Shown piece by piece: positions 1-54,874 of a stretch of 54,874 nt of DNA. The stretch spans positions 1 through 54,874 of the forward strand of contig VHDF01000026.1 in assembly GCA_016871495.1 (NCBI GenBank), written 5' to 3'. Below the pieces are notes generated by a model, which was not told where the DNA came from, searched no databases, and saw nothing but the letters and a program-made list of their open reading frames with translations. Both the position numbers and the translations under genes were made by a program. The number at the start of each line of letters is the position of its first letter. Within the stretch, counting starts at the first letter, position 1. The stretch is from Verrucomicrobiota bacterium. GTDB taxonomy: Bacteria > Verrucomicrobiota > Verrucomicrobiia > Limisphaerales > VHDF01.

Positions 1-388
1 GGAGGCTGCCTGAGTAGTGGCGGGCCAGGAGGAACATGCCCAGGCCGCCCCAGGCTTGATGGGCCAGACAGAACCAGCCCAGGCCGCGATCGGCGCCCAC
101 GAGGGCGACGAGCCAGGAGCCTGGGTAGAGGACCATGGTGTTCCATTGGGCCAGAAAGGGGACACCGCAGTTGCTGAGAGGATTCCAGAGCGGAAGCTGC
201 CCGGAGAGGAGGTGTTGTTCGAGATAACGGGCGAGGGGAAAGCCGAAGTAACCGAAATCGCGGAAGAAGAAAGTGGAAATGCCGAGCACGACCTCGGGAT
301 AGGAGGCGGCGATGAGGAGAACCAGGACGAGGCTGAAACGCAGGGCAGCATTGCCCAACCGCGCGGAGAAGAAGGTGAGTCCCGTCAT
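1..388 (-). CDS. YfhO-family membrane protein, N-terminal part (runs off the window)
   Basis: This is the first 129 codons of a gene read leftward out of the window. The start is the ATG at 388, with a GGAAAG-like stretch just upstream. A hydrophobic helix at about residues 18-36 is followed by aromatic residues, then by PLWNP at about residues 66-70 with NCGVPF and YPGSWL shortly after. That pattern is typical of YfhO-like (DUF6541/GT-C-like) multispanning proteins, where it marks a large extracytoplasmic loop. Family members are implicated in transferring sugars from lipid carriers, but the substrate cannot be told here. It is divergent from the secreted LVIVD-repeat gene. The family call is from pattern recognition of the N-terminus only. 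Confidence 0.7.
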   Translation of the reverse strand, partial: MTGLTFFSARLGNAALRFSLVLVLLIAASYPEVVLGISTFFFRDFGYFGFPLARYLEQHLLSGQLPLWNPLSNCGVPFLAQWNTMVLYPGSWLVALVGADRGLGWFCLAHQAWGGLGMFLLARHYSGSL

Positions 389-697
389 TTCGCTTTCCGA
401 GTCGTCGCAGTGGGAATGGCCGCAATGTTTACTTCCAGCGAGTTCGCACGACAGTTCCGGTCAGACCAGGAGCGTCATGGCGTTTCGCTTCCGGCCGAAT
501 CCGCGAGCATTCGATCCTCACGGAAAATGCTTGTCCGGTTTGGGCTGCGGTGTCCATAGATAGAGTGGTGGTTGTTTGAGTACGGTCGCTGGGTGGCACC
601 GCCCGGGCAGCCTGGGCTTGGTTGACCCGGGCGGTGCGGGGAGCGCGACTGGAGACTTTCCAAACGACGCGTTTTCGGTAGATTGACCGAGTTGAAT
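389..697. other. Divergent intergenic region with one hairpin
   Basis: This 309-base gap separates two divergent genes and should hold both promoters. No gene is supported here. I could not assign convincing -35/-10 boxes. Its only clear structure is the inverted repeat at 596-637. Confidence 0.5.
596..637. repeat. Perfect 12-bp inverted repeat (hairpin)
   Basis: The arms GCACCGCCCGGG (596-607) and CCCGGGCGGTGC (626-637) are exact reverse complements around an 18-base loop. The element lies about 60 bases before the start of the LVIVD-repeat gene, in a divergent region, so it is not a terminator for either neighbour. It could form in the 5' leader of the rightward transcript. Its function is unknown. 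Confidence 0.6.
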
Positions 698-3600
698 ATG
701 AAGCTGTTACGTTTGTTGATCATCCTGGCGGTGGGTCTACTTGGGGGTGTACTGGGATGGTCGGCTGGGTCCGTTGCGACCGGACTGCCGTCGATCTTGG
801 ATATCGAGGTGGTGGGGAAAGAGGTCGTCGTGCGGGTGGAAGTGCCCGCCGGGGTCAAGCGTGTGACCATTGAGGGCCGGACGCGCGCGGAAGGAGGGGC
901 ATGGCAGCCGAAGGCGGTGGTACGCACGGAACATTCATCGGTTGTCAATGTGGTTCAACTGAAGTTCCCATTATCGGAGTCGGTGGAGCTATTGCGGGCC
1001 AGGGTGGACACTGAAGAAATAGTGCCGGCATCGTGGCAGCGGGGAACCAATCAATTTGGGGGTCCGTCGAGTTCAGCTCCGATGACGGGGGTGGTTCCCG
1101 GAATGGCGGAGGATGCCCTTGGGGCGCCGAAGGCCAATCGCACGACAGGGGGAGACAAATCGGCAAGGGCGGTTGTGGAGTCGGATATCTGGCAGGTGCG
1201 GGGGGATCGGGTTTATTTTTTCAATCAGTATCGGGGACTGCAGATTATTGATGTGGCAGATCCGGATCAACCCAAGCTGGAGGGGACCCTATCCATGGCC
1301 ATGGCGGGCGAGCAGATGTATGTATTGGAGGGGGGGCCGGTGGTCTTACTGGCGAGAGAGAATTGTCATCAGGCTTCATGGGATCAGGTGGGGAGTGCTG
1401 CGGTGGTGGTCAAGACTCTGGGCCAGCCTGAAGTATTGGCTTCTGTGCCTTTGGAAGGAAGCATTGTGGAATCACGCATGGTGGGGTCGGTGTTGTATGT
1501 CGCCTCGCAGCGGTATCGCGAGATCCGCAAGCCGGTGCCGGTGCCTCCTGGTTCGACGCTGGAGAGTCCCAGTCACTGGGAATGGGGCACTCAGCTCGTC
1601 TCCGTAGATCTTGCTGATCCCTTGAATCCGAGGAAGCGTTCTGAGTTTTGGACGCCGGGTTATCAGACGGTGGTCTACGCCACGGACCGATTCTTTCTCT
1701 TGAGCAACATGGATCCTCGAGCCAGTTGGCGTTCGGTGATCCAGGTGGTGGATATTTCGAACCCGGATGGGACGATGAAGACATGGTCGGAGATTCGTCC
1801 TTTGGGTCAGTTGTTGGACAAGTTCAAATTGCACATTGACGGGGACGTGCTGGCTCTGGTGGTGGAGCGATGGGATAGCGAGTTGAGGAATACCGCAGGA
1901 GGGTGGGGCCGGCTGGCGACGCGAGTGGAGACATACTCGATTGCGGATCCGGCTCAACCTGTGAAACTCGGTCATTTGGAAACTGGATTTGGGGAGCGGC
2001 TGTTCGCGACGCGCTTCGATGGCAAGCGGCTTTACGCCGTGACTTTCCTGCGGATCGATCCTTTGTGGGTGATCGACTTGACGAATCCCGCCAAGCCGGT
2101 GATTCATGGGGAACTGGAGATTCCGGGATGGTCGAGTTACATCCACCCGATGGGGGATCGTTTGGTCTCGGTGGGGGTGGAGACGAATCGTGTTGCAGTG
2201 TCGTTGTTCGACGTGGCGGATCCCGCGAAGCCCTCGATGTTGAGCCGGGTGAGGTTGGGGGAGAACTACTCCTGGAGCGAGGCGAATCACGACGAGAAGG
2301 CCTTCAGTGTGTTTGAGGACGAGGGCTTGATCATGCTGCCTTACCAGGGGAATACGTCCAACGGCTACGCTTCCCGAGTGCAATTGATCGATCTTTCGAG
2401 AACGGCACTCGTGCAGCGAGGCGTGATCGAACACACCTTTCAGCCCCGGCGCACCCAGTTGAGAAACGGGCGCGTCTTGTCGATTTCGGGCGAGGCCCTG
2501 TTGGTGGTGGACGCGGCGAATCGAGATGTGCCCAAGGTAACGGCTCGATTGGAGCTGGCGTGGCCGGCGGATCGGATTTTCAAAATCGGCAGCCACTTGC
2601 TGTCGGTTGCCGACGGTGGATCCTGGCTGGGGGCAAGCGTGCCCGGGGTTCGGGTGAGCACGACCTCAGCGAAGGATCAAACTTTGGCCAAGCTCGACTT
2701 GGACGCGGCCTTGGGTTCGATCCTTGGCGCGAGCCTTTCCGGTCCGCGGCTGGTCTTGTTGCAGGGTGTTTCCTCGGAGGTGAAGTGGAAACCCACTCCC
2801 GAAGGTCCCTGGGTACCGGAGTCCACCAACGCGGCGAGTCTGACCATGACGGTTGTCGATGTCAGTGCTTTGCCGTTGGTCAAAGTTCTTGGGTCCACCA
2901 CCCGCACCGAGCGTGGGGAAGAATATTGGGGAACATTCGAAGCCCACTGGCTGGAGAACGGGACGCTGGTTTGGAGTGATCGATCCTATCCGTATTGGGC
3001 GTGGGCCAGGCTTGCCGTGGTGGATGCTGCTTTCATCGGCAGGGGAGGGCCTTGGTGGGGTGGCGGAGGCGGTTCAAGGCTGATCGCGAGTCAGATCAAT
3101 GGGGCGGGTTTGCCCCAATGGGTGAGCATGACTCGCGTCAACGAAACCCAATCCTGGTGGAATTACAGCCAGGCCTTCGCATCCGGGACCAAAGTTTACC
3201 TCAGCCATCAGTCTTCCGAATTTGTGCCCAATGTTTTGCCCAAAGGACAGGAGATGCCGAAGCCTGTGATGACGCTGGACGAACGAGGCAACGAGGTTTT
3301 GATCACGCCACCCATGGGAACCTGGATCACCCGGTATTTTCTGGACGTGGTTGATTTTGCGGATCCCGCTATTCCGACCGTGCGAAAGCCCGTGAACATA
3401 CCCGGGGAGTTGCGCGGACTCTCGCATCAGGGGGAAGTGATCTACACGGCGGCTCCGGTATGGGATCCGGTGACCTTGACCACGGACTGGAAGGAATACA
3501 TTCAGGCGAGTGCCTACGACGGTGTGTCGGCACGTTTGATTGACGCGGTTCCCCTTCCGGAATCCTGGCCCCGCGAGTCGCGCGTTCAGGAAGGTCGAGT

Positions 3601-3934
3601 TTTGATCTCGAAGCCGGGAGACAAAGCAAGCTCCGCCAAGATTGAAGTTTGGAAGCTTGGTGGCGCCGGGAAATTCGAACTTCGATCGGTCGCGAATCTC
3701 AGCGGCAACGCTGACGGGTTGGCGTTGGGATCCGATTGGATCGGGGTTTTGCAAGGAGGAGGCAAGCTGGAGTTCTTCCGGTGGCAGCCTGCCGACGCAC
3801 TGGTCAAAGTCGGCACCGGTATCTTTTCGTCCTGCACGTGGCTGGACATGACGAAATTGGCCGGATCTCCCGAGGAAGGATTTTGGGTGCCGAATGGCGC
3901 ATACGGCATCGGCACAATTGCCGTCAAACCTTGA
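698..3934 (+). CDS. Large secreted LVIVD-repeat (beta-propeller-like) protein
   Basis: The start is the ATG at 698, which gives a 1078-residue protein with a Sec-type signal peptide (MKLLRLLIILAVGLLGG). A TTG at 683 would only add five residues. The mature part carries repeated strand motifs of the form V-D-[ILV]-[AS]-[DN]-P, for example IIDVADPDQP, VSVDLADPLNP, VVDISNPDG, YSIADPAQP, VIDLTNPAKP, LFDVADPAKP and VVDFADPAIP. This is the LVIVD repeat pattern seen in secreted proteins predicted to fold as beta-propellers. No catalytic motif was recognised. It probably acts in the periplasm or outside the cell, in binding or adhesion. It converges on rhamnulokinase at its 3' end. Confidence 0.7.
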   Translation: MKLLRLLIILAVGLLGGVLGWSAGSVATGLPSILDIEVVGKEVVVRVEVPAGVKRVTIEGRTRAEGGAWQPKAVVRTEHSSVVNVVQLKFPLSESVELLRARVDTEEIVPASWQRGTNQFGGPSSSAPMTGVVPGMAEDALGAPKANRTTGGDKSARAVVESDIWQVRGDRVYFFNQYRGLQIIDVADPDQPKLEGTLSMAMAGEQMYVLEGGPVVLLARENCHQASWDQVGSAAVVVKTLGQPEVLASVPLEGSIVESRMVGSVLYVASQRYREIRKPVPVPPGSTLESPSHWEWGTQLVSVDLADPLNPRKRSEFWTPGYQTVVYATDRFFLLSNMDPRASWRSVIQVVDISNPDGTMKTWSEIRPLGQLLDKFKLHIDGDVLALVVERWDSELRNTAGGWGRLATRVETYSIADPAQPVKLGHLETGFGERLFATRFDGKRLYAVTFLRIDPLWVIDLTNPAKPVIHGELEIPGWSSYIHPMGDRLVSVGVETNRVAVSLFDVADPAKPSMLSRVRLGENYSWSEANHDEKAFSVFEDEGLIMLPYQGNTSNGYASRVQLIDLSRTALVQRGVIEHTFQPRRTQLRNGRVLSISGEALLVVDAANRDVPKVTARLELAWPADRIFKIGSHLLSVADGGSWLGASVPGVRVSTTSAKDQTLAKLDLDAALGSILGASLSGPRLVLLQGVSSEVKWKPTPEGPWVPESTNAASLTMTVVDVSALPLVKVLGSTTRTERGEEYWGTFEAHWLENGTLVWSDRSYPYWAWARLAVVDAAFIGRGGPWWGGGGGSRLIASQINGAGLPQWVSMTRVNETQSWWNYSQAFASGTKVYLSHQSSEFVPNVLPKGQEMPKPVMTLDERGNEVLITPPMGTWITRYFLDVVDFADPAIPTVRKPVNIPGELRGLSHQGEVIYTAAPVWDPVTLTTDWKEYIQASAYDGVSARLIDAVPLPESWPRESRVQEGRVLISKPGDKASSAKIEVWKLGGAGKFELRSVANLSGNADGLALGSDWIGVLQGGGKLEFFRWQPADALVKVGTGIFSSCTWLDMTKLAGSPEEGFWVPNGAYGIGTIAVKP

Positions 3935-3970
3935 GGGTCGAGTGAAGGGAGAAGGAACCTTGCGAGCATA

Positions 3971-3987
3971 CGGCGGTCATACCGCCG
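3971..3987. terminator. Hairpin between convergent genes
   Basis: The arms CGGCGGT (3971-3977) and ACCGCCG (3981-3987) flank a 3-base loop that contains part of the rhaB stop codon. No T run follows on either strand, so Rho-independent termination is only possible. It lies between the convergent ends of the LVIVD gene and rhaB. Confidence 0.4.
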
Positions 3988-5449
3988 AATGTCGGAGGAG
4001 GCTCTGGAAGGTGAGAAAGGCCTGATCCCACGCCTGCGCGTTGCCCGGGGAAAATTCCCGCAAGGGCGATGATCGTCGCACCACATCACGCGCTGCTTCC
4101 AAAGAGGGAAGGTGTCCAAGAGCGATGGCCTGGACCAGCACGTTGCCCATGGCGGTGGCTTCCACGGGACCGGCGAGGACTGGGCACTGCAGGGCATCCG
4201 ATGTGAATTGATTGAGCAGGTGGTTGCGGCTGCCGCCGCCGACGATGTGCAAATGCTCGACAGGTTCGCCCGTGAGTTGTTGGAGCTGGTCACGGGTGTG
4301 GCGATAAAGCAGGGCCAGACTTTCGAAGGCGCACCGCGCGAAGGCTCCCGGGGAATCCGGCACCGGCTGCGAGGTCTCCATGCAATAGGCGGCTATGGCG
4401 GACGGCATGTCCGCCGGAGCGAGGAACCTTGGATCCGACGGAACCATGAGAGAACGGAAAGGGGTTGCTTGGCTGGCCAGGCGTGAGAGCGAGTCGTAAT
4501 CAAACCTCATCCCTTGGCGTTCCCAGGAACGGCGGCATTCTTGGATGATCCACAGTCCGCTGATGTTTTTCAGGAGGCGGATGGCACCGCCAAAGCCGAT
4601 TTCGTTGGTAAAATTCAAGTCCCGGCACGTGGCGGTGACGACGGGTGCCGGCCGCTCCAATCCCATGAGCGACCAAGTTCCGGAACTCAAATAGGCCCAT
4701 CCTTTTCCCTGAGCGGGCACCGCGGCGACAGCCGCTCCGGTGTCATGGGAGCACGAGGCCACGACCCGGGCTTCCGCCAGCCCCGGCAGTTTGGATAACG
4801 CGCTGACGACGGGGCCGAGCACGGTGCCTGGTGGAACGATTTCTCCGAGCTGGTCTTCACGAACACCGGCGGTTTGAAGCATCGCCGACGACCAACGGCG
4901 GGCGACGGGATTGTAAAGTTGAAAGGTGCTGGCGAGGGAGAGTTCGGTTTTGGCAATGCCTGACGCAAGGAAGTTGAAAAAGTCGCCAATTCCCAAAATT
5001 CGAGCGGCTTGCTGCAGCCGGGAAGAGTCTTCGGCCGCCAGCTGGAACAACGTGTTTAAGGGCATGAACTGCAACCCCGTTTCATCGAACACCGTTGACC
5101 AATCGGTTTTGGCGAACACCCGTCGAACCCCCTCGGCGGTGCGGGAATCGCGGTAATGAAACGTCGGACTGAGGAGCTGCCCGTCCTTGTCCAGCAGAAC
5201 ATAATCCACGCCCCAAGAGTCGGTGCTCAACGAACTGAAGGTGTGGCCGGTTGAACTGGCCGCGCGAAGACCGGCTCGAAACCCGTCCACCAAAGCGGGA
5301 ATGTTCCAGTGGAGGGAGTTGGAGGAGGAGATCGGGGTATTGGGAAGGCGGTGCAGTTCCCGGAGCTCGATTTTGCCTTGATCCAAGGTTCCGGACATCA
5401 AGCGTCCGCTCTCGGCGCCCAGGTCGCAGGCGAGGTAGTGGGTGGACAT
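3977..5449 (-). CDS. rhaB: Rhamnulokinase (FGGY carbohydrate kinase)
   Basis: This 490-residue protein is predicted to phosphorylate L-rhamnulose at O-1 in cytoplasmic rhamnose catabolism. It has the N-terminal phosphate-binding loop DLGAESGR, then ELHRLPN, DSWGVDYVLLD and YRDSRT, which are typical of rhamnulokinases. The adenosine-binding GGGSRNHLLNQF lies near residue 400, and the length is normal for the family. I chose the ATG at 5449 over the upstream TTG because it sits two bases after the stop codon of the TPR gene, which implies translational coupling. No rhamnose isomerase or aldolase is in the window. Another FGGY substrate such as fuculose is possible but less likely. Confidence 0.85.
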   Translation of the reverse strand: MSTHYLACDLGAESGRLMSGTLDQGKIELRELHRLPNTPISSSNSLHWNIPALVDGFRAGLRAASSTGHTFSSLSTDSWGVDYVLLDKDGQLLSPTFHYRDSRTAEGVRRVFAKTDWSTVFDETGLQFMPLNTLFQLAAEDSSRLQQAARILGIGDFFNFLASGIAKTELSLASTFQLYNPVARRWSSAMLQTAGVREDQLGEIVPPGTVLGPVVSALSKLPGLAEARVVASCSHDTGAAVAAVPAQGKGWAYLSSGTWSLMGLERPAPVVTATCRDLNFTNEIGFGGAIRLLKNISGLWIIQECRRSWERQGMRFDYDSLSRLASQATPFRSLMVPSDPRFLAPADMPSAIAAYCMETSQPVPDSPGAFARCAFESLALLYRHTRDQLQQLTGEPVEHLHIVGGGSRNHLLNQFTSDALQCPVLAGPVEATAMGNVLVQAIALGHLPSLEAARDVVRRSSPLREFSPGNAQAWDQAFLTFQSLLRHSAV

Positions 5450-5451
5450 GG

Positions 5452-7563
5452 TCAAGGGTGCTGAGCCAGCCAATGCCGAAGCGCGGGCGCCTGGGGATGG
5501 TTGGGTTCTAATTCGAGCACTCTCGCGTACTGGGTTCGCGCGAGATCGGGTCGCCGCATCGTCTGGGCATAAACGTTGCCGAGGGCGAAAGGAATGCGGC
5601 TTTCGCGCGGATGATCTCGGGCGAGGCGGGAGAATTCGGCGGCGGCATCCTCCGGAAAACTGGCCTTTTGGAGTGCCAAGGCAAAGTTGAAGCGGCCTGA
5701 AAGCGAATCAGGCTGGATGGCGAGCGCTCGTTCGTAGGCTTCGAGGGAAGGGAGGGAATGGCCCAATCGTCCCTGCGCAATGGCAAGGTTGAACCAGGCG
5801 TCAAAAAAAGCAGGGTCGGCTTGTGCTGAAGCTTGATAATGCGAAATGGCTTCGCTCAATCGGCCTTGTTCCTGCGCAGAGGCGCCGAGCGTAAATTCGG
5901 TGCGTGCCGCCTCGCGATTTCCGGAGCCCGGCGCAGGGGGTTTTCGATAGGTGTAGCGTGGAAAACTGGGAGCGGGAGGTGGACTGGGTTGAGGGGTGGC
6001 AGGGGCCGGGGTGGTCGGTGTGGGCTGTGGTTCGACTGCCGGGCGCGGGTTGGTCACGCGCGACAAAGTGGGTTTCTTGTCGGGTGCCGTCGGACTGGTG
6101 GAGGCAGGCGATGGCGCTTTGCGTGGTTCGGGATCCTTGTCGAGCGGCGTGGGGGGCTTTTCGGATTTCTTGAACCAACTCTGCGGATTGAGCCTGGAGA
6201 GAAGGCCTGGGCGATCGAGGGGTTGGGTGGACTGAATCTCCCCGCCGGGTTCAGAGCGAGCGTCTGTGTTGGGAGCGAGATTCGGCGTCTGGGGGGCGCG
6301 AGCGGTTTCGATGATGGGGGCGGTTGCCGGCTTGGGTTCTTCCTCTCCCGCCGGGACGACAACCACGGGCAGAGGGGCTGCAATCGGGGCGGAAGTGGCT
6401 GGTGCGGCGGGGGTCGGTGCTTTATCCGCGATCGCAGTTGGGGTGGCGACGAGGGGTGCAGGTGGCTTCTCGGCCGATGGGGTGGCGTTGGCAGGGGGGG
6501 GATTGCTGAGCTGCCGGGGCGGCGGGATGGGCGGCGGCAGGATTGCATTCGAAGGGGCGGGTGAGGAGGCCACTTGGACAGCGGTCGTGGTTCCAGATGT
6601 GATCGAGTTCGTGGGCGCGGATTTGACAACCTGGATTGGGGTATTCGATGTCACTGCAATCCGTGGCGGGACGTGGGTCTCCGGCTGGAGTTGCTGAAGC
6701 AATTGGCGAATCGAAGCCGCGTGCGGAGCTTCTGGATTCGAGCCCAGGAACTCGCGATATTTCTGAACGCCGAAGGCCCGGTAATTCAGAAACTGGATGG
6801 CCACCGTGGCCATGTTCAGCACGGCGGGTGGGTAACCGGGGCGGGCTTGGGTGGCGGCGTGGAACTGCGAATACGCTTCGCGATACTTCCGGCGCTGGAC
6901 TTGGATGAGTCCCAAAGCATTGAGCGCTTCCGGCGATTTGGGGGTTGACCGCAAGTGAGCCTGCAAGGCGCGTTCCGCCGCGTCCCACTGTCGCAACCGG
7001 AGATGGCACAAACCCAATTGCAGCCAGGATTCGGCGGCGTCGGGTTTATGAATCAAGTATCGGGTCAGCGAATCAATGGCGGCAGGAATCTCACCGTGTT
7101 CCAGGAAGAGCTGCGAGAGATTGTGGTGGACCACTTCGAGGTTGCGATTGCGCTCCAGCGCCTTGGCATACGCTTGAACGGCCTTCTCTTTTTGACCCGA
7201 GTAATGGTAAGCCAGCCCCAGATGGTTCCAGGCTTGCGCTTGTTCCGGGATATCCCTGGTGGCGCGTTCCAACATCGCGGCAGCGTCAACATACTTGCCC
7301 TGTGCGATCAGCTTCTCTCCCTGCATCAAAGCTTTGGGTCCGCTCGGCGCGCAACCGCAACCGAGCGCCGCCAGGAAAAAAGCGGTCCAAAGCGACTTGT
7401 AGCCATGACGCCTTTGAGCAGAAAGCTCACGCCCATCGATGCCACGAGGGGCTTGCGCGCAGGGGACGGAAGGAGCGCTCCCCGAAATCGAGGATTGAAG
7501 AGTCCCCGTGTCGGGGTTGAGCCCCCGTTTTTTGGTGTTCAGCACTGGGCTGGGTGGTAACAT
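5452..7563 (-). CDS. TPR-repeat protein with long Pro/Ala-rich linker, probably envelope-anchored
   Basis: This protein is about 703 residues long. After an unusual 55-residue polar leader comes a hydrophobic segment ending LAALGCGC (residues 64-71), which could be a lipoprotein signal with an atypical lipobox. Tetratricopeptide repeats follow at about residues 78-290 (for example AWNHLGLAYHYSGQKEKAVQAYAKAL). A low-complexity Pro/Ala/Thr linker spans about 300-540, and a second TPR block spans 555-700. It is probably a scaffold for protein-protein contacts. No other in-frame ATG lies before the hydrophobic segment, so the ATG at 7563 is kept, though it is only 39 bases from the divergent DUF362 gene. 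It is coupled to rhaB downstream. Confidence 0.65.
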   Translation of the reverse strand: MLPPSPVLNTKKRGLNPDTGTLQSSISGSAPSVPCAQAPRGIDGRELSAQRRHGYKSLWTAFFLAALGCGCAPSGPKALMQGEKLIAQGKYVDAAAMLERATRDIPEQAQAWNHLGLAYHYSGQKEKAVQAYAKALERNRNLEVVHHNLSQLFLEHGEIPAAIDSLTRYLIHKPDAAESWLQLGLCHLRLRQWDAAERALQAHLRSTPKSPEALNALGLIQVQRRKYREAYSQFHAATQARPGYPPAVLNMATVAIQFLNYRAFGVQKYREFLGSNPEAPHAASIRQLLQQLQPETHVPPRIAVTSNTPIQVVKSAPTNSITSGTTTAVQVASSPAPSNAILPPPIPPPRQLSNPPPANATPSAEKPPAPLVATPTAIADKAPTPAAPATSAPIAAPLPVVVVPAGEEEPKPATAPIIETARAPQTPNLAPNTDARSEPGGEIQSTQPLDRPGLLSRLNPQSWFKKSEKPPTPLDKDPEPRKAPSPASTSPTAPDKKPTLSRVTNPRPAVEPQPTPTTPAPATPQPSPPPAPSFPRYTYRKPPAPGSGNREAARTEFTLGASAQEQGRLSEAISHYQASAQADPAFFDAWFNLAIAQGRLGHSLPSLEAYERALAIQPDSLSGRFNFALALQKASFPEDAAAEFSRLARDHPRESRIPFALGNVYAQTMRRPDLARTQYARVLELEPNHPQAPALRHWLAQHP

Positions 7564-7602
7564 CCGCCGCCCGATGAGTCAAGAAACGCCCTGTTTTTAC
7601 GA

Positions 7603-8640
7603 GTGAATTGGTTTATGCCAGGATTGGTGTCACTGCTTCTCAGCAGCGTGTGCGCGGGACTGCTGGCGCAGGCCGGCTCGGGAGGAGTTCCCCTTCCGGC
7701 GAAGGCTCGTGTTTACGTGGCCAAGGATCTCGAGGCGGTCTCGGCCTTCGAGCCATCCTCGGAGCGTGTCATCGACATGTGCCGCAAGGGGATCATCGCA
7801 TTCACGGGCAAACCTTCCGTGGCCCAGGCCTGGCAAACCCTCGTGCAACCTTCGGACCGGATTGGGATCAAGGTTTATGCTTCGCCCGGCCGGCTCAGCG
7901 GAACCCGTGCGGTCGTGGTATCCGCCGTGATCCAGGGTTTGATCGAGGCGGGGGTGCCCCCCCATCATATCATCGTATGGGACCGCCATCTGTCTGATCT
8001 GCGGCGGTCAGGTTACGGGGAGCTTGCTGAGAAGTGGGGTGTTCTCCTGGCGGGAAGTGCCGATGCCGGATTTGACGAGGCGGCCTTTTATGAAGCGGCG
8101 GTCTTGGGACGGTTGATTTGGGGCGATCTCCAATTCCGAGGGGAAGGTGAGAAGGTCAGCCGCCGCTCCCATATCTCACGGTTGCTCACGCGGGATATCA
8201 CCAAGATCATCAACATTCATCCGTTGTTCAATCACAACGCCGTGGGTGTGTATGGCCACCTTTACGGGCTGGCCATGGGCGGCGTGGATAATCAACTTCG
8301 CTTCGAGAACAGTCCGGCCCTCCTGGCGGAAGCGGTGCCGGAGATCTATGCGCAGAAGGAATTCTCCGATCGTGTCGTGCTGAACATTACGGACGCGTTG
8401 CTTTGCCAGTACGAGGGTGAGCAGCGTTCCTTGCTGCACTACACCGCGGTGACTCAGGAATTGAGGTTTTCCTCCGACCCGGTCGCCCTGGACGCTTTGT
8501 CGATTCATGACATCGATCAATTTCGGCCCGGGCGGAAACAGAGCGAGAAGAAGGCGGTGCGCCAGCTTCTGGAAAACGCTTCCCTCCTGGAATTGGGCCA
8601 TTCGGAGCTCGCTCGCATTGAGCTCATCGAGTTACCATGA
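7603..8640 (+). CDS. DUF362-domain exported protein
   Basis: This 345-residue protein starts with GTG at 7603, or equally well with ATG at 7615, since both precede the same signal peptide (PGLVSLLLSSVCAGLLAQA). The body matches the DUF362 pattern: RVIDMCRKGI, an IGIKVYASPG strand, an IEAGVPPHHIIVWDR segment, NIHPLFNHNAVGVYGHLYGLAMG and a final DPVALDALS. DUF362 proteins are often linked to iron-sulfur proteins, but this one lacks a Cys-rich ferredoxin part. The biochemical function is not known. It is followed after 25 bases by a Tat-exported protein and is probably co-transcribed with it. Confidence 0.75.
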   Translation: MNWFMPGLVSLLLSSVCAGLLAQAGSGGVPLPAKARVYVAKDLEAVSAFEPSSERVIDMCRKGIIAFTGKPSVAQAWQTLVQPSDRIGIKVYASPGRLSGTRAVVVSAVIQGLIEAGVPPHHIIVWDRHLSDLRRSGYGELAEKWGVLLAGSADAGFDEAAFYEAAVLGRLIWGDLQFRGEGEKVSRRSHISRLLTRDITKIINIHPLFNHNAVGVYGHLYGLAMGGVDNQLRFENSPALLAEAVPEIYAQKEFSDRVVLNITDALLCQYEGEQRSLLHYTAVTQELRFSSDPVALDALSIHDIDQFRPGRKQSEKKAVRQLLENASLLELGHSELARIELIELP

Positions 8641-8665
8641 CGCAGAAAGCCACCGCGAAACTCCT

Positions 8666-10225
8666 ATGCCCCCATCCTTTGATCCAGGTCCGGGACGCTC
8701 GACACGCCGCCGGTTTTTGCAGGGAAGCGCGGCGTTGCTTGCGGCCACTTCCCCTGTCGCCGGCGCGGCTGCCCCGACGCCGGCCCGCACGCGAGGGCTG
8801 ATCGCCTCCGAGAATCGCAAGTCCGGAGCACGGGATTGGCAGCTGACGCGGGTGAGGTTGGACAAGGCCGAGTTTCGTTCTTCCTGGATCGAGGGGTTTT
8901 GCTCGAAGCAAAGTCTACGTGCGGGAGACAGGCTGACGATCATGGTGTCCACCCAGCCGGCCCGGAGGTTTCATCTCGAAATTTTTCGGATGGGTTATTA
9001 CGGCGGGCGCGGAGCCCGGCTCATGCGAGATCTGGGGGTATTTCCGGGCCAAACGCAGCCCACGCCTGCGCCGGGCGCGAAAGATTTGCATGAATGCCGT
9101 TGGGAACCCACCGTCGAGCTGACGATTCCCGAGGATTGGCCAAGCGGGGTTTATCTCGGGCGCATGACCACGCTGCCGGAGTCTCCCGCGGAGGCGTACT
9201 GGCAAAGCTATGTCATCTTCATCGTGCGGGACGAGCGTCCGGCGGACATCTTCGTTCAGTGCTCGGACAATACCTGGCAAGCTTACAATCGCTGGCCGAG
9301 CCGGTATTCGGTTTACACGCATCCCAAGGGGGGACAGGGCCCCTGGGCCGATGTGAGTTTTGACCGCCCGTACGGACGCCAGGCGCAATATCGGGACATC
9401 GTCAATGACCCGCTTTCGGTCGGTTCCGGGGAATTCATCTCGTTCGAGTTTCCGCTCGCTTATTTTTTGGAACAGCACGGTTACGATGTGACCTACGGCT
9501 CGAACAGTGACTTGCTGACGCCGGAGCGGGCCTTGCGCTGCAAGGCGTTCATCAGTGTGGGGCATGACGAGTATTGGGATTTGCGCCAGTTTCGCAGTGT
9601 GGAAGCCCTTCGTGACGCCGGTGTGAATCTGCTTTTTCTTTGCGGGAACTCGGTGTGCTGGGTGTCTCCGTTTCGGGAGAGTTTCGACGGGCGTCCCCAT
9701 CGCATTCTGTTTCGGGGCGGACCCTACGGCGCTCAACAACCCTACGCGGTGGAAAGGGAGCGCGATCACGGCCCTTTCCCCGAGCGGGGGCCGGACGAGG
9801 GATTCCTGATCGGTGCGCGCAACGTGGAGCCTGTCAATGGAGGCGGCGACTGGATTTGCGCCGCGCCGGAACACTGGGCTTTTGAGGGCACCGGCATGAA
9901 GAAGGGCGAGCGCATCCCCGGTCTCATCGGCTGGGAATACCATGGGCAGCCCGCCGAGATCCCGGGGTTGGATGTGATTGGCGCGGGCAGTGCGTGGGTG
10001 TCAGGCGATCGTCCGCAGCAATGGACCTCCACGCTTTATCCAGGTCCCAAGGGAAATTTTGTTTTCAACGCGGCTTCCATTTTTTGGGCTCAGGGATTGT
10101 CGCGGCCTCCGGGGCATACCTTGCCCTGGTCGCATTGGAGCCGACCCCATGGACCTGACGACCGCGTGCAGCGGATCACGCATAATTTATTGCGCCGCGC
10201 CCTTTCCTCGAAGCGTTCAACCTAA
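8666..10225 (+). CDS. Tat-exported N,N-dimethylformamidase beta-subunit-like protein
   Basis: The ATG at 8666 gives 519 residues. The start is fixed by a twin-arginine signal, RSTRRRFLQGSAALLAATS, at about residues 13-31. An earlier ATG at 8507 lies inside the DUF362 gene and would bury this signal. The mature region has PSGVYLGRM, FVQCSDNTWQAYNRW, YDVTYGSNSDLL and AFISVGHDEYWD, which are typical of proteins resembling the large subunit of N,N-dimethylformamidase. In this broad family the substrate is usually unknown. Tat export suggests a folded, probably metal-binding protein outside the cytoplasm. The stop codon is at the edge of a 162-base palindrome. Confidence 0.75.
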   Translation: MPPSFDPGPGRSTRRRFLQGSAALLAATSPVAGAAAPTPARTRGLIASENRKSGARDWQLTRVRLDKAEFRSSWIEGFCSKQSLRAGDRLTIMVSTQPARRFHLEIFRMGYYGGRGARLMRDLGVFPGQTQPTPAPGAKDLHECRWEPTVELTIPEDWPSGVYLGRMTTLPESPAEAYWQSYVIFIVRDERPADIFVQCSDNTWQAYNRWPSRYSVYTHPKGGQGPWADVSFDRPYGRQAQYRDIVNDPLSVGSGEFISFEFPLAYFLEQHGYDVTYGSNSDLLTPERALRCKAFISVGHDEYWDLRQFRSVEALRDAGVNLLFLCGNSVCWVSPFRESFDGRPHRILFRGGPYGAQQPYAVERERDHGPFPERGPDEGFLIGARNVEPVNGGGDWICAAPEHWAFEGTGMKKGERIPGLIGWEYHGQPAEIPGLDVIGAGSAWVSGDRPQQWTSTLYPGPKGNFVFNAASIFWAQGLSRPPGHTLPWSHWSRPHGPDDRVQRITHNLLRRALSSKRST

Positions 10226-10383
10226 AAGCGGCAATTGATCAGCATCGATCTGTCGCCAGATCTTGGCGGCAAAGGCCTTTCTCAAGTTTCAATGGATCAC
10301 CTTGCGGATCCACCTCAACTTTCGGCAGGCCTTTGCCACTCAAGCTTTTGCGCATCTCGACGCTGCTGAATTGCCGTTTCTAG
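10222..10383. repeat. 162-base imperfect palindrome starting at a stop codon
   Basis: The two halves are reverse complements with perfect register about a centre at 10302.5. The innermost stem is TGGATC (10293-10298) against GATCCA (10307-10312) with an 8-base loop. Further out, GGCAATT (10230-10236) pairs with AATTGCC (10369-10375), and a CAAAGGCCT block pairs with AGGCCTTTG. Several differences between the arms would be G-U pairs in RNA. The left end includes the TAA of the upstream gene. No target-site duplication was seen. It could be a MITE-like element or a large bidirectional 3'-end structure between convergent genes. Confidence 0.75.
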
Positions 10384-10420
10384 CATGAGAACTCCGCCGG
10401 GCCGGGGTGCGGAAGGGTGA

Positions 10421-10454
10421 GTAACTTCAGTATCAAGTTAGTCGGGAGGTTCAC
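10421..10454. repeat. Short palindromic repeat, partial copy of the 32990 element
   Basis: TAACTT (10422-10427) and AAGTTA (10435-10440) form a hairpin followed by GTCGGGAGGTTCA. Read on the minus strand, the unit TGAACCTCCCGACT plus ACTTGAT matches the element at 32990-33034 over about 33 bases with four differences. The outer left arm is missing here. It lies downstream of the leftward TPR membrane gene. Confidence 0.6.
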
Positions 10455-10482
10455 CGTCCTGATGCGGCCGTCGGCCCGGGGA

Positions 10483-11784
10483 TCACAGCCTGAATCCGGA
10501 GAGCATTGCAATCCATGTGGCGGCGACACCGATCAGGACCGCGCCCAGTCCGGCGGCATCGAGAAGCGGCGAATCGACACCCCACAGAAATCCTGCCGTG
10601 TGCGCGAGCGCCATAACCCCGGCAATGGCTGCCGCGGCGGTGAACACACGCTTCCACGTCACATGGTCGTTTGCGAATGCGCAGGCGGCCGGCACCGCTC
10701 CAAGCGCGAGCACGCCGGCGGCGTCGATGCCGTCCTTCGACCCCGCGAGGACGGCACCCGAAAACAGGGCGAAAGCTCCCAGCACGGCGCCTCCGACGCA
10801 AATGCCTTCCCAGCGTTCCGAAGCGCGGACGGCGGCGCGCGCAAACGGATCCGTCAGCATGAGCAACGATCCCAATCCCCGCGCGAAAAAGGACCAGAGC
10901 GCGAACGTGAGCCAGACCGCGCCCAAAAGGCCGGCCAGCCCCGGATGCGATTTCTGCAACGTTTCGCGGGTGAGCCGGTAAACGACATATCCTCCGAGCA
11001 GAACCCACTGCGCCTTGTCTCCCGCCGTGGTCCGCATGAACTGCGAGAATTGCAGGTACCAGCGGTAGAAGAAGGACCGGGCGCGAAAGGAATCCAAGAG
11101 CCCCTGCCGCGCCGCCTCATTGCTTGGATCGATGCGGAGCGCTTGCTGGAAATGAAGATTGGCCTCTTTGACGCGCCCGTCGTGCAATGCTTGGAAGCCG
11201 GCCGAGACGTGAGCCGCGTCATCGTTCGGATGCTCCTGAAGCTGCCACTCGACAAGGGACCGGAGGTCCTCCTTTTTTCCCAGATGGGCCAGCACCACGG
11301 TGAGAGCTTGGGCGGCGGTGGTGTTGTCCGGATTGAGTTCGAGCGCCTTTCTCGCGGGCAGTTCGGCTTCCCGATGCCGGCCCCGGCGCAGGAATGCGAG
11401 GGCGCGAATGCCGTGGGCAAAGCTGCTTTCGGGATCCAGTTCCACGGCCCTGTCCGCGCACGTTTGGGCTTCTTTCTCGGGCTGGTGTTGGCCGGGTTTG
11501 GAACTGTTGAGCAGCACGATGGCGAGCACGCCGTGGTTGAAGGAACTCTCGGGATCGAGTTCCACAGCGCGCCTCGCCGCGTTCTGCGCGCGCGCGTAGG
11601 TGGCTTCGTGGTGAATCCAGGAGAGTGCCAGCTTGGCGTGAGCGGCGTCGCTGTCGGGATTCAGCGCGACGGCTTTTTGAAACCACTCTGCCGCGTCCGC
11701 GGGACGGCCCTGGTCGAGGAGCAGTTCGGCCCGCAGGAAGACGCTGGCGAAATCGGATTCCGAGGCGGAAGCGTCGAAGCCCAT
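10483..11784 (-). CDS. TPR-repeat protein with C-terminal membrane domain
   Basis: This is a 433-residue protein. The N-terminal half (about residues 15-240) is a run of tetratricopeptide repeats, with motifs such as AAEWFQKAVALNPDSDAAHAKLA and two near-identical RAVELDPESSF units. The C-terminal half (about 255-433) contains four to six hydrophobic helices, including VWLTFALWSFFARGLG and DAAGLGAVLIGVAATWIAML. The TPR part therefore faces one side of the inner membrane, most likely the cytoplasm. It starts seven bases after the AAA+ ATPase gene, so the two are probably one operon and may work as one complex. No enzymatic motif was seen. Confidence 0.7.
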   Translation of the reverse strand: MGFDASASESDFASVFLRAELLLDQGRPADAAEWFQKAVALNPDSDAAHAKLALSWIHHEATYARAQNAARRAVELDPESSFNHGVLAIVLLNSSKPGQHQPEKEAQTCADRAVELDPESSFAHGIRALAFLRRGRHREAELPARKALELNPDNTTAAQALTVVLAHLGKKEDLRSLVEWQLQEHPNDDAAHVSAGFQALHDGRVKEANLHFQQALRIDPSNEAARQGLLDSFRARSFFYRWYLQFSQFMRTTAGDKAQWVLLGGYVVYRLTRETLQKSHPGLAGLLGAVWLTFALWSFFARGLGSLLMLTDPFARAAVRASERWEGICVGGAVLGAFALFSGAVLAGSKDGIDAAGVLALGAVPAACAFANDHVTWKRVFTAAAAIAGVMALAHTAGFLWGVDSPLLDAAGLGAVLIGVAATWIAMLSGFRL

Positions 11785-11791
11785 GTCGAGA

Positions 11792-13195
11792 TCAAGGGGC
11801 TAGACCGAGATACTTGAGCACCTCGTCGTAGTAGCCGCCCTGATTGGCAAAGAGGGCGTAATTCTTCGCGCTCTCGAACCAGGCTCGAGTGGTCGGCTTA
11901 TGGCGACCGGCGGCTTTGAGCAAATCCTTGGTGACCAAAGGCACAATGTTTCCCGATTTCATGGCGGATGCCAGCGCTTCCTCCGTCGCCAGGTCGAACA
12001 ACGCCTTGAGATCGGCCCCCGAGTATTCAGGACACTTCTTGGCGATGATTCTTGGATCCAGTTCACCGACTGGTTTGCCTCGGGCCAGGACTTGGATGAT
12101 GGAAGCTCGAGCCGCTTCGTCGGGAGGCGGCACGAACACGGTGCGATCGAATCGTCCCGGGCGGCGGAAAGCGGGATCGATGTGCCACGGCGCATTCGTC
12201 GCGCCCAAAATGAGAACGCCATCGTTGTTGCCTTCGGCGCCGTCGAGTTCGGCCAGGAATTGGTTGATCAGCGTGCGCCCCGCCGATTGCCGCAAATCCT
12301 TGCGATCCGCCGCGAGCGCATCCACCTCGTCGAAGAACAACACGCAAGGGGCGTTCTTGCGGGCCAGCTCGAAAACGGCGTGCATGTGTTTCTCCGAATT
12401 CCCAATCCACATGTCCAGGATCTGGTGCAAGCCAAGCGCCAGAAACCGGGCTTGAACTTCGCCCGCCGTGGCTTTGCTGATCAACGTCTTGCCACAACCC
12501 GGAGGTCCGTACAACAGCACGCCGCCGCCGATTTTCTTGTCGTAGGCTTTGAACAGGCCGGCGTGTTGAAGCGGATAAATGATCTTCATCCGAATTTCCT
12601 CCTTCAACGCATCCATGCCACCCACTTCCGAAAAGGAGAGCTTTGGACGTTCCATGCCGTCGAGGCCGAGGTCGAAGGCATCGCCTCCCAGGGGCGCGTG
12701 GTCTTCCTCCAATGGATCGTCTTCGGAGGCTTCCACACTCTCTCCGCCTTGCGCGAGGCCCGCCCGTTGCCGCGGCGGTTCTGCTTTCGACTTCGATCGA
12801 AATTCCCGCAGGGCCTTTTCCATGCCGGGATCGGTGTGGCTGGGGTCGATTTGCAGGGCCAGCGCGTAGAGTTCGGACGCTTTGGCCAGGTCGCCTTCCG
12901 CGGCGTGGATGCGGCTCAAGAGCACCAGGGCCGGCGCGCAGCGGGGGTGTTGCTGAAGCAATTGTTCGACTCGAACGGCCGCCTCGGAGGATTTTCCCTC
13001 AATCAGGTTCACTCGGGCGAGACCCAGCCTTCCTTCAACGCCGCCAGGCTCCAGTTGAACGAGTCTTTCGAAGGCCGCGCGCGCGTCCGCCAGCTGAAAA
13101 TCATCCAAACAGGCCTGGCCGTAGAGCGCGAGCAAAGGGGCGTTTTGCGGCGAATGCTCCAGGGCAAGACGCAACCCTTCGCGTTTGGACGACAT
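11792..13195 (-). CDS. TPR-containing AAA+ ATPase
   Basis: This 467-residue protein has TPR-like helices at residues 1-125, an acidic linker, and an AAA+ module from about 185. Walker A is GPPGCGKT (230-237), Walker B is CVLFFDEVDA, the sensor is GATNAPWHID, and the arginine region is RRPGRFDR. The sequence before Walker A (SFSEVGGMDALKEEI) resembles the FtsH/Cdc48/Vps4 branch of AAA proteins, but no zinc-protease domain follows, so it is not FtsH. It probably remodels protein complexes, with the TPR part as substrate adaptor. The next gene is a TPR membrane protein seven bases downstream. Confidence 0.8.
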   Translation of the reverse strand: MSSKREGLRLALEHSPQNAPLLALYGQACLDDFQLADARAAFERLVQLEPGGVEGRLGLARVNLIEGKSSEAAVRVEQLLQQHPRCAPALVLLSRIHAAEGDLAKASELYALALQIDPSHTDPGMEKALREFRSKSKAEPPRQRAGLAQGGESVEASEDDPLEEDHAPLGGDAFDLGLDGMERPKLSFSEVGGMDALKEEIRMKIIYPLQHAGLFKAYDKKIGGGVLLYGPPGCGKTLISKATAGEVQARFLALGLHQILDMWIGNSEKHMHAVFELARKNAPCVLFFDEVDALAADRKDLRQSAGRTLINQFLAELDGAEGNNDGVLILGATNAPWHIDPAFRRPGRFDRTVFVPPPDEAARASIIQVLARGKPVGELDPRIIAKKCPEYSGADLKALFDLATEEALASAMKSGNIVPLVTKDLLKAAGRHKPTTRAWFESAKNYALFANQGGYYDEVLKYLGLAP

Positions 13196-13340
13196 GCCTG
13201 AACTCTACTCGTCCGTGCTCACGGCACGCAAAGGCAAACCCATCGGTCCCCGGGACCGCGGGGCAGCCTCCCGAGGCTTGAGGCGGCGTCCACGCCTCGC
13301 TCGGCTGTCGCGCATCGACATGCAGACTTCCGCCTCCGGG

Positions 13341-14474
13341 CTACAGGAGAAACGGTCGGGCCGCCTCCGCTCCCAGTCGTTTGAGCCAGAAGGCGGGCCG
13401 GCTTCGCGCTTCCTCCGCTGTGGTCAGGTGATTCCCCATCCCGAGGAGCCGGTGGAATTGGCGAACGACCTTGGGATCTTCGGTCACGATTCCGCCCAGT
13501 CCCAGACAGGGCAGATTCCGATTCCGGCATAACGCGACAATGCCCCCAACTCCCTTGCCCATGAGCGAGGAGGCATCGATACAACCTTCACCGGTGATGA
13601 CCACATCCGCGTTCGACAAATATCGATCCAAATGCGCAGCGGTGGCGAAGAGCTCGAATCCGCTGAAAAGCCTGGCATTCCAAAAGGCGTGCAATCCGAA
13701 GCCAAGCCCACCCGCCGCTCCCGCCCCGGGTTGCCTCGCGTCTCCTCGCAATCCTTGCTGGCGGAGCACCTCCGCCAGCTTGCGCAGCGCCTTCTCCGCC
13801 CCGGACATGTCCTCCGGTCTCAATCCTTTTTGTGGACCATAAATCCGGCTGCAGCCGCGCGGACCCAGCAGAGGATTGCTCACGTCCACCGCGACCAGCC
13901 GCTCGCTTTCGGGGAGCTTATTCGTTCCGGCCTCTTTCGACGGGGGTTGAATCCGGACCAGATCAGCCAAGCCAAGCCAGCGGTCAATTTCCTTTCCGTC
14001 TCGATTCCAAAAGTGCCAACCCAAACTGCGAGCCAGTCCGAATCCCGCATCGTTGGTCGCGCTTCCCCCGATGCCGATTCGGTATCGCTTTGCTCCAGCC
14101 CGGGAGGCGGCTTGAAACACCCGGCCCAATCCAAAGGTATCCAGGTCGTGCGGATGGAAACGTCCGCGAGGCAGCATGGCCAAGCCAATCACGCGCGCGG
14201 TTTCGATGACGGCGGTGCGGCTCTCGGTGTCGTACCACCAGACGGACCGGATGCGGTTTCCTGCCGCGTTCGTGGTGAACGTCCGGCGGGGCCGGGCTCC
14301 CAGGGCCTCACCCACCACGGCACCGAAACCATCTCCACCATCACTCATGGGCAGGAGATGCAGCGTGTCGGAAGGGAAGACCGAGCGCCAGCCTGCCGCG
14401 ATGGCTTGGGCGGCCTCCTTCGCGGTGAGGGTGCCTTTGAATTTGTCGGGGACGATGAGCACGCGGCGTTGCAC
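13341..14474 (-). CDS. Glycerate kinase
   Basis: The predicted 377-residue enzyme phosphorylates D-glycerate with ATP, normally to 2-phosphoglycerate, in glyoxylate/glycerate metabolism. Family signatures are PDKFKGTLTAKEAA near the start, MSDGGDGFG, IGIGGSATNDAGFG, PLLGPRG with YGPQKG, and ITGEGCIDASSLMGKG. A GTG at 14474 gives the usual family length. An open frame extends to 14597 but adds 41 unlikely residues and runs into the divergent rmuC gene. The start is therefore an inference. It belongs to the GarK/GlxK class, and no other glyoxylate genes are nearby. Confidence 0.85.
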   Translation of the reverse strand: MQRRVLIVPDKFKGTLTAKEAAQAIAAGWRSVFPSDTLHLLPMSDGGDGFGAVVGEALGARPRRTFTTNAAGNRIRSVWWYDTESRTAVIETARVIGLAMLPRGRFHPHDLDTFGLGRVFQAASRAGAKRYRIGIGGSATNDAGFGLARSLGWHFWNRDGKEIDRWLGLADLVRIQPPSKEAGTNKLPESERLVAVDVSNPLLGPRGCSRIYGPQKGLRPEDMSGAEKALRKLAEVLRQQGLRGDARQPGAGAAGGLGFGLHAFWNARLFSGFELFATAAHLDRYLSNADVVITGEGCIDASSLMGKGVGGIVALCRNRNLPCLGLGGIVTEDPKVVRQFHRLLGMGNHLTTAEEARSRPAFWLKRLGAEAARPFLL

Positions 14475-14578
14475 AGGCGCTTTATCGCGACCTCGATCCG
14501 AATCGGCAACCGGAATTCGAACGATCGGATTTCGCTTGGCGCTCCAACCCGGCGCGGTAGCGTGGAGTCGTGTCCAAT

Positions 14579-16186
14579 ATGTCGGGCTGGGGACCAATCA
14601 TCGGTTTCGTGGTGGGTTTCGTGGGGGCGGGCTTTCTCTTCGCCTGGCTGGGGCGGTCGCGCGAGCGCCATGCCGCGAATTGGGCCCGGGCCACGGCGGA
14701 AGCGGAGTTGTCCACGCTCCGAGAGCGACTGTCTGCAACGGAATCCCGGGAACGCGAACAGCGGGAGAAAGCCCGGGCTCAGGAGGAGTCCGTGACCAGC
14801 CTGAGCACCCGGCTCTCGGAAGAAAGCCGTTGGAGGGCCGCGGCGGACGAGCGCTGCGCGCGTTTGCCTGCGCTGGAAACCTCGCTCCGGCTCGCGGAGG
14901 CGAGAGCCGACGAATTACAAACCTCCCTGGCCGTCACCTCCACGCGCATCTCCGCCTTGGAAACCCAGCTGGAGGAGGAACGCAAAGCCGCGGCGGACCG
15001 GCTTCGATTGGTTCAAGCCGCCGAGGTCCGGCTTTCGGACGCGTTCAAAGCTCTGTCGGCGGACGCGTTAAAGAGCAACAACCAGGCCTTTCTCGATCTG
15101 GCCAAGACCAGCCTGCTTGGCCAGCAGCAGTCCGCTCAAACCGAGTTGGACAAGCGGCAGCAAGCCATCCAAGAAATGGTCAAGCCGGTGCGGGAATCGC
15201 TCGATAAGATCGAACTCCGCATTGGGGAAATCGAGAAGGTGCGCGCCGGCGCCTATGAAGGATTGGTCGCTCAGGTCAAGGGCTTGATGGAGTTGCAAGG
15301 CCAGCTTCGCGGGGAGACCTCGAAACTGGCGCAAGCGCTTCGCGCACCCTCGGTGCGAGGGCGATGGGGGGAAATTCAATTGCAGCGCGTGGTTGAAATG
15401 GCCGGCATGATCGAGCACTGCCATTTCACGCAGCAGCAAACCCAGGAATCCGACACCGGGAAACTGCGTCCCGACTTGATCGTCTTGCTGCCAGGTGGAA
15501 AGCAGGTTGTGGTGGACGCCAAGGCGCCCCTGGAGGCGTATCTGTCCGCGCTCGACGCGAAGTCGGACTCTGCGCGAGAAAGCGGACTGATGGATCACGC
15601 GCGTCAAATTCGCGCCCATGTCGTGGCGCTGAGCCGGAAAAGTTACTGGGATCAGTTTCAGCCCGCGCCCGAGTTCGTCATTCTTTTTCTGCCCAGCGAG
15701 TCGATGTTCAGCGCCGCGCTGGAACAGGATCCCGGCCTGATTGAAGCGGGCGTCGAACAACGAGTCATTCTAGCCACTCCCACGACTTTGATCGCCTTGC
15801 TCCGCGCCGTGGCCTATGGATGGCGGCAAGAACGGCTGGCTGCCAACGCCCAAGCGATCAGCGAACTTGGCAAGGAACTTTACAAGCGGCTTGGCGACCT
15901 GGGACAGCACTGGGGCAGGCTGGGCCGGACGTTGGAAAGCGCGGTGGAAAACTACAACAAAGCTGTGGGGACACTGGAAACGCGAGTGCTGCCCTCCGCA
16001 CGAAGGTTTCGGGACTTGGAAGCCAGTCCGCTTGGTGTGGAGATCGAGGCTTTGCCGGCTGTGGACACCACGCCGCGACGGATGTTTTCACCCGAGCTTG
16101 CCCAGGATGGCGATGCGCCGCCATCCCTTGATTTCCCGGGTGGAGGCGACGGCGTCCCGGGCAAGTCTGCTGCCGCGGAGCCTTAG
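14579..16186 (+). CDS. rmuC: DNA recombination protein RmuC
   Basis: This 535-residue protein starts at the ATG at 14579, with GGAG eleven bases upstream. It has an N-terminal membrane helix ([19 protein letters not shown]), a long coiled coil at about residues 25-170, and the RmuC domain (about 185-480). The domain includes [38 protein letters not shown] and [12 protein letters not shown]. Members are predicted PD-(D/E)xK-type nucleases that limit DNA inversion and rearrangement at repeats. The DAKAPL motif is consistent with that active site. It is divergent from glycerate kinase and convergent with the cytochrome gene. Confidence 0.9.
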
Positions 16187-16201
16187 ACTGGCCCCCGGGC
16201 G

Positions 16202-16229
16202 ATCGCAGTGCCACTAAGCTCGCTGCGAT
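16202..16229. terminator. Hairpin between convergent rmuC and cytochrome genes
   Basis: ATCGCAG (16202-16208) and CTGCGAT (16223-16229) form a 7-bp stem with a 14-base loop in the 59-base gap between two convergent stop codons. No clear T run follows, so this is a weak terminator candidate. Confidence 0.3.
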
Positions 16230-16245
16230 TACAAGCTGCCGCCGC

Positions 16246-17217
16246 TTACTTTTTCTCCTCTTTCTTTTCCTCTTTTTTCTCTTCTTTCTTGCGCAGATCC
16301 GCGAGATCCCAGCCTTTGTAAACCTGAACCTCCGGAAGAGCTTGCTTCAACTTGGCGATGCCGGCATCGGTGACTTTGGATTGCCACACATACACGCTCT
16401 TGAGGTACTTCATCCCGGTGAGATTCTCCAAAGCGGCATCGGTGACGGTGGTGCCGTAGAGGTTGAGATAGACGAGGCTTGGGAGTCCTTTCAAATGGGC
16501 GATGCCCGCGTCGGTCACCGCCGTGTTTTCAAGGTGCAGCCGTTGCAGGTGCTTGAGGTTCTTGAGGTGAACCAATCCGGCGTCCGTGATTTTCGTCGTC
16601 GCGAGATTGATTTCCACGAGGCTCAGCACATCCGCCACCGGAGCCAGGGTCGCATCGGTCACATTGGTTCCCTGCAGACGGAAGTTCGCCTCGCGCCAGG
16701 GCACGTTCATGGCAATGGGGCGGGCCTCGACACTGGATTGCGCCAGCTTCGCGATCGCTTTCGTCTCGGCATCCGAAGGTTTGAAGTCGGCCGGAAGCAC
16801 AGGTTCATTTTTGGGTTTTGCCGGGGCGGCGGCTTTCACCCCCACACCCTCGGGCCAGACCGCGCCCTGACTGATCCATTCCTTGATCAGGTCGGCCTGG
16901 GCCTTTTCCAGCGGATCCCCTTCGCTGGGCATGATGTCATCGTGTCCCTTGGGCAGGGTGATGCGGCGGTACAAATCGCTCTTGGCCGGATCGCCGGCGA
17001 CGATGGCCGGACCTTCTCCCCCGCCCTTCATGGCGTCCGCTTTATTGTCGATGCGGAATTTGCCTTTGGCCTTTTCCGGGCCATGACACTTCACGCAGGT
17101 CTTTTCGAAAATGGGGAAAACGTCCTTGGCAAAATCGATCTTGGTCTGGGCGGATGCGGAGAGGGTCCCTGCCGCGGCCAGGGCCGCGGCCCAATGGAGG
17201 AAGGTGCTGGGCTTCAT
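16246..17217 (-). CDS. Secreted c-type cytochrome domain with leucine-rich repeats and KE-rich tail
   Basis: This is a 323-residue exported protein. A signal peptide (residues 1-23) is followed by a planctomycete-type cytochrome c domain with one haem site, CVKCH (41-45), and a distal MPSEGDPL motif that can supply the Met ligand. From about residue 185 come five leucine-rich repeats of the TDAGLxHLKxLxxLxxLxL type, which are protein-binding. The protein ends in three KKEE repeats, written in DNA as a pyrimidine-rich tract on the plus strand. Such proteins are common in Planctomycetes and Verrucomicrobia. A role in periplasmic electron transfer or complex assembly is likely, but the partner is unknown. 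Confidence 0.8.
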   Translation of the reverse strand: MKPSTFLHWAAALAAAGTLSASAQTKIDFAKDVFPIFEKTCVKCHGPEKAKGKFRIDNKADAMKGGGEGPAIVAGDPAKSDLYRRITLPKGHDDIMPSEGDPLEKAQADLIKEWISQGAVWPEGVGVKAAAPAKPKNEPVLPADFKPSDAETKAIAKLAQSSVEARPIAMNVPWREANFRLQGTNVTDATLAPVADVLSLVEINLATTKITDAGLVHLKNLKHLQRLHLENTAVTDAGIAHLKGLPSLVYLNLYGTTVTDAALENLTGMKYLKSVYVWQSKVTDAGIAKLKQALPEVQVYKGWDLADLRKKEEKKEEKKEEKK

Positions 17218-17566
17218 GGGGCAGGAGTATTGGCGCGGAGGGCAAACATCTCAAGCGAAAGCATCGAAAAGAGGAAACTCTTCGCGGCGGCTGCGACCTC
17301 CCCGTCAGCGCTCGTTCCTTCGCTTCGCCTAACCCGCATCTTTCACACTCGACTGGGTTGCGAAACGTCCCCCATCGAATTTTTAGCAATGCGGGTTAGA
17401 TCGAACCGCGCCCTCCGTTCGACAAACGGATGCCATTCCCATTCCACACCTTATTGGAAAAAGTTCTTCCTCGGACTTCGCCTCAAGGATCCATTTTCGT
17501 GCAACCAGGGCGCGGTTTCCCTAGCCCGGAAATTCCCGGTCGCGAAGCACGGATGAAATTTCCGGG
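17218..17566. other. Intergenic region with two inverted repeats
   Basis: This 349-base gap follows the 3' end of the secreted metallopeptidase gene and precedes the cytochrome gene, both read leftward. It probably holds the cytochrome promoter. No coding region is supported. The two inverted repeats at 17329-17399 and 17522-17569 are annotated separately. Confidence 0.45.
17329..17399. repeat. Perfect 11-bp inverted repeat
   Basis: CTAACCCGCAT (17329-17339) and ATGCGGGTTAG (17389-17399) are exact reverse complements 49 bases apart. It could be an intergenic repeat or the ends of a small element. There is no gene between the arms. Confidence 0.5.
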
Positions 17567-17569
17567 CTA
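17522..17569. repeat. Perfect 13-bp inverted repeat beginning at a stop codon
   Basis: TAGCCCGGAAATT (17522-17534) and AATTTCCGGGCTA (17557-17569) form a stem with a 22-base loop. On the minus strand the first three bases are the TAG stop of the metallopeptidase gene. No T run follows, so it is not a classical Rho-independent terminator. Confidence 0.65.
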
Positions 17570-20500
17570 CGGCAAAGGCAGCACCCGGTAGAATTTCATC
17601 CCCTTCCCCGAAAGGACCATGTCCTGGAAAACTTCCGGCTCGCTGCCGATGCTTCCGGATTTGACGTGAGCCCACGACACGAGATCCGTCGAGCTTTCCA
17701 CCGCGTAGCGTTGTCCGGGAGAACCACTGATTTGAAACCGAAACTCCGTGGTGGTCGAGCCTAGCGTCGCCCGCCCGAAGAGTTGCGCGGGCTGATTTGA
17801 GGTGACCAAGGAAAAAGAGAATTCACCGCCTTTGCCGCCGAAGCCATCCGCCGCGATGTGATAGGTCTCGCCCAGAACAGCCTGGAATGTGAGTTCCGAA
17901 CTCGTTCCCGGCACCACCTTGATCCCGCGATTGACCGTCCTCAATCCCAGCAAATGCTCCCCTTGATACGCGTCCGGCAAAACCGAGAACCCCTGCCCCG
18001 TCATCAAGATCTTCACCGGGCCCGTCACCGGAGCGGTCCAGCGGTACCAAAGCGATTTTGCGGACGAAGTTCCCGCATGCAGAGGTTCGCCCGGTTCGGA
18101 GGTTGCCGCGAAACTGTTGTCCATAAAGGCCACGTTGGTGCCCCCGATCAGACGACTCTGGGCAAAGGCGTCGTTGGAGGGAGGAGGTGGATAGACCAGG
18201 GATATCTCATAATTTCCGGACAGCCCGAGTGATCCGTCCAAGGCCAGGGCATACCGTCGTCCGGCCTCCGCGTTGAAGACCACGCTCGACACATCGCGTT
18301 CCTGATCGATCGAGACAAAGCGTCCGGGGGCCAGGGTCAACGAAGTGAGATTGGTTCCGAGGTAGGCCTCCACCAACCACGTCACGTTGGCTCCCGTGCA
18401 GGTGATCAACACCGAGCCCGACTTCGGCGCTTCCCAGTCAAACCACACCGATTTCCCTCCACTAAACCCAGCGTGCTTGGGTTCGCCCGGTTCGCCCGAC
18501 GCAAACTCGTTTGAACCGCTCAACGTCCAGGATTCCCCCTCGACCTTCCGCCGATTCGCAAAGGCGTCGTTCACAGGAGGTTCATGGTACTCCAGCGACA
18601 ACGAGAAAGACTCGCCCGTGCCCGGGAGTCCGTCCGCAGCCAGGATGTAGGTCTGGCCGGCGACGACGTCCCAGATCACGGTGCAAAGCCGTCGCGTGGC
18701 ATCGAATCGCACCGAGCGGGTGGGACGGAAAAGCGATCCCAGAATGGTCCCTGTGTAGACGTCGAGGATCTCCGTGTGACGATCCCCTTCCGACGTCAGT
18801 TTCACGGTTCCCGATTTCGGGCTCGTCCATTCGAACCAAATGGAGCCGGCTCCCTGATTGCCCGCGTGAATCGGCTCGCCCAATTCCCGGGTTGAACCGG
18901 CCGTGCTGGTTCGGGTCGAGAATCCCTCCCCGGTGAGGCGCGTTCTTTTGGAGAAATCGTCGTTGGCGGGCCGGACCACGATCGTCCTCTTCACCAGCCC
19001 GGAATCCGCCCCGACTCGGTCCACCGCGCGGGCGAACACTTCATGCGCTCCCGGATGCGCCAGCTCCAACTCGACCGACACAACACTTGAAGGGGGCCGG
19101 CTGACGACGTGAGCCAGGGTTTTGCCATCATAGATTTCCACGCGCTCGATGGAACCATCCGGATCCGACGCCTCGATCTCCACTTTCAGTTTTTGTCCGA
19201 AGGAGAGCACTAAACCATCCGCCGGCGATCGCCAGGCGAGGGACGGAACCGTGCTCAACACGGCTTCCCCGAAGTAGGCTGAAACGATGGGCGCGGTGGT
19301 GTTCACCGTTTTCACATTGTCCGCGCCAGACATCAGATCGGTGTCAGGAATGCCCAGGGGAACTCCTCGAAACAAGATGGCCGGGGTGGAGAGAAACGGA
19401 ACGACCTCCCCTGGCGGATAAGCCATGACGGTGCGATAGATCATACCCTCGGCCGAAAACCTTCTGCCAAACGAGTATTCGAACACGCCCGGAATCAGGA
19501 GGCCGTCGGAGCCGGAGGAGCTTTCCCGATCGTGCTGACACCCAAAATTGTGCGTGATTTCATGCACAAACACATAATCGCCCACGGCATTTTGCCGGCG
19601 CACCACGCTGAACCCCAATGTCCGCGATTCGGGCTTGGCCTCCTGCATTAAGCTTGCGAGGCCGCCAAATCCAATGTCGCCCCCTTCCGTGATCAGACAG
19701 ACCAGATCGGCCTGGTTGGTTTGCCTCCACCCATGAACTTCGTCCAGGAACCCGTCGTCGGGAAGGCGCAAGCGAGCCAGATTCGTTGAAAAACTCGAGG
19801 ACTCTTCGTAAGCGACTTCCCGCTGATCCACAAGGCGCAGCCGCGTCAGCGCGCGGCTGTTCTGATAAACCGCGTTGGCTTCGGCGACCGCCAATTGACC
19901 CAAAACGCGAATCGCTTCCTCTCCTCCCGCCCCCTGCTTGGCCGCCACGGTGTAGACGATCATCAGATCCACCACCGCGACTTGTTGGGTCAAGGGTTCG
20001 AGCACCGGGCTCAGGCTTTGCCTTGTGAAACCGTTTCGCAGGGCAGGGTTCTCCCCGGTGGGAAGCCTGTCGCAGGTGCCACAGCGCGGGACCGCGTCGG
20101 AGAGTTCGAACAGCCGGACCCGTCCTCCCGCTTCGCCTTCGAATCGAAACCGGCCGGCGCCTGGAACCGCCACCGAGCCGGCCACGATGTTCCCTGAGCC
20201 GCTCATCAACACCAAACTTCCTTCCACGTCCTGAACCTGGCCGGTCGCGCTCCATTGACCCTCGCGATGCTCGACCTGAGTGAGAATCGCCTCGAAATCC
20301 GCCCCCTTGAAAAAATTGAGTCGCGCACGTTTGCCTGAATTGAAGGGGAAGATCCCTGCGGCGTTGTCGACCTTGTCCTTCATTCGGGCTGATCGAATTC
20401 GCTTGAAGGGGCCTCCGATCGAAGCGGGGGTCAAGGATTTCTCCTGCTGGGTTTCATCCTCTGAAAACCATGGATTGGTGGACTCACTCGTCGTCGCCTG

Positions 20501-20602
20501 AGCCCAAGTGACGCTCCAACTCAGCAAGAAAACGCCTAGCCATTCAGCCCGCAGCAGCTGACGGAGCAGCCTCGGGAGGATGGAAGCTCTGTTTGAATTC
20601 AT
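17567..20602 (-). CDS. Secreted reprolysin-like zinc metallopeptidase with Ig-like and tandem repeat domains
   Basis: With the ATG at 20602 this is a 1011-residue protein whose signal peptide ends near WSVTWAQA (residue 35). A propeptide-like region is followed by the catalytic domain (about 210-425), with HEITHNFGCQHD at 347-358. This is the HExxHxxGxxHD zinc site of metzincins, and TVMAYP supplies the Met-turn. Next come an Ig-like domain (ASDPDGSIERVEIYDG) and three repeats of about 120 residues. Each repeat starts NDxF and has GEPxHAG and S[IVL]W[FY].W, and they resemble adhesion or substrate-binding modules. An open frame continues upstream to 20881 with a second hydrophobic segment, so the start could be earlier. 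Confidence 0.8.
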   Translation of the reverse strand: MNSNRASILPRLLRQLLRAEWLGVFLLSWSVTWAQATTSESTNPWFSEDETQQEKSLTPASIGGPFKRIRSARMKDKVDNAAGIFPFNSGKRARLNFFKGADFEAILTQVEHREGQWSATGQVQDVEGSLVLMSGSGNIVAGSVAVPGAGRFRFEGEAGGRVRLFELSDAVPRCGTCDRLPTGENPALRNGFTRQSLSPVLEPLTQQVAVVDLMIVYTVAAKQGAGGEEAIRVLGQLAVAEANAVYQNSRALTRLRLVDQREVAYEESSSFSTNLARLRLPDDGFLDEVHGWRQTNQADLVCLITEGGDIGFGGLASLMQEAKPESRTLGFSVVRRQNAVGDYVFVHEITHNFGCQHDRESSSGSDGLLIPGVFEYSFGRRFSAEGMIYRTVMAYPPGEVVPFLSTPAILFRGVPLGIPDTDLMSGADNVKTVNTTAPIVSAYFGEAVLSTVPSLAWRSPADGLVLSFGQKLKVEIEASDPDGSIERVEIYDGKTLAHVVSRPPSSVVSVELELAHPGAHEVFARAVDRVGADSGLVKRTIVVRPANDDFSKRTRLTGEGFSTRTSTAGSTRELGEPIHAGNQGAGSIWFEWTSPKSGTVKLTSEGDRHTEILDVYTGTILGSLFRPTRSVRFDATRRLCTVIWDVVAGQTYILAADGLPGTGESFSLSLEYHEPPVNDAFANRRKVEGESWTLSGSNEFASGEPGEPKHAGFSGGKSVWFDWEAPKSGSVLITCTGANVTWLVEAYLGTNLTSLTLAPGRFVSIDQERDVSSVVFNAEAGRRYALALDGSLGLSGNYEISLVYPPPPSNDAFAQSRLIGGTNVAFMDNSFAATSEPGEPLHAGTSSAKSLWYRWTAPVTGPVKILMTGQGFSVLPDAYQGEHLLGLRTVNRGIKVVPGTSSELTFQAVLGETYHIAADGFGGKGGEFSFSLVTSNQPAQLFGRATLGSTTTEFRFQISGSPGQRYAVESSTDLVSWAHVKSGSIGSEPEVFQDMVLSGKGMKFYRVLPLP

Positions 20603-20948
20603 CGTTGCTCGAGCGAAAGGCCCCGTTTTCTCATCCCGCCGAGGCCTCAACGCATCCCCATCATCGTTCATTCTGTTGTCCACCTCAGGTTCATCGTCTT
20701 TCGCTATCAACCACTTAAGCGGCTCCTCCGCCGTTGGATTCCCCAGTGTTGAGCAAGTCGCAAACCAGCTCAAGGCTGAGAATGGAACGATGACCATGAC
20801 TATCCCGGCAACGATGCTTCCGCCCGTTGCGGGAGCGCGCCGTTCCTGGCGCTTGAGCCCGGATATTTCATACACCTCCATCGGGAGACGCGGCGAGAGC
20901 CCGACAGCCTGCCCGAAGTGAAACAGGCGTCCTTTCCGCCGGGGAAGC
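20603..20948. other. Gap, or possible N-terminal extension of the metallopeptidase
   Basis: These 346 bases lie between the M48 gene end and the preferred metallopeptidase start. The metallopeptidase frame stays open without a stop up to an ATG at 20881 and would encode one hydrophobic helix (about GSIVAGIVMVIVPFSALSWF). I do not treat it as coding because a good signal peptide starts at 20602, but it cannot be excluded. Confidence 0.4.
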
Positions 20949-22877
20949 TCAACTCAAATGTCGATGGAGCTCTAAGAACGGCGGTACGGGACAGTCCAAA
21001 ACATCCGCCACCGCGCGGAGGAACTCGGCCTCCCGCACCCCAAGCACCGCGTCATGAGCGGCGGTGATCGCCAAGGCGAACAAGATTTTCTTTTTGAGTG
21101 CGGGGCCCACCTTGGCCGCTTCCGTCAACGCGGCATTCACCTCGGCCAGGCCCACTTCGCATGCCGGGTCGTGTTCCTCCGCGAAACCCATGGCACTCCA
21201 TCCTGCCCGACGCGCTTCTCTTTCGAGTCGCTCGTCGTTCTGGCCGATTTTGGCCGCGAGCCCGACGAGCAAACTCAACGAGCTCTTGATGGCCACCAGC
21301 GAAAACACCTCCACTCGCTCCCTCGGACGAGCCTCGAAGTGCGGCGCCAAGTGCCGCTCCAAACATTTTTCCAGAGCGAACTCGAAAAGATCCACCGCCT
21401 CGTCCGCCTCAATCAAACGCCTCGTGCTTTTTGCGAATCGTTCGTAACCCTCAGGCTGGAGTTGTCGCAAGGCACTCAGGCAAAGCTCGATGATCGGAAG
21501 GCGTCCGGCTTCTCCCAGCTCGCGGATGAGAGGCCGCCATTGAGTCACCCATTCCTCCGCCTTCCCCTCCAGTTCTTCCCGCAACAAACCGAGCTGGCGC
21601 CGGGCCACCTCTTCATCCTCCGAAATCAGAGCGGCCCACACCACGGCGGGCGCCTGTTGCGGATTCCGCACCGCCTCCAGCAACCCCGGATCGAGACCCG
21701 ACTTCCATTCCCTCGCCAACTCCAGGTGCATCGGTCGAGGCTGACCGATCGAAGCCATGGCTTCCGCCACCGCGACGCCGCTCGCCAGAGGGGCGATCTC
21801 CGCACGAGCAACCGATTTCCCCTGCAACCGTCCGGCGATCGCGTTCTCTGAACGGCTCAGCTCGTCCTCCGCGGGCGGCAATCCGGCAAAATCGCCGTCG
21901 AAATGGGGTTCCATGGCCCGGATGCGCTCCAGGAGAGGCGGGTGAGTGGACATCCAATTCAGAAATGAATCCGAACGCGCGTTTCCGAAAAACAAATGAC
22001 CGGCCTCGTCGGCGTGAGGCGATGTCAGTTTCGCGCGCAAAGGCAAGCCCCCGATTTTCTTCAAGGCCCCGGCGAGTCCTCCTGGGTTGCGGGTGAACTG
22101 AACCGCCGCTGCGTCTGCAAGAAATTCGCGCTGTCTCGAGACGGCGGCTTGAATGAGGCGCCCGAAGAAAACGCCGATCCATCCCGCCACCACCAGCACC
22201 AGCCCCACCAAAGGCAGGGGGTTGCGCTTGCGTCCGTCACCGCCTCCGCCTGACCGCAGCAGAATTCTTCCCAGCACCGTGAGGCAGACGAGCCCGAAAA
22301 TGACCCCGACCAACTTCAAATTGAGGCGCATGTCGCCGTTGAGGATGTGGCTGAATTCGTGTGCGATCACGCCTTGCAACTCGTCCCGCGTGAGCCGTCG
22401 CAGGCAACCCTCGGTGACGCCAATGACCGCGTCCCCGGTCCCGTGTCCAGCCGCAAACGCATTGATCCCCCGTTCTCCTTCCAACAGGTACACCGGTGGC
22501 ACCGCGGTGCCGGACGCCAGGGCCATTTCCTCCACTACATTCAAGAGGCGGCGCTCGGCCGGATCGTGAGTGTCGGAACGGACCAACCTGCCCCCGAGCA
22601 TTTCCGCCACCGCTCCGCCGCCACGGCGAAGTTCAGCCATCTTGGAAAGGCTTCCTCCGGCCACGATCGCCAGCGTCCCGGCCGCCACGGCGATGAAGAG
22701 CCGCGGGTCCCAAAGCGCGGAGGGATCGAATCCGGTTTCGACCCCCGTGTGATCGAGAAAGATCAGGGCCAGCGCGGCGTAGATCGCCAGGATCGTGAGC
22801 ACGACGGCCAGGCCAAAATACACGACCAGACGGCGGGTTCGTCCGCGCGCCGATTCCTGCCTTGCGAAGAAATCCAC
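20949..22877 (-). CDS. M48-family zinc metallopeptidase (HtpX-like), membrane protein
   Basis: This 642-residue integral membrane peptidase has two N-terminal helices (about 17-42 and 58-76) and the zinc site HEFSH (His173, Glu174, His177). Two further helices come next, then the third ligand in RQREFLADAAA (Glu251). This is the HtpX/Oma1-type layout with the active site at the cytoplasmic face. STHPPLLERIRAM is the usual end of the peptidase part. The remaining 300 residues are a helical extension not found in HtpX, with no motif I recognise. It lies two bases after lemA, a pairing common in bacteria, and suggests envelope protein quality control. Confidence 0.85.
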   Translation of the reverse strand: MDFFARQESARGRTRRLVVYFGLAVVLTILAIYAALALIFLDHTGVETGFDPSALWDPRLFIAVAAGTLAIVAGGSLSKMAELRRGGGAVAEMLGGRLVRSDTHDPAERRLLNVVEEMALASGTAVPPVYLLEGERGINAFAAGHGTGDAVIGVTEGCLRRLTRDELQGVIAHEFSHILNGDMRLNLKLVGVIFGLVCLTVLGRILLRSGGGGDGRKRNPLPLVGLVLVVAGWIGVFFGRLIQAAVSRQREFLADAAAVQFTRNPGGLAGALKKIGGLPLRAKLTSPHADEAGHLFFGNARSDSFLNWMSTHPPLLERIRAMEPHFDGDFAGLPPAEDELSRSENAIAGRLQGKSVARAEIAPLASGVAVAEAMASIGQPRPMHLELAREWKSGLDPGLLEAVRNPQQAPAVVWAALISEDEEVARRQLGLLREELEGKAEEWVTQWRPLIRELGEAGRLPIIELCLSALRQLQPEGYERFAKSTRRLIEADEAVDLFEFALEKCLERHLAPHFEARPRERVEVFSLVAIKSSLSLLVGLAAKIGQNDERLEREARRAGWSAMGFAEEHDPACEVGLAEVNAALTEAAKVGPALKKKILFALAITAAHDAVLGVREAEFLRAVADVLDCPVPPFLELHRHLS

Positions 22878-22879
22878 GG

Positions 22880-23482
22880 TCAGCTGAACGAGACCTTGGG
22901 AGCCTGCTTCTCCCGCTCGTCCGTGATCTGGAAGAGCTCGGCCGCCCCGAATTGAAACATGCCCGCGACGAGGCTTCCCGGGAATTGTTCCCGCCGGGTG
23001 TTATAAACCATCACGGCGTCGTTGTAGGCCTGGCGGGCGAAAGAGACTTTGTTTTCGGTCGAGGTCAGTTCTTCCATCAGTTGCGACATGGACTGATTGG
23101 CTTTCAAGTCGGGATAGGACTCGGCCAGGGCGAAGAGCCGGCCGAGGCTTCCTTGCAGCGCGCCCTCGGCGGCCGCCAATTGCTGCATCGCTTGCGGATC
23201 GCCCGGATTGGCCGCCGCGCGCGTCCCCGCACTTTGGGCGGAATTCCGAGCCGCGATCACCGCTTCCAGCGTTTCTCGCTCGTGCTTGAGATAGCCTTTC
23301 GCGGTTTCGACGAGGTTGGGAATCAAATCATACCGGCGCTTGAGTTGAACATCAATTTGCGCAAACGCGTTTTTGAAACGATTGCGCAAGCCGACGAGGC
23401 CGTTGTAGCTCCCGATCGCCCAAAGGCCGATGACCACCGCCAGCACGGCGGCCGACGCGAGGAGAATGAGGATGGGTGTCAT
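22880..23482 (-). CDS. lemA: LemA family protein
   Basis: This 200-residue protein has one N-terminal membrane helix (about 3-24), then YNGLVGLRNRFKNAFAQIDVQLKRRYDLIPNLV, written here in parts: NGLVGLRNRFKNAFAQIDVQ is the LemA signature. The rest is helical with YPDLKANQSM and the conserved end AAELFQI. LemA proteins are membrane-anchored helical bundles of unclear role. The M48 peptidase gene starts two bases downstream, so the two are co-translated and probably act together. Confidence 0.9.
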   Translation of the reverse strand: MTPILILLASAAVLAVVIGLWAIGSYNGLVGLRNRFKNAFAQIDVQLKRRYDLIPNLVETAKGYLKHERETLEAVIAARNSAQSAGTRAAANPGDPQAMQQLAAAEGALQGSLGRLFALAESYPDLKANQSMSQLMEELTSTENKVSFARQAYNDAVMVYNTRREQFPGSLVAGMFQFGAAELFQITDEREKQAPKVSFS

Positions 23483-23548
23483 AGTGCTTTCTTCGATTTA
23501 CCAGGGGTGCAGGCTAATCGAAAGCATTCGCTAGGGAAGATTACTTTT

Positions 23549-24460
23549 TCAAACGCTGTTTCCAGTGCCCGCGCCCGGCCCTGACGATCGAGGCTGCCAC
23601 TGTCCCAGCACCACCGCTCCCACGATCAGCGCCAGAGCCAGCCAGAATTGCGAGGTCATCGGTTCCCCTAGAAAATAATGGGAGAAGAGCATCGTGGTGA
23701 CCGGGATCAAATTTCCAAACAGAAAGGCCCGGCTTGTCGGCCAGGCGCGCAAGGCGTCATTCCACAATCCAAAGGCGACCAGGCCGCTGAGGATCACGCT
23801 GTAGGCCATCAGGCCCAGCGCCAGTGAGTCGTGGGTGCAGCCGCGCCAGCTCAGCTCGGCTCCAGCCAGCGGCAACAGCAGGGCACCCGCTCTCCAAAAC
23901 GATTGGCCCGTCAGTTCCAACCCTGAAATCGAGGCTGAAAAACGCCTGGATTCCCGGCTGTAGTGGGTCCAGAGGACGCTGGCCAGCAAGGCCAGCGCGT
24001 TCCCTTTCCAAGTCGAAGTGTTCATTTGCAGACTGGGCAGAAAAAGGACGGCCACGCCGAGCAAGGCCAGCAGGGCGGCGATGAACCGGTGCATGGATTC
24101 GCGGTTGGGGCGCTCTTCCCAGATCAAGGCCCACACGGGTGAGGTGCCCATGAACAACGCGACGGAGGAAGGCGTGGTGAGATGCAAAGCCCAAACGAAC
24201 ACCGTGATGTAACACGCCAGGGGCGCTCCGGCCCGTGTCCAGAGTTCCCGGCGTTGCACGGGGGTCAAGTCGGCGGGTTTCCCCAGCCACTGCGTCCACC
24301 GCATCACCAGCATCAGGAGCGCGCCGGCACAGAGGAACCGGATGGAGGCGGTAAACACGGGCGGCCAGAAGCGGAGTTGGTACTTCATGGCGGCGTTGTT
24401 GCCGCCCCAGAGCACCATGACCCACAGCAGTTCCACCGTGATCGCGGCGTGGCTTTTCAT
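23549..24460 (-). CDS. EamA/DMT-family transporter
   Basis: This 303-residue protein has about ten membrane helices in two EamA repeats. It begins ELLWVMVLWGGNNAAMKY, and the second repeat ends FSHYFLGEPMTSQFWLALALIVGAV, which is typical of drug/metabolite exporters. The ATG at 24460 places the first helix at residue 8. A longer frame to 24577 adds 39 polar residues and is less likely. The substrate is unknown. The gene is divergent from the Dabb protein. Confidence 0.8.
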   Translation of the reverse strand: MKSHAAITVELLWVMVLWGGNNAAMKYQLRFWPPVFTASIRFLCAGALLMLVMRWTQWLGKPADLTPVQRRELWTRAGAPLACYITVFVWALHLTTPSSVALFMGTSPVWALIWEERPNRESMHRFIAALLALLGVAVLFLPSLQMNTSTWKGNALALLASVLWTHYSRESRRFSASISGLELTGQSFWRAGALLLPLAGAELSWRGCTHDSLALGLMAYSVILSGLVAFGLWNDALRAWPTSRAFLFGNLIPVTTMLFSHYFLGEPMTSQFWLALALIVGAVVLGQWQPRSSGPGAGTGNSV

Positions 24461-24580
24461 TCTTCCCACGGGCCATGTTCGTCGGCGGAACAGGCAGGAG
24501 ACAATCGGAAACTGCATCCCCGGGATTCGGGAAACAAATTCCGATTGCTCCATCGCCGAAGGCTTTCTTACCCTCACGCC

Positions 24581-24880
24581 ATGTTCTCACACGTTGTCAT
24601 TTTCTGGACCGACCCCAACGATCCCCAAGCCGCTGAAGCCTTGATCGCGGGCGCGGAGAAATACCTCAGGCCCATCCCGGGGGTCCTTCAATTTCACATC
24701 GGACGCATGGTCAAGAGCCCACGTCCCGTGGTGGACCAATCTTACCAGGTCGCGTTGAATCTGATTTTTCCGGACAAGAAGTCGCAGGACGATTATCAGG
24801 TTCATCCGATGCACGTGGAATTCGTGGAGAAGGTTTTCAAGCCCCACTGCAAGAAGGTTGTCGTTTACGATTTTGAATGA
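24581..24880 (+). CDS. Dabb (stress-responsive alpha/beta-barrel) domain protein
   Basis: This 99-residue protein covers one complete Dabb domain. It has MFSHVVIFW at the start, IPGVLQFHIGR, a QVALNLIF strand, DYQVHPMHVEFVEKV and a final VVVYDFE. Dabb proteins form small dimeric ferredoxin-like barrels. Some are enzymes of polyketide or isoprenoid cyclisation, but most are uncharacterised. The ATG at 24581 is the natural domain start, although the frame is open further upstream. Confidence 0.85.
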   Translation: MFSHVVIFWTDPNDPQAAEALIAGAEKYLRPIPGVLQFHIGRMVKSPRPVVDQSYQVALNLIFPDKKSQDDYQVHPMHVEFVEKVFKPHCKKVVVYDFE

Positions 24881-24953
24881 GGACGGAAATTTCGATTGGC
24901 AGCGAAGGGTCGTTTGATACATTCGAGGAGCCCAATCTCCATCGGAACCCGTT

Positions 24954-25187
24954 ATGCCAGACCCTTCTTTCACTCCGAGCCTCGAACTGTTGAAAAACTC
25001 CATCCTCTACCGGGAGTCTCTGCTCGAAAAAGAGGAGATTCTGCGGCACAAATGGATCGAGTCCGAGAAAGCCGGCCGCGACATTGGATGGGAACGGGCC
25101 CGCACCGACTGGCTCATGAAACATGGGCCTGCGTGGAGGGAACACCGGCATCGGATTTTGAGGAAACAAGAAATCAAACCGGGATGA
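24954..25187 (+). CDS. Small conserved charged protein, unknown function
   Basis: This 77-residue basic helical protein has GGAAC upstream of its ATG. The core EKAGRDIGWERARTDW followed by HGPAWREHR resembles short bacterial proteins with an ESEKAG.DIG.ERA..DW pattern of unknown function. It has no signal peptide or membrane segment. It stands between the Dabb gene and the hybrid kinase, on the same strand. Confidence 0.6.
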   Translation: MPDPSFTPSLELLKNSILYRESLLEKEEILRHKWIESEKAGRDIGWERARTDWLMKHGPAWREHRHRILRKQEIKPG

Positions 25188-25285
25188 ATCCACGACACAC
25201 TTCCAGGCCGCCTGCTTCGCATCCCATGTGGCTTCGAGCTTCCAAAGGATCCGAAAGGTCCACCAGACGCCCTGGGTAGGGCGTC

Positions 25286-27248
25286 ATGGGCCCCTTGGGT
25301 ATGCACGATCATCCCGAGCCGTATCCTGATCCCCAACCACCGCCTATTGGCCTTTCTCCTGGGCCCCTCGCATCGTTGTCCGTCTGGAAGGAAGGAACCT
25401 CGCCCGCATCAGATTGGCCCTCCTTCTTCGATCTGCTTCAACTGGGCCAACCATCCACCGCTACCCTCGAAAGGCCCGAAGGCACACTGGGGATCTTCAG
25501 CCTCGTGGATCCGGCCGCTGCCCGGCTGGAATCGGCCGAATCCTGGTTCGAACAGGATCCGTCCATGGTGTTGATTGGACTCCTGCCCGAACCCGACCTC
25601 AAACGGGCATCCGAACTCCAGCGTGCCGGGGCTTTCGAGGTTGTCTTGAGCAGCCGCGTTCAAGACCTTCGTGACGGTCTCCGGCGAGGTGCATGGGAGG
25701 CCCGGATCCGTCGAAGATGGCGCGACCTGCGCGTGGAGTTGCTCGCCGAGCACGATGCCACCCTGGACGGCGCCCTTTTTGGACCCGTCGGTCATTGGAG
25801 GCATAGTCTGCTCGGAGGGCCGGTGGCTTGGTGCGCCAACATGGCCGCCCTGCACGGACGGCACGTTTCCTCGATCAGCCGCACGGAGGCCGAAGGTTGG
25901 ATTCACGCTGACTTTCAAAAGTTCGTCCGTGAAAAAAGGGACGAAGCCTCCCAGACCGGCCTGCCGCTCTCACTCATGTATTGCCTGGAATTGCCCGGAC
26001 GGCACGGAACGATGGGTTCGGGAGCGCATCCAGCGCTTTCACCCCGCATTCTCACCGGAGCCGTGGCTCCTCGGCGTGGCCCAGGACATCACCGAAGCCA
26101 GGCGATGGTCCTCCAAAAGGCACGCCGCCCACAAAGCCGAGATCATGGGGCGCGTGGTCAGCGGATTTGTCCACGAATTCGATAATTTGCTGGGCGTGGT
26201 GCGCGGGCACGCGGAGTTGATCTCGAATCATCCCGGTGTCGGCGATGAAATCCGGAAACATTCCATCCAAATCGTCGGCCACGCCGGGCGCGCCTCGGGG
26301 CTGACCCGGCAACTCACCGCGTTTGGACGCCGACAGGAATGCGACGCGCGTCCGTTCGAACTGAATCAAGCCATCAAGGAATCCCTTCCTTCGGTCCGTC
26401 GCGTGCTGCCTGATCAATGCCTCATCGAGCTCGAGCTGGGCCTCGGCCAGCCGCAACTTTTTGGGGATCCCCTCGTCCTGGAGCAAGTGCTGCTCTCGCT
26501 GGCGTTGCATGCCCGGCATGAGCTGGAACAAGGTGGAACCCTGATCGTTCAAACCCGGTTCGTTTCGGACGCGGACTCGGGCCAGGCGGACTGGATCGAG
26601 CTTTTCCTCGGCACGATTTCAAGCTCTCACCCCAAGCGCGCGGTGCTGTCCGAGTTCTGGAGCACCCATGAAGATGGAGCCCGGACGCTCTCGCAAGGAG
26701 ATCCGGGTTTGGAACTGGCCGACCAGTTGGTCTCCCTCGTTCAAGGCGTTGTCCTCGTGAACGAGACACCCGGCCGGCACGTTGTTTTTCGGCTTCGTTT
26801 GCCGCTGACGTCCCGTTCTGACGCCCCACCGAGCGGATGGGTGTTGCAAGAAGACCCGCCTGCCACCGCAGGTTCACAAACGATCCTTTTAGTGGAGGAC
26901 GAGGAAATGGTGCTTTCCGTCCAAGCTCATGGATTGCGCCGTCACGGATACCATGTCCTTACCGCCCGCACCGCGGGGGAGGCCCTTCGCATTTGGGAAG
27001 CCCAGGGTGACTCGATCGATTTACTCTTGTCGGACATCATTCTCAAGGGCGGCATGCACGGCACGGCACTCGCGGAATTGTTGAAGAGGTCAAGGCCGGA
27101 GCTCCCCGTACTCTTCATCAAGGGTTATCCGGGTGAAACATTGTCCCGGGAGTTTGGCATTCAGGATGACGGCAAAGTTTTGCGGAAGCCGACCGATCTG
27201 ACCGAAGTCGTGGCCTACGTGCGCCGCAGGCTGGGCGCCCCTGGCTGA
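25286..27248 (+). pseudogene. Hybrid histidine kinase / response regulator, split by a frameshift
   Basis: Two overlapping frames together make one protein. Frame one (from the ATG at 25286) holds a degenerate receiver-like region (VLIGLLPEPDLKRASELQRA) and the start of a PAS-like domain. At about 25992-25996 the sequence TTGCCCGGAC has one C too many. Removing it joins LELP directly to DGTERWVRERI, the classic PAS end, which continues in the other frame to GVAQDITEARR. Next come the phosphoacceptor helix GFVHEFDNLLG (His codon at 26172), a poorly conserved ATPase region without a clear N box or DxGxG, and a C-terminal receiver (TILLVEDEE, DLLLSDI, FIKGY, LRKP). It overlaps the DUF502 gene tail to tail by 34 bases. 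Confidence 0.75.
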
Positions 27249-27892
27249 GCCTTGCCGCCGGCCTCGGGACTTACCGCGCCCAGGCTGACGATCATTTTGA
27301 TGGCTTCCGCCACCGAAAGATCGAGGGGAGTGATGGCGGATTCCGGCGCGAAGATCAGGAATCCCGACGTGGGATTGGGGGTGGTGGGGACGAACACCGA
27401 CACCCAGCGCTCTTCACCCGGAAGACCCAGTGAGCGTCCCTCGGTGCCGGTCACGAAACCCAGCGATCGAATGCCGGTGCGGGGAAATTCAACCATGACC
27501 GCCTTTTGAAATGAGGATTGTTGTCCAGCAAAGGCGTCCTGCACCTGCTTGAGTGTGCCGTAGATTTTGTTCAGCAGCGGCACGCGCAGCAGGAAGGCGT
27601 CCCCAAACTCGATCAATTTTTGTCCCAGGTAGAATCGAGCCACGGCGCCCAGTCCGGTGACGAGAGCGCAGGCCAGGGCCAGGGCCGCGGCACTCCAGTA
27701 CCATCGGATGGCCTGGGGATTTCCGGGGGCGTGCTTCCACTCGGGCGGCACGAAGAACAGGAGATTGTCGGTGAAGCCTGAGATCGTACCGAAGAGCCAT
27801 CCGACCAGGGCGATGGAAACGGCGGCCGGCAGCAACACCGCCAGCCCCGTGAAAAAATTGGCGCGCACCTGCGCGAACGTTCCCGTTTTCAT
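27215..27892 (-). CDS. DUF502 family membrane protein
   Basis: This 225-residue protein starts at the ATG at 27892. It has two N-terminal membrane helices (about 15-40 and 60-85), then GQKLIEFGDAFLLRVPLLNKIYGTLKQV in parts (RVPLLNKIYGTLKQV is the DUF502 hallmark), MVEFPRTGIRSLGFVTG and VFVPTTPNPTSGFLIF. These are conserved in DUF502 proteins across bacteria and plants (LCV/COV-like). The function is unknown. An upstream ATG at 28033 adds a basic, non-conserved stretch and was rejected. Confidence 0.85.
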   Translation of the reverse strand: MKTGTFAQVRANFFTGLAVLLPAAVSIALVGWLFGTISGFTDNLLFFVPPEWKHAPGNPQAIRWYWSAAALALACALVTGLGAVARFYLGQKLIEFGDAFLLRVPLLNKIYGTLKQVQDAFAGQQSSFQKAVMVEFPRTGIRSLGFVTGTEGRSLGLPGEERWVSVFVPTTPNPTSGFLIFAPESAITPLDLSVAEAIKMIVSLGAVSPEAGGKAQPGAPSLRRT

Positions 27893-28065
27893 CGCGCCAT
27901 CGTTTCGTTTGTCGCACCGGGGTTCAAGCCTGTCTCTGATCCGTGCGCAAAGAATTTCTGACCGCGCTTTTTCCGGGTCAACGCGGATCGAGGACCTTCC
28001 CAAGCCCAGGCCAAACGCCCCACGAAGAGTCACCCACCCGTCGAAAGCATCATGACCTCTTCAGT

Positions 28066-29370
28066 TTAGGGGGAGCGGACGACGACCGGGGCAGGTAGAA
28101 TGGCGGTAGGGGCGACGGCTTGACTTGGAGCAAGTTGGTCGAGCCATCCCCGGGCCATGGGATTGGCAAGATAACTCTGCGCCCCTTCCGCCCCGAAGGC
28201 TTCTTGAATGGACCGTTCGGTCTCGGCTCGAATGGCCCGCAATGCCTCGTCCCGCCGGACGGGATCCAGGCTGCTGTTTCCTCGAAGCTTCGCCGCCTGT
28301 TCCTCCGCGATGCGTTTCATGTCGTAGACTTTGACCGCGGTTTCCTTGGGCAGGTTGTGACGCTCCACCACTTTGGCCATGCCCTGATAGTTGTAGTCCT
28401 GGCTGCGGGTGTACTCCGTGAAACGTTCCCCTCCGAGCAGCATTTTGACTTTCTCATTCAACTCCGATTCCGCCGATGTCCGCTTCTCGCGTTCTTCCGG
28501 AGTCAAGGATCCCATGAGCATCGGATTGTGGTCTTCATCAAAGGCCTTGCGGAGCTTGAAGATGGATTTGTATTCCTCCTCGGTGGGGTCAAACGTCGCG
28601 AGCTGCATGCGCATGGTCATCGCGGTGGTGGACAGGCGAAGCTGGTATTGCTCGAACTGCTCCGGCGTCATGAGCTTCGCAATCTCGGCTTCCATGTCCT
28701 TTTGAGCCTGGACCATTTTCTTCATGTCCTGTTGGTCGGGCATGCCGGACCCCATGCTCTTCATCATTTTCGACTGCATCCGCTGCATTGCTTCAAAGAC
28801 TTCGGTTTGCTTGGAGGGAGGCAAAAAGTCGAACATGGCCTCCAAAGACTCCATTAAAAGGGTGGACGCGTCGGGTTTTTCTTCCGGCGCGGAGCCTAAT
28901 AACTCGGTGAGGAGCGCGCGCCGCTCCTGATTGAGTTCTTGTTTCTTCTTGAGCAACTCCTCATCCGGAGCGGCCATGGCGAACATGCTCGAAGCCTTCC
29001 AATACTCCAATTTCTTGCGCGTGCCCTGCAGCCTGGCTTTGCGCTCCTCGAACAGCTTGTTGACGTCCGCCACGATGATGTCCCGGATCGTTTCCTCCGG
29101 GCAACCGATGCTGCGCAGATTTCGGATGTACTCGCGGTAGTCGGCGGATTCCACCACCTCCCAGGTGAAGGACTTGACGGGTTTGGAACCGGAAGATTCC
29201 GGGGCACCCGAACTCCGGTTGGTCGCCAGGGCGGAAGCGGATAGAGGCAGGGCCGCAAGGGGGGAGGCGCTTCCCGTCGCGAGGGCCTCGGGCGAGGGTC
29301 TCCTGAGCCAAAGCACGGCCAGCAAAAGATTCAAAGCCACCGAGGCCAGGAGCAGGACGGATGTTTTCAT
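28066..29370 (-). CDS. Exported or membrane-anchored helical protein, unknown function
   Basis: This 434-residue protein has an uncleaved-type hydrophobic N-terminus (SVLLLASVALNLLLAVLWL), a Ser/Ala-rich stretch, then long charged helices rich in Met, Gln, Glu and Lys. The segment YREYIRNLRSIGCPEETIRDII with VNKLFEERKARL is a helical domain seen in verrucomicrobial exported proteins. The later LTPEEREKR resembles Spy/LTxxQ-type helical periplasmic proteins. The Met-rich run MQRMQSKMMKSMGSGMPDQQ could bind metal, which is speculation. It is divergent from the ECF sigma gene. Confidence 0.55.
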   Translation of the reverse strand: MKTSVLLLASVALNLLLAVLWLRRPSPEALATGSASPLAALPLSASALATNRSSGAPESSGSKPVKSFTWEVVESADYREYIRNLRSIGCPEETIRDIIVADVNKLFEERKARLQGTRKKLEYWKASSMFAMAAPDEELLKKKQELNQERRALLTELLGSAPEEKPDASTLLMESLEAMFDFLPPSKQTEVFEAMQRMQSKMMKSMGSGMPDQQDMKKMVQAQKDMEAEIAKLMTPEQFEQYQLRLSTTAMTMRMQLATFDPTEEEYKSIFKLRKAFDEDHNPMLMGSLTPEEREKRTSAESELNEKVKMLLGGERFTEYTRSQDYNYQGMAKVVERHNLPKETAVKVYDMKRIAEEQAAKLRGNSSLDPVRRDEALRAIRAETERSIQEAFGAEGAQSYLANPMARGWLDQLAPSQAVAPTAILPAPVVVRSP

Positions 29371-29546
29371 CGTGGCGGAAGTCAGTGAGGATGAGCGCGA
29401 ACGCAGAATGCGGGTCGAAAGGGCTTTAGTTCTCGCCTTTCACTCTTCGCACAAGGGGCCGGTGACCGCAAATGAAAAGCCTGTAGAAAATGCTGTTCGG
29501 TTCGAGGGTGGGACGTTAGAACGCCTGCCGTCCACTCCTCGCCGCC

Positions 29547-30197
29547 ATGACCGATTCAGAGTTCTCCCTTTTGACCCGCTGCCGGCAAGGCCGCCGCGAT
29601 GCCTGGGATGAACTGTTCGAACGGTACTATGGACTGGTCTGCCGATTCATTGCCCAGATGCACCCTGCGTTTCAGCATGAAGACGTGGAGGAGATCGCCC
29701 AGGAAACATTCCTTGCGATCGTCAGAGGTCTCGGCGGATTTCAAGGAGGCAGCCAGTTCACGACCTGGGTTTACCGGATCGCCGCCAACAAATGCCGCGA
29801 TTATTGGGAAAAGCAGGGAACCGCCAAGCGTGGTGGAGGGCGGGTGACGGTGCCGCTGGATCCCTTCCCGGACGCGTCTGGCGGCGGTGTTCCAGGGAGC
29901 AGCCCTCAACCGGTGGCGGCAGGTCTGGCGCCCGACCAAGCCGCCATGCGGAAGGAGCGGCTGACGTTGGTCCGGCGAGCCCTTGATCGGTTAGGGGATC
30001 CTTGCCGTGAGATCCTTGAACTGCGGTATTTCGGAGATCTGTGCTACGAGGACATTGCCAAGGCCTTGGACTTGAACGAGAAGACCGTGAGTTCGCGGTT
30101 GAGCCGCTGCCTGGATGCTTTGGCGGAGGTGGTCAAGGGATTGGAACAAGCGGAGGGAAAACAAGCGGCGGGGCAAGCGGGTTCCTTTGCCGTCTAA
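29547..30197 (+). CDS. ECF-type RNA polymerase sigma factor
   Basis: This 216-residue sigma-70 family factor has region 2 at about residues 25-90 (DVEEIAQETFLAIVRGL, then FTTWVYRIAANKCRDYW) and region 4 at about 140-195 (PCREILELRYFGDLCYEDIA and the helix-turn-helix LNEKTVSSRLSRCLDAL). It lacks regions 1.1 and 3, so it is an extracytoplasmic-function sigma factor. The linker is long and Gly/Pro-rich. The downstream membrane protein begins 18 bases later and is the likely anti-sigma partner. Confidence 0.9.
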   Translation: MTDSEFSLLTRCRQGRRDAWDELFERYYGLVCRFIAQMHPAFQHEDVEEIAQETFLAIVRGLGGFQGGSQFTTWVYRIAANKCRDYWEKQGTAKRGGGRVTVPLDPFPDASGGGVPGSSPQPVAAGLAPDQAAMRKERLTLVRRALDRLGDPCREILELRYFGDLCYEDIAKALDLNEKTVSSRLSRCLDALAEVVKGLEQAEGKQAAGQAGSFAV

Positions 30198-30215
30198 TCG
30201 ACCGGACGATTTGCA

Positions 30216-31295
30216 ATGGAATCCGAAAACTCCATGGACCCACTGTTGAAGGATTACGCCCGTCAAAGGCGACAGGACTATGGGGTGCCCAAATCGATCC
30301 CAGCGCAGCGCCGGGCGGAATTGCTCGCCGAAGTGGACAAGACCCTCGGACGTTCCCCTTCCACGCTGGTCCAACCATCGCCACCCAGGCAAGATTGGGG
30401 CGTCCGTTGGTCCGAAATGGGGAGAGTGTGGTGGTCTCGGATCGTTTGGGGAATGGGTACTGTCGGGGTCCTGGTCTTCCTCGCTGTGTTGCTCCGGGAC
30501 ACCGATCCGACGGCAAGAGCCCCTGAATCGTCTGCGCTAGGAACTTCGAAAGCGGCGGATCAGCCGGAAGGGCAGTCGTCCATTTTGTCGGAGGATAAAG
30601 AACGGGATCTGGACCCGGCGATTCCGGCAACCAAGAAGACGGTCCGAGACTTGGAGAAGACTTTGCGCGCAGGGTCAACGTCGACGGAGTTGCCCGCTCC
30701 CGCGCCTGCGTTGGAAGAGTCGGCTGCCAGGGCGGCTGCCGCTCCGCCATCGCCGGTGGAACCGTCGGCGATCCCGGTTCAATCTTTGAACAGCGAGTCG
30801 CGGGCGGCTTTGACCAAACAATTGATCAGCGAGATTAAATCGAAAAAGGTGGCCGAGACTTCGAACACGTCCACTCCTGCGCCTTCACCACCCCCTTCCG
30901 TCACGAAGGCTGTTCCTGAGGTTGGGCGCCAATCGACTTTCGAGAACGGACAGCAACGATTTGTGCGCTTGGAGTGGGGGTATCGCAGGAATATGAATTC
31001 GCCGCCTCTGCCCAGGGTTTTGCAGAATTTCTTGGTGGAGATGCGCGGAGGTGAAATGCGCGTGGTGGATGAAGACGGCTCGGTGTTCACGGGCTCGCTG
31101 GCGGCGGAGAGCCGGTCCTCCACGGGCGAGCTTCGGCAAACGTTTCGTGTGGAAGGGCGCAGTCAAGCCCTGGGTGCGCCCGTGGAGTTTTCGGGTGAGG
31201 TGGTGGGGAGCACGAACTCTGTTCGGCTTCAGGGCCGGGTGAAGATTGATGGCCGGCAGCAGTTTCCGATCTCGGCCCAGCCTTTGCAGCCCTAG
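30216..31295 (+). CDS. Single-pass membrane protein, probable anti-sigma partner of the ECF factor
   Basis: This 359-residue protein has a cytoplasmic N-terminus of about 72 residues, one membrane helix (about 79-95, VWGMGTVGVLVFLAVLL), and a Pro/Ser/Ala-rich outer region with a beta-rich C-terminal domain (about 250-359). The order sigma factor, then a single-pass protein with a short cytoplasmic part, is typical of anti-sigma regulators. No zinc-binding anti-sigma motif (HxxxCxxC) is present, so the assignment rests on context and topology. Prepilin-like genes follow on the same strand. Confidence 0.5.
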   Translation: MESENSMDPLLKDYARQRRQDYGVPKSIPAQRRAELLAEVDKTLGRSPSTLVQPSPPRQDWGVRWSEMGRVWWSRIVWGMGTVGVLVFLAVLLRDTDPTARAPESSALGTSKAADQPEGQSSILSEDKERDLDPAIPATKKTVRDLEKTLRAGSTSTELPAPAPALEESAARAAAAPPSPVEPSAIPVQSLNSESRAALTKQLISEIKSKKVAETSNTSTPAPSPPPSVTKAVPEVGRQSTFENGQQRFVRLEWGYRRNMNSPPLPRVLQNFLVEMRGGEMRVVDEDGSVFTGSLAAESRSSTGELRQTFRVEGRSQALGAPVEFSGEVVGSTNSVRLQGRVKIDGRQQFPISAQPLQP

Positions 31296-31369
31296 CCTGG
31301 CAATTCTTTTGACGCTGGACATGAGGGGTGATACGGATCATTAGTTTTGCGTATCCCTGCTTGAGTTTT

Positions 31370-32131
31370 ATGAGCCCAACTCCTTCCGTTCCGCATCGTC
31401 CCGCGTGCCGAGGTGCGGGATTTACGTTGATCGAACTGCTGGTGGTCATCGCCATCATCGCCATCCTGGCGGGCATGTTGTTGCCCGCCCTTTCGCGTTC
31501 GAAGCAAAAGGCTGTCCGCATCAAGTGCTCCAGCAATCATCATCAACTGGCGTTGGGTTACCAGATGTATGCCGACGACAATTCCGATCGGTATCCGGTC
31601 TATAACGATTGGGGAACTCTGGGCGGAAAACGCGGGGTCATCGAATTGCACGGCGGGTTCACGTATGAAACGAATCGTCCCATGAACCGGTACGTCACGG
31701 CGGTGGAAACGTATCGATGTCCCGGTGACAAGGGCGATTCTCACTGGAAGAGTCTTTTTCCCAAAGGCATTCGCAGTTGCTACGACGCCTGGGGCAACAG
31801 TTATTTGACCGTCTGGTCTGTGGAAACGCTCCGGGTGAAGCATGTGACCGGGGACGGCAGAGCGGCCCGCGGAACGCCTGAAGGCACGCCGATGAAAACC
31901 AGCGAGATCGCTTTGAGTCCTTCGAACAAGATCATCCATGGGGACTGGCCATTCTGGCACGACCGCGACAAGAACGATCCCTGGAGCCAATGGCATAATT
32001 ACAAGGGACAGTACCGGTTCAACGTGCTGTGGGGCGACGGCCACACCGACTATTTTCAGTTTCCGAAGGAGGCCTATGGCTGGGGGTATGGCGCGGCGCC
32101 GAAGCCCGACCCCGCCTACAAATGGTGGTGA
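31370..32131 (+). CDS. Type II secretion/prepilin-type N-terminal methylation protein (verrucomicrobial)
   Basis: This 253-residue protein starts at the ATG at 31370. A short basic leader ends in a prepilin peptidase site, [19 protein letters not shown], at about residues 18-36. Cleavage would follow that Gly, and the conserved Glu lies at position 5 of the mature form. The C-terminal part has CPGDKGD and the WGDGHTDYF end typical of the large H-X9-DG/DUF1559-like pseudopilin families of Verrucomicrobia and Planctomycetes. It should be a membrane-anchored, outward-facing protein. No pilus or secretion ATPase is in the window. A second homologue follows immediately. Confidence 0.8.
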
Positions 32132-32139
32132 GATCGCAG

Positions 32140-32157
32140 TTACGGGCACGCCCGTAA
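32140..32157. repeat. Short perfect hairpin between two prepilin-like genes
   Basis: TTACGGGC (32140-32147) and GCCCGTAA (32150-32157) flank a 2-base loop. It lies between the two pseudopilin genes, 8 bases after the first stop. It may affect transcript stability or termination between them. Confidence 0.45.
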
Positions 32158-32170
32158 GACAGGAGCAAAC

Positions 32171-32992
32171 ATGAATGGGAACCGATCAAATCGCGTAGTG
32201 GCTTCCGGGCATGGCCGGCCCGGAGTGGCTGGTTTTACTCTGATCGAATTGCTGGTGGTGATCGCCATCATTGCGATCTTGGCGGGGATGTTGCTCCCGA
32301 GTCTGGCGCGGGCCAAGACCCAGACGAAAGCCACGGCTTGTTTGAACGCGCTGCGGCAAATGACTTTGGCCACCCGGTTTTATGCCGAGGATTACCGAGA
32401 CCACGTGCCCCCCGTGGTCAATCAAGTCGGGCGGTATTGGTTTCATGAAATCGCCCCTTACATGGGAGACCCGACTTACAAACAGAAGTCGCACGAATCC
32501 AGCGAGGGGGTGATGCGGATCATGGTATGTCCCGTGACCAAGCGTCCCAAACTGAAGCCCGGACGCGATGAATCCTGGTGGGGCACCTCCACGAAGACGT
32601 GGCGGGCTCTTGAGGCCGAGGGAAGTTATGGCATGAATCTCTGGCTCGACAATCAAGGCCAGTATCTGACCGATTTTCCCAAGGAAAAGTATTATCCCCA
32701 ATTCACCGAATCCCCGGCGGACGTGCCGGCCTATGCGGATTCCGTGTGGGTGGGGTCCTGGCCGGAAAACAACGATCGGGTGCCGCTTGACTTCAAAGGC
32801 GGCGGCTACGGCGGGGGCAGTTTTCCGCACGCCAAGGGACAGTTCATGGGCCGCTTTGCCATCATTCGGCACGCGGGCGGCATCAATGTGGCTTACGCCG
32901 GCGGCCACGTGGCGAAAGTGCGGCTCAAAGGCCTGTGGTCGTTAAATTGGCACCGGGATTCCGCTCCAAACCCGAACGTCAAAGCGCCTTGA
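32171..32992 (+). CDS. Second prepilin-type N-terminal methylation protein
   Basis: This 273-residue protein has the same cleavage and hydrophobic segment ([20 protein letters not shown] at residues 21-40) and a conserved RLKGLWSL near the end. The codon use in the hydrophobic core differs from the first copy, so the two are old paralogues and not a recent duplication. The C-terminal part has [17 protein letters not shown], which matches the family end. It is exported and membrane-anchored, and its function is unknown. The stop codon is the first three bases of the 32990 palindrome. Confidence 0.8.
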
Positions 32993-33034
32993 ACCTCCCG
33001 ACTCACTTGATGCTCAAGTCAGTCGGGAGGTTGA
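32990..33034. repeat. Near-perfect 19-bp hairpin repeat overlapping a stop codon
   Basis: The left arm (32992-33010) and right arm (33014-33032) pair at 18 of 19 positions, with a single C-C mismatch and a 3-base TGC loop. The outer part is AACCTCCCGACT against AGTCGGGAGGTT. The TGA stop of the second pseudopilin gene is the start of the element, and no T run follows. A related partial copy lies at 10421-10454. Confidence 0.8.
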
Positions 33035-33133
33035 ATTTGCCAAGACCGCGCTGATTTTCGAAGGTTCCTCGCGCATGACTTCATCAAGGATTTCATCCAC
33101 GTGATCCGGGTGATGGGTCGGCCAATGACTCCC
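33014..33133 (-). pseudogene. Possible gene remnant ending in the palindrome
   Basis: On the minus strand a 39-codon open stretch reads as a plausible acidic, helical fragment, with DEILDEVMREEPSK in it. It ends with TGA inside the hairpin arm. It has no convincing start codon, because TAA lies directly upstream and only an internal GTG is available. It may be the decayed tail of a lost gene, or chance. Confidence 0.25.
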
Positions 33134-33218
33134 TTATCCGTGGACTTGGGTCGATCAGGTCCGGCGGCGGTTTGCCACCGTGCGGGCGCGCCTGGACTGG
33201 CTTAATCGTGCGACCCTG

Positions 33219-34703
33219 TCACGGCAGGTCGGTCTGGCCCATGAGGAACCGATCGCATTCGCGCGCGGCGCCGCGGCCTTCATTGAAGGCCCACACGACC
33301 AGGCTCTGCCCCCTGCGGCAATCCCCCGCCGCGAACACTTTCGGGATGCTTGTCTGAAATCGTCCGTGATCCGCTTTGATGTTGCTGCGCGGATCGCGTT
33401 CCACGCCCAGCGCTTCCAACAGCGGCTGCTCCGGTCCCAGGAATCCCATGGCGAGCAGCACCAGCTGCGTCGAGTGGACGCGCTCGGTTCCAGGGACGTT
33501 CTTGGGAATGAACATGCCTTTGTCGTTCCTCTCCCATTGCACGTCCACAAGATGCACGCGGGCCACGCGGCCCTGGTCGTCTCCCTCGAAATGCGTAGCG
33601 GTGGTGAGATACACACGGGGATCGGCCCCGAATTTGGCTTTGGCTTCCTCCTGGCCGTAGTCGAGCTTGTAGGTCTTGGGCCATTCGGGCCAGGGATTGT
33701 CCGCCGCCCGGGTGAGCGGAGGTTTGGGAAGGATTTCGACCTGGAGCAGGCTCTTGCAGCCATGCCTCATCGAAGTAGCCACGCAATCGGTGCCGGTGTC
33801 GCCGCCGCCGATGACCACCACATCCTTGTCCTTACCGCTGATGAATGAAGGTCCCCACTGGTTGTCGAGCAGAGACTTCGTGTTCGCATGGAGAAATTCC
33901 ATGGCGAAATGCACGCCCTGCAGCTGGCGTCCTGGAATCCCAAGATCGCGCGGCTTGGTGGCGCCGGTGCAGAGCACGATGGCGTCGAATTCATCCATGA
34001 GCTGCCGGGCGGAAATGTCCTTGCCGATTTCGGTATTGCACACGAATTGGACGCCTTCCTGCTCCAGGACTTTGAGACGGCGCAGCACGACTCCTTCCTT
34101 ATCGAGCTTCATGTTGGGGATGCCGTACATGAGCAATCCGCCGGGGCGGTCGGCCCGTTCGAAGACGGTGACGGAGTGCCCTGCCTTGTTCAACTGAGCG
34201 GCGGCGGAGAGTCCGGCCGGTCCTGATCCGACGACGGCGATTTTTTTGCCGGTGCGACGGGCTGGAGGTTCGGGCGTGACCCAGCCTTGCTCGAAGGCGT
34301 GATCGATGATGGTGCGCTCGATTTCCTTGATCGTGACGGGCGGGTCGTTGATGCCGAGGACGCAGGAGCCCTCGCACGGAGCGGGGCAGACGCGGCCGGT
34401 GAACTCGGGGAAGTTGTTGGTTTTGTGGAGCCGCTCGATGGCTTCCTGCCAGAGGCCGCGGTAGATCAAATCATTCCATTCGGGAATGAGATTATTGATC
34501 GGGCAGCCGCTGGCCATGCCGGAAATGAGCTGGCCGGTGTGGCAAAAGGGAACGCCGCAGTCCATGCAGCGCGCCGCCTGGTCGCGCAGCCCCTTTTCGG
34601 GCAGGTGCTCGTGAAACTCGTTCCAGTCGCCGATGCGTTGAACGGATCCCCGGTCGGCCGGGAGAGCGCGTTCGAATTCAAGAAATCCAGTGGGTTTACC
34701 CAT
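33219..34703 (-). CDS. gltD: Glutamate synthase, small subunit
   Basis: This 494-residue protein feeds electrons from NADPH or NADH into the large subunit through FAD and iron-sulfur clusters for glutamate formation. The N-terminus holds [12 protein letters not shown] and [12 protein letters not shown] cluster ligands (about residues 40-115). The FAD site is [17 protein letters not shown], and the dinucleotide site is [11 protein letters not shown]. The end carries [18 protein letters not shown], as in all GltD proteins. It lies 95 bases after gltB on the same strand, so it is the second gene of the operon. Confidence 0.95.
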
Positions 34704-34798
34704 GCAGTTGCCGTTTGGTTGTCAGATCGAATCGTCCTGGTGCTCCGGGCGCGCCGCCGTCCGGAGCTGGTTTGGTTTCAACTCGCGGGGGGTGCTGA

Positions 34799-37700
34799 TC
34801 AGCCTCCACCGACACGCGACTCGTCCTTGGCATTGGCCTCGAACGCCGCGTTGATTGCCTGCTCGCCGCTGAGCCCCGCCTCCTCCGCCCGCTTGAGCGC
34901 CTGGAGGACCCGCTTGTAATCCTTCGGGATGACTTTGACGAATTTACCGACGTAGGTTTCCCAATCGGCGAGGACACGGGAGGCCGCCTCACTGCGCGTC
35001 CATTCCTGGTGGCGCTGGACGAGTTGGCGGAGATCCGCCGCCTCGGCGGGGTCCTCGATCTTCTCGAGTTGGACCATCTGCTTGTTGCATTTCGTGGTGA
35101 AATCGCCCGCGAGGTCGAGCACGTAGGCGATGCCGCCACTCATGCCGGCCGCAAAATTTCGTCCGGTCGGACCCAGGACGACGACCTTTCCGCCCGTCAT
35201 GTATTCGCAGCCATGGTCGCCGACGGATTCGACGACCGCGATCGCACCGGAATTGCGGACGCAGAAACGTTCGCCGGCCATGCCGCGGATGAACGCCTCG
35301 CCGCCTGTGGCGCCGTAGAAAGCGACATTTCCGCAGATGATGTTGTCCTCTGCTTTGAAGGGGCTCCCTGCGGGGGGATGCAGAACGACGCGTCCGCCGC
35401 TGAGGCCTTTGCAGAAGTAATCGTTGGTGTCCCCTTCGAGGATGAACGTCATGCCTTTGGGCAGGAACGCGGCGAAGCTCTGGCCGGCGCTGCCCTTGAA
35501 GTGGATGCGGATGGTGTCGTCCGGCAGGCCCCCGGCTCCCCAGCGGCGAGTGAGTTCGCTTCCGGTAATGGTGCCCACCACGCGGTTGACGTTGCGGATG
35601 GGCATTTCGGCCCGGACTTTTTCGCCGCGTTCGAGCGCGGGTTTGCAAAGGTCCAGCAGGACCGTGTTGTCGAGGGATTCCTCGATGCCATGGTCCTGGC
35701 TGTCGGTGCAGAAACGCCCGATTTCGGCGCCGGCTTTGGGCTGATAGAGAATGGCGGAGAAATCGAGACCGCTGGCTTTCCAATGGTCGAGGGCTTGGCG
35801 GGGTTCGAGCACGTCAGTGCGCCCGATCATTTCGTTGAGCGTGCGGAATCCGAGCCGGGCCATCCATTCGCGAACCTCCATGGCGATGAAACGCATGAAG
35901 TTCTCGGCGTGGGCGGGATCCCCGGTGAAACGCGCGCGCAGGCGCGGATCCTGGGTGGCGACGCCCACGGGGCATGTGTTGAGGTGGCAGACGCGCATCA
36001 TGATGCATCCGAGCGCGACGAGAGGCGCGGTGGCGAAGCCGAATTCCTCGGCGCCGAGGAGCGCGGCGACCACGACGTCGCGGCCGGTCTTCAACTGGCC
36101 GTCGGTTTCAACCACGATGCGAGAACGCAGGTTGTTGAGCACGAGCGTTTGATGGGTTTCGGCGAGGCCGAGTTCCCAGGGAATGCCGGCATGCTTGATG
36201 GAGGTTTGAGGTGAAGCTCCTGTGCCCCCGTCGAATCCCGAGATCAACACCACGTCGGCGTGAGCTTTCGCCACTCCCGCGGCGACGGTGCCGACGCCGA
36301 CCTCGGAAACCAACTTGACGCTGACGCGCGCGCGGGTGTTTGAGTTCTTCAGATCGTGAATGAGCTGCGCCAGGTCCTCGATCGAGTAGATGTCGTGATG
36401 TGGTGGCGGGGAGATGAGTCCCACGCCGGGGGTGGAATGGCGGGTCTTGGCGATCCAGGGATAGACTTTCGCGCCGGGGAGCTGCCCGCCTTCGCCCGGC
36501 TTGGCGCCTTGGGCCATCTTGATCTGCAGCTCCCTCGCGTTGACCAAGTAAAGGCTGGTGACGCCGAATCGCCCCGAAGCGACCTGTTTGATGGCTGAAT
36601 TCTTGGAGTCACCGCGCTCATTTTTCCAGACGTAGCGCTCCGGATCCTCGCCTCCTTCGCCGGTGTTGGATTTGCCGCCGACGCGGTTCATCGCGATGGC
36701 CAGGGCTTCGTGGGCTTCCTTGGAGATGGAACCGTAACTCATCGCCCCGGATTTGAAGCGCTTCAGGATGGTTTCAACGGACTCCACCTCCTCGATGGGG
36801 ATCGAGGGGCGCGGCTTGAATTCGAGCAGGGAGCGCAGGGTGCAGGCTGCCTTCAACTGCTCATCGACCGAACGACTGTAATCTTTGAACGCTTTGTAGT
36901 CGCCGAGCCGAACCGCCTTTTGGAGCTTGTGAACCGTTTGCGGATTGAACAGGTGCGCCTCGCCGTCGGCCCGCCATTGATACTGGCCCCCGGCTTCGAG
37001 GGTGTGGCCGTTGACCTGCCGTTCGGGAAAGGCGTGGCGATGGCGAGCCTCCACTTCGCGTGTCATTTCCGAAAGACCAATGCCCTCGATCCGGCTGGTC
37101 GTCCACGTGAAATACTTGTCCACCACGTGATGATTGAGGCCGACGGCCTCGAAGATCTGCGCGCCGCGATACGATTGAATGGTGGAGATGCCCATCTTCG
37201 ACATCACTTTCACCACGCCTTTGACGGCAGCCTTCACGAAATTCTTGACCGCGGTCTTGTGATCCACCGAGGGGAGCAGGCCCTGTTGGATCATGTCGTC
37301 CAGCGTTGCGAACGCGAGGTAAGGATTGATCGCTCCGCATCCGAAGCTGAGCAGCAGCGCAAAATGATGCACCTCGCGGGGTTCCCCGGATTCGAGGACC
37401 AAGCCGACTTTGGTGCGGGTGCCGCGGCGGATGAGATGATGATGGAGTCCACTGACCGCGAGCAGCGCCGGGATGGCGGCCATCGGGGCGTTGATGCCCC
37501 GGTCGGTCAGAATGAGCACATTGACGCCCGCGGCAATCGCCTCGTCGGCTTTGGCAAAAATCTCCTCCATGACCCGTTCGACGCCGTCCGCGCCTTCGGC
37601 GACCGGATAGAGGATGGGCAGGGTGACGGATTTGAAGGCCGGATGTTGCAGGTGCCGCAGTTTGGCGAACTCTTCGTTATTGAGGATGGGGCTTTTGAGT

Positions 37701-39436
37701 TCGATCAAACGGCACGACTCGGGCGTGGGTTGGAGCAAATTCCCCTCGCAACCAATGGTGGTGACCGTGGAAGTGACGATTTCCTCGCGGATGCAATCCA
37801 GGGGTGGATTGGTGACCTGGGCGAAGAGTTGCTTGAAATAGTTGTAGATGAGTTGCGGCTTGTTCGAGAGCACCGCGATGGGGGTATCGGTGCCCATCGA
37901 GCCCACGGCTTCCACACCATCGCGGGCCATGGGAACCATCAGGATCCGCAAGTCCTCAAACGTGTAACCGAAAGCCTGCTGCCGCTGCAGCACGGTCGCG
38001 TGACTGGGCTCGGGCAGATGGTCTGGATCGGCCAAGTCATCCAATTTGACCATGTTCCTTTTGATCCATTCGCCGTAGGGGTGTTCTCGGCAGAGCTGAT
38101 CCTTGATCTCCTCATCGGCCACGATGCGGCCTTTTTCCATGTTGACCAGGAACATGCGTCCGGGCTGAAGCCGCCCTTTGGCCACGACGTTCTCCGGCTT
38201 GATTTCGAGCACACCCACCTCGCTCGCCATGATGACGAGGTCATCCTTCGTGACGTAGTAGCGCGAGGGCCGGAGTCCATTGCGGTCGAGGATGGCGCCA
38301 ATGCAATTGCCGTCCGTGAAGGCGATGGAGGCCGGGCCGTCCCAAGGCTCCATGATGCAGGAATGGTACTCGTAGAACGCCCGGCGTTCGGGGGACATGG
38401 CATCATGGTATTGCCAGGGCTCGGGGATCATCATCATGACCGCGTGCGGAAGAGTGCGTCCGCCGAGGGTGAGCAGTTCGAGCACGTTATCGAACATCGC
38501 CGAGTCGGAGCCGTTCTGATTGATGATCGGCTTGATCTTGTCAATGTGGTCTCCGAAGAGTTCATGCGCGATCAACGATTCCCGGGCGTGCATCCAATTG
38601 ATGTTGCCGCGCAAGGTGTTGATTTCGCCGTTGTGGGCGATATAGCGGTAAGGATGCCCGCGTTCCCAGGACGGGAACGTATTGGTGGAGAACCGGGAAT
38701 GCACCAGGGCCAGGGCGGACTCCATGTCGGAATCGCGGAGGTCGGCAAAGTAGGCGCCGAGCTGCCCGGTGAGCAGCATGCCCTTGTAAACAAGCGTCTT
38801 GTAGGAGAGCGAGGCGATGTACCAGTACTCGCAATCGGGCCGCCCTGAATTCCGGATCTTGGTTGCGGCTTGTTTACGGATGACGTAGAGGCGGCGTTCG
38901 AACGTCATCTCGTTCTTGCACGAGGGGCCTCGTTTGATGAACACCATGGACATGAACGGCTCGGAGCGGAGTGCGGTGGCGCCGAGCATGGTGTTGTCAC
39001 AGGGCACATCGCGCCAACCCAGAACGTCCTGGCCTTCTTCCGCGACGATGCGGTCGAAATCGCGCTGAAATTCTTTGCGGGTGGCAGCGTCTTTGGGCAG
39101 GAAAACGATGCCGGCCGCGTAACGTCCGGCGCTGGGCAGCTTGATCCCGGCGGCGGTGGCGGCCTTTTTGAGGAACTTATGGGGCATCTGCATGAGGAGG
39201 CCCGCCCCGTCGCCGGTGTTCTTTTCGGATCCGCAGGCCCCGCGGTGATCGAGGTTGTTGAGGATTTGCAACCCTTGGCGGATGATCGAGTTGGATTTCT
39301 TGCCCTTCATGTGGCAGATAAATCCCACCCCGCAAGCCTCGTGTTCGAACCAGGGGTCGTAGAGCCCTTGTTTGGGCGGGGGTCCTAACCGGAGCGAACC
39401 GCCTTGAGATTCGGGCTTCGTCTTCGCGTGCTGCAT
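34799..39436 (-). CDS. gltB: Glutamate synthase, large subunit
   Basis: This 1545-residue enzyme splits glutamine and reduces 2-oxoglutarate to give two glutamates. The ATG at 39436 puts the nucleophile in EACGVGF at Cys35, so a propeptide must be removed. Domains in order are glutamine amidotransferase class II (about 35-430), the central domain, the FMN synthase domain ([24 protein letters not shown]), the three cluster Cys in [12 protein letters not shown], and the GXGXG structural domain at the C-terminus. The length is normal. A TTG at 39466 is a poorer start. No nitrogen-control site was identified in the 243-base upstream gap. Confidence 0.95.
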
Positions 39437-39679
39437 TGTACTTGGTGTGTCGTAACGTCCGTTCAAATCCTCAGACTCTTTGCAAATTCACGCGAGCGGC
39501 GCAATAGCGCACTTGTGTATTCCTGCGTCTAATTCAGCCCAGCGGGAAGGCTGATTCTCGGCTGAGGCGGTTTTTCGAAGGTTCAAGGACGCTGGGCTCC
39601 GAGAAAACACCATGGGGACAAACCGCGCACCGCGCCAACCCCACGAGAATAAAGTTCCTTGTCCTTGGATCAGGATGGG

Positions 39680-40768
39680 TCAACGGCTCTTGACGCACCG
39701 GAACCCGAGGTGGTTGCTGCCGGTGGAGACTTCACCCTTGCCGCGGGAGCCAATCATGTAGCGGGTGCAGTAGAGATCGGAACAAAGAAACGAACCACCG
39801 CGATGAACCCTCTTGGAGGCACCCGGTTCCACCGGATCGTAACTGTCGGACGGGCCCGTTGGATTGAGGGCGACGTTGTTGGAAGACGCGAGCAATGCGT
39901 AGTAATCCGGACGATACCAATCCGCACACCATTCCCAAACATTTCCAGCCATGTCGTAGAGTCCGAAAGGATTGGGAGGAAATTGCCCCACCGGGGCAGC
40001 GCCGGCAAAGCCGTCTTCCGCGGTGTCCGTGACCGGGAATGGGCCTTGCCAGATATTCGCCTGCCATTTTCCGCCGGGTTTCAATTCCGTTCCCCAGGCG
40101 TAAGGCTTTGCGGCCTCGCCCCCTCGGGCGGCAAATTCCCATTCCGCTTCGGTGGGCAGCCTCTTCCCCGCCCACCGGGCATAGGCCGCCGCGTCCTCGT
40201 GGGCGACATGAACGACGGGGTGCTTCTCGCGTCCGCGATAGCTGCTCCCCGGCCCGAATGGCTGCTTCCAGTTCGCTCCTTTCACATAACTCCACCAGAG
40301 CAAATGGTCGGTCAGGGGCACCGGTTCGGCGGTGGGTTGGAAGACCACGGATCCCGCGACCAAGTTTTCCGGAGGTGCGTCGGGAAAATCCTCCGGTTTC
40401 GGTGCTTTCTCCGCGACGGTAACATATCCGGTCGCCTCCACGAATTGGGCGAACTCTTCATTGGTGACCTCCGTGGCATCCATCCAAAACCCATCGACGC
40501 GGACTTGGTGAATGGGTCTGGCGTCCGTCATGCGGTCGGGTCCACCGCAAACCATGTCGGTGGGGTCAATGCTGCCCATGGAGAATTCACCCCCGGGAAT
40601 CCACACCATCCCCGGAGGTGCGGGGACCGGTGGGGTGGCTTCACTGCTCCGGGTTGGCAGGAATGGCGTGCCGCCAGGGGCGCTCTTTTTTTGCGCGAAA
40701 GGGAACCCGAACCAGGCGAGCGCGAGGAGGAGAAGCAGGGGCAACCCGATTTTCGCGATCATGCGCAT
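39680..40768 (-). CDS. Formylglycine-generating enzyme, membrane-anchored
   Basis: This 362-residue protein has an N-terminal membrane helix (IGLPLLLLLALAWFGFPF) and an SUMF1/FGE domain. FGE oxidises a Cys in the CxPxR motif of type I sulfatases to formylglycine. Domain signatures are MVWIPGGEFSMGS, ATEVTNEEFAQFV, KRLPTEAEWEFAARGG, NVWEWCADWY and HLGFRC at the end. The catalytic segment GGSFLCSDLYC keeps both copper-binding Cys (329 and 334) in the same spacing as human FGE. Many family members lack one of them. No sulfatase is in the window. The ATG at 40762 is an alternative start. Confidence 0.85.
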   Translation of the reverse strand: MRMIAKIGLPLLLLLALAWFGFPFAQKKSAPGGTPFLPTRSSEATPPVPAPPGMVWIPGGEFSMGSIDPTDMVCGGPDRMTDARPIHQVRVDGFWMDATEVTNEEFAQFVEATGYVTVAEKAPKPEDFPDAPPENLVAGSVVFQPTAEPVPLTDHLLWWSYVKGANWKQPFGPGSSYRGREKHPVVHVAHEDAAAYARWAGKRLPTEAEWEFAARGGEAAKPYAWGTELKPGGKWQANIWQGPFPVTDTAEDGFAGAAPVGQFPPNPFGLYDMAGNVWEWCADWYRPDYYALLASSNNVALNPTGPSDSYDPVEPGASKRVHRGGSFLCSDLYCTRYMIGSRGKGEVSTGSNHLGFRCVKSR

Positions 40769-40993
40769 GCCGTCATTTTCACGGGCGCGGGACTTCTGGC
40801 GAGGAGTTTTTCGAACCCTGCGGCCTTGATGCGACGCAGGTCCATCCTTTGAATCCGGCACCGCAACGACGGAAGCTGCGGTCCGAAGTTCCGCCGCCCG
40901 TTGGAGTATCCCTCCAACCAAGAACGGATCTGCTGCAGGTACACGGCGGATGAGAGCGACAAGCTGCCCCCCAAGATGATCCGGCCCTCCACT
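40769..40993. other. Intergenic region without a supported gene
   Basis: This is a 225-base gap between the FGE gene and the end of the metal ABC operon, both read leftward. It contains an open frame of 77 codons that lacks a ribosome-binding site and any family pattern, and I leave it out. It should hold the FGE promoter. Confidence 0.35.
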
Positions 40994-41941
40994 TCAAGGG
41001 GCGCACTCTTGCCGCACGGACACTTTTCCCCGGGTGGCTTCGCCGGTGGAGGCTGGTTGCGAGTGTCGGCGGGTCAGTGCATGCGAAATCGCCCAGCAGG
41101 CCAGGAAAATCATGCCCGCGCACACCGCCATCATCGCGGCGGAACTGGTGGCTCCCAATTCAGGGTGCCCCACCCATTTTCCAATCCAGCGCGGTGCCGC
41201 AATCGCGCCCAGATGCCCGCCCAAGGCGCTGGCGGCAGCCAGGAGCATGGCCAATCCCAGCAAGAGGTGTAGTTTCCGGGTCAACAACGAAGCCGCGGCA
41301 GCCGGGACCACCAGCATCGCGATGACAAGAATGCTCCCGACACTTTCGAACGCCAACACCGTCGTGACTGAGGCGGAAAGCGTCAGACCGAGCCGAATTC
41401 GATCCGCCCGAAACCCGAGGGCGTCCGCCAAGGCGGGATCGAACGCGCTGATTCTCAGTTCTTTGTAGAAGACCGTCGCCAGGAGAAGATTGAAAAGAAG
41501 CAAACCACCGCTGATCCAAGTGATCCGGGGCACGGAGCGGGTGTCGATCACCGCCGTCTCGATCGCACCATACAACACACAGTCCGCGTCCAGATCGACC
41601 TTGTCGGAGGAGACCCGGATCAGAATCAAGCCCAGCGCAAAAAGCCCGCAGAACACCACGCCCAGCGCCGCGCCGCTCTCGACTTCCCCAAAACGTTCCA
41701 CGGCCTGCGTCAGCCAGGCCGTGAGCAGGCCCGCAGCCACCGCGCCAGTCATCATCGGCAGCACATCCCGGGAACCCGTCAGGAGAAACGCCGCCGCGAG
41801 CCCCGGCAGCACGGCATGGCTGATGCCGTCCCCGAGCATGCTCTGCCGATTCAACATCAGGAAGGTGCCGGGCAATACGCAGGCCATTCCCAACAGGGCG
41901 CCCGTCACCACGATCCAGGTATCGAGTTCGGACCAATTCAT
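40994..41941 (-). CDS. Mn/Zn ABC transporter, permease subunit
   Basis: This 315-residue integral membrane protein of the ZnuB/TroD (ABC-3) family has eight or so helices. Typical segments are GVVFCGLFALGLILI and a strong SILVIAMLVVPAAAASLL near the end. It is the second permease of the metal importer. Its start overlaps the previous gene by ATGA, so the two are co-translated. The C-terminal cytoplasmic tail is short and basic. A substrate of Mn or Zn is inferred from the operon and the nearby MntR. Confidence 0.88.
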   Translation of the reverse strand: MNWSELDTWIVVTGALLGMACVLPGTFLMLNRQSMLGDGISHAVLPGLAAAFLLTGSRDVLPMMTGAVAAGLLTAWLTQAVERFGEVESGAALGVVFCGLFALGLILIRVSSDKVDLDADCVLYGAIETAVIDTRSVPRITWISGGLLLFNLLLATVFYKELRISAFDPALADALGFRADRIRLGLTLSASVTTVLAFESVGSILVIAMLVVPAAAASLLTRKLHLLLGLAMLLAAASALGGHLGAIAAPRWIGKWVGHPELGATSSAAMMAVCAGMIFLACWAISHALTRRHSQPASTGEATRGKVSVRQECAP

Positions 41942-43257
41942 GGTTTCTCCGGATCCAAAGGGACCAGCGCGTTTCCCGACCGGACCTCAAGTAATTCCTC
42001 CAAGTGATTCACGATCTCGGGTTCGATGACGTGCTCGATCTGGTCCGCGTTGTGGTGAATGTGTTGCGGCGCGACGTCTGCGTAATGCAGCAAGTAAGTC
42101 TCCCAGAGGCGGTGATTGCGCGTGACCCTTCTGGCTTCGAGTTTTCCCTGACCGGTAAGCTGGCAGGTGCCTGATTCCGGAATCCACTGAATCAAACCTT
42201 CCCCTTGGCCGAGCCGCCGCAGCCCGGTCCAGGTCGCCGGATCCCATCCGTTCATGGCACAGAGAGACGAGGCGGGCACCTGCCGCTCAAGCAGCCGTGC
42301 GGCTTCAAATCCGGGAGCCGTGGCGTGTTGTTCGCACCACTCGTAAATCGCGCGCAACAGGTGTTGGCGGCGGACGCGGAGGGAGACCTGCCTTTGGTGA
42401 AGCTTCTTCATCAATACGCCTCGCCGCAGGCCGAAGACCATGCTGATGGCGAACAGCGACAACGCCGCAAGAACAATGACCGCTCCCGCGGGCAGTTTGG
42501 GAATGCGGGAACTGATCCCAACCCCGATCAAACCGCTCGCTGCCCCAAAAACGCCCGCCAGGACGACCATGCGACCAAGCTGGTGGGTCCAAAACCGGGC
42601 GGCGGCGGCGGGAATGATGAGCATGGCCACCACCAGCAACAAGCCCACCGCCTGCAAGCCCACCACGGTCACCATCACGACCAGCCCCATCAGCAACAGA
42701 TCGAGCCCGGCCAGCGGCCAGCCCTGGCTGCGGGCATAACTCTGGTCAAAACAAAGCAGCTTGAATTCCTTGAAAAGCAGGGCGCAGGTTCCCGCCACGA
42801 TCAAGCTGGCCACCAGGATCAAACGGGCGTCTGAAGCCACCAGCGACGCCGCCTTGCCGTAAATGAAGTGCGTGAGGCCGGCCGCGTTGCCCGTGGGCAA
42901 TTGCTGGATCAACACCAGGAACGCCATGCCCAATCCAAAGAAGACGCTGAGGACGATGGCGAGGGCCGCGTCATCCTTCACCCGGCTCCGGCTTCGAATC
43001 GCCACGACCGTCAGCATGCCAAGCACTCCGGTCACCGAGGCTCCCGCCAGCAGCCACGGCAAGGACCGGCCCGAGAAGCCGGAGGCCTCCGCGACAAGAA
43101 ACGCGAGCGCGATGCCGGGCAGCGTGCAGTGGCTCAAGGTGTCGCTCAACAGGGAGCGTTTGCGCAGGAGCAGGAAGGCACCCGCCACGCCGCTCGCGAG
43201 CCCCAGCGCGGTGACTCCCGCGATGACCACGCGGGTGTTATATTCAAACCCCGTCAT
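41938..43257 (-). CDS. Mn/Zn ABC permease fused to a DtxR/MntR-like C-terminal domain
   Basis: This 439-residue fusion protein has an ABC-3 permease at residues 1-280 ([21 protein letters not shown], then [17 protein letters not shown]). Residues 290-425 form a winged-helix plus dimerisation region like DtxR/Mnt[37 protein letters not shown] and [15 protein letters not shown]. Ligand-like His382, Asp405, Glu408 and His409 are kept. The first-helix Asp/Glu pair of MntR appears as His and Arg. The ATG at 43257 overlaps the ATPase stop by ATGA. Long upstream frames were rejected. The fused domain may sense cytoplasmic metal and gate import. Confidence 0.85.
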
Positions 43258-44042
43258 CCCCGGTGCTCCACCGTCACGCGCGCACGCTCCACCGCCTGGG
43301 CCGCCTCCTCCAGCAACGTGAGACGCGCTCCGTAAGTCTTGCGCAAATTCTCCGCCGTGAACACCTCCGCCACCGGACCCTGCGCGACCACCCGCATGTT
43401 GAGCAACGCCACATGGTCGAAGTACTCGGGAACCGTCGGCAGATCGTGATGAACACACACCACCGTCCGGCCCTCCGTCCGTAACGCGCGGAGCACCTCC
43501 ACGATGGCCCGCTCCGTGGCGGCATCCACGCTCGCGAAGGGTTCGTCCATGAGATAAAGGTCCGCTTTTTGCGCGAGTGCCCGGGCCAGAAACACGCGTT
43601 GTTGCTGGCCGCCGGAAAGCTGGCTGATTTGCCGCCCGGCGTAGGCCTCCAATCCCACTTTGGCCAGCGCCATGGCCGCTTCATCGAAGTGCTTCTTCCT
43701 CACCGGAACACACCATCCCAATTTCCGGTAAAGGCCCATGGCTACCACATCCACCGCGCTGACGGGAAAATCCCAATCGACACTCTCCCGCTGCGGAACA
43801 TAAGCCACGCGTGAACGAACCCTAGCGTAAGGCTCGCCAAAGAACTGGATCTTGCCGGAAGCGGCGGGAACCAAACCCAGCGCGGCCTTGAGCAAGGTGC
43901 TCTTGCCGGCACCGTTGGGTCCGACAATGGCCACCAGTTGGCCCGCGGGGGCCTCAAAATCCGCGTCCCAAACCACGACCTTGGTCTGGTAGGCCACGTT
44001 GAGGTCGCGAATGCTCAGCGGCGAAGCGAGAGGCGCCTTCAC
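43254..44042 (-). CDS. Mn/Zn ABC transporter, ATP-binding subunit
   Basis: This 262-residue ATPase has Walker [10 protein letters not shown], the signature LSGGQQQR, Walker B LYLMDEP, and His-switch HHDLP. The [13 protein letters not shown] segment is typical of the ZnuC/TroB/MntB family. The start is a GTG at 44042, overlapping the binding-protein stop as GTGA. A longer frame to 44225 would run into that gene. It energises metal import with the two permeases downstream. Confidence 0.9.
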
Positions 44043-45037
44043 GGATGGGGCGAAAGTTTTCCGTTGAGGCCGCGCGCGGGAGCGTCCCCGCCGAGCGCGC
44101 GCGCAATCAAAGTGACGTTGTGGTCGATCATCCCCACATACGTGCCTTCGTAGCTTCCCGGTTTGCCCATGGCGTCGCTGAAAAGTTCGCCTCCGATGCG
44201 CACGGTGTGCCCGCGCGCGCGGCAACCCTCGATTAACGCCTTGATGTTCTTGTCCGACACGCTGGACTCGACAAAGAGGGCGGGAATTTTCCGCTTCACC
44301 ATGTCTTCCACCAGCCGGTTGATGTCGGCCACCCCCGCCTCCGACTCGGTGCTGATCCCTTGAATGCCGCGAACCTCCAGGCCGTAGGCCCGGCCGAAGT
44401 AGTTGAATGCGTCATGAGCGGTGACGAGCACGCGGCGATCCTTGGGCACCGTGGCGAGAGAGCTGCGCGCGTAATCGTCGAGCCGCTGCAACTGCTCCAG
44501 GTAACGTTTCGCCCGGGTGGCGTAATCCTCGGCATGCGCGGGATCCACCGAGGACAACGATTGCGCGATGGCCCGGGTGGCGGCCATCCATCCCTGCACA
44601 TCCATCCAGACATGGGGATCGGTGTGTCCCGCCATGTCCTCGGGCTCGAGCAAAAACTTTTCGTCGAGCAACTCGGTGACGGCGAAAACGGGCGTGCCCT
44701 TGCGGGCGATTTTCAGAAAGGTATCCGTCATGCGGCCTTCCAGCATCAGCCCGGAGTAGAACACGGCGTCGGCCTGGAGCAGTCGGTTCACGTCATCGCG
44801 GGTGGGCTTGTAGAGGTGGGGATCGACACCTTCCCCCATTAACCCGATGACCCGTGCGTGGGCGCCCGCCACTTCGCGCACCACGTCGGTCACCATCCCG
44901 CAGGTGGCCACGATCTGGTAAGGCCGGGGCAGTGGACGGGTCGCCGCCTCCAGGGCCAGGGCCAGCACGCTGGCCAGCAGCCCGGCGACCATCCCCCCGA
45001 GCGCCCGGCGCCGCTTATAGTCAGTGGTAGATCTCAT
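44039..45037 (-). CDS. Mn/Zn ABC transporter, substrate-binding protein
   Basis: This 332-residue protein of the TroA/MntA/ZnuA type has an N-terminal signal or anchor helix (about 14-32). It then has [13 protein letters not shown], the first His ligand in [12 protein letters not shown], the second in [10 protein letters not shown], an Asp/Glu ligand in LFVESSVS, and a last Asp in MIDHN. It lacks the His-rich loop typical of zinc-specific ZnuA, which favours manganese, though this is inference. The ATG at 45037 follows within 75 bases of the divergent regulator and its candidate operator. Confidence 0.9.
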
Positions 45038-45051
45038 AGTCTATACCATTA

Positions 45052-45070
45052 AATTTAGCGCATGCTAATT
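45052..45070. promoter_or_regulatory. Candidate MntR operator between divergent genes
   Basis: The sequence AATTTAGCGCATGCTAATT is a near-palindrome (AATTTAGC / GCTAATT) in the 74-base gap between the importer and mntR. Its TTAGC/GCTAA half sites and AT-rich flanks suit a DtxR-type repressor. A TATAGACT box adjoins the importer start on the minus strand. One site could control both directions. The assignment is by position and symmetry. Confidence 0.55.
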
Positions 45071-45111
45071 ATCTTGCTCCGGATGTCAAGCGCGGTTTGA
45101 ATGAACCGGAC

Positions 45112-45582
45112 ATGAAGCCGGGGACTCACCAGGCAAGACGGCGGACGCCGGGCAGCGCCACTGCGGCGCGCCACCGGAAGACCCGCCGCGACAACGCGTC
45201 GGAAGTGGCCGAGGACTACGTCGAGGCCATCGCCGGGCTCCTCCAAGCCCACGGCGAGGCCCGAGGGGTCGATCTGGCGCGCCACTTCGGCGTTTCCCCT
45301 GTGACCGTCATCCACACCATCGCCCGTCTCAAGAAGTCAGGCTTGGTTCGGAATGAACCTTATCGCGCGATTTTTCTGACGGACAAAGGCCGTCAACTCG
45401 CGATCCACTGTCAAAAACGGCACGAGCTGGTGAGCGCTTTCCTGTGTGCGCTCGGGGTTCCGGCGCCGGTGGCCGATCAAGACGCCGAGGGCATCGAGCA
45501 CCACGTCAGCGCCGAGACGCTGGCCGCTTTCAAGAGCTGGATGGAACGCCACGCCGCCGGCGTGGAAGCAAACCACCGTTGA
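45112..45582 (+). CDS. mntR: MntR/DtxR-family metal-dependent transcriptional regulator
   Basis: This 156-residue protein has a winged helix (about 32-95: [21 protein letters not shown], given here as its recognition part [16 protein letters not shown]) and a dimerisation domain. It lacks the SH3 domain of DtxR/IdeR. All six Mn ligands of Bacillus MntR have matches: Asp35, Glu38, His104 in RHELV, Glu126, Glu129 and His130 in EGIEHH. The basic N-terminal extension is longer than usual. The ATG at 45112 was chosen over a TTG at 45097. It is divergent from the Mn/Zn importer and is followed after 13 bases by an ABC exporter. Confidence 0.9.
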
Positions 45583-45595
45583 TGTCGAGGCCGCC

Positions 45596-46324
45596 GTGCC
45601 CGCCCTTGCGTCCTCCTCTTCCCCCGCGGTGTTTCGCGCGGCGGCTCTGCGCAAGATTTATGGTGAGGGCTCCGCCGAGGTCCGCGCTCTCGACGGCGTT
45701 GATCTCGAGTTGTTCGAGGGCGAATTGGTCGTGTTGCTGGGACCTTCGGGCAGCGGGAAGACCACGCTCCTGAACCAGTTGGGAGGCCTGGACGTGCCCA
45801 CCTCGGGAGAACTGTGGTACCACGGCATGAACCTGGCGTCCGCGGACGAGGAGGCTCTGACCCAATACCGGCGCGAGGGCGTCGGATTCATCTTCCAGTT
45901 TTACAATTTGATTCCGAGTCTGACGGCGCGGGAAAACGTCGCGTTGATCACCGACATCGCCTCGCATCCCATGCCCCCGGAGGAGGCGCTGGGCATGGTT
46001 CAGCTCGACCACCGGCTCGATCATTTTCCTGCCCAGCTTTCCGGAGGGGAACAGCAGCGTGTCGCCATCGCGCGCGCCATCGCCAAGCGCCCCCGGGTGC
46101 TGCTCTGCGATGAGCCGACGGGCGCCCTGGACGTCAAGACCGGCATTGTGGTGCTCGAAGCCATCGACCGGGTCAACCGCGAGTTGGGGGCGCTCACCGT
46201 CATCATTACTCACAACGCCATCATGGCCGACATGGCGGACCGGGTGTTGCATTTCATGGACGGCAAGGTGCATCACATCACGCGCAATGACCGCCGGGCT
46301 CCGGTGAGCGGCTTGAAGTGGTAA
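45596..46324 (+). CDS. MacB/LolD/DevA-like ABC transporter ATP-binding protein
   Basis: This 242-residue ATPase starts at a GTG at 45596 with GAGG five bases before it. It has Walker [11 protein letters not shown]-loop [17 protein letters not shown], the signature [14 protein letters not shown], Walker [13 protein letters not shown] and [12 protein letters not shown]. These are typical of LolD/MacB-type export ATPases. It is the second gene of the mntR operon. The permease begins two bases after its stop. Confidence 0.88.
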
Positions 46325-46326
46325 TC

Positions 46327-48693
46327 ATGATCGGGCAACTCGACCGCAAACTGCTTCGCGATTTGGCGCGCATGAAAGGCCAGGCCGTGGCTGTTTGCCT
46401 GGTCATGGCCTGCGGACTGGCCATGCTCATCATGGCTCGCAGCCTGATTCATTCACTGGAAACCACCCGCCAGAGTTACTACCGTGCGCATCGGTTTGCG
46501 GATCTTTTCGTCCACTTGAAACGGGCTCCCCTGGAGGTGGCCCGCCGGGCGCGAGCCATTGCCGGCGTGGCCGAGGTGCAACCCGGGATCTCGGCCCAAG
46601 TGACGCTTGACATCGACGGTCTGGTCGAACCCGCCAGCGGCTTGGTTCGCTCGCTTCCCGACGAGGGAACGCCTCTGCTGAACCGCCTGTTCCTTCGGTC
46701 CGGCCAGTGGCTCGAACCCGGCGCGCGCGGCGCCGTGTTGGTGGGGGAGGCATTCGCCCTCGCGAACAGGCTCCGTCCGGGGGACACCATGGCCATGATC
46801 CTCAATGGACGCCTGCGCCGTTTTCGCGTGAACGGCATCGTGCTTTCCCCCGAATTCGTCTTCGAGTCCCGTCCCGGCTCGGCGCTTCCCGACAACCGCA
46901 CCTACGGCATTTTCTGGATGCCCTACGAGGAACTCGCCAATGCCTTCGACATGGACCAGGCCTTCAATCATCTGGCGTTGGCCCTCGGGCCCGGGGCCTC
47001 GGAGAAAGCCGTGAGCGCCGAACTCGACCGCCTGCTGCTTCCTTACGGAGGGCGCGGGGCTTTCGGCCGCCAGGATCATCCCTCCGATATCCGGGTGTCG
47101 GACGAGATTCGGGTGCTGACGACCCTTTCCATTGGCTTTCCCATGGTGTTCTTGAGTGTCTCCGCGTTCATGACCAACTCGGTGCTCTCCCGGCTGCTGA
47201 ATTTGCAACGCGAGCAAGTGGCGATTCTCAAAGCTTTCGGTTACTCGGATGTGCAGATCGCCTGGCATTATCTGAAGTTTGCCATCGTGTTCGTTTGTGG
47301 CGGCACCCTGATTGGCGCCGTCGGGGGAGTCCTCCTGGGCGCGAACTTGGTCGACATGTACCATCGGTTCTTCCGTTTTCCCGCGCTCGCGTTTCAGGTG
47401 GATGCCGCCGCGCTGGGCATCGCGCTCGGTGTCGGTGTGGGCGCCGCCATGCTCGGCGTGCTGGGCGCGGTGCGCCGTGCCGCGAAACTGCCGCCCGCCG
47501 AAGCCATGCGTCCGGAGCCCCCCGCGAGCTTCCGGCCGTCCTTCCTGGAACGCGCGGGGTTGTCCGGCCATTTCAGCAATCCGTTTCGGATGGCGGTCCG
47601 CAACCTGGAACGCAAGCCCTGGCAAGCCTTCTTCACGGCGTCCGGGCTTTCCCTGGCCACGGCGATTCTGATCATTCCCAACGCGTTTCGCGACAGCGTC
47701 CGCGAGGTGCTTGGATTTCAGTGGGACATCGCTCAGCGCCACGATGTCAGTCTGGGCTTGATCGAGCCGGACTCCCAATCGACCTTGCACGATTTTGCCA
47801 GGCTGCCGGGCGTCGTCAGCGTGGAGGCTTTCCGCAATGCCGCGGCGCGGATTCACTTTGGACACCGCAGCCGGCAGGTCGGGATCAGCGGATTACCCTC
47901 GGACTCGATGCACGAGCGCGCCATTGATGCGCACAACAAACAGATTCCGCTGCCGCCGGACGGTCTTGTGATCTCGGTGAAACTGGCCGAGGTCCTGGGA
48001 GCCCGCCGGGGCGATCTCTTAAAGGTGGAGTTCTTGGAGGGCCAGCGCCGGGTGCGTGAAGTGCCTTTGCTTGGGTTGTCGGACGACTTCGCGGGGATCA
48101 AAGTCAACATGGAGCGGGGCTCGCTGAACCGGCTGATGGGCGAGGGCGACGTGGTCACCGGCGCGACGTTCTGCGTGGATTCGAGAGAAAAGGAACGCTT
48201 TCTCGCGGCCTTGAAGAGGCAGCCGCGGGTGGCTTGGGTGGCCGTCAAGGAATCGCTTCGGGCCAATTTTCGCGAAACCACCGCGGCCAGCATCAACCTG
48301 ATTCAATCCATTTATCTGACGTTCGCCACGGTCGTTGCTTTTGGGGTCGTTTACAACAACGCTCGCATCTCTCTGGCCGAGCGGGGCCGTGATCTGGCGA
48401 CCCTGCGCGTCATTGGGTTTACCCAGCCTGAAGTGGCGCGAGTGCTGATCCTGGAACTTGGTGCGCTGGCGTTCGTGGCCGTCCCCCTGGGACTTTTGCT
48501 GGGCACCGGCTTCGCCACCGGCATCATTCAAGCCGTGAACACCGAAACCGTGCGGCTTCCGCTCGTGCTCACCCGTTTCAACTACACCTTCGCCGTCATC
48601 GTGGTCTTCACCGCCTCCCTCTTGTCCGCGGGAGTGGTGCTCCGGAAACTCAAGCAATTAAACCTGGTGGGCGCCCTCCGCGCTCCGGAATGA
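46327..48693 (+). CDS. FtsX-type ABC transporter permease
   Basis: This 788-residue permease has one N-terminal helix (VAVCLVMACGLAMLIMA), a large extracytoplasmic MacB_PCD-like domain, and a first FtsX module (LSRLLNLQREQVAILKAFGYS in parts: EQVAILKAFGYSDVQIAWHY). A second outer domain follows, with a second FtsX module near the C-terminus (RGRDLATLRVIGFTQPEVAR). This two-module layout resembles FtsX/LolE-like mechanotransmission permeases more than metal importers. It starts two bases after the ATPase stop, which indicates coupling. The substrate is unknown. Confidence 0.85.
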   Translation: MIGQLDRKLLRDLARMKGQAVAVCLVMACGLAMLIMARSLIHSLETTRQSYYRAHRFADLFVHLKRAPLEVARRARAIAGVAEVQPGISAQVTLDIDGLVEPASGLVRSLPDEGTPLLNRLFLRSGQWLEPGARGAVLVGEAFALANRLRPGDTMAMILNGRLRRFRVNGIVLSPEFVFESRPGSALPDNRTYGIFWMPYEELANAFDMDQAFNHLALALGPGASEKAVSAELDRLLLPYGGRGAFGRQDHPSDIRVSDEIRVLTTLSIGFPMVFLSVSAFMTNSVLSRLLNLQREQVAILKAFGYSDVQIAWHYLKFAIVFVCGGTLIGAVGGVLLGANLVDMYHRFFRFPALAFQVDAAALGIALGVGVGAAMLGVLGAVRRAAKLPPAEAMRPEPPASFRPSFLERAGLSGHFSNPFRMAVRNLERKPWQAFFTASGLSLATAILIIPNAFRDSVREVLGFQWDIAQRHDVSLGLIEPDSQSTLHDFARLPGVVSVEAFRNAAARIHFGHRSRQVGISGLPSDSMHERAIDAHNKQIPLPPDGLVISVKLAEVLGARRGDLLKVEFLEGQRRVREVPLLGLSDDFAGIKVNMERGSLNRLMGEGDVVTGATFCVDSREKERFLAALKRQPRVAWVAVKESLRANFRETTAASINLIQSIYLTFATVVAFGVVYNNARISLAERGRDLATLRVIGFTQPEVARVLILELGALAFVAVPLGLLLGTGFATGIIQAVNTETVRLPLVLTRFNYTFAVIVVFTASLLSAGVVLRKLKQLNLVGALRAPE

Positions 48694-48721
48694 AGCGTGT
48701 TCCTGAAGGTCCCCTTTCCTG

Positions 48722-49897
48722 ATGAACTCTCCTGATCCCAAAGTCCGCCGCCGCCCCTGGCTTCCCTACGCCGGTTTCACCCTCCTGGCCGTGCTGGTGA
48801 CTTATGGGCTCTGGCCGAAACCCACTCCGGTCGAAATTGCGACCGTGAATCGAGGGCCCCTGCGTTCCACCATCAACGAGGAAGGGAAAACCCGTATCCG
48901 CGAGCGCTTTTTGGTGTCCGCGCCCGTGGCGGGCAATCTCCGCCGCATTCCCCTGAAAGTGGGCTCGCCCATCGCCCAGGCCGGCGAAGTGGTCGCCGTC
49001 ATCGATCCCTTGACCCCGGCGCCGCTGGATGCCCGCTCGCGCTCGCTTTCCGAGGCCCGCCGCGATTCGGCCTCGGCTCAGCTTGACCGCGCCCGGGAAG
49101 CACACCGCTTTGCCGCGAGCGAGCTGAAGCGTTCCGAAAAGCTTCACGAAGCGCGGGCGTTATCCATTCAGGACTTGGAGCAGGCGCAATGGAGGGAAGT
49201 GTCCGCCTCCCGCGAATTGACCGCAGCCGAGAGCGCGCTGCGGCTGGCGGAGGCGGAACTGGCCGAATTCCATGCCCCCGGCAAAGCGGAGGGTGCGCAT
49301 GTCGAGGTGCGGGCGCCGGCCCGAGGACGGGTTCTCCGCATGATCGAGGAGAGCGCGCGGGTGGTTCCGGCTGGAGCGCCCTTGTTGGAAATCGGCGATC
49401 CCGCCGACCTTGAAGTGATTGTGGAAGTGCTTTCGCGAGACGGAGCCATGATCTCGCCTGGAACTTCGGTCGAACTGGAACAGTGGGGCGGCCAGGATTC
49501 ACTGAAGGCCATCGTGCGGCTGGTGGAGCCGGCCGCGTTTACCAAAGTGTCTGCGCTCGGAGTGGAAGAGCAGCGGGTCTACGTGGTGGCGGATTTGCTG
49601 ACCCCGCCGAATCAACGCGGCAATTTGGGAGATCAATTCCGTGTGGAAGCACGCATCATCACCTGGCAGACCAATCAAACCGTCAAGGTGGCGGGGGGCG
49701 CCCTCTTTCGCCAAGGGGATCAATGGAGCGCCTTTGTGCTTGAGGGACATGTCGCGCGTCTCCGGTCGGTCCAACCCGGCAGGAACAGCGGCACCGAGGT
49801 GCAGATTCTCGACGGCCTGCGCGAAGGCGAACAAGTCATCCTTTACCCGGGTGACCGCATCAAACCCGGCGCCCGCGTGGCTCCTGTGAAGATTTGA
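48722..49897 (+). CDS. HlyD-family periplasmic adaptor protein
   Basis: This 391-residue protein has a short cytoplasmic N-terminus, a membrane helix (PYAGFTLLAVLVTYGLW), a barrel-sandwich with GNLRRIPLKVGSPIAQAG, a helical hairpin (about 100-180), and a beta-barrel with PGTSVELEQWGG. It is the adaptor of the preceding ATPase and permease and resembles DevB/MacA-type proteins. It begins 28 bases after the permease. No outer-membrane channel gene follows, so the system may end at this adaptor or use a TolC encoded elsewhere. Confidence 0.88.
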   Translation: MNSPDPKVRRRPWLPYAGFTLLAVLVTYGLWPKPTPVEIATVNRGPLRSTINEEGKTRIRERFLVSAPVAGNLRRIPLKVGSPIAQAGEVVAVIDPLTPAPLDARSRSLSEARRDSASAQLDRAREAHRFAASELKRSEKLHEARALSIQDLEQAQWREVSASRELTAAESALRLAEAELAEFHAPGKAEGAHVEVRAPARGRVLRMIEESARVVPAGAPLLEIGDPADLEVIVEVLSRDGAMISPGTSVELEQWGGQDSLKAIVRLVEPAAFTKVSALGVEEQRVYVVADLLTPPNQRGNLGDQFRVEARIITWQTNQTVKVAGGALFRQGDQWSAFVLEGHVARLRSVQPGRNSGTEVQILDGLREGEQVILYPGDRIKPGARVAPVKI

Positions 49898-49900
49898 AGG

Positions 49901-50656
49901 TTACAACTTTGGACCGTCAAACATGAAGGTGTAGCCAGGTCCGTCCTGATAAGTGGGCTTGTCTGGAAAGGAGCGCAGAAAGGCAACGTGTCCATCCACA
50001 AACACCACGTTGCCCCACCCCAGCGCCTTGTTGTGATGCCAATAGGCGTGCTGGAAGGGTTGCGTCTTTCCGCCCGGAGCCTCGGTCATCCAGCCCCACA
50101 TGCCGAAGGGGTAGTCATTGGCCAGAACCATCAGGCTCGGGGATCGAATTTCGGCGGATTTCTTGCCATGAAGGCCCTTGGTGCCGTTTTCGTTGCCGCC
50201 ACTATTGTAGAAATAACTGTTGCCGAAAGTGTCGAAGAGGGAGGGCTTGCGATCGTTAGCCCAGCGTCCCTTGGTGGCGCCTTTGTCGTTGGGACATTTG
50301 AAAACCCGAAAAACCCCCTCGTTGTCGTTGGTTTTCACGCGGCGATCCACGGTGACATAGGGGTTGATAAAGCGCAGCTCCTCGAGATACTCGGTGCCTT
50401 TCTTGCCTCCCCAGCCGTAATACGACAGCACCGGACCCCCGGCGTGGGTGGGGAATCGCTGATCCGCCTCATCGAGGTACAATGCATTCGCCAATCCCAG
50501 TTGCCGCAAATGTGCGGAACAGGCGACGCGTTGGGAAGTTTTCTTCGCCCGAGCCAGTGCCGGCAAAAGCATCCCGGCGAGAATGGCGATGATCGCGATG
50601 ACCACCAAGAGTTCGATCAAGGTAAATCCCGGCGCGGAGGAATGGCGGCCTTTCAT
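49901..50656 (-). CDS. Third prepilin-type N-terminal methylation protein
   Basis: This 251-residue protein has a short leader and the cleavage/hydrophobic segment [20 protein letters not shown] (residues 10-29). It then has conserved [26 protein letters not shown] and the family end [12 protein letters not shown]. It is one of three homologues in the window and stands alone on the minus strand, its stop only three bases from that of the HlyD gene. It is membrane-anchored and faces out. Its function is unknown. Confidence 0.8.
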
Positions 50657-50886
50657 CTGGAAGCGGGTAGTGGTTCTAGTCTCGCGGAATCATCAGGAGA
50701 TGCGAGCTAATTGTGAGGAAGTCAATCGAGATTCCCTCTTTTTGCCCGTGAAGGAAACCGGCCCAGGGTCTGCTTCGCGGGGACGGATCCGCCGCGTGCA
50801 GCACGTGTTTTTGAACCTTTTCCGCTCCAAGGAAATGTATCGACTGCCGAGAGTGCTTCTGACAGGCTAACGCAGGATTCCATCGG

Positions 50887-52432
50887 ATGTTTGGCCTACT
50901 GAAGAACCTTTCAGGAAAAGCGACCCCGCCCCCCTCCCGCGCCGACGCCTGCTCCATTGGTGGGAGATGGCATCGTGGTTTCCTTGGCCGTCGTAACGAC
51001 CAAATTCCCCGAGAATCTGCAGGCCGGCATTCTTCGTTCGCCGGGAGGAGCCACCGTAACCCTGAGCCTGGATGCCATCCTTCCCCAGCTCACTTCGGGT
51101 GCCGTCAAGATCCCCTACACTGAGCTCGTCGGACTGGCGCCGGAAGGCTATTTGCAGTCCGTCGGTGAAGCCGATTCCACCCTCATCGAGGTTCCGCTTT
51201 CCGAAATCCTCCCCAAACTTCGTCCCGACCAATTGCCGCGCCGACAGAGCCAGCGGAGAGTGGAAGTGCCGGATGATATCCAGGCTCTCTTTGGGAGCAA
51301 GGGAAAGGGTCCCGAGAAAGCACCTGTCACGGCTCCCGCCAAACCCGGGACCAATCCGCCTCTCCCTGCCCCGGCAGCGCCCGTCAAACCCCCCTCGGGC
51401 CTGCCGGATCCAGCCTCTTTGCGGCCTGCCCAGCCGATGCCGACGAAGCCCGTCGGCACCGGACCCGCGCCGGCTCCCGCGGCTGCCAAGCCGGCTCCTT
51501 TGCCTGCGGCCAAGCCGGTGCCTGCCCCAGCGCCAACTTCCGTTCCCACGCCAACTCCTGCACCGTCAGCACCGCTGACCATTGGAGCGGATATCACGGT
51601 CAAATTGGGACAATTGATCCAAGCTTGGCCCGAGGCGGCCAAGCAAGCGGCCACGGCCGCGAGCGAAGCCACGGTGGACATCCCGATGTCCGCGATCGAG
51701 CAGGGCGTGAAGAAAGGTCGGATTCAAGTCAAAGGGGCTCAGCTCAAGTCATGGATCAAGGGAGGAAGTCCTGAATTGGATGACGCCGCCGATTTCGATC
51801 TGCCGATTCCCCTGCTCGCGCCGATGTATTTGCTGCGGAAGGCTCCGGCCAAACCTCAGCGCAAAGTCACGGTCGGCGACAATATTCCTGATGTCTTCGC
51901 GGGCAAACCGGCTGCTCCGGCTGCCACTCCCGAGCCCGCCGCGCCTGCGCCGACTCCAGCACCGACTCCAGCACCGGCTCCGACACCTGCTCCTGATCCT
52001 GCCAAGGCTCAGAAACCGGCTGCGCCGGCGGCACCTGCAGCCCCGACGCTGGCTGACGTTTTCCAACAGCCGGGCAAAACGAGCTGGACTCCACAGGAGC
52101 TCGTCCAGCGCTTGGCGGGCATGAAGGGTTTCTCGGGCGCCGTCATCTCCACGAGCGACGGGTTGCTGGTCGCCGGTCAAGTTTCGCAGGCGCTCAAGGC
52201 GGATTTGATCGCCGGATTCCTTCCCGAGATGTTTTCCCGCCTGAATCAGTATTCGAAAGAGATTCGCCTGGGAGAGGTCCAGCAGGTCAGTATGAACGCC
52301 GGCCTGGTTCAGTGCCGGGTCTTTGCGGTCTCCAAATTCTACTTGGGCTTGTTAAGTGCCGCCGATGCCCCGCTCCCGTCCGCGACGCTGGATCTCGTTT
52401 TGAAGGAGCTGGGGAAGCTCGCTTCGAAATAG
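50887..52432 (+). CDS. Ala/Pro-rich adaptor with tandem homologous segments and C-terminal roadblock/LC7 domain (N-terminal frameshift)
   Basis: A good ATG (50887) begins MFGLLKNLSGKA. In the C-rich run at about 50924-50934 the frame must shift by one base to enter the long frame, which otherwise begins only at a TTG (50957). Removing one C gives a continuous protein of about 514 residues. Two related segments follow, each ending in a V-x-V-x-D-x-I-x-x-[LV]-F-[AG] motif (VEVPDDIQALFG and VTVGDNIPDVFAG), with Pro/Ala linkers. Residues from about 395 form a roadblock domain (FSGAVISTSDGLLVAG, LGEVQQVSMNAG). It probably brings the GTPase encoded downstream to its target. The stop is 15 bases before that gene. 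Confidence 0.7.
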
Positions 52433-52447
52433 CCACCCTCGATTCTT

Positions 52448-53059
52448 ATGGCCATCATCAACCAGGCAACGAAAGAGCTTCAGGTCAAGATCGTCTATTA
52501 CGGGCCCGCCAAATGCGGCAAGACGATCAACCTGGAGCAGGTTCATGCGAACGTGCAGGTGCCCAACGCGGAGAGCAAGGGCAAGATGGTGTCGCTCGCC
52601 ACGAGTTCCGACCGCACCCTGTTCTTCGATTTCTTTCCGCTCGAGGCGATGTCGATCAAGGGATTCAAAACCAAATTCCAGCTTTACACGGTCCCGGGCC
52701 AGGTCATTTACAACACCACCCGGCAATTGGTGCTTCGGGGCGTGGACGGCATCGTGTTCGTGGCCGATTCCAACTACGAAAAGATGCAGGAGAACGTGGA
52801 GAGCTTCGCCAATTTGGAAGACAACCTGAAGTCCCTCAAATTGAAACTCGACGACATCCCTTACGTGCTGCAATACAACAAGCGTGACGCGGCCAACCCG
52901 GCGCCCGTCGATTACATGGAGTTTCTCCTCAACAACCGCGAGGTGCAGGTGCCCTCGTTCACGGCGGTGGCCTCGAAGAGCGACGGGGTGTTCGAAACCC
53001 TGAACATGATTGTCCGGCTGCTGCTCAACAAATTCATCAACGAGTCGGGACGCAAGTAA
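52448..53059 (+). CDS. MglA-like small GTPase
   Basis: This 203-residue Ras-like GTPase of the MglA type has P-loop GPAKCGKT (residues 19-26) and switch II VPGQVIYNTTR (82-92), where GQ is the usual place of the DxxG motif. NKRD (144-147) reads guanine, and VASKS ends the nucleotide site. The segment LVLRGVDGIVFVADSNY is typical of MglA. MglA proteins set cell polarity or act as switches activated and inactivated by roadblock proteins. It is flanked on both sides by roadblock genes on the same strand. Confidence 0.9.
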   Translation: MAIINQATKELQVKIVYYGPAKCGKTINLEQVHANVQVPNAESKGKMVSLATSSDRTLFFDFFPLEAMSIKGFKTKFQLYTVPGQVIYNTTRQLVLRGVDGIVFVADSNYEKMQENVESFANLEDNLKSLKLKLDDIPYVLQYNKRDAANPAPVDYMEFLLNNREVQVPSFTAVASKSDGVFETLNMIVRLLLNKFINESGRK

Positions 53060-53074
53060 GTCGATCGGGACCCT

Positions 53075-53581
53075 ATGGCCGGCTTTCCTCAAATCACCGA
53101 GGAAGATTCCAAGAGCTTTACGGAAACGCTCAACGAGCTCGTCCTCCAAAGCGAGGCCACCAGCGCGTTGATCGTCGAGAAGGCCGGCTATCTCATCCAT
53201 CAGTGCGGCCACTGCGCGGATTTCGACACCACTCAGGTGGCCACCCTCGCCTCCAACGCGTTCAACGCCACCCAATTCCTGGCCAGTCTCATCACGGAGA
53301 CTAATTTCACCGGCATGTACCAGCAGGGTGAGCGCTTCAGCACCCTCATCCTGAACGTGGACGAGAATTGCCTGGTGGTCGTGATTTTTAAGGCCACCCT
53401 CAGCGTTGGCATGATCAAGTATTATGCCTCGATCGCCATCAAGTGCATCGCGGATCAATTGCTCATCGCCCAGGGTCGCGACAACAGCGGCGGCATCGAT
53501 CTCGCCGATCTGGATCCCACCAACGTCTCCGAACTCTTCAAACGCCGTGAAACCGGCGAATCCGCGTCCACCACGCCGTAA
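53075..53581 (+). CDS. Roadblock/LC7-domain protein, probable MglB-like GAP partner
   Basis: This 168-residue protein starts with an acidic leader, then a roadblock fold (about 20-130): SEATSALIVEKAGYLIHQCG, ALASNAFNATQFLASL in the middle and LILNVDENCLVVVIFKATLSVGM in parts. The Asp-rich tail could be a regulatory end. MglB roadblock dimers act as GTPase-activating proteins for MglA, and its place 15 bases after the GTPase suggests the same. The downstream acetyltransferase overlaps its end. Confidence 0.8.
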   Translation: MAGFPQITEEDSKSFTETLNELVLQSEATSALIVEKAGYLIHQCGHCADFDTTQVATLASNAFNATQFLASLITETNFTGMYQQGERFSTLILNVDENCLVVVIFKATLSVGMIKYYASIAIKCIADQLLIAQGRDNSGGIDLADLDPTNVSELFKRRETGESASTTP

Positions 53582-54050
53582 GGCGGAAACGGCCGATCAC
53601 CGGTTTCTGATCCGGCAAGCCCAGCTTGGCGACGTTGCGGCCGTCGCGCGCTTCAACCGGGCCATGGCGTTCGAAACCGAGGGCAAGCGCCTTTCCAAAG
53701 CCAGCACGGAAAACGGAACCCGATCCCTCATCGCCTCGCCCACCTACGGATTCTACCTCGTCGCCCTGGAAGCCGGTCGTGTTGTCGGACAACTCTGCAT
53801 CACCTACGAATGGAGCGATTGGCATAACGGCGTGTATTGGTGGATCCAGAGCGTTTACGTGGACCCGCGATACCGTCGGCAGGGCGTTTTCCGAGCCCTG
53901 TTTCAGGAAGTCCGCCGCCAAAAGCAGGCCACCCCCGGAACCGCCTCGCTCCGTCTCTATGCCGACGCCACCAACCGCAAGGCGCAAGGTGTTTACCGCA
54001 AACTGGGCATGCAAAAAACCGCCTACGAAGTCTTTGAGCTGAAGGATTGA
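53547..54050 (+). CDS. GNAT-family N-acetyltransferase
   Basis: This protein of about 167 residues has the acetyl-CoA binding segment SVYVDPRYRRQGVFRALF (motif A, R-x-x-G-x-[AG]-like), preceded by AGRVVGQLCITYEW and followed by LYADATNRKAQGVYRKLGM. These define a complete GNAT domain, starting with FLIRQAQLGDV. The start is uncertain. A GTG at 53547 overlaps the roadblock gene by 35 bases, and no ATG lies between it and the domain. The substrate is unknown. It may be co-transcribed with the GTPase module. Confidence 0.75.
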   Translation: MKPANPRPPRRKAETADHRFLIRQAQLGDVAAVARFNRAMAFETEGKRLSKASTENGTRSLIASPTYGFYLVALEAGRVVGQLCITYEWSDWHNGVYWWIQSVYVDPRYRRQGVFRALFQEVRRQKQATPGTASLRLYADATNRKAQGVYRKLGMQKTAYEVFELKD

Positions 54051-54302
54051 GCAGTGTCGGGTTTTTTTACAGTTTGCATCAAGACTCGAACAGCTTGATC
54101 ATGAAAAGAGTTCAACCAAGTTCCCTGGCTTCTAACATCTCGAGTGTCGGTATTCCTTACAAAAACACCACTCTCAAACCCCTCAAGATTGATCTGTTGT
54201 GTATGTGTAATATGTTACTAATCAATAAATGATGACAACATTGAATGCCTTTTCAGAAACGAGGAACGATTCTTGCTAATAGCTCATACACCCCTCCAAT
54301 CT
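54051..54302. other. AT-richer intergenic region
   Basis: These 252 bases between the GNAT gene and the matrixin-like gene are clearly more AT-rich than the rest of the window. A run of seven T follows soon after the GNAT stop, without a strong stem before it. Short open frames here have no support. It should hold the promoter of the last gene. Confidence 0.4.
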
Positions 54303-54874
54303 ATGAAGAATTCCTTTTGGGCTTTTCCTTCTTCAACCCGATCGACAGCCGCATTTTCCGTGATCGCTGGGCTTGCCGCTTGGGCTCCGCTCGCGAACGC
54401 CATGTCGGTGGTTCCAACCCTTGAACCCTCCGATTTCGGGGTTTTGGGGACAGCTTGGGATCCGGTGCCAACACCTCCCGGGGGCTAGGTTTCCTTATGC
54501 CGGGAGGTGCCACATGGAGCATCATGGGGGCGGGCAAAGTCGATGTATCGGGCTTCGATCCCGGTCATGTTGGCCCCACCGTGTCCATCACATCGCTGGG
54601 GGTTCCGGGTTGGGGGTTGTCGGATTACAAAGATCTTATCGACGACGTGTTCAATGTGTGGGCTTCGGTCGCGAATCTCACCAACCTGGGTGAAGTTGCG
54701 GACGGTGGCGCTGATGCCGGTGCTCTGGATGCCGCTGGGGGCCACCTCGGTGATATTCGAGTCGCGGCCTGGGAAATTGGCGCTAGCGGAGTGCTCGCCG
54801 ACGCCTTTCAACCATGAACGGAAGCCATTTTTGGTCCCGGTGGATCGATTGCGGGGGACATCCATTTCGATCTG
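54303..54874 (+). pseudogene. Matrixin-like secreted metalloprotease-type gene, disrupted and cut by the window end
   Basis: The ATG at 54303 starts a signal peptide (AAFSVIAGLAAWAPLANA). The frame then stops at 54486-54488, just after a run of five G (about 54479-54483). One added base there would join PTPPGG to LGFLMPGGATWSIMGAG, and the protein continues to LGDIRVAAWEIG and DAFQP. A TGA at 54815-54817 interrupts it, followed in the same frame by TEAIFGPGGSIAGDIHFDL. The pattern GGATWS, LGDIRVAAW and GGSIAGDIHFD resembles verrucomicrobial matrixin-like (M10) proteins. The zinc site would lie beyond the window. Confidence 0.65.

Follow-up and report, generated by a model that had tools for sequence, protein, structure and literature searches.

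A multicopy palindromic repeat at the 3′ end of a DMFA2_C gene in a Verrucomicrobiota bacterium is probably a miniature element mobilized in trans by an IS1380-type transposase

The stretch analysed here (the window) is 54,874 nt long and belongs to the metagenome-assembled genome of a Verrucomicrobiota bacterium. It carries a long palindrome between convergent genes, directly at the 3′ end of a gene for a DMFA2_C protein, and a second, much smaller hairpin further downstream. The features are as follows:

10216–10220, no strand: left copy of the target duplication, TTCAA; the consensus at 33 free ends is TTNAA.
10221–10449, no strand: whole composite mobile element of 229 bp, palindrome plus second module; other composites of 226–229 bp have the same two ends.
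10221–10383, minus strand: palindromic type-1 unit with the free end CCTAAAAGCGGCAATTG; the best fold is on the minus strand.
10223–10225, plus strand: TAA stop codon of the upstream DMFA2_C gene, apparently from the element, as judged by comparison of gene 3′ ends.
10384–10449, plus strand: second repeat module AGAACTCCGCCGGGCCGGGGTGCGGAA...AGTCGGGAGG, found at 40 or more genomic places with varied left arms.
10450–10454, no strand: right copy of the target duplication, TTCAC, identical to the left TTCAA at four of five bases.
32989–33035, no strand: 37-bp hairpin CCTCCCGACT...AGTCGGGAGG, the second small element of the window, with TTGAA on each side.

The initial annotation, made from the window alone, described a palindrome of 162 bases (10222–10383) whose halves match in exact register, and this holds: 51 of 81 positions form Watson–Crick pairs, compared with a mean of 21.1 (SD 4.1) for all 162-mers of the window, none of which otherwise attains even 50. 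Folding of both strands, proposed there as a check, gives energies far below those of shuffled sequences—−82.6 kcal/mol (z = −6.25) on the plus strand and −103.4 kcal/mol (z = −8.98) on the minus strand, the better-folding one. The compensating G-U differences that had been pointed out are present but symmetric between the strands, with six G.T on the plus strand against seven A.C (that is, G.U on the minus strand), so that in the window copy they are by themselves uninformative about RNA. The palindrome has no match to any structured RNA family at the Rfam gathering threshold, which speaks against a known RNA family, and the absence of a T run, noted earlier, was confirmed by eye. A terminator or a processed 3′ end finds no support from either Rfam or a T run. 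No reading frame is open in every subfamily on inspection by eye, and the element has no match among plasmid and phage sequences.

While the palindrome is real, the mobile unit is longer than the 162 bases first assigned to it: it spans 10221–10449 and includes the second repeat. Where the type-1 unit is joined to the second module, its right end lacks the last base, and the 66-base module terminates in GTCGGGAGG. The 37-bp hairpin shares its end with the right terminus of the 229-bp composite and is another miniature element. An equivalent composite copy in another contig of the host genome (C40) has TTTAA on either side. The same contig features a minimal element of 28 bp, nearly two ends back to back, also with TTTAA on both flanks (L002:1403-1430).

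The left edge of the palindrome was said to carry the stop codon of the upstream gene, and the TAA indeed lies at 10223–10225. The upstream protein matches the DMFA2_C domain over almost its full length. Insertion was judged against orthologous genes without the element, in lieu of an exact empty site. Homologues in 46 of 97 relatives align nearly to their last residues, and those with a readable 3′ end terminate right after ...RRALR(K) or ...KRALG. In the window, the protein has the tail ...RRALSSKRST, ending at the TAA within the element. The simple reading of this comparison is that the element probably inserted at the 3′ end of the gene and supplied its stop codon.

The copies in the host genome (5.06 Mb) were surveyed by searches and in 463 kb of fetched stretches. 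The 162 bases match 44 places, which correspond to ∼39–40 distinct sites after removal of reverse self-matches. The copies range from full-length ones, the best being 94–96% identical, to half-elements, of which there are many. The second module is commoner than the palindrome, and several distinct left arms precede it, always with the same junction. As units of 164–229 bp, these repeats are dispersed and multicopy, with no transposase gene inside. The 33 aligned free ends read TTNAA, C and CTGGAAACGGC, that is, TTNAA plus CCTGGAAACGGC, the middle base of TTNAA being near random; the free end of the element is TTNAA followed by CCTNRAAACGGCA. Single palindromes have terminal inverted repeats with CCTNRAAACGGCARTTG at each end, and composites have CCTCCCGACT as their right end instead.

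At least five further genomes of the order contain elements of 162–164 bp that share these ends. The genome G082, from another family, contains a full-length relative that is 72% identical and has TTCAA on each flank. With up to three mismatches allowed, G090 has 442 occurrences of the end pattern and the host genome has 69, while the reversed control gives no hit. An exact-match screen of 245 genomes of the order detects the end in 39, with a patchy distribution. The flanks carry 5-bp target duplications well beyond chance: in 44 elements of 158–166 bp, a set dominated by those of G090, flanking 5-mers are identical in 16 (3.8 expected from shuffling), and the middle base of TTNAA agrees across the flanks in 27 (13 expected). 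For the host genome alone, 3 of 20 elements have identical flanking 5-mers (p = 0.07), and the middle base agrees in 12, compared with 5.2 expected (p = 0.001). A single genomic copy without conserved pairing in relatives—the outcome named at the outset as contrary to the first reading—is contradicted in both halves by the ∼39 copies and by the pairing kept in relatives.

To identify a partner, transposases with the PF13701 domain were sought in the 97 relatives, and the fetched loci were then scanned for the element ends. Three insertion sequences (ISs) have the same ends as the element: 1714 bp in G013 with TTCAC twice, 1721 bp in G096 with GTCAT twice, and 1725 bp in G079 with TTCAT twice. 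A related transposase gene with one visible end occurs in G053, from the genus of G090. The transposases of G013, G096, and G053 are 56–59% identical to the G079 protein. The partner transposases match PF13701 (DDE_Tnp_1_4) above the cut-off; their best NCBIfam match is IS1380 (NF033539) with 119–155 bits, below the cut-off of 180 bits, which points to a divergent branch of IS1380. The ends of the partner ISs begin with CCT and are flanked by a 5-bp duplication, as in ISEcp1, whereas the window element itself is gene-less. Only the terminal ∼17 bp are common to IS and miniature element. On the basis of these ends, the duplications, and the transposase type, an IS1380-type IS is the likely mobilizer, and the early suggestion of a MITE-like element is borne out by copy number, terminal inverted repeats, the TTNAA target with 5-bp duplications, and the matching IS ends. 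In neither the host genome nor G090, both fragmented MAGs, was a matching transposase gene found; the element may be an orphan there, or the IS may be missing through an assembly gap or loss. The IS1380-family copy of the host genome was rejected as mobilizer, since its visible end lacks these termini and its C-terminus resembles another branch. This gene is cut by contig ends (C48, L101:2-310; C151, L102), as expected of a multicopy IS in a MAG assembly.

The fold itself was compared between subfamilies. RNAalifold yields hardly any structure for all 36 copies together, since decayed copies prevail and the 162- and 164-bp types differ in register. Subfamily master sequences were used instead of all copies, and the structure was then recovered. 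The seven masters are the consensuses of type 1 and type 2 (both from the host genome) and of G090, together with single elements from G082, G114, and G152 (two). They share one architecture: ∼17 pairs, followed by internal loops about every 10–11 nt. In the seven masters, 27 of 64 stem pairs are altered on both sides and still paired (14.8 in shuffles, 3–7 in slid controls), and 52 cells are altered on both sides (19.2 shuffled, 5–10 slid). Of all cells, 92.9% pair, compared with 81.6% in shuffles and 33–42% with the partner slid. Kin sequences can beat shuffles, and the seven sequences tested are also those that yielded the structure, but the slid controls and the effect size make such an artefact unlikely as the full explanation. 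All seven masters have the same loop of AGAT opposite AGAT, in which tandem G.A mismatches would form, and several further loops have G.A mismatches in most of them.

The main rival takes the arms to be complementary through template switching in replication—the correction of quasi-palindromes, known for bacteria—and the element to be an ordinary MITE without selection for the fold. Such templated correction would produce the dominance of double changes seen between subfamilies, for example 14 against 0–4 one-sided ones for type 1 and G082. It would also remove mismatches, yet loops are co-located in the seven masters, the AGAT/AGAT loop is invariant, and other G.A mismatches persist. Furthermore, left and right arms stay distinct across families, and inserted copies show no sign of correction. 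With the conserved mismatches counting against it, this explanation is rather unlikely, though it deserves serious weight.

Within subfamilies, stem mutations are mostly one-sided and strand-neutral. The private changes at consensus pairs comprise 31 G.U(−), 28 G.U(+), 59 breaks, and 8 double changes in type 1; 11, 13, 27, and 5, respectively, in type 2; and 39, 33, 80, and 8 in G090. This predominance of single, strand-neutral changes indicates that inserted copies decay and that pairing is kept in spreading lineages only. The selection for RNA pairing suggested at first is therefore upheld in part: the fold appears to be selected in the masters, as RNA or as DNA, but not in inserted copies with their one-sided, strand-neutral breaks. 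It is apparently the moving element, not the host, that needs the fold. In the masters, G.U exceeds A.C (30 against 15 cells, 14 against 6 pairs; one-sided binomial ∼0.06, calculated by hand), which is only suggestive of a strand-specific RNA signal. Being slight and absent among private mutations, this signal was rejected.

A host-useful RNA—a long double-stranded 3′ end, an RNase III substrate, or an mRNA stabilizer—selected at each site would account for the strong folding of the palindrome and for the slight G.U excess of the masters. It would also agree with the position of many copies immediately downstream of genes or between two convergent ones (among 15 copies, 5 convergent and 5 tandem according to crude gene calls). 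The neutrality of private one-sided breaks between strands in all three subfamilies, the missing Rfam match, and the many half-elements make it improbable. A REP/BIME element mobilized by a RAYT (Y1/HUH) transposase is more improbable still and was rejected: the host genome has five Y1_Tnp genes, one of them lying a few hundred bases from a related module, but no repeats lie at the other four, the module is common enough for one chance neighbor, and 5-bp target duplications with matching IS1380 ends are not RAYT features.

The preferred reading, to which we assign a probability of about 0.85, is a MITE moved in trans by an IS1380-type transposase, with a composite copy at the 3′ end of the DMFA2_C gene and a full hairpin required by the master. 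The transposase would recognize the ends of the gene-less element and insert it at TTNAA-like sites, with duplication of 5 bp. The window copy, palindrome plus second module, would have arrived in this way and brought the stop codon. Since the fold is conserved between masters and lost in copies, we infer a role in propagation: the propagating master would require the full-length hairpin, extrusion of a hairpin or cruciform could, for example, bring the element ends together, and inserted copies would decay freely. The one-base difference between the flanking 5-mers of the window copy speaks against this reading, as do the failure to find the transposase gene in the host genome or G090 and the small extent, ∼17 terminal bp, of the similarity between IS and MITE. 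Its more specific form—a DDE-driven MITE dependent on a particular full-length hairpin, as single-stranded DNA, cruciform, or RNA, with G.A loops every ∼10–11 nt and selection only in the spreading lineage—is tentative and somewhat more likely wrong than right.

MITEs, IS1380 elements, and mosaic non-autonomous elements are already known kinds. Bacterial MITEs such as ERIC, NEMIS, RUP, Nezha, Chunjie, and QMITE are likewise short, gene-less, and intergenic, with terminal inverted repeats, target duplications, and partial copies, and their transcripts are predicted to fold as here (PMC10969869). To these the window family adds covariation over the whole hairpin between subfamilies, conserved G.A loops, and the loss of the covariation in copies; that review does not name IS1380. 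TIMEs, mosaic non-autonomous Tn3 elements, are also composites of miniature units with 5-bp AT-rich duplications, but have a different transposase family and different ends and are far longer (PMC4133298). REP/GTAG palindromes with their RAYTs are likewise numerous, short, and intergenic, and Opitutus terrae, of the Verrucomicrobia, is reported to be highly enriched in GTAG repeats (PMC3733652); in contrast, the window family, at 160–230 bp, has terminal inverted repeats and 5-bp duplications and shares its ends with a DDE-transposase IS. In the literature covered, which included few subscription papers, neither the window family, nor the link to an IS1380-type IS, nor covariation of an entire MITE between subfamilies was found described. 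The family is an abundant and apparently undescribed palindromic repeat of Verrucomicrobiota tied to a probable transposase. Two properties that tend to be treated as one come apart here: retention of a hairpin by the mobile element and its retention where a copy has inserted. Should movement require the fold, this would be a DDE-type element using folded DNA or RNA.

The exact end TTNAACCTTAAAACGGCAATTG also occurs, with one end each, in a Gallionella MAG (L103:1161-1182) and in Mucilaginibacter straminoryzae (L107:2775-2796). Further genomes contain elements that agree with the family in ends and target type and have different yet complementary arms (L215:301-490, L221:193-369, L222:227-414, L220:254-429, L224:215-405). 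These arms are made of iterons, for example ACCACAGATGGACACAGATTCACACAGATG or ACCGCTAATCTACGCTAATG, and several have a near-central GGTGA-like motif. Iterons of this kind are widespread in bacteria; the literature search gave no match for these iteron sequences, and TTNAA appears in none of the papers that it listed. Together with the window family, the variant-arm elements may form one large class of fold-back MITEs. Within the 463-kb survey of the host genome (L081-L100), two other palindromic groups are seen: a commoner one at 43 places, of 200–400 bp, with the motifs GGTAGGGCG...CGCCCTACC and GCAGGCTGCCCAGCCTGC, and a smaller third group at five places, with the sequence GGAGCGCGGCTGTGTC....
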